Source: Bacillota bacterium (GTDB taxonomy: Bacteria > Bacillota > Clostridia > Peptostreptococcales > Anaerovoracaceae). Taken from it: DNA of 38,455 bases. Shown here one piece after another: positions 1-38,455 of this stretch. The stretch lies in NCBI GenBank assembly GCA_022770665.1, contig JALEHL010000132.1, positions 1-38,455 on the forward strand. Direction: 5' to 3'. The translations under genes were made by a program, and so were the position numbers. A model generated the notes under the pieces. That model was not told the origin of the DNA. It made no database searches and was given only the letters and a program-made list of their open reading frames with translations. Numbering within the stretch: the first letter of the stretch is position 1; each line of letters opens with the position of its first letter.

Positions 1-121
1 CTGGTGCGCCGTTAATGGGGCAGGCTTCATAGAATCGGATAACCCCTCCCTGATCAATGATGCAGAGCTCATCGAAGAAATTGCCTGTGGTGAAAATGGA
101 TTCTGCGTCTTCCCTGTACAT
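1..121 (-). CDS. N-terminus of a truncated CDS, possibly a PAS-type sensor/regulator (MYREDAESIFTTGNFFDELCIIDQGGVIRFYEACPINGAP...)
   Basis: Minus-strand ATG at 119-121 preceded by AGGAGGTAACATC; frame stays open to the window edge. PAS-like character is only a guess from 40 aa. Confidence 0.5.
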   Translation of the reverse strand, partial: MYREDAESIFTTGNFFDELCIIDQGGVIRFYEACPINGAP

Positions 122-202
122 GATGTTACCTCCTGCCAAAGAAAGCGATGAAACTGCGATAGAAACTGACAGAGAACCCATACAGAGACCTTCTATATTT
201 TT

Positions 203-240
203 AATGCCGGAGTGCTGCAGAACAGTGCTTCGGCATTTTT
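203..240. terminator. Bidirectional intrinsic terminator downstream of the nuclease gene
   Basis: AATGCCGGAGTGCTG..CAGTGCTTCGGCATTTTT, stem with G-U pairs, A/T tracts on both sides. Confidence 0.6.
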
Positions 241-1551
241 CTATGGCTTGCAGTTCCCGCACGGGCTGTATCCGTCCGCGATGATATCGGCACGGGAGGC
301 AGTGACAGCTTTTTTATTCTTTTCCGCCATCTGACTGACGCTGCGGCAGGACGGGTAGTGGAACTTTTTCGTACTGGTGTTCAGAATATATTTCTGCGTC
401 GAGGAATTCCCCGAACCGCTTATCGCTCCAGACACACCCGACACCACCGACGATCCTGACGTGCCCGATGCGCGCCTGCTGTCTCCGGTGGCATAGTCGA
501 TTTTGATGCCTGGCTGGACATTGTAGACAAAAACATGAAACTGAAGAGTCTTTCCGTGATCTTCCACAGAAGATGCCTCCATCTGTACCCCGCTGGCGAT
601 CAGATTAGATCCATCGTAAATTGGCGTTACACGGTAAAGAACATGGTTCCCGGTTCTTCGGACATAATCCGCCACCTGGTTCTCAAAAGGAAGCATGCCT
701 TCCACATTGAGATATCGGGTGCCGGTAATGAGATTCTGCTCGTTGGCATTTTCTCCGGTAAGCTGATAGCCGATCAGGTGACAGCGGTTATAGAGGTACT
801 TGCCGTCGATCAGGTCGTCATAGCGGACCGTATGCCAGCCGGCCGGTTTAATCATGCCGATGGATCCGCGCTCTTCCGCGGGCATCAGATCCTTTCCCAC
901 CACAGCAAAGGCAGTTCCGCAGCGTCCCAGACTGTCCAGCTTCGAAAAGGTCTGACCGGATTTCGCCACGTACATGCTCTTCGCAAAATATGGCTTTCCG
1001 CCGCTGATTTTTACGTAGGGACTCCCGCTGTAGGCAGGGATTTTTCTGAGAGAAACCGCAGTGCGGATGTTTCCGGACCGGACAGTGCTGAAGCTGCTTT
1101 TTCCTTCCGGGCTGACGGCCCGGACTTTATAATAATAAGTCCGGTTCTGATCCGCTTTTTTATCGGTATAAGTGCTGCTCAGGGTACTGGCTGTTTTTTT
1201 GTACGGGCCTGTTTTCGACGGGGCACGGTAGATTTCATAGGACTTGGCTCCGCGGATTCCGGCCCAGGAAAGTTTCAGACCGTCATAACCGGAAGAGGTG
1301 ACCTGAATGGAAGGTGTTTTCAGGGCAGGCACGGATGATGTTCCGGAAGGCGAAGCAGCGATGGAAGCAACGGCAGAGGATGCCAGTGCAGTGCCTTCTC
1401 CCGCCGGATCCGGCAGGATCTCAAAGGTGACGACGGACAGACAGACTGCCAGGGCAAGCATCAGTGAAAGAAAGACTTTGCTTTTTCGCTTCTTTCCTGA
1501 TCCCTGGAATTGCCGGACATTTCTTTTTCGTACGTTTCGGTTAATGTGCAT
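241..1551 (-). CDS. Secreted/anchored DNA/RNA non-specific endonuclease with FnIII-like domain and C-terminal Cys motif
   Basis: N-terminal hydrophobic segment (VFLSLMLALAVCLSVVTF), FnIII-like repeat (SYEIYRAPSKTGPYKKTASTLSSTYTDKKADQNRTYYYKVRAVS), NUC-type motif (YNRCHLIGYQLTGENANEQNLITGTRYLN), C-terminal HYPSCRSV...YSPCGNCKP. Start taken at MHINRN (SD GGGGGGAAAC). Confidence 0.88.
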   Translation of the reverse strand: MHINRNVRKRNVRQFQGSGKKRKSKVFLSLMLALAVCLSVVTFEILPDPAGEGTALASSAVASIAASPSGTSSVPALKTPSIQVTSSGYDGLKLSWAGIRGAKSYEIYRAPSKTGPYKKTASTLSSTYTDKKADQNRTYYYKVRAVSPEGKSSFSTVRSGNIRTAVSLRKIPAYSGSPYVKISGGKPYFAKSMYVAKSGQTFSKLDSLGRCGTAFAVVGKDLMPAEERGSIGMIKPAGWHTVRYDDLIDGKYLYNRCHLIGYQLTGENANEQNLITGTRYLNVEGMLPFENQVADYVRRTGNHVLYRVTPIYDGSNLIASGVQMEASSVEDHGKTLQFHVFVYNVQPGIKIDYATGDSRRASGTSGSSVVSGVSGAISGSGNSSTQKYILNTSTKKFHYPSCRSVSQMAEKNKKAVTASRADIIADGYSPCGNCKP

Positions 1552-1587
1552 TTTCTGTTTCCCCCCTAGGATATGATGAACTGTAAT

Positions 1588-1612
1588 TCGACTCATATCG
1601 ACTCAAATCGAC
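1588..1612. repeat. Three TCGAC direct repeats with exact 10-bp period upstream of the nuclease
   Basis: TCGACTCATA TCGACTCAAA TCGAC at 1588, 1598, 1608. Confidence 0.7.
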
Positions 1613-1875
1613 AAAATAATACTATTTTATTTTACTCCGGGCAGAGAAAGAAAACAAGAGTTCTTCCGAAATAAACAGAGAGCGAGTGAGGAGGCACTCT
1701 CGCCGCAGGACTGCATGAGCGGCAGGATTCGAACTCTATGCTTTTCATTCCGAAGGAATTGTGGTAAACTATATTATTATGAATTTCTGTTCACAGATGT
1801 GTCAGAGAGAAATCGGAAAAGGAAGAGAAGGAGGACGTGCCAGCTGACTTTGCGCAGAAAGCGGTACGGAAGACT

Positions 1876-4800
1876 ATGGCATTTACCCATCTGCACGTAC
1901 ATACGGAATACAGTCTCCTGGACGGAGCGGCACGCATTCAGGAAGTCGTGCGCAGGGCGAAGGAACTGGGCATGGACAGTCTAGCTATCACCGATCATGG
2001 CGTCATGTTCGGGGTGGTCGACTTCTATAAAGAGTGCAAGAAACAGGGGATACGGCCTGTCATCGGCTGTGAGGTCTATACAGCGAAACGGAAGATGACG
2101 GACAAGGACGCAGAAAAGGATAAGCATCAGGGACACCTGATCCTTCTGGTAAAGAACGAGCAGGGATATAAAAACCTGATCAAGATCGTATCTCTCGGCT
2201 ATACAAAAGGATATTACTATAAACCCCGTATTGATAAGGACGTGCTGCGGGAGCACAGTGAGGGACTGATCTGCCTCTCCGGCTGTCTGGCCGGCGAGGT
2301 GCAGTTTCGTCTGATGCAGAATGACTATGAGGGCGCAAAGGCAGAAGCAGAGGCTCTGAAAGAGATCTTCGGTCCGGGAAACTTCTATCTGGAGATTCAG
2401 GACCAGGGCCTGGAGGAGGAGGCCTATATCAGGCCGAACCTGCTGCGGCTGGCAAATGAACTGGACCTGCCGCTTGCTGCCACCAATGATGTGCATTATG
2501 TGCGGCAGGAAGATGCGGAGGCACATGATGTGCTGCTGGCCATTCAGACGGCGACCACCATTGACGATCCGAACCGGATGCGGTTTCCCAACGACCAGTT
2601 TTATCTCAAGAGTGAGGATGAGATGCGGAAGATCTTTGCTTCGGTTCCCCAGGCGGTGGATAATACACAGATCATTGCCGAACAGTGCAATTTCGACTTC
2701 CGGTTCGGGGAATACCATCTGCCGCAGTTTACACCGCCGGATGGAATGGACAGTGAGACCTACCTGCGGAAGCTGTGCAGCGAGGGACTGACAGACCGAT
2801 ATGGAGAAAATCCGGATCAGAGCCTTCTGGATCGTCTCGAATATGAACTGCATACCATAATTTCCATGGGGTACGTGGAATATTTTCTGATTGTATGGGA
2901 TTTCATCAACTATGCCCGCCAGAACAGGATCATGGTGGGACCGGGAAGAGGATCCGCAGCAGGCTCTCTGGTGGCCTACTGCCTGAAGATCACCGATATC
3001 GATCCGATAAAATATAATCTGATCTTTGAGCGGTTCCTGAATCCGGAGCGGGTCAGCATGCCAGATATCGATATTGATTTCTGCTATGAGCGGCGACAGG
3101 AAGTCATTGACTATGTGGCCAGGAAATACGGCGAAGGCCGGGTATCCCAGATCATCACATTCGGAACGATGAAGGCCAAGGCGGCGGTCCGGGATGTGGG
3201 ACGCGCTCTTAACGTCAGCTACGCGGAAACCGATGCCATTGCGAAAGCGATTCCGTTCGATCTGCATATGACCATCGACAAGGCGCTGGAAACCAATCCG
3301 GAGCTGCTGGCGCGCTATGAGAATGAAGAGATGGTGCGCCGGGTCATCGACATGTCCCGGGCTATTGAGGGCATGCCGCGCCATGCATCTACTCATGCGG
3401 CCGGCGTGGTGATCTCCAGGGAGCCGATCGACGAGTATGTGCCGCTGTACATGTCCGAGAAGGGCATCTCCACCCAGTTCACGATGACGACCATTGAGGA
3501 GCTGGGACTGCTGAAAATGGACTTTCTGGGACTGCGGAATCTGACCGTGATCCGGGATGCTCTGGAAATGATCGAAAAAGACTATGGTGTCACTGTCGAT
3601 TTCAGCAAGATGACCTATGATGATCCGAAGGTCTATGAACTGATCTCTTCCGGAAACACCTGCGGGGTGTTTCAGCTGGAAAGCCAGGGCATGACCCAGT
3701 TTATGAAAAATCTGAAACCGACCTGCTATGAAGACGTCGTCGCCGGGATCGCCCTGTACCGCCCGGGTCCGATGGACTCCATCCCGAAATACATCGAAAA
3801 TAAAAAAAATCCGGAAGGAATCCGATATGTCCATCCCGCACTGGCGCCGATTCTGGATGTGACCTACGGCTGCCTGATCTACCAGGAACAGGTGATGCAG
3901 ATCGTCCGGGATCTTGGCGGCTACAGCTACGGCCGGTCAGATCTGGTGCGCCGGGCCATGTCCAAGAAGAAAATGGACGTGATGCTGGAGGAAAAGGAAT
4001 ATTTCATCCACGGGAAGACCGATGAAGCGGGGAACGTGGAGATCGCAGGCTGTGTCCGAAACGGCATTCCCGAAGAGGCGGCAGAAGAGATCTTTCAGGA
4101 CATGGTCAGCTTCGCCGAATATGCGTTTAATAAGAGCCATGCAGCCGCCTACGGAGTGGTCGCCTACGAGACCGGATGGCTGAAAGCCCATTATCCGGTG
4201 GAATTTATGGCAGCGCTCATGACCAGCGTCATGGGTGATTCGGATTCCGTCGCAAAATATATCCGCAACTGTTCGGAGATGGGCATTGAGGTTCTGCCTC
4301 CTGACGTCAATGAAAGTCAGAAAAAGTTCAGTGTTGTGGACGGAAAGATCCGTTTCGGGCTGCAGGCCGTCAAGAATGTGGGGGAAGGCGCAATCGATGC
4401 GATCATTGCAGCCAGAGAGCAGAAGGGCGTGCCGAAGACGCTGGGGCAGTTTATCAGTAATCTGGAAATCAGTCAGGTCAATAAGAAAGCCATTGAAAGC
4501 CTGATCAAAGCCGGTGCCACAGACTGTCTGGAAGGAAACCGCGCGGCCCATCTGGCCGCTTATGAAACTCTGGTGGAATCTGCGCAGAATATGTCAAAGA
4601 AAAATCTGGACGGACAGATTTCCCTGTTTCAGATTGCCGGAGAGGAAATGACCGGCAGCGGGCTGGAGATGCGTCTTCCGGATGTGAAGGAATTCAGCAA
4701 GGAGCTGAAGCTTGCCATGGAGAAAGAAATGCTCGGCATCTACCTGACGGATCATCCGCTGAATGCTTATACGGAGCAGATGAGGAAACTGTCCACTGTG

Positions 4801-5523
4801 ACCAGCGACCAGCTTCGCCACGCCGCAGAAGGTCTGGAGACCGGTGACGGGGATGTCAGCTGTGAAAGCTGCGGGACGGTGGCCGTCGGCAGGAGCGGTG
4901 AGAAAATCAGAGACGGCATGCCTGTCGTCATGACAGGCATGGTGAATTCCCGAAGGACGCTGATTACGAAAAACAGCAAGATGATGGCATTCCTGCAGCT
5001 GGAGGACCTGTACGGAACGACGGAAGTTGTTGTTTTTCCAAATGTCTATGAACGATGTGCATCCTTCACGGAAGCAGATCAGGTGATTGCCGTCAGAGGC
5101 ACGCTGAATTTCCGAGAAGAGGAAGCGCCTAAGGTGCTGGCAGATGAGATCCTTCCGCTGCAGGAGGCATCGGAAAAAGGATTCAGCCGACGAAGCGGGC
5201 GCCCCGGCGGGGAACGGCAGAATCCCGGACGGCCGGCAGCCGCTTCCGGAGCTGCTTCCGAATCCGCTTCCAGGGCTGCTTCCGGGGAAACGGAGCAGCC
5301 GGAAGGCATGGTCAAAGTCAGAATTCCGGCAGATGTGAACCGGAACATCACGATGGAACAGGTGAAAAGTGTGCTGAAACGTCATCCTGGACGGGCCCAG
5401 GTGCTGATCTATCTGCCGGAGGGAAAAACGCTGCGGACGGACCGGCAGCTTTGGGTTCAGCCGGACCGGAATCTGGGGAATCAGCTGAAAGCGATCCTTG
5501 GAGAAGAAAATGTGAAGCTGTGA
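1876..5523 (+). CDS. dnaE: DNA polymerase III alpha subunit
   Basis: PHP domain start MAFTHLHVHTEYSLLDGAARI; PDIDIDFCYERRQEVIDYV; YNKSHAAAYG-like FNKSHAAAYG; C-terminal OB domain. Confidence 0.97.
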   Translation: MAFTHLHVHTEYSLLDGAARIQEVVRRAKELGMDSLAITDHGVMFGVVDFYKECKKQGIRPVIGCEVYTAKRKMTDKDAEKDKHQGHLILLVKNEQGYKNLIKIVSLGYTKGYYYKPRIDKDVLREHSEGLICLSGCLAGEVQFRLMQNDYEGAKAEAEALKEIFGPGNFYLEIQDQGLEEEAYIRPNLLRLANELDLPLAATNDVHYVRQEDAEAHDVLLAIQTATTIDDPNRMRFPNDQFYLKSEDEMRKIFASVPQAVDNTQIIAEQCNFDFRFGEYHLPQFTPPDGMDSETYLRKLCSEGLTDRYGENPDQSLLDRLEYELHTIISMGYVEYFLIVWDFINYARQNRIMVGPGRGSAAGSLVAYCLKITDIDPIKYNLIFERFLNPERVSMPDIDIDFCYERRQEVIDYVARKYGEGRVSQIITFGTMKAKAAVRDVGRALNVSYAETDAIAKAIPFDLHMTIDKALETNPELLARYENEEMVRRVIDMSRAIEGMPRHASTHAAGVVISREPIDEYVPLYMSEKGISTQFTMTTIEELGLLKMDFLGLRNLTVIRDALEMIEKDYGVTVDFSKMTYDDPKVYELISSGNTCGVFQLESQGMTQFMKNLKPTCYEDVVAGIALYRPGPMDSIPKYIENKKNPEGIRYVHPALAPILDVTYGCLIYQEQVMQIVRDLGGYSYGRSDLVRRAMSKKKMDVMLEEKEYFIHGKTDEAGNVEIAGCVRNGIPEEAAEEIFQDMVSFAEYAFNKSHAAAYGVVAYETGWLKAHYPVEFMAALMTSVMGDSDSVAKYIRNCSEMGIEVLPPDVNESQKKFSVVDGKIRFGLQAVKNVGEGAIDAIIAAREQKGVPKTLGQFISNLEISQVNKKAIESLIKAGATDCLEGNRAAHLAAYETLVESAQNMSKKNLDGQISLFQIAGEEMTGSGLEMRLPDVKEFSKELKLAMEKEMLGIYLTDHPLNAYTEQMRKLSTVTSDQLRHAAEGLETGDGDVSCESCGTVAVGRSGEKIRDGMPVVMTGMVNSRRTLITKNSKMMAFLQLEDLYGTTEVVVFPNVYERCASFTEADQVIAVRGTLNFREEEAPKVLADEILPLQEASEKGFSRRSGRPGGERQNPGRPAAASGAASESASRAASGETEQPEGMVKVRIPADVNRNITMEQVKSVLKRHPGRAQVLIYLPEGKTLRTDRQLWVQPDRNLGNQLKAILGEENVKL
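5242..5289 (+). repeat. Four 12-bp in-frame tandem units in dnaE (GCTTCCGGAGCT-like)
   Basis: GCTTCCGGAGCT / GCTTCCGAATCC / GCTTCCAGGGCT / GCTTCCGGGGAA, encoding ASGA-ASES-ASRA-ASGE. Confidence 0.8.
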
Positions 5524-5551
5524 CAGAACACAGAGGAAAGGGGAACAGATC

Positions 5552-6514
5552 ATGAAGAGAATCGGTGTCTTGACCAGCGGCGGAGATTCGCCGGGAATGA
5601 ATGCAGCCATTCGCGCAGTGGCACGCTGCGCGATCGATAAGGGGATGGAAGTGTACGGAATCCAGCGGGGCTATGAGGGACTGCTGGACGGAGAGATCCG
5701 GCAGCTTGACCGCAGTTCCGTGGGAGATATTCTTCACCGGGGCGGAACCATGCTGAAGACAGCCAGGAGCGAGCGGTTCAAAACACCGGAGGGAATCGCG
5801 CGCGCGGCGGAGATGCTTCGCACTTTCGGCATCGAGGGTCTGGTGGTCATCGGAGGAGACGGCTCTATGCGGGGCGGCGTGGAACTGGCGCGAAAGGGCA
5901 TTACCGTCATGTGCCTGCCGGGCACCATTGATAATGATCTGCAGTATACCGATTTCACCATCGGATTTGATACGGCGGTAAACACGGTACTGGATGCGAT
6001 CTCCAAACTGCGCGATACATCCTCAGCCCATGACAGGACGACCGTAGTGGAAGTGATGGGACGTCACTGCGGAGATATTGCCCTGTATGCCGGTCTTGCC
6101 GGCGGTGCAGAGGCGATCCTGGTGCCGGAGGTCCCGTCGGATGTCAACGAAATCTGCCGCCATATCATCGAAGGCAGAAACCGCGGAAAGCTCCACAGCA
6201 TCATCATTAAAGCAGAAGGCGCAGGAATTTCCAGCGAGGAGCTGACCCGCACGATCGAGCAGAAGACCGGCAAGGAAACCCGGCTGGTGGTCCTGTCCTA
6301 CCTGCAGAGGGGCGGCAGTCCGACACTTCGTGACCGGAATCTTGCCACGCTGACAGCGGCCAGAGCCGTGGACCTTCTCTGGGAAGACTCCTCCAGCAAA
6401 GCAGTGGGAGAAATCAGCGGCGAGATTGTGGCAACAGACCTGGAAGAGGCGCTGAATCTGCCGCGGGAATTTGACCGGGAAATGTATGATCTGATCTCGG
6501 TTCTGAGCAAATAA
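5552..6514 (+). CDS. pfkA: ATP-dependent 6-phosphofructokinase
   Basis: MKRIGVLTSGGDSPGMNAAIRAV; GGDGSMRGG; PGTIDNDL; ERGGSP-like QRGGSP. Confidence 0.97.
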   Translation: MKRIGVLTSGGDSPGMNAAIRAVARCAIDKGMEVYGIQRGYEGLLDGEIRQLDRSSVGDILHRGGTMLKTARSERFKTPEGIARAAEMLRTFGIEGLVVIGGDGSMRGGVELARKGITVMCLPGTIDNDLQYTDFTIGFDTAVNTVLDAISKLRDTSSAHDRTTVVEVMGRHCGDIALYAGLAGGAEAILVPEVPSDVNEICRHIIEGRNRGKLHSIIIKAEGAGISSEELTRTIEQKTGKETRLVVLSYLQRGGSPTLRDRNLATLTAARAVDLLWEDSSSKAVGEISGEIVATDLEEALNLPREFDREMYDLISVLSK

Positions 6515-6535
6515 AGGAGGCAGCAGAAGGCAGAC

Positions 6536-7081
6536 ATGAAGAAAGAAAAGAAAACAGTTGTAATCTATAAAGGAAAGTACGGAAGCACGAAACAGTATGC
6601 GGAATGGATCGCGGAAGAGCTGCATGCCGATCTCTTTGAAGCCGATAAATTTCTGGCAAAAGATTTTGCGAAGTATGACAATATCATTTATGGCGGCGCG
6701 CTGCAGGCAGGTGGCATCAAGGGATTTGAGCTGATTAAGAAGAACCGGATGAAAATCATGGACAAGAAGACTGTGATTTTTGCCGTGGGTTTGAATACAG
6801 ACAGCAAAGAAAACCGGATCCAGGTGCGGGAGATCAATTTCGACAAATATGTGCTGGCCGGCATGACCCTTTATTACTGCAAAGGGGCGTTCGATCCTGC
6901 CAGAGTGAAAGGGATGGACCGGACCATCATCAACCTGACGCTCAAAATGCTGAAGAAGAAGCCGGAAAAGGAATGGACGCAGGAGGAGCGCCAGCTGTAT
7001 CACGATATGACCGAGGGCGCAGATTATGTAGACCGGAAATACATCGAACCGATTGTGGCGGAATTCCGGGAAGAGGAATAA
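6536..7081 (+). CDS. Flavodoxin-domain protein
   Basis: KTVVIYKGKYGSTKQYAEWIAEEL and YDNIIYGGALQAGGIKGFE, flavodoxin-like FMN motif. Confidence 0.85.
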   Translation: MKKEKKTVVIYKGKYGSTKQYAEWIAEELHADLFEADKFLAKDFAKYDNIIYGGALQAGGIKGFELIKKNRMKIMDKKTVIFAVGLNTDSKENRIQVREINFDKYVLAGMTLYYCKGAFDPARVKGMDRTIINLTLKMLKKKPEKEWTQEERQLYHDMTEGADYVDRKYIEPIVAEFREEE

Positions 7082-7102
7082 AAGACAGCAAGCATGAAAC
7101 GA

Positions 7103-7148
7103 AGCAGCCGGACCGCTTCACAGAACGTGAAGTGCAGGCTGCTTTTCT
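7103..7148 (+). terminator. Intrinsic terminator between flavodoxin and convergent dinB
   Basis: AGCAGCC..GCTTCAC-agaac-GTGAAGT..GGCTGCTTTT nested stem with T-tract. Confidence 0.65.
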
Positions 7149-8430
7149 ATTTTTCTTTTTCTTCTTCCCTGCCGCGGCCTCCGGGAGCATCAATTCCCAG
7201 ATCGTTCCCCAGCACGCCGCCGAAGGTAATGGCGGAGGCGCCGAACTTTTCACGGATGGTGTCCATGGTCCGTTCCAGCTTTTCACCGCGGTCGTGGGCG
7301 GCCAGATCTGCAGTAAAAAGGCTGATCTGCTCTTCCGCGGTTTCTTCACACAGACTGATCGCTGTCACGGTAAGCATGCGGATGGGAGCGCCGGACCGCC
7401 AGCTCTCCCGGATCAGCTCCATCGCGCCGCAGACCAGTTCGGAGGCCAGATTCGTTGGGGTAAAGAGCTGTTTCTGACGGGAAATGGTGGTGAAAGCAGG
7501 ATCCCGGATATCCACTTTGATGCCGGAAGCCTTTTTATGCGCCTTTCGCAGACGGCCTGCCACCGTGTCTGCCAGACTGGTTACGGCAGTGAAAATATCT
7601 TCTTCACTGAGAAGATTGCGCCGGAAGGTCATGCCGTTTCCCACGCTTTTCATTTCGTCCCCTTTTCCATAGCGGGCGACCGGTGACCGGTCATATCCGT
7701 TGGCATAATTCCACAGCATCTGTCCCTGCTTCCCCAGAAGCGCGGTCAGACGCCCGGGGTCGCTGCGGGCAATATCGCCGATCGTCCGGATTCCGGCTTT
7801 CATCAGCTTTTCCGCTGTGGCCTTTCCGACGAACAACATGTCCTCCGCAGGCAGAGGCCAGAGAATATCCCGATAGTTATCCCGGGTAATTTCCGTGGTT
7901 GCATCCGGCTTCTTATAATCGCTGCCCAGCTTGGCGAAAATCTTGTTATAGGACACGCCGGCCGAAAGGGTCAGGCCGGTTTCCTTCCGCACGACAGAAC
8001 GGATGGTGTCGGCGATCTGCCGGCCGCTTCCGAAAAGGCTGCGGCTGGCGGTGACATCCAGCCAGGATTCATCGATGCTGAACGGTTCCACCAGATCGGT
8101 GAAGCGCAGATAGATCTCGTTGATTCTGCGGGAATAGTACAGGTATTTTTCTCTGTGAGGACGGATCAACTGAAGATCCGGACACTTTCGCTGCGCCTGC
8201 CAGATGGTTTCCGCGGTGACAACGCCAGCCTGCTTCGCCAGTTCGTTTTTTGCGAGAATAATACCGTGGCGGCTTTCCGGATCTCCGCAGACGGCCACCG
8301 GAAGACCGGAAAGATCGGGGCGGTCCAGAAGCTCCACGGAGGCGTAAAAACCGTTCATATCACAGTGCAGAATCGTCCGGTCAGACGAAGAGGCGCGCTC
8401 CGGCGGGCAGAAATCATCCGAAGAAAACAT
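7147..8430 (-). CDS. dinB: DNA polymerase IV, Y-family
   Basis: ILHCDMNGFYASVELLDRPDL; VEPFSIDESWLDVT; SAGVSYNKIFAKLGSDYKKPDA. Start at MFSSDD after AGGAGGTTCCCCGCAAA. Confidence 0.93.
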   Translation of the reverse strand: MFSSDDFCPPERASSSDRTILHCDMNGFYASVELLDRPDLSGLPVAVCGDPESRHGIILAKNELAKQAGVVTAETIWQAQRKCPDLQLIRPHREKYLYYSRRINEIYLRFTDLVEPFSIDESWLDVTASRSLFGSGRQIADTIRSVVRKETGLTLSAGVSYNKIFAKLGSDYKKPDATTEITRDNYRDILWPLPAEDMLFVGKATAEKLMKAGIRTIGDIARSDPGRLTALLGKQGQMLWNYANGYDRSPVARYGKGDEMKSVGNGMTFRRNLLSEEDIFTAVTSLADTVAGRLRKAHKKASGIKVDIRDPAFTTISRQKQLFTPTNLASELVCGAMELIRESWRSGAPIRMLTVTAISLCEETAEEQISLFTADLAAHDRGEKLERTMDTIREKFGASAITFGGVLGNDLGIDAPGGRGREEEKEK

Positions 8431-8539
8431 TTTGCGGGGAACCTCCTTTCTGAAAGATCTGTCTGACAATCTGCTTCTATTTTACCACAGCAGGATACCG
8501 GAGGTATATGGTTTTTTTGTGAAGGGGAAATGCCCTGCC

Positions 8540-8568
8540 TTGACTTGAGAGCCTGTACAAAGTATAAT
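8540..8568 (+). promoter_or_regulatory. Sigma-A-like promoter for the DUF308 gene
   Basis: TTGACT - 17 nt - TATAAT. Confidence 0.65.
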
Positions 8569-8595
8569 AAAAATACTGAGAAGGAGGACTTTTCA

Positions 8596-9333
8596 ATGAG
8601 AATTATTACGATTATGATGGGCACCCTGTTCAGTGTGACAGGCATTTACCTGATCGCCAACGGCGGGCTGACGTTCCTGTCTGTGGCGTTCATTGTAGGG
8701 CTGATGTTTGCAGTGGCAGGTGTCGTTGAGTGCCTTTCTTATAGCGGATACCGGGGCGAGGACGAGGCGAAAAGCTGGATCCTCATTGACGGGACCTGCA
8801 CGTTCATGCTGGGCGTGCTGATCCTGATGAACAAGCTGGCGGCGGAGGCGGCGGTACCTCTGGTGCTGGGACTGTGGATCCTGTTTTCCGGGATTCGCAA
8901 TTTCGTGAAAGCATGGGAAAAAATCGAAGTGCGGGGAGAGCGGTTCTATGATCATCTGCTTATCGGTTTTGTGAACATAGTTCTGGGACTATACGCGTTT
9001 TTTGACCAGGATCTGTTTAATTTCTCCACGGTGACGCTGGTCGGAATCTATATGCTGTCAGGCGGAATCAATATCGCCCATGTCGGTGCAACCATTAAGA
9101 TCCGCAAGCCGGATTTCCTCAAGACGAAAGAGGAAAAGCTGGAGGAAGCGGCAGCAAAAGCGGCGGAAGCCCACCAGGCGGCCAAGGAAGCGATTCGCTT
9201 TGCCAAGGAGACAAAGGCGGAGCTGAAGGTGATCGAGCAGACTCCGGCAGAGGAAATGGACCGGACTCTGGCACCGAAACCAGGCACAGAGAACCGCGGG
9301 GAATCCGGCGGAGAATCCGGCTCGGAAGGATAG
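8596..9333 (+). CDS. HdeD/DUF308-family membrane protein with charged C-terminal tail
   Basis: Repeated TM segments (LMFAVAGVVECLSY, LVLGLWILFSGIRNFVKAW, VTLVGIYMLSGGINIAHV); start after AAGGAGGACTTTTCA. Confidence 0.8.
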   Translation: MRIITIMMGTLFSVTGIYLIANGGLTFLSVAFIVGLMFAVAGVVECLSYSGYRGEDEAKSWILIDGTCTFMLGVLILMNKLAAEAAVPLVLGLWILFSGIRNFVKAWEKIEVRGERFYDHLLIGFVNIVLGLYAFFDQDLFNFSTVTLVGIYMLSGGINIAHVGATIKIRKPDFLKTKEEKLEEAAAKAAEAHQAAKEAIRFAKETKAELKVIEQTPAEEMDRTLAPKPGTENRGESGGESGSEG

Positions 9334-9337
9334 TACC

Positions 9338-10588
9338 ATGGAGCATATGGAGTATGATATTCTGATCGTCGGAGGAGGCGCTGCGGGACTGACGGCTGCA
9401 GTCTGTGCAGGCCGCTTTGCAGAATCTTTCTGCCCGGCGCCGCCTCTTCGGATCGCAGTTGTGGAAAAGAAGGACGTGACAGGGAAAAAGCTTTCTGCCA
9501 CAGGAAACGGCCGGTGCAATCTTTCTAATGCAGCCTGTACAGACCGGGCGGAAGTTGACGGGTTTTTCCGTGCGGTCGGTCTGGTGACCCGGACGGATGA
9601 TGCAGGGAGAATGTATCCCTACGGGGAGGAGGCAGCAGAGGTGACTGCACTTCTGACGAAGACTGCCCGTGATTTTCATACGGAATTTTTTATGAACTGC
9701 CAGGTGACGCAGATCTGTCCGGTGCCGAAACGGAAACCGGAGCAGGACTGCAGTGTGCCCGGCGGTTTTGTTGTGGAAATAAACCGGAAGGACCCTGGCC
9801 GGGGGGACAGCGGATTCATGACACTGCGATGCCGGAGACTGCTGCTGGCTGCGGGAGGAAAATCCTGCAGCGTGTTCGGAACGACCGGTGACGGATATGT
9901 TCTGGCCAGACAGCTGGGGCACAGGGTCACCAGCCTCGCGCCGTCACTGGTGCCGGTGCAGGTGGACGCAGATCTGAGGGACCTGGCCGGGGTGCGCACG
10001 AAAGCCTCGGTGCAGCTGCTTCATCAGGGAAGAAGGGTTGCTGCGGAGAACGGAGAAGTGCAGTTTCAGAAGGATTGCATTTCGGGAATCTGCATCATGA
10101 ATCTCTCACGGCTTCTGGTGCTGAACCGGGAGAAAACGATGCCGGAAGCGTTTCGGGAATATGAGATTGTTCTGGATCTGATGCCGGAGTACAGTATGGA
10201 GGAAGTCCGCCGTATGATTTCCGGAAAGAACGGAAGCCTGCAGACGCTGGTAAAGAGAAAGCTGGCCGGCTGGATCCTGAAGCAGTACGAAATGCAGGGA
10301 AGATGCTCTGCCGAAGGGAAAGACCTGGCATTTCTGCTGAAGCATCTGACGTTTTCTGTGACCGGGACGAAAGGCTGGAATGATGCCCAGGTGACACGGG
10401 GCGGTGTGGCAATGGATGAGGTGGATCCGGATACGATGGAATCGAAACGGATTCCGGGACTGTATTTTTCCGGAGAGATACTGGACTATGACGGACCATG
10501 CGGAGGATTCAACCTGCATTTCGCCTGGAAGAGCGGTATCCGGGCAGGAAAGGCCATGGCAGACGCGATACGGAAGGAGCGGGAATAA
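9338..10588 (+). CDS. NAD(P)/FAD-dependent oxidoreductase, HI0933/BaiN-like
   Basis: YDILIVGGGAAGLTAAV; GKKLSATGNGRCNLSN; GLYFSGEILDYDGPCGGFNLHFAWKSG. Confidence 0.9.
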   Translation: MEHMEYDILIVGGGAAGLTAAVCAGRFAESFCPAPPLRIAVVEKKDVTGKKLSATGNGRCNLSNAACTDRAEVDGFFRAVGLVTRTDDAGRMYPYGEEAAEVTALLTKTARDFHTEFFMNCQVTQICPVPKRKPEQDCSVPGGFVVEINRKDPGRGDSGFMTLRCRRLLLAAGGKSCSVFGTTGDGYVLARQLGHRVTSLAPSLVPVQVDADLRDLAGVRTKASVQLLHQGRRVAAENGEVQFQKDCISGICIMNLSRLLVLNREKTMPEAFREYEIVLDLMPEYSMEEVRRMISGKNGSLQTLVKRKLAGWILKQYEMQGRCSAEGKDLAFLLKHLTFSVTGTKGWNDAQVTRGGVAMDEVDPDTMESKRIPGLYFSGEILDYDGPCGGFNLHFAWKSGIRAGKAMADAIRKERE

Positions 10589-10589
10589 T

Positions 10590-12227
10590 ATGTATCGGAT
10601 TCATCAGATCAGACTGGCTCTGGACGAGCCGAAAGAGAACATCCCGGAAAAGATTCTGAAAAAGATCGGCGGCCGGGATCTTTTTATCAGGGAATGGCAT
10701 ATTGTGAAAGAATCCATCGATGCCAGAAATAAAAATGATATCCGCCGCGTCTATTCAGTGGACTTCACGGCAGCTTCCCGCAAAAATCCGAAGAAGGCGC
10801 TGCACCTTCCATCTGCAGAGAAGCTCCGGCTGGAGATCGCGCCGGACCTGACGTATGTGCCGGTAGAATGCCCGGAAAATGCGCCGGAGCTGAAGGAACG
10901 GCCGGTCATCGCGGGTCTGGGACCGGCCGGTCTGTTCTGCGGTCTTGTTCTGGCGCAGGCAGGATATCGGCCCCTGATCCTGGAGAGGGGAAAAGATGTG
11001 GACCGGCGCCGCGAAGATGTGGATGCGTTCTGGTCCTGCGGCAGGCTGGATCCGGATTCCAATGTGCAGTTCGGAGAAGGCGGCGCCGGCACGTTCAGTG
11101 ACGGAAAACTTACCACCGGAATTAAAGATGTCCGGATCCGAAAAGTTCTGACGGAGATGGTCCGGGCAGGTGCGCCGGAGGATATTCTGTATAAGCAGCA
11201 TCCGCATATCGGTACGGATCTGCTGCGGATCGTGGTGAAGAACATCCGGCAGGAAATCCTTCGCCTGGGCGGCGAAGTGCGCTTCTGCACCAGAATGGAG
11301 ACGGTGCATTGCGGCAGCGGCTCCATCCGCAGCATCACAGTGCGTGATCTGCAGAATGACAGGCTGACGGAGCTGTCCTGCCAGGCGCTTGTGCTGGCGG
11401 TCGGCCACAGCGCCAGGGACACTTTCCGGATGCTCCGTGACGTCGGCATTTCCATGGAACAGAAACCGTTCTCCATCGGGGTGCGGATCGAGCATCCCCA
11501 GGATCTGATCGACATTTCCCAGTATGGACGGCCGGGGCGGCAGCTTGGGCTGCCGCCGGCAGAATATAAGATCAACTACCGCTGCAGGGCGGACGGCCCT
11601 GCAGCGGGACGGGGAGTCTATACCTTCTGCATGTGCCCTGGCGGTCAGGTCATCGTGGCATCTTCCCAGGAGGGGGGCGTTGTGACCAACGGCATGAGTT
11701 ATCATGACCGGGACAGCGGCACGGCAAACAGTGCCCTTCTCTGCGACGTGCGCACCAGCGACTTCGGCAGCAGCGACGTGCTGGCCGGTGTGGAATTTCA
11801 GGAAAAGTATGAGCGCCTGGCATTTGAAGCGGGACGGAATCAGAATCCCGGCGGGAAACCTTATACGCCGCCGCGGACTTCATGGGGAAAGCTGCGGGAC
11901 GGACAGGCACAGGAGGTGGAAAGCTGCCTGCCGGCTTTCGCACTGGAGGCCTTTCGGGAGGCAATGCCGCATCTGGGCAGAAAACTTCATGGGTTCGATG
12001 ACGACAGTGCGGTTGTGACGGCTGTGGAGACACGAAGTTCTTCTCCGGTGCGGATCCTGCGGGGTGAATCCTGTGAGTCTGCGGTTTCGGGTCTTTATCC
12101 GTGCGGAGAAGGGGCCGGCTATGCCGGCGGCATCACGTCTGCTGCAGTAGACGGCATCCGGGTTGCGGAGGCGATTATCCGGAAATGGAAGCCTTCCGGT
12201 GAAAGTACAGGTGTGCATTCCGAATGA
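10590..12227 (+). CDS. FAD-dependent dehydrogenase-like protein
   Basis: VIAGLGPAGLFCGLVLAQAGYRPLILERGKDVDRR; VQFGEGGAGTFSDGKLTTGIKD; GYAGGITSAAVDGIRVAEAI. Start MYRIHQIRLALDEP. Confidence 0.9.
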   Translation: MYRIHQIRLALDEPKENIPEKILKKIGGRDLFIREWHIVKESIDARNKNDIRRVYSVDFTAASRKNPKKALHLPSAEKLRLEIAPDLTYVPVECPENAPELKERPVIAGLGPAGLFCGLVLAQAGYRPLILERGKDVDRRREDVDAFWSCGRLDPDSNVQFGEGGAGTFSDGKLTTGIKDVRIRKVLTEMVRAGAPEDILYKQHPHIGTDLLRIVVKNIRQEILRLGGEVRFCTRMETVHCGSGSIRSITVRDLQNDRLTELSCQALVLAVGHSARDTFRMLRDVGISMEQKPFSIGVRIEHPQDLIDISQYGRPGRQLGLPPAEYKINYRCRADGPAAGRGVYTFCMCPGGQVIVASSQEGGVVTNGMSYHDRDSGTANSALLCDVRTSDFGSSDVLAGVEFQEKYERLAFEAGRNQNPGGKPYTPPRTSWGKLRDGQAQEVESCLPAFALEAFREAMPHLGRKLHGFDDDSAVVTAVETRSSSPVRILRGESCESAVSGLYPCGEGAGYAGGITSAAVDGIRVAEAIIRKWKPSGESTGVHSE

Positions 12228-12243
12228 TAAAATTTGCGTAAAA

Positions 12244-12285
12244 TTGATTGAAAATGATTGACTTTGACTGAACGTGTGCTATACT
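12244..12285 (+). promoter_or_regulatory. Promoter with overlapping TGATTGA-type repeats upstream of the DeoR gene
   Basis: TTGATTGAAAATGATTGACTTTGACTGA repeats; TTGACT (12258) - 16 nt - TATACT (12280). Confidence 0.6.
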
Positions 12286-12310
12286 AAAGTCGTCAGGAGG
12301 ACGAAATGGT

Positions 12311-13078
12311 ATGCTACAGAACGAAAGACAGCATAAAATCCTGGACGAACTGGAGATCCGTCATGCAGTGAAAGTGAACGAGCTGGCTAGACAGATGGAA
12401 ACCAGTGAATCCACCATACGGCGGGACATCAATGAGCTGGCGCAGATGGGAAAGCTGAAGAAAGTGTTCGGCGGTGCGGTGTCGCTCGGACGGGACGATG
12501 CGTTCGCAGTCGCGGATGTCGCCTCCAGAAACCGCCGGAATGTGGAGGAAAAGACGCAGATCGCACGGTATGCGGCTTCTCTGATCGAGGAGAATGATTT
12601 CGTTTATCTGGATGCAGGGACCACCAGCGGAAGGATGATCGATTTCCTGGACCGGAAAAACGTGACGTATGTAACGAACGGCATTGCTCATGCCTGCCGG
12701 CTTATTGAACGGGGATTTTCAGCCTATATGATCGGCGGATTGCTCCGCCCCTCGTCGGAGGCGGTGATTGGAGAGTCCGCAATCGAGGCCGTGAAGCGCT
12801 TTAATTTCACCAAGTGCTTCATGGGAGCCAAGGGCATCGACCTGGAACGGGGCTTTACGACGCTCGATGTCAGTGAAGCCGCCGTAAAAACAGCTGTCAT
12901 GCAGAAGTCCGGAAAGGCTTTCGTGCTTGCAGACCATACCAAGTTCAATCTGATTTCATCGGTAACATTCGCACCTCTGGAAAATGTCTGCATTATCACA
13001 GATCTGCTGGAAGATCCGCGATACCGGAAGCGGACAGAGATCCGGGAGATGTCGAATCGCCGGGAGGATAGATTTTGA
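12311..13078 (+). CDS. DeoR-family transcriptional regulator
   Basis: N-terminal [60 protein letters not shown] and DeoRC sugar-phosphate sensor domain ([13 protein letters not shown]). Confidence 0.95.
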
Positions 13079-13122
13079 AAAGAAACGATATTTCAGATGA
13101 GAGGAAACAGGAGGGATTCATC

Positions 13123-14142
13123 ATGACGACGAAAATTGCAATTAACGGATTCGGCAGAATCGGCCGTCTGGCATTCCGCCAGATTTTTGAAGATGATTCG
13201 ATGGAAGTGGCGGCGATCAATGATCTGACCGATCCGGGCATGCTGGCGCATCTGCTGAAGTATGATAGTGTGCAGGGAAGCTATCGGAACCATACCGTGA
13301 CCAGTGACGAAAATTCCATTAGCGTGGATGGAAAGAAAATCGCGGTTCTGTCGGAAAAAGATCCGGAGAAGCTGCCGTGGAAAGAGATGGGAATTGATAT
13401 TGTGCTGGAATGCACCGGATTTTTCTGTTCAAAAGCCAAGTCGGAGGCGCATATCCGGGCCGGTGCGAAGAAAGTTCTGATTTCCGCTCCTGCGGGAAGT
13501 GATCTGAAGACGATTGTTTACGGCACGAACCATGAAACGCTGACAGCTGACGATACTGTGATTTCTGCAGCGTCCTGCACTACCAACTGTCTGGCGCCGA
13601 TGGCCAAGGCGCTGAACAACTACCGTGAAGTGCGCACGGGCTTTATGACGACGATTCATGCGTATACCGGGGATCAGATGCTTCTGGACGGGCCGCACAG
13701 AAAAGGCGACAAGAGAAGAGCTAGAGCCGGCGCTATGAATATCGTTCCGACCAGCAGCGGTGCAGCGAAGGCAATCGGTCTGGTCATCCCGGAACTGGAT
13801 GGCAAACTGATCGGTTCCGCACAGCGTGTGCCTGTTCCATCCGGTTCGATTACGATTCTGGATGCCACACTGAAGGATGAGACGGACAGCGTGTCTGTAG
13901 AAGGCATCAATGCAGCCATGAAAGCGGCAGCAACAGAGTCCTTCGGCTATACCGAGGAGGAACTGGTTTCCAGCGATATTATCGGTATGGAATATGGTTC
14001 TCTCTTTGATGCGACTCAGACACTGGCCCAGAAATGCGGCACTCACATCTATGAAGTTCGTGTCGTTGCCTGGTATGATAATGAGAACAGCTATGTCTCT
14101 CAGATGGTGAGAACGCTGAAATATCTGAAGAAATTCCTGTAG
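13123..14142 (+). CDS. gap: Glyceraldehyde-3-phosphate dehydrogenase
   Basis: [55 protein letters not shown]. Start after AGGAGGGATTCATC. Confidence 0.97.
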
Positions 14143-14190
14143 AAATTCCTGTAGAAATTCCTGCAGAAAATCTTGAAGAAATTCCTGCAG
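14119..14190 (+). repeat. Six 12-bp tandem units spanning the gap stop codon
   Basis: AAATATCTGAAG, AAATTCCTGTAG, AAATTCCTGTAG, AAATTCCTGCAG, AAAATCTTGAAG, AAATTCCTGCAG. Confidence 0.95.
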
Positions 14191-14265
14191 GGGAGACGGG
14201 CATATTCGGATCATAGAGATGAGATCTTTGAGACCATCGGGAGCATTGGGACTCCCGGGACGATT

Positions 14266-14290
14266 GGGGCCGCTGCGCGGCCCCTTTTTT
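14266..14290 (+). terminator. Intrinsic terminator of gap
   Basis: GGGGCCGCTGCGCGGCCCCTTTTTT. Confidence 0.9.
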
Positions 14291-14355
14291 CGTGTGCTGC
14301 GTGTTCCCCTCCCGCCCTCGCGTTTTCCTGACTTGTCTCCCGGTTTCCGCAAGGC

Positions 14356-14399
14356 AAAAGGGACGCCAATCAAATCGATCCGTTTGGCGTCCCTTTTTG
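14356..14399. terminator. Second strong hairpin with A/T tracts on both sides
   Basis: AAAAGGGACGCCAA ... TTGGCGTCCCTTTTT, 14-bp perfect stem. Confidence 0.8.
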
Positions 14400-14404
14400 C
14401 TTGC

Positions 14405-14440
14405 AAAAAAAGGATCGGGAGCTTTGACAGCGTCCGATCC
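14405..14440 (-). terminator. Intrinsic terminator for the leftward gpmI transcript
   Basis: AAAAAAAGGATCGG ... CCGATCC; on the minus strand GGATCGG..CCGATCCTTTTTTT. Confidence 0.7.
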
Positions 14441-14536
14441 TCTGTATTCAGTGCATAGTTTCTCTGCTTCTGCCGGTACCTTCTGCCGGTGCCTGCTGCC
14501 GGTGTCTGCCGCCGATACCTGCCGCCCGGCCTGTGC

Positions 14537-16156
14537 CTATCCTTCGATCAGGCACTCTCCAGTCATTTCCGGCGGTACCGGCAGACCCATCAGGTGGAGC
14601 AGGGTCGGTGCGATATCAGCCAGCTTGCCGCCTTCCCGGAATCCGGACACCGGCTGGTCGGCGATATGTACCAGGGGTACCGGGTTAGTGGAGTGGGCGG
14701 TCACCACATTTCCAGCCTCATCCAGCATTTCGTCGGCATTACCGTGATCTGCCGTCAGCAAAATCTGTCCGCCCGCTGCAAGGACTGCTTTTTCGATGCG
14801 CCCCACGCAGGCATCCAGCGTTTCGATCGCCCGGACTGCGGCGTCGAAGACACCCGTATGTCCCACCATATCCGCATTGGCGAAGTTCAGAATGATCAGA
14901 TCATACATGGATGCTTCGTTTCTTTCACCGGCCGCGATCTCTTCCAGCACCTTTTCCGTCACTGTCACCGCACTCATCTCCGGCTGCAGGTCGTAGGTGG
15001 CGACCTTTGGGGAAGGAATCAGAATCCGGTCTTCCAGTGGATTGGGTTCCTCCACACCACCGTTGAAGAAGAAGGTCACATGGGCATACTTTTCGGTTTC
15101 TGCGATGCGGAGCTGATGGAGCCCCAGCCCGGAAATGTATTCGCCCAGGGTGTTTTCCAACCGGCGTGGCGGGAAGGCAACTTCCACGTTCGGCATTTCC
15201 GCATCATACTGGGTCATGCAGACGTAGCACAGATCGTTCACCGTCTTTTTCCGCTCGAATCCGTCGAAAGCAGGATCCACGAAGGCGCGGGTCAGTTCCC
15301 TGGCACGATCCGGACGGAAATTGAACATGACGATGGAATCGCCGTCATGCACATACCCTTTCCCGGCAAAATCCGTCTCACCGGCAAAATCCGTCTCCCC
15401 GGCATTTTCCCCGATGCATGCCTCGGCATTTTCCCCGGCTGCGCCGCAAACGGTCGGCAGGATGAATTCGTCCGTTTCACCGCGGGCATACGCTGCCGCC
15501 ACGGCCTCGCTGCCGCTGGCTGCCTGCTTTCCTTCGCCCAGGGTCAGAGCATCGTAGGCCAGGGAGACCCGTTCCCACCGCTTGTCACGATCCATGGCAT
15601 AATACCGTCCGGATACCACGCCTACGCGGCCGATACCTTCTGCGTCCATGAAATCTTCCAGCTGCTTCATGAAGTCAGCGCCGGAGGTAGGCGGTACGTC
15701 TCGTCCATCCATGAAGCAGTGGACGAAGACTTTTTTGACGCCGCGTTTTTTTGCCAGCTGGAGCAGCGCAAAGAGATGGGTGATGTGACTGTGGACACCG
15801 CCGTCGGATAAAAGTCCGTAAAGATGCAGGGTGCCGCCGGTCTTTAGCACATGGTCACAGGCGTGATTCAGAGGCACGTTATCAAAGAAGATGCCGTCTT
15901 CAATGGCTTTGGTAATCTTCGTTAATTCTTGATAGACGATGCGCCCTGCACCGATGTTGAGATGGCCTACCTCGGAGTTTCCCATCTGGCCCTCGGGTAG
16001 TCCTACCGCCAGACCGCTGGCTGCCAGCTGCGTTCCTGGATATGTATTGAAAATCCGGTCCAGATTCGGTTTCTTTGCAGCCGCGATGGCATTCCCGTCG
16101 GCTGCATCGCTGAGACCAAATCCGTCCAGTATCATAAGCATGGTTGGTTTTTTCAT
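14537..16156 (-). CDS. gpmI: 2,3-bisphosphoglycerate-independent phosphoglycerate mutase
   Basis: MKKPTMLMILDGFGLSDAADGNAIAAAKKPNLDRI; GNSEVGHLNIGAGRIVYQ; LTADHGNADEMLD. Start MKKPTM after AGGAGGAAACACGCC. Confidence 0.96.
   Translation of the reverse strand: MKKPTMLMILDGFGLSDAADGNAIAAAKKPNLDRIFNTYPGTQLAASGLAVGLPEGQMGNSEVGHLNIGAGRIVYQELTKITKAIEDGIFFDNVPLNHACDHVLKTGGTLHLYGLLSDGGVHSHITHLFALLQLAKKRGVKKVFVHCFMDGRDVPPTSGADFMKQLEDFMDAEGIGRVGVVSGRYYAMDRDKRWERVSLAYDALTLGEGKQAASGSEAVAAAYARGETDEFILPTVCGAAGENAEACIGENAGETDFAGETDFAGKGYVHDGDSIVMFNFRPDRARELTRAFVDPAFDGFERKKTVNDLCYVCMTQYDAEMPNVEVAFPPRRLENTLGEYISGLGLHQLRIAETEKYAHVTFFFNGGVEEPNPLEDRILIPSPKVATYDLQPEMSAVTVTEKVLEEIAAGERNEASMYDLIILNFANADMVGHTGVFDAAVRAIETLDACVGRIEKAVLAAGGQILLTADHGNADEMLDEAGNVVTAHSTNPVPLVHIADQPVSGFREGGKLADIAPTLLHLMGLPVPPEMTGECLIEG
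15363..15398 (-). repeat. Two 18-bp in-frame tandem units in gpmI (ETDFAG-ETDFAG)
   Basis: CCGGCAAAATCCGTCTCA / CCGGCAAAATCCGTCTCC. Confidence 0.9.
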
Positions 16157-16294
16157 GGCGTGTTTCCTCCTGCATGTTTTGCATAATAAGAATAGTTCTC
16201 TTCCAGTATACCACAGCTTCACTCTTTTCTAAAGAACGAAAATCTGATACAATGGAGGAAAACGCAGAGAAGGAAAAGCAGGAGGCCTTTACAG

Positions 16295-19200
16295 ATGAAA
16301 TGGACCGAAGAACAGAGACAGGCAATCGAAGAGCGGGGGAAAAATCTGCTGGTAGCGGCAGCGGCCGGATCCGGCAAGACGGCCGTACTGGTGGAGCGGA
16401 TCAAGCGTCTTATTCTGGAGGACGGCTGTCCGATCGACCGGATGCTGATCGTGACCTTTACCAATGCGGCTGCTTCCGAGATGAAAGAAAAGATCCGCAG
16501 AGCCATCACCCGGTCCGCCGGAGAACTGGCAGACCGGCTGGAACAGGCGGGGGAAGGGCCGGAGAAAGTAGAACTGGGAAAGCAGATGGCGTTTCTCAGG
16601 CAGCAGATGAATCTGCTGCCGCAGGCACAGATCAGTACGTTTCATGCCTTTGCCCTGGAAGTCATCCGAAGATATTTTTACGTGGCGGAGATGGAGCCGG
16701 ACTTTAAAATCTGTGATGACGCCCAGCAGACGCTTCTGAAAGCGGAGGCAATGGACCGGCTCCTGGAAGAATATTTCGAAGAAAGTGATCCTGCGTTCCT
16801 CCATTTTCTGGACTGCTACAGCGGAGACCGGAACGAGGACCGGTTCCGGGAACTGATCGACCGGGTCTATACGACGATTCAGAGCCTGCCGGAACCATAC
16901 CGTTGGCTGCATGAGAAGGTGGAGATGCTGGGAGACGCCCGGACAGAAGAAAAAGTGATCGAACCGGTTCTGAATTTCATCTGGCAGATGGCAGATGCTC
17001 GCCTGCACGAAGCAGAAGAATCTCTGCAGGAAAACCTGCAGCAGGCAAAGGATGCAGGCCTTCTCAAAGCAGAAGACCTGGCTGAAGAAGATCTGAAAAA
17101 AACGGAGGCCCTCCGTCAGAGCATGGAGAACCGGGATTTCGATGAATTCCGGAAGTCTCTGAGCCAGTTTCGCCTGAGCACGCTGCGAAAAAACTTCTAT
17201 ACACCGGAGGAGGAAAGCGAAATAACCGCAGAGCAGGCCGATGCGCTGAAAAATGCCGCAGCCGTACGGAGAGATCATGCCAAAGAAAACATAAAAGCCA
17301 TCCGGGACGGATATTTTGCGGAGTCTCTCGAGGAAATGACAGAAGAAATGGCGCAGACGTATGACGACGGCTGCATGCTGGAGAAGCTGGTGATCCGGTA
17401 CGGACAGCTGTATGATGCGGAGAAGAAAAAAAGAAATCTGGTGGATTTCTCCGACATCGAGCACGATGCATATGAGATTCTGAAGGACCCGCAGGTCAGC
17501 GGATTTTACAGGGAGAAATTCATCCATATTTTCGTCGACGAGTATCAGGACAGCAATGTGATGCAGGAGGCTCTGCTGGGACAGATCTGCCGGGAGAACA
17601 ATCTGTTCCTGGTGGGAGATGTAAAGCAGAGCATCTATAAATTCCGGCTGGCAGAACCGGAGATCTTCCAGAAAAGATACCGGCAGTATGCGGAAGACAG
17701 CACCGGCTGCAGGCGGACCTCCATGAAAATCGACCTGAACCGGAATTTCCGCAGCAAAAAACCGGTCATCGATTTTATCAATCAGGTTTTCGACGAGGTC
17801 ATGGACGGCTACGACGAGGATGCGGCACTGCACATGGGCGACCCGTTCGGCGACCGGTATTATGACGAGCCGAAACTCTATCTGGTGAAAACACCGTGGA
17901 CCGAGGAAGAACCGATCGATGACGAGCTGAAAAACATGATGAAGGCCGAAAAAGAGGCCCTTGCCGCGGTGAAGCTGATCCGGGACAGCCTGGGCCAGCC
18001 CGTTTATGACAGCAAGGCGCAGACCGTACGGCCGCTGGAACTGCAGGACATCGCGATTCTGCTCCGGGGCGTGCGAGGTTACGGGGATATCTTTTACAGC
18101 GTTCTTATGGAAAATGGAATCCCGGCTTTTGTGGATGACAGTGACGGCTATTTCGACACCATGGAGATTAACACCTTCCTGTCGTTCCTGACTCTGCTGG
18201 ATAACGAAAAACAGGATGTGCCGCTGCTGACGGTGCTCCGGTCGGAAATCTTCGGCTTTTCTGTGGAGGAGCTGGCATCTGTGCGGATCGGCTGCCGGGA
18301 AGGTTCCTATTATGATGCCTTTTCGGCATGCAGCCGGGGAGAGTCGGACTGCTCTGCGGCGCTCTGCGCAAAATGTGCTGCGGCCCTGGAGAATCTGCGG
18401 AAATGGCAGTCTCTGGCTGTCTTTACCCCGCTGGAGGATCTGATATGGAACCTGCTTCTTGAGACCGGGTTTTATCTCGCGATGGGGGCGATGCCTGGCG
18501 GCAGGCAGCGGCAGGCCAACCTCCGGGCGCTGGTGGATAAGGCAGCCGGATACCGGAAATCGCAGGGCGGGTCTTTGTACGGGTTCATCCGGTACATTGA
18601 CGCGGTCAAGGAGAAAAAGGTGGCAGGCGGTCAGGTAAAGCTGGTGGGAGAAGGGGATGCGCTGGTGAAGATCATGACCATCCATAAGAGCAAGGGACTG
18701 GAGTTCCCGATGGTGATCCTCGCCGGGTTCTGCAGGAAACTCAACTATACTTCGATGGGAAAATCCCTGGTGATCCATAAGGATCTTGGCCTTGGCTTCC
18801 CGCTGGTCTGCAAAGAGGAAAGCTGGTACCGGACCACTGCACTACAGAAGGTCATCCGGGAAAAATTTCACCAGGAGGAGGTTGAAGAGGAGAAGAGAAT
18901 CCTGTATGTCGCGCTGACGCGGGCGAAGGACCGTCTGGCGATCCTGGGCATCTGCGATGATGTGCAGGAGGCGCTGGATAAGGCAGGAAGTGAACCGCCG
19001 AAGGATACGTCCTATTTCCAGATGGCTGGAAACCGGATCTGCACCCGGCTGCAGCAGTATGAGGTCATCGAAGATGCAGCGCTGGCAGGACTGACCAGCC
19101 ACAGGCAGCGGAAGACGGACCGGGTGCTGGAGCTGTTTGCGCAGGACAATCATACGGGAAATGAAACACTTGCCGGGGCTGTGGACCGGCAGATGCAGTT

Positions 19201-19876
19201 CACGTACCCATATGCGCGGGACCTGTCGGTGAAATCCAAGTACTCTGTCAGTGAGCTGAACGCTGCACCCGAGGAAAAGGAGGAAGCGGCTGTCCATCTG
19301 GCGGAACCGGCATCCTTTCAGAACCGGACGGTGTTCACACCGGCGCAGAGAGGCACGATTTATCACTGCCTGCTGGAGCACCTTGATTTTCGCGCGGCGT
19401 TTGCCGACGGTGACCGGCAGATAGGATTGGAAGTCATTCTGAAAACGGTGCAGGACCTGGTGGACGGGCAATTCCTTACGGAGGAAGAAGCAGCGGTCAT
19501 CCGGCCCGATAACATCATGAAGCTGATGACATCGGATCTGGGACGCCGTCTGGCCGAAAGCCCGGCTGTGCACCGTGAGCAGCCGTTCAATCTGCGGATG
19601 AATCACGATCCGGACGGTAGCGGTCAGAAGACAGAGGTCATGGTGCAAGGCGTGATTGACTGCTTTTTTGAAGAGGAGAATCAGCTGGTTCTGGTGGACT
19701 ATAAGACGAGCAGAATTCGCCCCGGGATCGATATCCAGAAAGAAAAACGGCGGATTGCGGAGCAGTACCGGGTGCAGATGGAAATCTACCGCAGCGCCCT
19801 GGAAACTGTAACAGGAAAGAAAGTGAAAGAGGCCTATCTCTATCTCACCGACAGCGGCGAGGTGATAGAGATGTAA
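16295..19876 (+). CDS. addA: ATP-dependent helicase/nuclease subunit A
   Basis: [40 protein letters not shown]; UvrD-type motifs ([47 protein letters not shown]); C-terminal nuclease motif [23 protein letters not shown]. Confidence 0.96.
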   Translation: [1193 protein letters not shown]

Positions 19877-19957
19877 GTCTCTTTCCACGCCCCCCTTTGC
19901 GTTCTTTTCTGAGGCAGAAAAGGGGGCGGGAGAAGAAGGTACAGTATGGAAACAGCA

Positions 19958-19989
19958 GAAAGCGGCTGTCCCGAGGGACAGCCGCTTTC
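19958..19989. terminator. Perfect 15-bp inverted repeat between convergent addA and gdhA
   Basis: GAAAGCGGCTGTCCC-GA-GGGACAGCCGCTTTC. Confidence 0.7.
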
Positions 19990-20020
19990 CTATCGTTAAG
20001 CCAGATTGTGTTAGCAGAAT

Positions 20021-21367
20021 TTATACAATGCCCTGTGCCATCATTGCTTCCGCAACCTTTTCGAAACCGGCGATGTTTGCGCCGGCTACCAGGTTGTAGC
20101 CCAGACCGTACTTCTCGGAAGCAGCTGCAGCATTCTTGTGAATGTTGACCATGATGTTCTCCAGCTGTTCGTAAACCTGTTCCGGAGAGAATACAGTGTG
20201 ACCTGCGTTCTGACCCATTTCGATGCAGGAGCAGGCTACGCCGCCGGCGTTTGCAGCCTTGGAAGGACCCACAACGACACCGTTCTTCTGCAGATATGCG
20301 ATTGCATCGTTCTTGGTCGGCATGTTGGAACCTTCGCAGAGGAACTTGCATCCGTTGGCAACCATCTTTTCTGCATCTTCCAGATAGATTTCGTTCTGGG
20401 TTGCGCAAGGAATGTACAGGTCGGCCTTGACACCCCAAGGTTTTTCGCCAGGATAGAAGGTTGCGCCAGGGAACTTCTCTGCGTAAGGTGCGCAGATGTT
20501 CTTGCCGGAAGCTCTCAGTTCAAGCAGATAATCTTCTTTTTCACCGGAAGTTACGCCGTCCGGATCGTAGATGTATCCATCCGGACCGGAGATGGTGATG
20601 ACTTTCGCACCCAGCTCATTCAGCTTCTGAACAGTACCCCAGGTTACGTTGCCGAAACCGGATACAACAACAGTCTTTCCTGCCAGCTCTTCGCCGCAGT
20701 GTTTCAGCATTTCTCTTGCGAAGAATACGATACCGTAACCGGTCGCTTCGGTTCTGCCTGCCAGACCGCCGTAAGCCAGACCCTTACCGGTCAGAACGCC
20801 TTCATATCTGTTGGTCAGTCTCTTGTACTGTCCGAATAAGTAACCGATTTCTCTGGCGCCTACCCCCAGGTCACCGGCAGGAACGTCTGTGTGAGGACCG
20901 ATATGTCTGTACAGTTCGGTCATGAAGGACTGGCAGAAACGCATGATTTCGCCGTCAGACTTGCCGTTCGGATCAAAATCCGCACCGCCCTTGCCGCCGC
21001 CGATAGGCAGACCGGTCAGAGAATTCTTGAAGATCTGTTCGAATCCCAGGAACTTGATGATGCCCGGATATACATTCGGAGCAAAACGCAGACCGCCCTT
21101 GTAAGGCCCGATTGCACTGTTGAACTCGTATCTGTAACCTCTGTTTACCTGTACCTTGCCGTTGTCGTCGACCCAAGGCACACGGAAGCTGATGCCTCTT
21201 TCCGGTTCGATCAGTCTTTCTATCAGACCGGCTTCCTCGTATTCCGGATGTGCTTCCAGAACCGGCTCGATGGAAGTTAATACTTCTTCCACAGTCTGTA
21301 AAAATTCCGGTTCGCCCGGGTTTCTCTTCGCTGCAATTTCGATGTACTTGTCAACTAATTTTGCCAT
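20021..21367 (-). CDS. gdhA: NADP-specific glutamate dehydrogenase
   Basis: RGYRYEFNSAIGPYKGGLRFAPNV; PIGGGKGGADFDPNGKSD; DVPAGDLGVGAREIGYLFGQYK. Confidence 0.96.
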   Translation of the reverse strand: MAKLVDKYIEIAAKRNPGEPEFLQTVEEVLTSIEPVLEAHPEYEEAGLIERLIEPERGISFRVPWVDDNGKVQVNRGYRYEFNSAIGPYKGGLRFAPNVYPGIIKFLGFEQIFKNSLTGLPIGGGKGGADFDPNGKSDGEIMRFCQSFMTELYRHIGPHTDVPAGDLGVGAREIGYLFGQYKRLTNRYEGVLTGKGLAYGGLAGRTEATGYGIVFFAREMLKHCGEELAGKTVVVSGFGNVTWGTVQKLNELGAKVITISGPDGYIYDPDGVTSGEKEDYLLELRASGKNICAPYAEKFPGATFYPGEKPWGVKADLYIPCATQNEIYLEDAEKMVANGCKFLCEGSNMPTKNDAIAYLQKNGVVVGPSKAANAGGVACSCIEMGQNAGHTVFSPEQVYEQLENIMVNIHKNAAAASEKYGLGYNLVAGANIAGFEKVAEAMMAQGIV

Positions 21368-21438
21368 TTCCCATTCTCCTTTTTTCATTCACAAATCTTT
21401 AGATTACGGCTAGTCATCTGGCTAGTTTTTCTATCTTC

Positions 21439-21467
21439 AAGATAACACCACTTTCGACGGTTGTCAA
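21439..21467 (-). promoter_or_regulatory. Sigma-A-like promoter of gdhA
   Basis: Minus strand TTGACA - 17 nt - TATCTT. Confidence 0.65.
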
Positions 21468-21590
21468 CACTGTGTATACAATATTCTTTTGTTTTTTTTA
21501 CGGTACATCCGGACCTGTAAAATACCTGCAGAGATCAGTGTTTTCAAGGGACATAGAACCGATACGAGCCGGAAGAAGGAAGAAAAATGC

Positions 21591-21620
21591 TTGCCAAAAT
21601 ACAGGCGCCGGGGGTATAAT
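21591..21620 (+). promoter_or_regulatory. Sigma-A-like promoter of the mgtE leader transcript
   Basis: TTGCCA - 18 nt - TATAAT. Confidence 0.6.
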
Positions 21621-21678
21621 AAAATGGAATGTCCGGAGAGAAATCCGGCAGGAATCATAAAAAGAAAGGAGAAAAATC

Positions 21679-21777
21679 ATGGATAGTGTACCGGCCGATA
21701 AACGAAGCACGGCAGACGATCACATACGTTACTGGAAACGAAAAACTGAAGACTGTCCTGATTTTGCTCCAGAATAG
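21679..21777 (+). CDS. Candidate 32-aa leader peptide upstream of mgtE (MDSVPADKRSTADDHIRYWKRKTEDCPDFAPE)
   Basis: ATG with SD AAAGGAG, between the promoter and mgtE; not in the supplied ORF track (shorter than its cutoff). Confidence 0.45.
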   Translation: MDSVPADKRSTADDHIRYWKRKTEDCPDFAPE

Positions 21778-21796
21778 CGCCGGGCGGACTGCACCT

Positions 21797-21845
21797 CTCC
21801 TGCCCTTGCGTTCCGAAGCGGAAGCGGGACCTGTGAAGGGAGGAG
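21797..21845 (+). promoter_or_regulatory. Predicted SD-sequestering hairpin of mgtE
   Basis: CTCCT(G)CCC at 21797-21805 pairs with GGGAGGAG at 21838-21845 (one bulged G); inner TTCCG-AAG-CGGAA hairpin. Confidence 0.5.
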
Positions 21846-21851
21846 AATCCA

Positions 21852-23255
21852 ATGAACAAAGATATTATGCTGCGTCATGACGAGGCATTCGAAGAATCCC
21901 TGGAAAAGATCTTTGAATGGTTCGATGACAAGATGTACTTCAAGATCAAAGCGGAGCTTCTGAAATATAACGAAGCGGATATTGCGGAAATGTTCGAGGA
22001 GTTTCTGGAGGATGAGGATCTGCGCAGCCGCACCATTGTGGTGTACCGGCTGCTGCCGAAGGACGTTTCCGTCGATGTCTTTTCCTATCTTCCGTCGGAC
22101 GACCAGCTGAAGATCGTGGAAGGAATCACGGATGATGAGCTGACCTACATCATTCAGGAGCTGGACTTCGATGATAAGATCGATATTCTGGAAGAACTGC
22201 CTGCAAACCTGGTGGACAAGATCCTCGAAGCTGCGCCGAAAGCCGAGCGGAAACTGATCAATACTTTTCTGAACTATCCGGATGACTGTGCCGGCAGCAT
22301 CATGACACCGGATTACATCAGCCTGATGAAGGAATGGACGGTGCGGCAGGCACTGGATTATATCCGGGAAGTCGGAATGGACTCGGAGACGATCTATACC
22401 TGCTATGTGAAGGATGGAGGACGAAAATTGCTGGGCATCGTGTCTCTGCGGAATCTGGTCATTGCAGATGACAATGTGCGGATCATGGATATCATGCATA
22501 CGGATTATGTCTGCGTGAATGTTTATGACGACCAGGAAGAAGTCTCGGAGGAATTTAAGAAATACGGGTTTCTGGCCATGCCGGTGGTGGACAGGGAACA
22601 CCGTCTGGTGGGAATTATCACAGTCGATGATATCCTGGATGTTATCGAAGTGGAAAATACAGAGGATATTGAGCGTATGGCAGGTATCATCGACCTGGAG
22701 CAGACCGATGAGGAATACCTGGACAAGAGCGTGCTGAAGCATGCGAGGAACCGACTGCCGTGGCTGCTGTTCATGATGTGCATGGCGATGGTTACCGGTG
22801 CGATCATCAGCAGTTTTGAAGATATGCTCAGCGCGGTCATCGTGCTGGTATCCTATATGCCGCTGCTGATGGGAACCGGCGGAAATACCGGTGCACAGGC
22901 ATCTACACTGATCATCCGCGGCCTGTCCCTGGGCGAGGTGGAGCTGGAGGATGCAGGCAGGGTCGTGTGGAAGGAGATCCGGATCAGTCTGTGTGTGGGA
23001 CTGGTGCTCAGCTCTGTGAATTTTCTCAAAATCCTTCTGATCGATCGGCAGCCTTTTTCTATCGCGCTGACGGTGTGCCTGGCGATGCTGGTTATTGTGC
23101 TGTTTGCGAAAGTGATCGGCGGTATGGTGCCGATGCTGGCAGAGAAGATCGGCGTGGACCCGGCGCTGATGGCCAATCCGGTCATTGCGTCTTCCACGGA
23201 TATGATTTCGGTGCTGGTCTATTTCTGTATGGCGAAGCTGATTCTCGGAATTTAA
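21852..23255 (+). CDS. mgtE: Magnesium transporter MgtE
   Basis: MgtE N domain, CBS domains (DYVCVNVYDDQEEVSEEFKKYGFLAMPVVDREHRLVGIITVDDILDVI), TM region with MPLLMGTGGNTGAQAST. Confidence 0.95.
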   Translation: MNKDIMLRHDEAFEESLEKIFEWFDDKMYFKIKAELLKYNEADIAEMFEEFLEDEDLRSRTIVVYRLLPKDVSVDVFSYLPSDDQLKIVEGITDDELTYIIQELDFDDKIDILEELPANLVDKILEAAPKAERKLINTFLNYPDDCAGSIMTPDYISLMKEWTVRQALDYIREVGMDSETIYTCYVKDGGRKLLGIVSLRNLVIADDNVRIMDIMHTDYVCVNVYDDQEEVSEEFKKYGFLAMPVVDREHRLVGIITVDDILDVIEVENTEDIERMAGIIDLEQTDEEYLDKSVLKHARNRLPWLLFMMCMAMVTGAIISSFEDMLSAVIVLVSYMPLLMGTGGNTGAQASTLIIRGLSLGEVELEDAGRVVWKEIRISLCVGLVLSSVNFLKILLIDRQPFSIALTVCLAMLVIVLFAKVIGGMVPMLAEKIGVDPALMANPVIASSTDMISVLVYFCMAKLILGI

Positions 23256-23260
23256 AGACA

Positions 23261-23284
23261 GGGGCCGGAAGCGCCCCTTTTTCA
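23261..23284 (+). terminator. Intrinsic terminator of mgtE
   Basis: GGGGCCGGAAGCGCCCCTTTTT. Confidence 0.75.
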
Positions 23285-23310
23285 CATAGTTCACACAGGA
23301 TGGTTTTTTT

Positions 23311-24213
23311 ATGAAAGAATGCATGATTACGGCCGAAATGGTCCAGACTATCATCAGAAAGCGAAAAAGGGAAATACATAAGGGCCACTGCGGCAGGATC
23401 CTGCTGGCGGCCGGTTCGAAAGGAATGATGGGTGCAGCAGTTCTTTCCTGCAGGGGCGCGCTGAGAAGCGGCGCCGGTCTGGTGCAGCTAGCCGTTCCGG
23501 AGAACCTGTTTCCTGTGGCGCAGGCGGCCGTTCCGGAAGCGACCTGCCGGCCGCGAAGCTTTTCGGCCGGAGATCTGTCCCGCTACGACGCCGTGGCAGC
23601 CGGTCCCGGTCTAGGCACCGGAGCAGAAAGCGTCGAAACCGTAAGATACCTTCTGAAACTGTATGAAGGACCGCTGGTGCTGGATGCTGATGCACTGAAT
23701 GTGATTGCAGATCCCGCGAATGATCTGCTGAGTCTGGTCAGAAACCGGAAAGGGGAGACGGTCATCACACCCCATCTGGGCGAAGCCCGCAGGCTGCTGC
23801 TCTGCGGCGGTGCTGACGGACAGGCCGACGGAGCAGAGAAAATGGGACGAACGGATCTGGCATCGAGGCTGGTAAAGCTTACAGGCTGCGTGACGGTGCT
23901 GAAAGGTGCGGGCACGATTGTAGCCACTCCGGCGGGAGATTCATATACTAATACTACAGGAAACCCCGGGATGGCGACCGGCGGCTCCGGTGATGTGCTG
24001 ACCGGCATGATCACAGGACTCTGGGGGCAGAGACAGCCCGATGACGGAGGCGGATTCCGCAGGCTTTCCGCATGGGAAGCAGCCGTATGCGGCGTGTTCC
24101 TTCACGGACTGGCGGGGGACCTGGCAGCGGAGGAACTGGGCGAATATGGAATGATTGCCGGTGATCTCGCTGCGAAAATACCGGATGCGATCCGGTCTGT
24201 TCTGACAGAGTAA
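23311..24213 (+). CDS. nnrD: ADP-dependent (S)-NAD(P)H-hydrate dehydratase (YjeF C-terminal family)
   Basis: HKGHCGRILLAAGSKGMMGAAVLSCRGALRSGAGLV; TTGNPGMATGGSGDVLTGMI. Confidence 0.9.
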   Translation: MKECMITAEMVQTIIRKRKREIHKGHCGRILLAAGSKGMMGAAVLSCRGALRSGAGLVQLAVPENLFPVAQAAVPEATCRPRSFSAGDLSRYDAVAAGPGLGTGAESVETVRYLLKLYEGPLVLDADALNVIADPANDLLSLVRNRKGETVITPHLGEARRLLLCGGADGQADGAEKMGRTDLASRLVKLTGCVTVLKGAGTIVATPAGDSYTNTTGNPGMATGGSGDVLTGMITGLWGQRQPDDGGGFRRLSAWEAAVCGVFLHGLAGDLAAEELGEYGMIAGDLAAKIPDAIRSVLTE

Positions 24214-24265
24214 CCGGGGATGCATCTTCAGAGAGGATACAGTCAGAAGGGATACAGACAGGGGA

Positions 24266-24637
24266 GTGTTGGACTTGATGGTAAAAAAGGGAGACCTGTT
24301 TTTTGCTGATCTGAGTCCGGTTGTAGGTTCAGAACAAGGGGGAGTAAGGCCTGTACTGGTCGTGCAGAATGATGTAGGAAATAAATACAGCCCGACGATC
24401 ATCGTCGCGGCAGTCACTTCGCAGACCTCGAAGGCGAAGCTGCCCACCCATGTCGAGCTTGCAGCCACACAGGGCGGACTCAGCAAAAATTCTGTGGTTC
24501 TGCTGGAACAGCTGCGGACTATAGATAAACAGAGACTGAAAGAGCGTATCGGCACGCTCAGCGAATCGCAGATCCCGGATGTGGATGCGGCGCTCGGCGT
24601 CAGTCTGGGAATCGCAAATCTGCCGGAGCATCGTTAG
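24266..24637 (+). CDS. PemK/MazF-family endoribonuclease toxin
   Basis: VKKGDLFFADLSPVVGSEQGGVRPVLVVQNDVGNKYSPTIIVAAVTSQ...LEQLRTIDKQRL; start could be the internal ATG four codons later. Confidence 0.92.
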   Translation: MLDLMVKKGDLFFADLSPVVGSEQGGVRPVLVVQNDVGNKYSPTIIVAAVTSQTSKAKLPTHVELAATQGGLSKNSVVLLEQLRTIDKQRLKERIGTLSESQIPDVDAALGVSLGIANLPEHR

Positions 24638-24641
24638 TTAC

Positions 24642-24675
24642 CGGAGGGAAACCGGAGGTTTCCGGCTTCCCTCCG
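24642..24675 (+). terminator. Strong hairpin after the mazF-like gene
   Basis: CGGAGGGAA-(aCCGGAGGTTTCCGGc)-TTCCCTCCG; U-tract absent, so it may be a processing/stability hairpin. Confidence 0.5.
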
Positions 24676-24732
24676 TAAAACATAGTAATATCGTATCGCA
24701 AAAAATCGAATCATCGGACAGTGGAGGAAAAA

Positions 24733-25551
24733 ATGGAAACGAAACAATACCAGGAGATTGCAGCGCGGGTCAGAGCAGACATCGTGAAAGCAGTACATAG
24801 CGCCGGATCCGGCCATCCGGGCGGATCCCTGAGCGCGGCAGACATTGTCACCGCACTGTATTTCAGGGAAATGCATATCGATCCGGCGGATCCGGACAGG
24901 AAAGGGCGGGATAAGTTCGTGCTCTCCAAAGGCCATGCGGCGCCGGTGCAGTATGCCGCCCTGGCGGAGAGAGGATATTTCCCGAAAGAAGAACTGCTGA
25001 CGCTGCGGAAGCTCGGCAGCCGGCTCCAGGGACATCCGAACCGGGACAAGGTTCCGGGCATTGAAATGTCTACCGGATCTCTGGGCCAGGGATTTTCTGT
25101 CTGCGTGGGAATGGCTCTGGCAAACAGACTGGATGGGGATCCGGGCAGGATCTATACGCTGATCGGCGACGGCGAACTGCAGGAAGGACTGATCTGGGAA
25201 GCAGCGATGGCAGCCGGACACTATAAACTGGACAATCTGTGCGCGATCATCGACTGGAACGGCCTGCAGATCGACGGAAAGAACGATGATGTCATGACGG
25301 TGAAGCCGATCGATGAGAAGTTCAGAGCCTTCGGATTCCATGTTCTGGTCATTGACGGCCATAATTTTGAAGAGATCTTTGCAGCCTTTGATGCGGCGCG
25401 GGCCTGCAAGGGCAGACCGACGGCGATCATCGCAAAGACCCATAAGGGGCACGGTGTGTCTTTCATGGAAGATCAGGCCGGCTGGCACGGCAAGGCGCCG
25501 GACGACGAGCAGACAGAACAGGCACTGAAAGAGCTGGGAGGTGAATGGTAA
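24733..25551 (+). CDS. Transketolase, N-terminal subunit
   Basis: VHSAGSGHPGGSLSAADIVTALYF; TPP motif GDGELQEGLIWEAAMAAGHYKLDNL. Confidence 0.94.
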   Translation: METKQYQEIAARVRADIVKAVHSAGSGHPGGSLSAADIVTALYFREMHIDPADPDRKGRDKFVLSKGHAAPVQYAALAERGYFPKEELLTLRKLGSRLQGHPNRDKVPGIEMSTGSLGQGFSVCVGMALANRLDGDPGRIYTLIGDGELQEGLIWEAAMAAGHYKLDNLCAIIDWNGLQIDGKNDDVMTVKPIDEKFRAFGFHVLVIDGHNFEEIFAAFDAARACKGRPTAIIAKTHKGHGVSFMEDQAGWHGKAPDDEQTEQALKELGGEW

Positions 25552-26498
25552 TGGCAGAGAAAATCGCAAAAGGTGAAAAAATGGCAACCCGTCAGGCATA
25601 CGGAAAGGTTCTGGTGGAGCTGGGTGCGGAAAACCCGGATCTGGTGGTGATGGACGCCGATCTTTCCAAGTCGACTATGACAGCGGAATTCAGCAAAGCC
25701 TATCCGGACCGGTTCTTCAATATGGGCATTGCAGAGCAGAATCTGTACGGGACGGCCTGCGGACTGGCGCTTTCCGGCAAAACGGTATGTGCGTCCACCT
25801 TCGCAATGTTCGCAGCAGGACGCGCCTTTGAGATCATTCGCAACTCCATCGGCTATACCCATGCCAATGTGAAGATCTGCGCGACCCATGCGGGGATTAC
25901 TGTCGGTGAGGACGGCGCAAGTCATCAGACCTTCGAGGATATTGCTCTTATGCGGACCATTCCGGGCATGACCGTGGTCAATCCTTCGGATGGAGTGTCT
26001 GCCATGAAGCTGCTGCGCCAGGTGGTGGCGTTTCAGGGTCCGGCATATGTGCGCCTGGGACGTGCGGCGGTTCCTGTATGCTACGATGAAACCGATGAGA
26101 TCATTCTGGGAAAGGGAAACTGCCTGCGGGACGGAAAGGATGTCACGATCATCGCCACGGGAATCATGGTCAGCGAGGCCCTTGCAGCAGCGGAAACGCT
26201 GGCTGCAGAAGGCATCGATGCACGTATTATCGACATGCACACCATCAAGCCGCTGGATGAGGAGATCATAGTGAAAGCCGCATCGGAAACCGGTGCGATC
26301 GTCACGGCAGAGGAACATTCCGTCATCGGCGGACTGGGAAGCGCCGTAGCGGAAACAGTCGTAAAGAGGTGTCCGGTGAAAATGGCCATGGTCGGCCAGC
26401 AGGATACGTTCGGGGAGTCCGGAAAGCCGGAGGAGCTGAAGAAAAAGTACGGCATGACGGCGGATGATATCGTTCGGGCGGTAAAGAGCCTGAAATAG
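25545..26498 (+). CDS. Transketolase, C-terminal subunit
   Basis: DLVVMDADLSKSTMTAEFSKAYPDRFFNMGIAEQNLYG; THAGITVGEDGASHQTFEDIALMR. Confidence 0.94.
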   Translation: MVMAEKIAKGEKMATRQAYGKVLVELGAENPDLVVMDADLSKSTMTAEFSKAYPDRFFNMGIAEQNLYGTACGLALSGKTVCASTFAMFAAGRAFEIIRNSIGYTHANVKICATHAGITVGEDGASHQTFEDIALMRTIPGMTVVNPSDGVSAMKLLRQVVAFQGPAYVRLGRAAVPVCYDETDEIILGKGNCLRDGKDVTIIATGIMVSEALAAAETLAAEGIDARIIDMHTIKPLDEEIIVKAASETGAIVTAEEHSVIGGLGSAVAETVVKRCPVKMAMVGQQDTFGESGKPEELKKKYGMTADDIVRAVKSLK

Positions 26499-26593
26499 CA
26501 GAAACAGCAGAGAATGTCCGGTGACAGCCCATGGTTTTCATGGCCGGGTCGCCGGATTTTTCGTATGACGGGCTTCCTGTCTGCGGAAACCGG

Positions 26594-26622
26594 TTGAAAG
26601 AAAGAAAAAAATGTGATATTCT
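26594..26622 (+). promoter_or_regulatory. Sigma-A-like promoter of thrC
   Basis: TTGAAA - 17 nt - TATTCT. Confidence 0.5.
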
Positions 26623-26676
26623 AAAATGTAATACTAAAAAAGGTAACGGAATCGCAAAAAGGAGAGACAAAGGACC

Positions 26677-28155
26677 ATGAAATACGAAAGCACAAGAGGC
26701 AGTAAAGCATACAGAAACGCGCCGCAGGCTATTATCCGCGGCCTTGCGGAGGACAGAGGACTGTATGTCCCTTCTGAAATGCCGAAGCTTCCATGCGCCG
26801 TGGAGGAACTGACGGGAAAGACCTATCAGGAGATCGCATGCCGGATCATCGGCGCGTTTTTCGACGACTTCACAGCAGAGGAGCTGCAGGCATGCATCGA
26901 CGGCGCCTATGACAGCAAGTTTGAGGCAGAAGACATCGTACCGGTGAAGGAAGCCGGGGGCGCATATTTCCTGGAACTGTATCACGGAAAGACGGCAGCT
27001 TTCAAGGACATGGCCCTGTCCATCTTACCATATCTGATGACCACGTCCCTTCAGAAGGAGGGCGTTACGGACAAAATCTGCATTCTCACCGCCACTTCCG
27101 GCGATACGGGAAAGGCTGCACTCGAGGGATTCGCGGATGTGCCGGGAACGGAGATCATCGTATTTTATCCGTATGGAGCAGTCAGTCAGGTACAGGAGCG
27201 TCAGATGACCAGCCAGGAAGGCGCCAATACCCACGTCTACGCGCTGAAAGGAAATTTCGACAATGCGCAGACCGGCGTGAAGCAGATTTTCAATGATGAG
27301 GCCTTCGGACAGAAGCTGGCAGACATGGGCGTGCGGCTGTCTTCCGCCAACTCCATCAATATCGGACGTCTGGTGCCGCAGGTGGCATATTATGTTTACG
27401 GCTATGTGAAGCTGCTGGAGAGAGGCGTGGTGAAAGCCGGACAGCCGGTAAACATCGTGGTGCCGACCGGCAACTTCGGAAACATCCTGGCGGGATATTT
27501 TGCGAAAGAGATGGGAATTCCGGTGAAGAAGTTCATCTGCGCCTCCAACGAGAACAAGGTGCTGACCGATTTCATCAATACCGGCGTGTATGATATCCGC
27601 CGCGATTTCTTCGTGACCAATTCGCCGTCCATGGATATCCTGATCTCCAGCAATCTGGAGCGTCTTCTGTATCTGCTCAGCGGCAGAAACGGCGAGGAAG
27701 TGAAAGGCTATATGGACCGGCTGGAAAAAGAGAAGGTCTACGAAGTCAGTCCGCAGGTAAAAGAAGGCATGCGGTGCTTCTACGGCGGTTTCTGCACGGA
27801 GCAGGAAACGGAGCAGACCGTGGGACGCATGTACAGAGAGCACGGCTATCTGATGGATACTCACACCGCGGTGGCATACAAAGTGTATGAGGATTATGTC
27901 AGGGAGACCGGAGACGAAACACCGGCACTGATCGCATCCACAGCCAGCCCGTACAAGTTTGCGGAGAGCGTGGGACGGTCCATCGGGCTGGAGCCTTCTG
28001 CAGACGGGTTTGCCGCCGTCCGGGCCCTGCATGAAGCGACCGGTGTTCCCGTGGAGAAGGGCCTGAAGGGACTGGAAAACAAGCCGGTCCGTCATACGGG
28101 TGTCTGCGAGATCGGGCAGCAGGCCGCGGCAGTGCTGGAAAGCCTGAAACAGTGA
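26677..28155 (+). CDS. thrC: Threonine synthase
   Basis: MKYESTRGSKAYRNAPQAIIRGLAEDRGLYVPSEMP; YHGKTAAFKDMALS; ILTATSGDTGKAALEGF. Confidence 0.96.
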   Translation: MKYESTRGSKAYRNAPQAIIRGLAEDRGLYVPSEMPKLPCAVEELTGKTYQEIACRIIGAFFDDFTAEELQACIDGAYDSKFEAEDIVPVKEAGGAYFLELYHGKTAAFKDMALSILPYLMTTSLQKEGVTDKICILTATSGDTGKAALEGFADVPGTEIIVFYPYGAVSQVQERQMTSQEGANTHVYALKGNFDNAQTGVKQIFNDEAFGQKLADMGVRLSSANSINIGRLVPQVAYYVYGYVKLLERGVVKAGQPVNIVVPTGNFGNILAGYFAKEMGIPVKKFICASNENKVLTDFINTGVYDIRRDFFVTNSPSMDILISSNLERLLYLLSGRNGEEVKGYMDRLEKEKVYEVSPQVKEGMRCFYGGFCTEQETEQTVGRMYREHGYLMDTHTAVAYKVYEDYVRETGDETPALIASTASPYKFAESVGRSIGLEPSADGFAAVRALHEATGVPVEKGLKGLENKPVRHTGVCEIGQQAAAVLESLKQ

Positions 28156-28180
28156 CCTGAACGGTGAAAACGGAAAGTCA

Positions 28181-28212
28181 GCCGGCTGGTGCGCGAGAGA
28201 GCGTCAGCCGGC
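28181..28212 (+). terminator. Hairpin downstream of thrC
   Basis: GCCGGCTG ... CAGCCGGC followed by AAATTATATTTT. Confidence 0.45.
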
Positions 28213-28231
28213 AAATTATATTTTCAGGGGG

Positions 28232-28846
28232 ATGAAAATGAAACAGAATACATACTGGGAGCTGCCGCCGGGGTACAGCCTGCAGCGGGAAGTGAAACTG
28301 CCGGAGGACCGGAGCGCGCTGAAGATCATGGCCGTCCTGCAGCTGGTGCTGGCGGGGGCGCTGATTCTTTTCGGGGCACTCCGTCATCCGGTCCGGGAGG
28401 CTTTCTCCATGGGGGCCGCACGGACAGCAGCTGCATTCTGCATGACGGCAGCAGGAATTTTTCTCTATTTTCTGGCCCATGAATGGGTTCATGGCGTTTT
28501 TATCCGTGTGTTCACCGGGCGGAGCGCCGCGTTCGGCTTCGAGCTGAAAAAAGGAATGGCTTATGCATACAGCAAAGCGTATCTGCCCCGGATTCCCTAT
28601 GTCATCATTGCACTGGCTCCCCTGACTGTCTGGACGGCCCTGCTGGGTATGCTGCTCGGGGATGTGCCGGAAAGCTGGTTCTGGTATCTGTATCTGATCC
28701 AGATTGTCAATGTCAGCGGCGCGGCGGGGGATCTGTATGTGTCCTGGCTGACGCTGGGGATGCCGACAGAGACCCTGATTCTCGACAGCGGCATGGAAAT
28801 GAGGTTTTACTGGCCGGACGGAAAGAAACAGAAAGAAACGGAGTAG
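28232..28846 (+). CDS. DUF3267-family membrane protein, putative zincin metallopeptidase (HEWVH)
   Basis: FLYFLAHEWVHGVFIRVFTGRSAAFGFELKKGMAYAYSKAYLPRIPYVIIALAPLTVW; HExxH in a multi-TM protein. Confidence 0.75.
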   Translation: MKMKQNTYWELPPGYSLQREVKLPEDRSALKIMAVLQLVLAGALILFGALRHPVREAFSMGAARTAAAFCMTAAGIFLYFLAHEWVHGVFIRVFTGRSAAFGFELKKGMAYAYSKAYLPRIPYVIIALAPLTVWTALLGMLLGDVPESWFWYLYLIQIVNVSGAAGDLYVSWLTLGMPTETLILDSGMEMRFYWPDGKKQKETE

Positions 28847-28851
28847 GAATC

Positions 28852-30252
28852 TTGGAAGAGACACAGGTCATGCAGAACCCGCTGGGCACAGCACCGGTGG
28901 GCGCGCTGCTGCGAAAGTTCGCGCTGCCCAGCATCGTGGCGATGCTGGTGGGCGCGCTGTATAATATTGTAGACCAGTTTTTTATCGGACAAAGCATCGG
29001 GGAACTGGGAAACGCCGCTACCAATGTGGCTTTTCCGCTGAATACCAGCTGCACGGCCATCGCACTGCTGCTGGGAATCGGTGCGGCTTCTGCATTTAAC
29101 CTGACGATGGGACGCGGAAACCGTGAGAAGGCACTGTACTATATCGGGAATGCGGCGACGCTGCTGTTTGGTTTCGGACTGCTGCTCTGTCTGGTGACAG
29201 AGATCTTCCTCCGGCCGATGCTGCTTTTTTTCGGCTCCCCAGAGGATGTGCTGGGCTATGCCATGGAATATGTGCGGATCACGGCCATCGGATTTCCGTT
29301 TCTGATCCTCTCCAATGGCGGGACTCATCTGGTGCGTGCTGACGGCAGTCCCCGCTACTCCATGCTCTGCAACCTGTCCGGCGCCATCCTGAACACGATC
29401 CTGGATCCAATCTTCATATTCGGACTGAATATGGGCATGTCCGGCGCGGCGCTGGCAACGATCCTGGGACAGATCTTTGCAGGGATTCTGGTGATCCGGT
29501 ATCTGCGCGGGTACCATTCAGGCAGACTGACTGCAAAACATATTCGCCCGCAGCGGGACATCGCCGGCTATGCCATGAGTCTGGGACTTGCACCATTCCT
29601 GAACCAGATCGCGATGATGGTGGTGCAGGTCGTGATGAACAATTCTCTGACCTGGTATGGCGCCAGATCGGTTTATGGAGAGTCGATTCCTCTGGCGTGT
29701 TCGGGAATCATCAACAAGGTCGGCTTCCTGTTCTTTTCCATCTGCATCGGGATCGCCCAGGGAATGCAGCCGATCTCCAGCTTTAATTACGGTGCGGAGA
29801 AATACGGACGGGTGCGTCAGGTTCTGAAGCTGAGCCTGATGTCCGGCTCTGTCGTCTGTATTCTGGCATTCTGCCTTTTTCAGCTGTTTCCGCGACAGAT
29901 CATCGGATTTTTCGGTGACGGATCGGATCTGTACTTTACCTTTGCGCAGCGGTATTTCCGAATCTATATGTTCTTCACGTTTCTGAATAACATTCAGCCG
30001 CTGTCTTCGACGTTCTTCACCTCCATCGGCATGCCGGGGAAGGGGGCTTTCCTGTCCCTGACGAGGCAGATCCTGTTCCTGCTGCCGCTGATCGTGGTGC
30101 TGCCGCTGTTTCTGGGCATCGACGGGATCATGTACGCGGGACCGGTGGCGGATCTGCTGGCAGCACTGATCGCTGCGCTGATGCTCAGAAGGCAGATGGG
30201 GAAAATGAAAGAGAACATCGCCGGAAAGAAAGATTTTGACGGAAAAGATTGA
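28852..30252 (+). CDS. MATE-family efflux transporter
   Basis: ALPSIVAMLVGALYNIVDQFFIGQSIGELGNAATNVAFPL; SFNYGAEKYGRVRQVLKLSL. TTG start (LEETQVMQNPLG) inside the longer track ORF 28483-30252. Confidence 0.92.
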   Translation: MEETQVMQNPLGTAPVGALLRKFALPSIVAMLVGALYNIVDQFFIGQSIGELGNAATNVAFPLNTSCTAIALLLGIGAASAFNLTMGRGNREKALYYIGNAATLLFGFGLLLCLVTEIFLRPMLLFFGSPEDVLGYAMEYVRITAIGFPFLILSNGGTHLVRADGSPRYSMLCNLSGAILNTILDPIFIFGLNMGMSGAALATILGQIFAGILVIRYLRGYHSGRLTAKHIRPQRDIAGYAMSLGLAPFLNQIAMMVVQVVMNNSLTWYGARSVYGESIPLACSGIINKVGFLFFSICIGIAQGMQPISSFNYGAEKYGRVRQVLKLSLMSGSVVCILAFCLFQLFPRQIIGFFGDGSDLYFTFAQRYFRIYMFFTFLNNIQPLSSTFFTSIGMPGKGAFLSLTRQILFLLPLIVVLPLFLGIDGIMYAGPVADLLAALIAALMLRRQMGKMKENIAGKKDFDGKD

Positions 30253-30278
30253 CCGAGGGCCGGATTCTATTGTATAAT
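30249..30278 (+). promoter_or_regulatory. Sigma-A-like promoter for the SCIFF precursor gene
   Basis: TTGACC - 18 nt - TATAAT, overlapping the MATE stop codon. Confidence 0.6.
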
Positions 30279-30315
30279 ATAAACGTTATTTTGTCTTGAA
30301 AGGAGGACGTATCTC

Positions 30316-30462
30316 ATGAAACGTATCGAGACGATCAATACCCGTGATCTGGCAGTCAGTGCACAGAACGGCGGCTGCGGCGAATGCCAGACTTCCTGCC
30401 AGTCCGCCTGCAAAACCTCTTGCGGTGTTGCAAATCAGGCTTGCGAGAACGCAAATAAATAA
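30316..30462 (+). CDS. scfA: SCIFF (six-cysteine) ranthipeptide precursor, 48 aa
   Basis: MKRIETINTRDLAVSAQNGGCGECQTSCQSACKTSCGVANQACENANK; six Cys; SD AGGAGG; immediately upstream of the SCIFF maturase. Missing from the ORF track because of length. Confidence 0.93.
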   Translation: MKRIETINTRDLAVSAQNGGCGECQTSCQSACKTSCGVANQACENANK

Positions 30463-30470
30463 TCAGCCGT

Positions 30471-30498
30471 TACCGCCTGTGCTGCTGCACAGGCGGTA
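30471..30498 (+). promoter_or_regulatory. Perfect 12-bp intercistronic hairpin between precursor and maturase
   Basis: TACCGCCTGTGC-TGCT-GCACAGGCGGTA. Confidence 0.85.
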
Positions 30499-30525
30499 GT
30501 TCTATCCAGAGAAAGGAATACTACT

Positions 30526-31902
30526 TTGATACATCAGTATAAATTAAACGGATATAATATTGTGTTGGATGTGTACTCCGGTTCGATCCATGTGGTGGAT
30601 GATGTGGCATACGATATGATCGCCATGTATGAGACTGCATCGCCGGAAGAGATCATAGATGCGATGCTGGAGAAATACGGGGACCGGCCGGATGTGACGG
30701 AGGAGGATCTTCGGGAATGCATTTCGGATATCGAGGAGCTGAAACGGCAGAAGAAGCTTTTCAGTGAAGACCTGTTCCAGGGAATCGCATCGGATTTTAA
30801 AAACCGGTCCCATGACATCAAGGCCCTGTGCCTTCATGTGGCCCACAGCTGCAACCTGAACTGTCAGTACTGCTTTGCCAGTCAGGGGAAATACCATGGA
30901 GAACGGGCCCTCATGTCCTTTGAGGTCGCCAAGCAGGCCATGGATTTTCTGGTGGCAAACTCGGGTGACCATGTAAATCTGGAGGTTGACTTTTTCGGCG
31001 GCGAGCCTCTGATGAACTTCGAGGTGGTGAAGCAGACGGTCGCCTATGCCCGCAGCATTGAGAAGGAGGCCGGAAAGAACTTCCGCTTCACGCTGACCAC
31101 CAACGGCATGGATGTCAATGATGAAGTCATTGAATTTGCCAACCGGGAATGTCATAATGTGGTCATGAGCATTGACGGACGGAAAGAAGTCCATGATCAC
31201 CTTCGGAAAGATTACCAGGGAAACGGAAGCTATGACCGGATCGTGCCGAAGTTCCAGGAATTCGCAAAGCGCCGGGGCGGAAAGGACTACTATGTGCGGG
31301 GAACCTTCACCCATAACAATACAGATTTCACCAATGACATCTTCCACCTGGCGGATCTGGGCTTCACCCAGCTTTCCATGGAACCGGTGGTATGCAGTCC
31401 GGAGGATCCGTACGCGCTGACGAAGGAGGACCTTCCGGTTCTGTTTGAACAGTACGAGATTCTGGCGAAGGAGATGCTGCGGCGGAAAAAGGAGGGCCGT
31501 CCGATCACGTTCTACCACTATATGATCGATCTGACCCATGGCCCGTGCATTCACAAGCGCATCGCCGGCTGCGGCAGCGGAACGGAATACTTCGCAGTGA
31601 CACCGTGGGGCGACCTGTATCCCTGCCATCAGTTCGTCGGGGATGAAGCCTACCGGATGGGAAATGTCTGGGACGGTGTCACCAATCTCCAGATCCAGGA
31701 GAAATTCCGCCAGTGCAATGTCTATGCGCGGAAGGAATGCGACGACTGCTGGGCGCGGCTCTTCTGCTCCGGCGGATGCGCCGCCAACGCATATCATGCC
31801 GCCGGCGATATCCGCGGTGTCTACGACTATGGATGCCAGCTGTTCCGCAAGCGGATGGAATGTGCCATCATGCTGCAGGTGGCAGAGCAGAAGGAACGGT
31901 AA
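30526..31902 (+). CDS. scfB: Thioether-forming SCIFF maturase (radical SAM/SPASM, N-terminal RRE-like region)
   Basis: CNLNCQYCFASQGKYHGERALM (CxxxCxxC), FFGGEPLMNFEVVKQ, SPASM cysteines CGSGTEYFAVTPWGDLYPCHQF...CDDCWARLFCSGGCAANAYHAAGDI; TTG start. Confidence 0.95.
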   Translation: MIHQYKLNGYNIVLDVYSGSIHVVDDVAYDMIAMYETASPEEIIDAMLEKYGDRPDVTEEDLRECISDIEELKRQKKLFSEDLFQGIASDFKNRSHDIKALCLHVAHSCNLNCQYCFASQGKYHGERALMSFEVAKQAMDFLVANSGDHVNLEVDFFGGEPLMNFEVVKQTVAYARSIEKEAGKNFRFTLTTNGMDVNDEVIEFANRECHNVVMSIDGRKEVHDHLRKDYQGNGSYDRIVPKFQEFAKRRGGKDYYVRGTFTHNNTDFTNDIFHLADLGFTQLSMEPVVCSPEDPYALTKEDLPVLFEQYEILAKEMLRRKKEGRPITFYHYMIDLTHGPCIHKRIAGCGSGTEYFAVTPWGDLYPCHQFVGDEAYRMGNVWDGVTNLQIQEKFRQCNVYARKECDDCWARLFCSGGCAANAYHAAGDIRGVYDYGCQLFRKRMECAIMLQVAEQKER

Positions 31903-31905
31903 GCG

Positions 31906-33249
31906 ATGACAGAGTATATTCTGATCGGCAGCTGCATGCTGTGCTGCGCAGCGGTACTGATCCTGCTGCTTCGCATGAACGCTTCCGAAAAAGGCGCGGT
32001 GCGGCGTCAGGAAGAGCTGAAGCAGGAAATCCGGGAGCTGCGCAGAGATAACCAGGAACTTCGTCGGGAAAATCAGGAACTGATCCAGCAGTCTTTCCGC
32101 ACGTTCGGAGAACTGATCTCCTCAAACCAGAAGTCCTCCGCCGAAAACATGGATCAGCGGCTGTTTGAGCTGAACACCCGGTTCAGTCATATGGCGGTGG
32201 AAAATGAGCAGAAGCTGGAAAACATCCGCAGCACGATGGAAAAGAAAATCACGGATCTGACAGCGGATAACAGCCGGCAGCTTTCAGAAATGCGGCAGAC
32301 GGTGGACGAAAAACTGCAGAAAACACTGGAGAACCGCATCACCCAGTCTTTTCAGCTGGTAAGCCAGCGGCTTGAGCAGGTCTATAAAGGACTGGGAGAA
32401 ATGCAGAACCTGGCAGCCGGTGTGGGTGATCTGAAGAAGGTGCTCAGCAATGTAAAGACCCGGGGGATTCTCGGCGAGGTGCAGCTTTCTGCAATTCTGG
32501 AGCAGATCCTTTCTCCGGAGCAGTATGCGGAAAATGTCCGCACGAAGCACAGCGGCAGCGAGCGGGTGGAATTCGCCGTAAAGCTGCCGGGCGACGACGA
32601 GGGGACGGTCTGGCTGCCCATCGATGCCAAATTCCCGGGCGATGCCTATGCAGCCCTGGCGGACGCCTATGAGGCAGGAGATCCGGCGGCGATCGAGACA
32701 GCAGGAAAGAATCTGGAAAAAGTCATTAAATCCGAAGCACGGGATATTCATGAAAAATATGTGGACCCGCCGTACACCACGGATTTTGCCATCATGTTCC
32801 TTCCGTTCGAGGGGCTGTATGCGGAGGTGGTGCGCCGGGGACTGCTGGAAGTGCTGCAGAGAGAATATAAGGTCAACATTGCGGGCCCGACCACCATGGC
32901 GGCTCTGCTGAACAGCCTGCAGATGGGCTTCCGGACACTGGCGATCCAGAAGCATTCCAGCGAGGTCTGGGATGTGCTGGGCGCGGTGAAAACGGAGTTT
33001 GACAAATTCGGCACTGTGCTGCAGCAGACACAGAACCGGATCAGCCAGGCCAATGCGGAGCTGGACAAGCTGATCGGCACCCGGACCCGGAGCATACAGA
33101 GAAAGCTGCGGGGCGTCACGGCTATCGACGAGCGGCAGTCGGCGAAGCTTCTGGAGCTGGACGACACGGACACAGAAGATACACAGGATACAGAAGCTTG
33201 TGAAGATGCGGATCCCGGAATCTGTTCCGGACCCGGTCCTTCCGCGTAG
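31906..33249 (+). CDS. rmuC: DNA recombination protein RmuC
   Basis: N-terminal TM and coiled coil; TRGILGEVQLSAILEQILSPEQYAENV; IDAKFPGDAY; FAIMFLPFEGLYAEVVRR. Confidence 0.95.
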   Translation: MTEYILIGSCMLCCAAVLILLLRMNASEKGAVRRQEELKQEIRELRRDNQELRRENQELIQQSFRTFGELISSNQKSSAENMDQRLFELNTRFSHMAVENEQKLENIRSTMEKKITDLTADNSRQLSEMRQTVDEKLQKTLENRITQSFQLVSQRLEQVYKGLGEMQNLAAGVGDLKKVLSNVKTRGILGEVQLSAILEQILSPEQYAENVRTKHSGSERVEFAVKLPGDDEGTVWLPIDAKFPGDAYAALADAYEAGDPAAIETAGKNLEKVIKSEARDIHEKYVDPPYTTDFAIMFLPFEGLYAEVVRRGLLEVLQREYKVNIAGPTTMAALLNSLQMGFRTLAIQKHSSEVWDVLGAVKTEFDKFGTVLQQTQNRISQANAELDKLIGTRTRSIQRKLRGVTAIDERQSAKLLELDDTDTEDTQDTEACEDADPGICSGPGPSA

Positions 33250-33285
33250 ATTCCGCAGCATCGGAGAGGGAGAGAGAAACAGAAG

Positions 33286-34062
33286 ATGAAAATTTTTGCG
33301 ATCGGTGATCCCCACCTGTCCTTCGGTGAAGGGGTGCAGAAACCCATGGACATTTTCGGCGGACAGTGGGTCGGCCATACAGAAAAGCTGGAGCAGAACT
33401 GGAGGGCAGAAGTCCGTCCGGAAGACACTGTCATTCTCTGCGGAGATATCTCCTGGGGACTGAAACTGGAAGAAGCAAGGGCTGACCTGGACTGGATCCA
33501 CGATCTTCCGGGAAAGAAGCTCCTGTTTAAAGGCAACCATGATCTGTGGTGGCAGGCGATCAGCCGGCTGAACCGCCTGTATGACGACGGCACGATGCTC
33601 TTCCTGCAGAACCGGTGCTTCGTGGCGGAGGATCCTGAAAGCGGAAGACGGGCGGCGATCTGCGGCACACGGGGCTGGACCTGCCCGGGCAGCGAGGGTT
33701 TCGGCGATCATGACCGGAAAATTTATGAACGGGAGCTGCTGCGGCTCCGGTTTTCCCTGGAGGAAGGAAGAAGATCCGGTGCAGAGCAACTGATCGGTGT
33801 GCTTCATTTCCCGCCGACCAATGATATGCAGCAGGAGAGCGGATTCACACAGCTGATGCGGGAGTATGGAGTAAAAACCTGCGTTTACGGTCATCTTCAC
33901 GGAAAAGATGCGTACCGGCACGGAATGCAGGGTATCTATAATGGTGTAGAGTACCGGCTGGTCTCTCTGGATTATGTGGAAGGCATGCCGAGGGAGATTC
34001 TGGATCTGAATCGGGATCCGGCGCCGGGAGAAAAGAAGAATTCGAAGGAGGGGTTGGAATGA
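33286..34062 (+). CDS. Calcineurin-like metallophosphoesterase
   Basis: MKIFAIGDPHLSFG; CGDISWGLKLEEA; LFKGNHDLWW; VYGHLHG. Confidence 0.93.
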   Translation: MKIFAIGDPHLSFGEGVQKPMDIFGGQWVGHTEKLEQNWRAEVRPEDTVILCGDISWGLKLEEARADLDWIHDLPGKKLLFKGNHDLWWQAISRLNRLYDDGTMLFLQNRCFVAEDPESGRRAAICGTRGWTCPGSEGFGDHDRKIYERELLRLRFSLEEGRRSGAEQLIGVLHFPPTNDMQQESGFTQLMREYGVKTCVYGHLHGKDAYRHGMQGIYNGVEYRLVSLDYVEGMPREILDLNRDPAPGEKKNSKEGLE

Positions 34063-35231
34063 AAAAAGCAGTTGTCATCGTTACAGACAGTTTAGGAGCA
34101 GGCGCGCTGCCGGATGCAGCCGCATACGGCGATGCGGGCGCAGACACCTTCGGGCATATCTGGGAAGCCTGCGGCGGCCTGAAGATTCCGAATCTTCTGA
34201 AACTTGGATGGGGAAACATCGACGGGATTTGCGGCGGACGGCTTGCAGTGAAGGATCCGCAGGGGTGCTTCGGCAAAATGGCGGAGATCTCCCGCGGCAA
34301 GGACACGACCACAGGGCACTGGGAAATTGCCGGTCTTCGGACCGATGTGCCTTTCAAAACATATCCGCAGGGTTTTCCGGCGGCGTTTATGGAAAAATTT
34401 CAGGCGGAGATCGGACGGGAATGCCTGGGAAACTATCCGGCATCCGGCACGGAGATCATCGAAACACTGGGACCGGAGCATGAAGCGACCGGAAAACCGA
34501 TCGTATACACTTCTGCAGACAGCGTTTTTCAGATTGCGGCAAATACGGATGTGATTCCGCTGGAGGAGCTGTATGCGATCTGCCGGACGGCCCGTCGGCT
34601 TCTGACAGGGGACTGGGCCTGCGGCAGAGTCATCGCCCGTCCGTACATCATGAAAAACGGAAAACGGGAGAGAACCAGCGACCGCCGGGATTATGCCGTC
34701 ACACCGCCGGCAGACACGACACTGGATCTGGTGGCGGCTGCAGGGAAAACCGTATACGGTGTCGGAAAGATCGGCGATATTTTCAATCAGAAGGGCCTGA
34801 CAGAAAGCGTGCATACGGTCAGCAATATGGACGGCGTCGACAAGACCATAGAAGCGCTGGGCATGGATTTTGAGGGATTCCTGTTCACGAACCTGGTCGA
34901 CTTTGATTCCAAGTACGGTCACCGGAGAGATCCGGAAGGATACGGCCGCTGCATCGAGGAGTTTGATGCGCGGATTCCGGAAATTCTGGACGCACTGGGA
35001 GAAGAGGATATCCTGATGATCTGCGCCGATCACGGCAATGATCCGACTGCGCCGGGCACCGATCACACCAGAGAATATGTGCCGCTGCTGGTTTACGGCA
35101 GAGGCTGCAGAAGCGGTGTGAACCTGGGAATCCGCAGGACGTTCGCGGATATCGGCGCGACAGTCAGCGACTTTCTGGGTGCAGAGTCCACCGGCATAGG
35201 GGAAAGCTTTAAGGAGGCGATTCTGAAATGA
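34059..35231 (+). CDS. deoB: Phosphopentomutase
   Basis: KAVVIVTDSLGAGALPDAAAYGDAGADTFGHI; GKDTTTGHWEIAGL; ADHGNDPTAPGTDHTREYVPLL; 4-bp overlaps with both neighbours. Confidence 0.97.
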   Translation: MKKAVVIVTDSLGAGALPDAAAYGDAGADTFGHIWEACGGLKIPNLLKLGWGNIDGICGGRLAVKDPQGCFGKMAEISRGKDTTTGHWEIAGLRTDVPFKTYPQGFPAAFMEKFQAEIGRECLGNYPASGTEIIETLGPEHEATGKPIVYTSADSVFQIAANTDVIPLEELYAICRTARRLLTGDWACGRVIARPYIMKNGKRERTSDRRDYAVTPPADTTLDLVAAAGKTVYGVGKIGDIFNQKGLTESVHTVSNMDGVDKTIEALGMDFEGFLFTNLVDFDSKYGHRRDPEGYGRCIEEFDARIPEILDALGEEDILMICADHGNDPTAPGTDHTREYVPLLVYGRGCRSGVNLGIRRTFADIGATVSDFLGAESTGIGESFKEAILK

Positions 35232-36550
35232 ACATGGTTGCACTGATTCAGAAAAAAAAGGACGGAAAGGCCCTGCAGCGGGAGGAGATCCAGTGGATCA
35301 TCGACGGCTATGTGGCCGGCAGCATTCCGGACTATCAGATTTCAGCGCTCCTGATGGCAATCTGCTTTCAGGGGCTGGATAAAGAGGAAACGTTTGCTCT
35401 CACAGAAGCAATGCGCGATTCCGGCGACACGATTGATTTGTCACCAATTAATGGGATCAAGGTTGACAAACATTCCACCGGCGGCGTAGGGGATAAAACA
35501 ACCCTGGTTGTAGCACCGCTGGCATCCGCCTGCGGCGTACCTGTGGCGAAGATGAGCGGACGCGGCCTCGGCTTTACCGGCGGCACGGTGGATAAGATGG
35601 AATCCATTCCGGGATTCCGCACCACGCTGGAACCGTCGGAATTTCTGGCGCAGGTCAATGCGATCGGCATGGCTGTCATCGGGCAGACAGCCCATATCAC
35701 GCCGGCAGACAAAAAGCTGTATGCACTGCGGGATGTGACGGCGACTGTGGACAATTTCGGCCTCATCGCCTCCAGCATTATGAGTAAGAAGCTGGCGGCC
35801 GGCAGTGATGCCATCGTCCTTGATGTAAAGGTTGGCGACGGCGCGTTCATGGAAAATCTGGAGGATGCGGTGACACTGGCGAAACTGATGGTGGAAATCG
35901 GTAATTCCGCCGGACGTCGTACGGTGGCGGCCATTACAGAGATGGGACAGCCCCTGGGTAAGGCAGTAGGAAACAGCCTGGAAGTGATAGAGGCCATCGA
36001 GACCCTGAAAGGAAACGGCCCTGCGGATATCACGGAGCTGGCACTGAAACTGTCCGGCATTATGGTGTACCTGGGCGGAAAGGCATCATCCCTGGAAGAA
36101 GGCATGGAGAAGACCCGGGCGGCGCTCACAGACGGCAGAGGGCTTTCCCAGCTGCGACGGTTTATCGCGGCGCAGGGAGGGAATGAAGCTGTGGTGGATG
36201 ATTACAGCCTGTTCCCGCAGCACACGGTGGAGAAGAAGCTGACGGCGGAGACATCCGGCTATGTGCACCGGATCGAGGCCAGATGTATCGGGCTGGCATC
36301 ACAGCATACCGGTGCAGGCAGAGCGACGAAAGAGGATACGGTGGATCTGTCTGCCGGAGTCTATGTTCACAGAAAAGTGGGCGATGCGGTACAGGCCGGT
36401 GAAGTTCTGGCCACCTTCTACGGCAATGATGAGGCGAAAGTGGATGCGGCCGCAGCAGAGGCATCGAAGGCATTCACCATCGGAACGGATCCCGTGGAGG
36501 CGCCGAAGCTGATCAAAGAGATCATCGGGCTGGAAACAGAATGGAATTAA
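35228..36550 (+). CDS. pdp: Pyrimidine-nucleoside phosphorylase
   Basis: IIDGYVAGSIPDYQISALLMAI; VDKHSTGGVGDKTTLVVAPL; SGRGLGFTGGTVDKMESIPG. Confidence 0.95.
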   Translation: MNMVALIQKKKDGKALQREEIQWIIDGYVAGSIPDYQISALLMAICFQGLDKEETFALTEAMRDSGDTIDLSPINGIKVDKHSTGGVGDKTTLVVAPLASACGVPVAKMSGRGLGFTGGTVDKMESIPGFRTTLEPSEFLAQVNAIGMAVIGQTAHITPADKKLYALRDVTATVDNFGLIASSIMSKKLAAGSDAIVLDVKVGDGAFMENLEDAVTLAKLMVEIGNSAGRRTVAAITEMGQPLGKAVGNSLEVIEAIETLKGNGPADITELALKLSGIMVYLGGKASSLEEGMEKTRAALTDGRGLSQLRRFIAAQGGNEAVVDDYSLFPQHTVEKKLTAETSGYVHRIEARCIGLASQHTGAGRATKEDTVDLSAGVYVHRKVGDAVQAGEVLATFYGNDEAKVDAAAAEASKAFTIGTDPVEAPKLIKEIIGLETEWN

Positions 36551-36585
36551 AATGGAAATAAAACGGATAGAAAATGGAAATTCCC

Positions 36586-36614
36586 TTGACAAAACGGACC
36601 GGAAATGGTACGAT
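36586..36614 (+). promoter_or_regulatory. Sigma-A-like promoter of the carboxypeptidase leader
   Basis: TTGACA - 17 nt - TACGAT. Confidence 0.6.
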
Positions 36615-36691
36615 TATGGCAGAAAGCACAGAGCAGAATGCTGACTGAGGAGGAGGCACCTGTCCGTACGGAAAAGAAAACGTATATCTGA

Positions 36692-36753
36692 CCGCCCTTT
36701 CGCATAGATTGATGTGACGATGCACAGAAACTATGGGAAAGGGCGGCGTTTTT
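36692..36753 (+). terminator. Terminator/attenuator-like hairpin abutting the carboxypeptidase start codon
   Basis: CCGCCCTTTCGCATAG (36692-36707) pairs with CTATGGGAAAGGGCGG (36731-36746), 15/16, followed by CGTTTTT and ATG at 36754. Confidence 0.65.
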
Positions 36754-37305
36754 ATGTGGAAAAAAGAAGCGGACGGCCGGAGCAGTCACATATGGAAGCT
36801 GAAACCGGGACAGGGTACCAGAAGGGTGATCTCCGCATGCCTCGGGTGTGCGCTGATTCTGGGCGCTTTTGCAGGTGTCAGCCGACTGCTGCCGAAGCAG
36901 GAATCCATTCTCATTGATGAAAACACAGTATTTACTACAGCGGATGTTCCGATGAAGGATGAGAGAAAGACAGGACTGCAGATTGCAGCAAAGGGAGCTG
37001 TTCTGATGGATGCTTCCACCGGCAAGGTGCTGTTTGAACAGGACAGCCATAAGGAACTGCCGCCGGCCTCTGTGACGAAGGTGATGACCATGCTTCTGGT
37101 GATGGAAGCTGCAGATGCCGGAAAGATCACCCTCGATGACAGGGTGACCATTTCTGAGCGGGCCGCTTCCATGGGAGGAAGCCAGATGTACATGGAAGCG
37201 GGTGAGACCCACACCGTGGCAGAGCTGATGAAGGGTGTCGCCATGGCCAGCGCCAATGACGGATGTGTGGCATTGAAAAAGGAGAACGGAAAAGGAGAAA
37301 TTTGA
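36754..37305 (+). pseudogene. 3'-truncated D-alanyl-D-alanine carboxypeptidase (peptidase S11), interrupted by a mobile element
   Basis: Has SVTK (SxxK) and SAND (SxN) motifs but ends abnormally at GCVALKKENGKGEI* with no KTG motif; next gene is a Rep initiator. Confidence 0.8.
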
Positions 37306-37420
37306 ATTACGTATCTGCGACAGTATATATAATGATTCTATGATATGCGATTTCAGGAGCAGTGGCAAGAGTAACCTTGTGCAGCTGCTTTTTTATTACA
37401 GAAAGAGATGGAGAACAGAT

Positions 37421-38344
37421 ATGGGATTTGACTACTTTTATCCGGAGCAGGCAGAGCAGTTTGCTTTTTTCCGCATTCCGAAAGCGTTGTTTCGGGACAG
37501 ACAGTTTAAGAACATCAGCACCGATGCAAAGGTTTTATATGGCCTGATGCTGGACCGGGTTTCTCTTTCTGTGAAAAACCAGTGGGTCGATCAGAAAGGA
37601 AGAGTATATATCATCTTTACGCTGGAAGAGATCATGGAGGAACTGGGCTGTGCCAACCAGAAGGCAACCAAGCTGGTGGTTGAACTGGAAGAGAAAGCAG
37701 GACTGATCGAAAGAAAGCGTCAGGGACTGGGAAAACCAACGCTGATCTATGTAAAGAACTTCTCCAGAGAGCGTGCGGAGCCGGAAATTCAGCCGGATTC
37801 CCAGACTCATGATTTTCATGATTCACAGAGTCATGAAAATCATGAATCAAGAATCATGGATCCCATGAATCCAGACTCACGAAAATCATGGTCAAATAAG
37901 ACTGAATCTATTAAAACTGATTCTAATAATACTGATCCCTTCCCTTCTTCCGAAGAGGAGCAGGAAGGGAACGGGGCGGAATGGAGAACAGAGATTGAAA
38001 ATCTTCTTCGGGAGCAGCTGATGATGGACAGGCTTCTGCAGGAACGCCCGGGTGACAGAGATCTGCTTATGGAAATATTACAGCTTCTGGCGGACACGCT
38101 TTGCACCCACAGGAAAACCATACGGCTAGCCCGGGATGATAAACCGGCAGCAGAGGTGCGAAGGCAGCTGCTGCAGCTTGGCCCGGAGCATATCCGGTTC
38201 GTTCTGGACTGCATGGCGGAAAACACGACGAAGATCAAAAATATGCGGCAATACCTCCTTACGGCATTGTACAACGCACCGATGACCATAAACAGTTACT
38301 ATGCATCGCTGGCGCAGCATGATATTGCCAGCGGAAGAATCTGA
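37421..38344 (+). CDS. Replication initiator protein A (RepA_N family)
   Basis: QAEQFAFFRIPKALFRDRQFKNISTDAKVLYGLMLDRVSLSVKNQWVDQKGRVYIIFTLEEIMEELGCANQKATKLVVELEEKAGLIERKRQGLGKPTLIYVKNF. Confidence 0.9.
   Translation: MGFDYFYPEQAEQFAFFRIPKALFRDRQFKNISTDAKVLYGLMLDRVSLSVKNQWVDQKGRVYIIFTLEEIMEELGCANQKATKLVVELEEKAGLIERKRQGLGKPTLIYVKNFSRERAEPEIQPDSQTHDFHDSQSHENHESRIMDPMNPDSRKSWSNKTESIKTDSNNTDPFPSSEEEQEGNGAEWRTEIENLLREQLMMDRLLQERPGDRDLLMEILQLLADTLCTHRKTIRLARDDKPAAEVRRQLLQLGPEHIRFVLDCMAENTTKIKNMRQYLLTALYNAPMTINSYYASLAQHDIASGRI
37801..37939 (+). repeat. Iteron-like cluster inside the rep coding sequence
   Basis: TCATGATTTTCATGA (37807-37821) and TCATGAAAATCATGA (37831-37845) form a 15-bp inverted repeat; related TCACGAAAATCATGG at 37877; then three 15-bp tandem units at 37895-37939. 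Confidence 0.75.
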
Positions 38345-38361
38345 GAGAGGAGAGCAGGAAA

Positions 38362-38455
38362 ATGACGAAAAAGACAAAAGTAATCGCAGTGGTAAATCAG
38401 AAGGGCGGTGTCGGGAAAACGACGACGACCTTAAACCTGGGGGTCGGACTGGCAC
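38362..38455 (+). CDS. ParA/Soj-family ATPase, N-terminal fragment at window edge
   Basis: MTKKTKVIAVVNQKGGVGKTTTTLNLGVGLA, deviant Walker A. Confidence 0.95.
   Translation, partial: MTKKTKVIAVVNQKGGVGKTTTTLNLGVGLA

Follow-up and report, generated by a model that had tools for sequence, protein, structure and literature searches.

A D-Ala-D-Ala carboxypeptidase gene in a Bacillota genome is very probably split by a mobile element integrated at a conserved recombinase target

Introduction

What has displaced the second half of a cell-wall gene that reads normally as far as its second active-site motif? The question is raised by the window analysed here, which is the whole of contig C141 (38,455 bases) from a 157-contig, 2.30-Mb metagenome-assembled genome (MAG) of 84.6% completeness. 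Near the end of the window, the frame of an S11 D-Ala-D-Ala carboxypeptidase passes through SxxK (SVTK) and SxN (SAN) and then changes to KKENGKGEI and a stop codon, as a preliminary description of the DNA had correctly read it. That description took the break to be a mobile-element junction, left by the integration of an ICE or plasmid-like element into the gene, and pointed to the missing C-terminus with its KTG motif, an integrase and a direct repeat of the junction as what should be looked for. All three were found in the same MAG, the C-terminus and the integrase on another contig and the repeat at both junctions.

Results

The start codon of the carboxypeptidase was set at the ATG at 36754 by comparison with relatives, the open reading frame as listed beginning at 36733 (Table 1). 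Against Pfam Peptidase_S11 the frame gives E=2.6e-33 and covers only positions 7-112 of the 239 in the profile. DNA alignments of the window to five relatives (G001-G004 and G020, four of them from the same genus) all end at base 37271; the break is sharp, and lies four bases before the position near 37275 that was first given for it. The gene is full length in the four congeners G001-G004, whose orthologues extend about 250 residues past the window break, and relatives' genes encode 420-445 residues. An NCBIfam search of the carboxypeptidase returned no specific DacF or DacB equivalog above cut-off, and we therefore name it as neither.

The leader of the interrupted gene holds a hairpin whose 3' arm contains a probable ribosome-binding site and which is followed by a U-run. 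It is kept with altered sequence in four of five genus members, is weaker in G003, and is also seen in L034, L036 and L037. The hairpin may block translation on read-through transcripts or may end upstream transcription; an Rfam search of the leader gave nothing credible.

Table 1. Coordinates of the features around the break in the window
Feature	Position	Strand	Basis
Host flank: phosphopentomutase and pyrimidine-nucleoside phosphorylase genes	34059..36550	+	Named from sequence; aligns with G004/G003
Leader hairpin of the interrupted gene, ending at the start codon	36689..36753	+	MFE -33.2 kcal/mol, z -6.7
5' half of the S11 D-Ala-D-Ala carboxypeptidase gene (signal/TM segment, SVTK, SAN)	36754..37271	+	Peptidase_S11 profile, alignments to relatives
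9-bp crossover core ATGTGTGGC	37263..37271	+	Common to the window (left) and C97 (right) junctions
Left end of the element, attL arm, ATTGAAAAAGGAGAACGGAAAAGGAGAAATTTGA	37272..37305	+	Inverted-repeat match to the right end on C97
RepA_N/DUF6017 replication-initiator gene, first of the element	37421..38344	+	Pfam RepA_N 6.6e-30, DUF6017 1.6e-37
First part of a ParA-type partition ATPase gene; the contig stops within it	38362..38455	+	AAA_31 E=1.1e-8

It had been observed that no remnant of the gene is visible downstream of the break, which is correct for the window; a search with the missing part of the G004 protein located the remainder on contig C97 (9147-9917, minus strand). This C-half encodes 257 aa, starts at the first missing residue, is 84% identical to the relative and carries the KTG motif (GIKTGF), so that the motif set of the family is divided over the two halves, with SVTK and SAN in the window and GIKTGF on C97. 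Beyond it on C97 lie DUF3343 (named by eye), SpoIIGA, SigE and SigG, which places the interrupted gene upstream of DUF3343-spoIIGA-sigE-sigG.

The two junctions share one 9-bp core. At the left junction, in the window, GACGG is followed by ATGTGTGGC and then ATTGAAAAAGG; at the right junction, on C97, TATGCGAC is followed by the same core and then TCTGGCTGAA. Joined through the core, the halves read DGCVALAE in frame, just as in relatives, and it follows from this rejoining that the KKENGKGEI tail (LKKENGKGEI with its leading L) is the translation of the left end of the element. Furthermore, the two element ends pair as an imperfect inverted repeat (GAAAAAGGA...GGAGAAAT) at 20 of 34 positions (P=0.0006 against shuffles), giving the inverted-repeat attP around a short core that is expected of a large serine recombinase. 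Taken together, the two halves, the shared core, the in-frame join and the attP dyad indicate site-specific integration into this cell-wall gene, and neither an assembly artefact nor a native short protein. The window junction was settled by hand and by the dyad, the automatic core search having chosen chance repeats for the window, L127 and L144; among the other split genes tried, the automatic search restored the frame through the S11 site in 11 of 13. The dyad test was weaker for the second element described below and for L139 and L130 (P 0.01-0.04), and missed L121, in which the repeat falls outside the allowed shift.

As had been read from the letters, the broken gene runs into a RepA_N initiator and ParA. 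The initiator matches PF06970 and PF19481 and is followed by the start of a partition gene, the arrangement of a RepA_N replicon. At the opposite end, on C97, a large serine recombinase of 534 aa lies directly upstream of the C-half, about 45 bp from the crossover core, and has the domains of that family (Resolvase PF00239, 1.2e-20; Recombinase PF07508, 4e-23; Zn_ribbon PF13408, 6.4e-15); Pfam finds no DUF4368 in it and no match for the 54-aa ORF that precedes it. At best the recombinase resembles phage proteins at 35% over its full length, with one 30% match among viral contigs, and by kinship it is thus no phage integrase.

The central part of the element lies outside the assembly: an overlap search for a contig following 38455 found none in the MAG beyond C140, and a search for the T4SS coupling protein (PF02534) in the 84.6%-complete MAG found none. 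RepA DNA gave only 67% or ParA-only matches to plasmids and the RepA protein had no match in viral contigs, so that these searches found no complete RepA_N relative to reveal the middle. Given the completeness of the MAG, and since a shared RepA/ParA backbone breaks the assembly at 38455, we infer one continuous element from its two ends.

We then scanned named genomes by recombinase alignment and obtained 80 loci. The gene half adjoining the recombinase came from an S11 gene in 21, from cotJC in 29, from SleB in one and from a PRK06851-like ATPase in two, and S8 protease genes were split in six (one verified by Pfam). Where no target was adjacent, all six loci of the S11 clade had a split S11 gene, or one half of it, further along, eight more had a cotJC half and one more the ATPase. 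In the recombinase tree, the query falls in a clade of 28 rows (27 named genomes and the window; SH-aLRT 100), every one of which lies in a split S11 gene, cut at residues 181-187 (G004 numbering) beside SxN. Its sister clade has cotJC as the target in 41 of 44 rows; the remaining three stop close to the edge of a contig. Together the S11-targeting and cotJC-targeting clades span Lachnospiraceae and Oscillospiraceae. Judged from where these insertions lie, the S11 site is the fixed target of the whole recombinase clade, which goes beyond what the preliminary description had seen. This S11 region is also split in G115 and G074, where the recombinases belong elsewhere in the tree; the site has thus been reached at least twice.

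Most S11 targets of the clade are scpAB-linked genes, and intact S11 paralogues are still present in the genomes searched. The targets of the wider recombinase group are mostly spore or cell-wall genes (S11 beside spoIIGA-sigE-sigG, cotJC and a SleB-like hydrolase). Element sizes, taken where both halves lie on one contig, run from 2.7 kb (G137) to 59 kb (G136) and are mostly 3.6-15 kb, and the elements of relatives that were read contain genes for transporters, for a sigma factor or for a PIN-like protein. The smallest, of 2.7 kb (L139, 8064-12066), has the recombinase and a PIN-like ORF (assigned by eye) between the carboxypeptidase halves.

Several further observations concern related recombinases. 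In the G115 and G074 elements (L111, L112), a protein of 53-80 aa with the pattern NCxVxxxFKxxxEEER...ICRTES, the G115 copy of which has no Pfam match, stands just before the recombinase and is a candidate directionality factor. In L147, L150, L151, L152, L154 and L156, related recombinases lie in S8 subtilase genes at the catalytic-His codons (GHGTH), which on their position are another putative conserved active-site target. Others split an ATPase gene (L091, L093, L094, L181, L184, L192) that is presumably PRK06851-like, has no Pfam match and is a possible sporulation gene.

The MAG also contains a second element, located on contigs C140 (L033, 1-990) and C22 (L085, 6500-8272). Contig C140 is cut off at exactly the base where the window ends; its RepA copy is 96% identical to that in the window, with an in-frame internal deletion of about 150 bp, or some 50 codons of the RepA_N domain (L033, about 749; window 37549-37699 missing); given these missing codons, the C140 initiator may be inactive. 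Flanking the element on C140 is a SleB-like cell-wall hydrolase gene, represented there by its 3' half; the 5' half lies on C22, where it adjoins another large serine recombinase, with about 40% identity to the one on C97. The gene is split at QPG|QF, and the rejoined halves give QPGQFVC, as in relatives. One RepA-ParA module is thus found with two different recombinases, each with its own att site and target gene; both elements come from one MAG and may share a single strain. The same SleB site is also struck in G096 (L186).

To see how such elements move, we compared them with their hosts. In an independently assembled Blautia MAG (L120), the right 2.9 kb of the element is 96% identical and ends at the same right junction, while the carboxypeptidase flank differs from the window MAG by 9 substitutions in 56 bases; the element has therefore moved between hosts. 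No RepA match was found in the genome of L120, so the element backbone may differ between hosts. Among ten hosts, recombinase distances track host distances weakly (Mantel r 0.37-0.45), whereas those of the carboxypeptidase half track them well (r 0.76-0.82, the value for the N-half against ScpA being 0.82). The weak recombinase-host correlation indicates that most insertions are horizontal and may be recent, and on this ground we reject the idea that the element has generally been 'domesticated' by vertical descent, although the pair L137/L140 does fit such a history.

The split genes are largely open, with intact frames in 14 of 14 N-halves and 13 of 14 C-halves, the latter having no start signal or SxxK. 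In the pair L137/L140, dS is 0.69 for the recombinase, 0.65-0.76 for the N-half and 1.11 for the C-half (intact neighbours 0.85-1.5), and dN/dS is 0.012-0.043 for the N-half and 0.022 for the C-half (intact neighbours 0.03-0.09). From this one pair, these values suggest selection on the rejoined gene while it is interrupted. Separately, L122 and L125 differ at dS 0.78-1.02 in the 5' carboxypeptidase half and at 0.07-0.20 in the upstream genes, the element and the 3' half, a mosaic that suggests replacement of one half by recombination.

Discussion

These data make it very likely that an integrative mobile element was inserted by site-specific recombination just after SxN of the S11 carboxypeptidase, at a conserved target and in a manner reversible in principle, with RepA_N/ParA at its left end and the recombinase on C97 at its right. 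Comparison shows that the recombinase recognises a conserved target immediately past SxN, a stretch that codes for D-A/G-C-V-A, and that all of its closest relatives, from other gut Firmicutes, do likewise. In the mechanism that we propose, excision through attL x attR, with a directionality factor besides the recombinase, would circularise the element, perhaps leaving the circle to be held by RepA/ParA, and would restore the intact gene, in which case the damage to the host is reversible.

An extension of this explanation is that the element is developmentally excised, like those of the skin/sigK, SPbeta/spsM and gin/gerE type: the recombinase would remove it in sporulating cells, the split being tolerated or useful during vegetative growth. 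That targets are mostly spore or cell-wall genes, that 13 of 14 split C-halves stay open, that the L137/L140 halves are as constrained as intact neighbours and that elements can be as small as 2.7 kb all speak for it. However, the elements mostly move between hosts, so intact halves may just mean recent insertion; the S11 targets of the clade are mostly scpAB-linked, a setting in which a sporulation role would be conjectural; and the genomes searched still have intact S11 paralogues. An excision programmed into sporulation is plausible, and we put the developmental explanation at somewhat less than an even chance. Equally tentative is a broader proposal, that one lineage of recombinases among gut Firmicutes has come to specialise in conserved codons within genes for the spore and the cell wall (S11 SxN, cotJC, sleB and others), that the elements are removable interruptions whose excision in developing cells would switch the gene on, and that several genes per genome could be interrupted in this way.

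A self-transmissible ICE, with a conjugation module in the unassembled middle, seems unlikely. Clostridial ICEs are known that have RepA_N/ParA and a serine recombinase at their opposite ends, which matches the two ends found here; moreover, the assembly stops at one and the same base in both RepA-ParA copies, and a long middle common to the two could lie concealed there. Yet PF02534 was not found in the MAG, same-clade elements are mostly 2.7-15 kb and most of them too small for conjugation genes, and those read have the transporter, sigma-factor or PIN-like genes noted above. Of the two names first proposed, plasmid-like suits the RepA_N/ParA end and ICE is the less likely.

The preliminary description had itself named two findings that would overturn it, an assembly artefact and relatives with the same short carboxypeptidase. 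A chimeric contig or a strain-mixing artefact of metagenome assembly might be suspected because the contig stops 1.2 kb beyond the junction, at the very base where a 96% similar RepA copy also breaks off, but it is very improbable in the face of reciprocal halves that share a core and rejoin in frame, an attP dyad rebuilt across two contigs, the same right junction in the unrelated L120 assembly and the same split site in 27 other genomes. Neither a carboxypeptidase that is naturally short nor a pseudogene of the usual kind, cut off by mutation, has anything but the window ORF itself in its favour, and both can practically be dismissed in view of the full-length orthologues in four congeners and a reciprocal half that is present and open.

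For the integrated element, the nearest known counterparts are the sporulation gene-intervening elements gin, skin, SPbeta and yin. The gin element in gerE of Bacillus cereus ATCC10987 is 28.6 kb long, has three recombinases and the RDF GirX, and its excision during sporulation has been shown (PMC5595907). It is likewise a non-phage element with a serine recombinase that splits a short coding gene, with a 9-bp shared core, in-frame restoration and inverted-repeat att sites; in contrast to gin, the target here is an S11 carboxypeptidase, the element has a RepA_N/ParA end and its excision is predicted from sequence alone. In the accessible parts of the papers on skin in sigK (B. subtilis; C. difficile, PMC5025042), SPbeta in spsM (PMC4191935) and yin in yabG (PMC10747680), these are prophage-like elements with demonstrated sporulation excision. 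They resemble the present case in that a large serine recombinase element interrupts a sporulation-linked gene with precise junctions and, in C. difficile skin, in that the recombinase gene immediately precedes the 3' half (PMC5025042); no S11, cotJC or SleB target is named in those parts. Of the marks of a skin- or gin-type element, precise insertion, in-frame restoration on the level of sequence and a recombinase gene at the end can be read at this locus.

The clade as a whole is also comparable with cases in the main text of Durrant et al. (PMC10083194), where distant large serine recombinases converge on one conserved coding site (prolyl isomerase, magnesium chelatase/ATP-dependent protease); that text makes no mention of carboxypeptidase, coat protein or Lachnospiraceae. 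It links DUF4368 to a multi-targeting recombinase clade (PMC10083194). As in TndX/Tn5397, a large serine recombinase stands at one end of a clostridial integrative element; unlike that multi-targeting type, the C97 recombinase has no DUF4368 and its clade a single target in 28 of 28 rows, and it does not belong there. We found no dac or cotJC intervening elements, and no S11, cotJC or SleB targets, in the open-access literature, relative to which these targets are new, while conserved single-site targeting is, from the main text of PMC10083194, already known in general.

Split sporulation genes have previously been scattered cases (sigK, spsM, gerE, yabG). Here every member of one recombinase clade (28/28) is placed in a cell-wall carboxypeptidase gene at its active-site codons, members of the sister clade are nearly always in cotJC (41/44), and two such elements occur in one MAG. 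Should excision be timed by development, genes that many gut spore-formers have under a broken annotation would be usable after all. In addition, the set supplies many recombinases with matched attP/attB sites, and provides a natural example of how recombinase exchange alters the target of an element.
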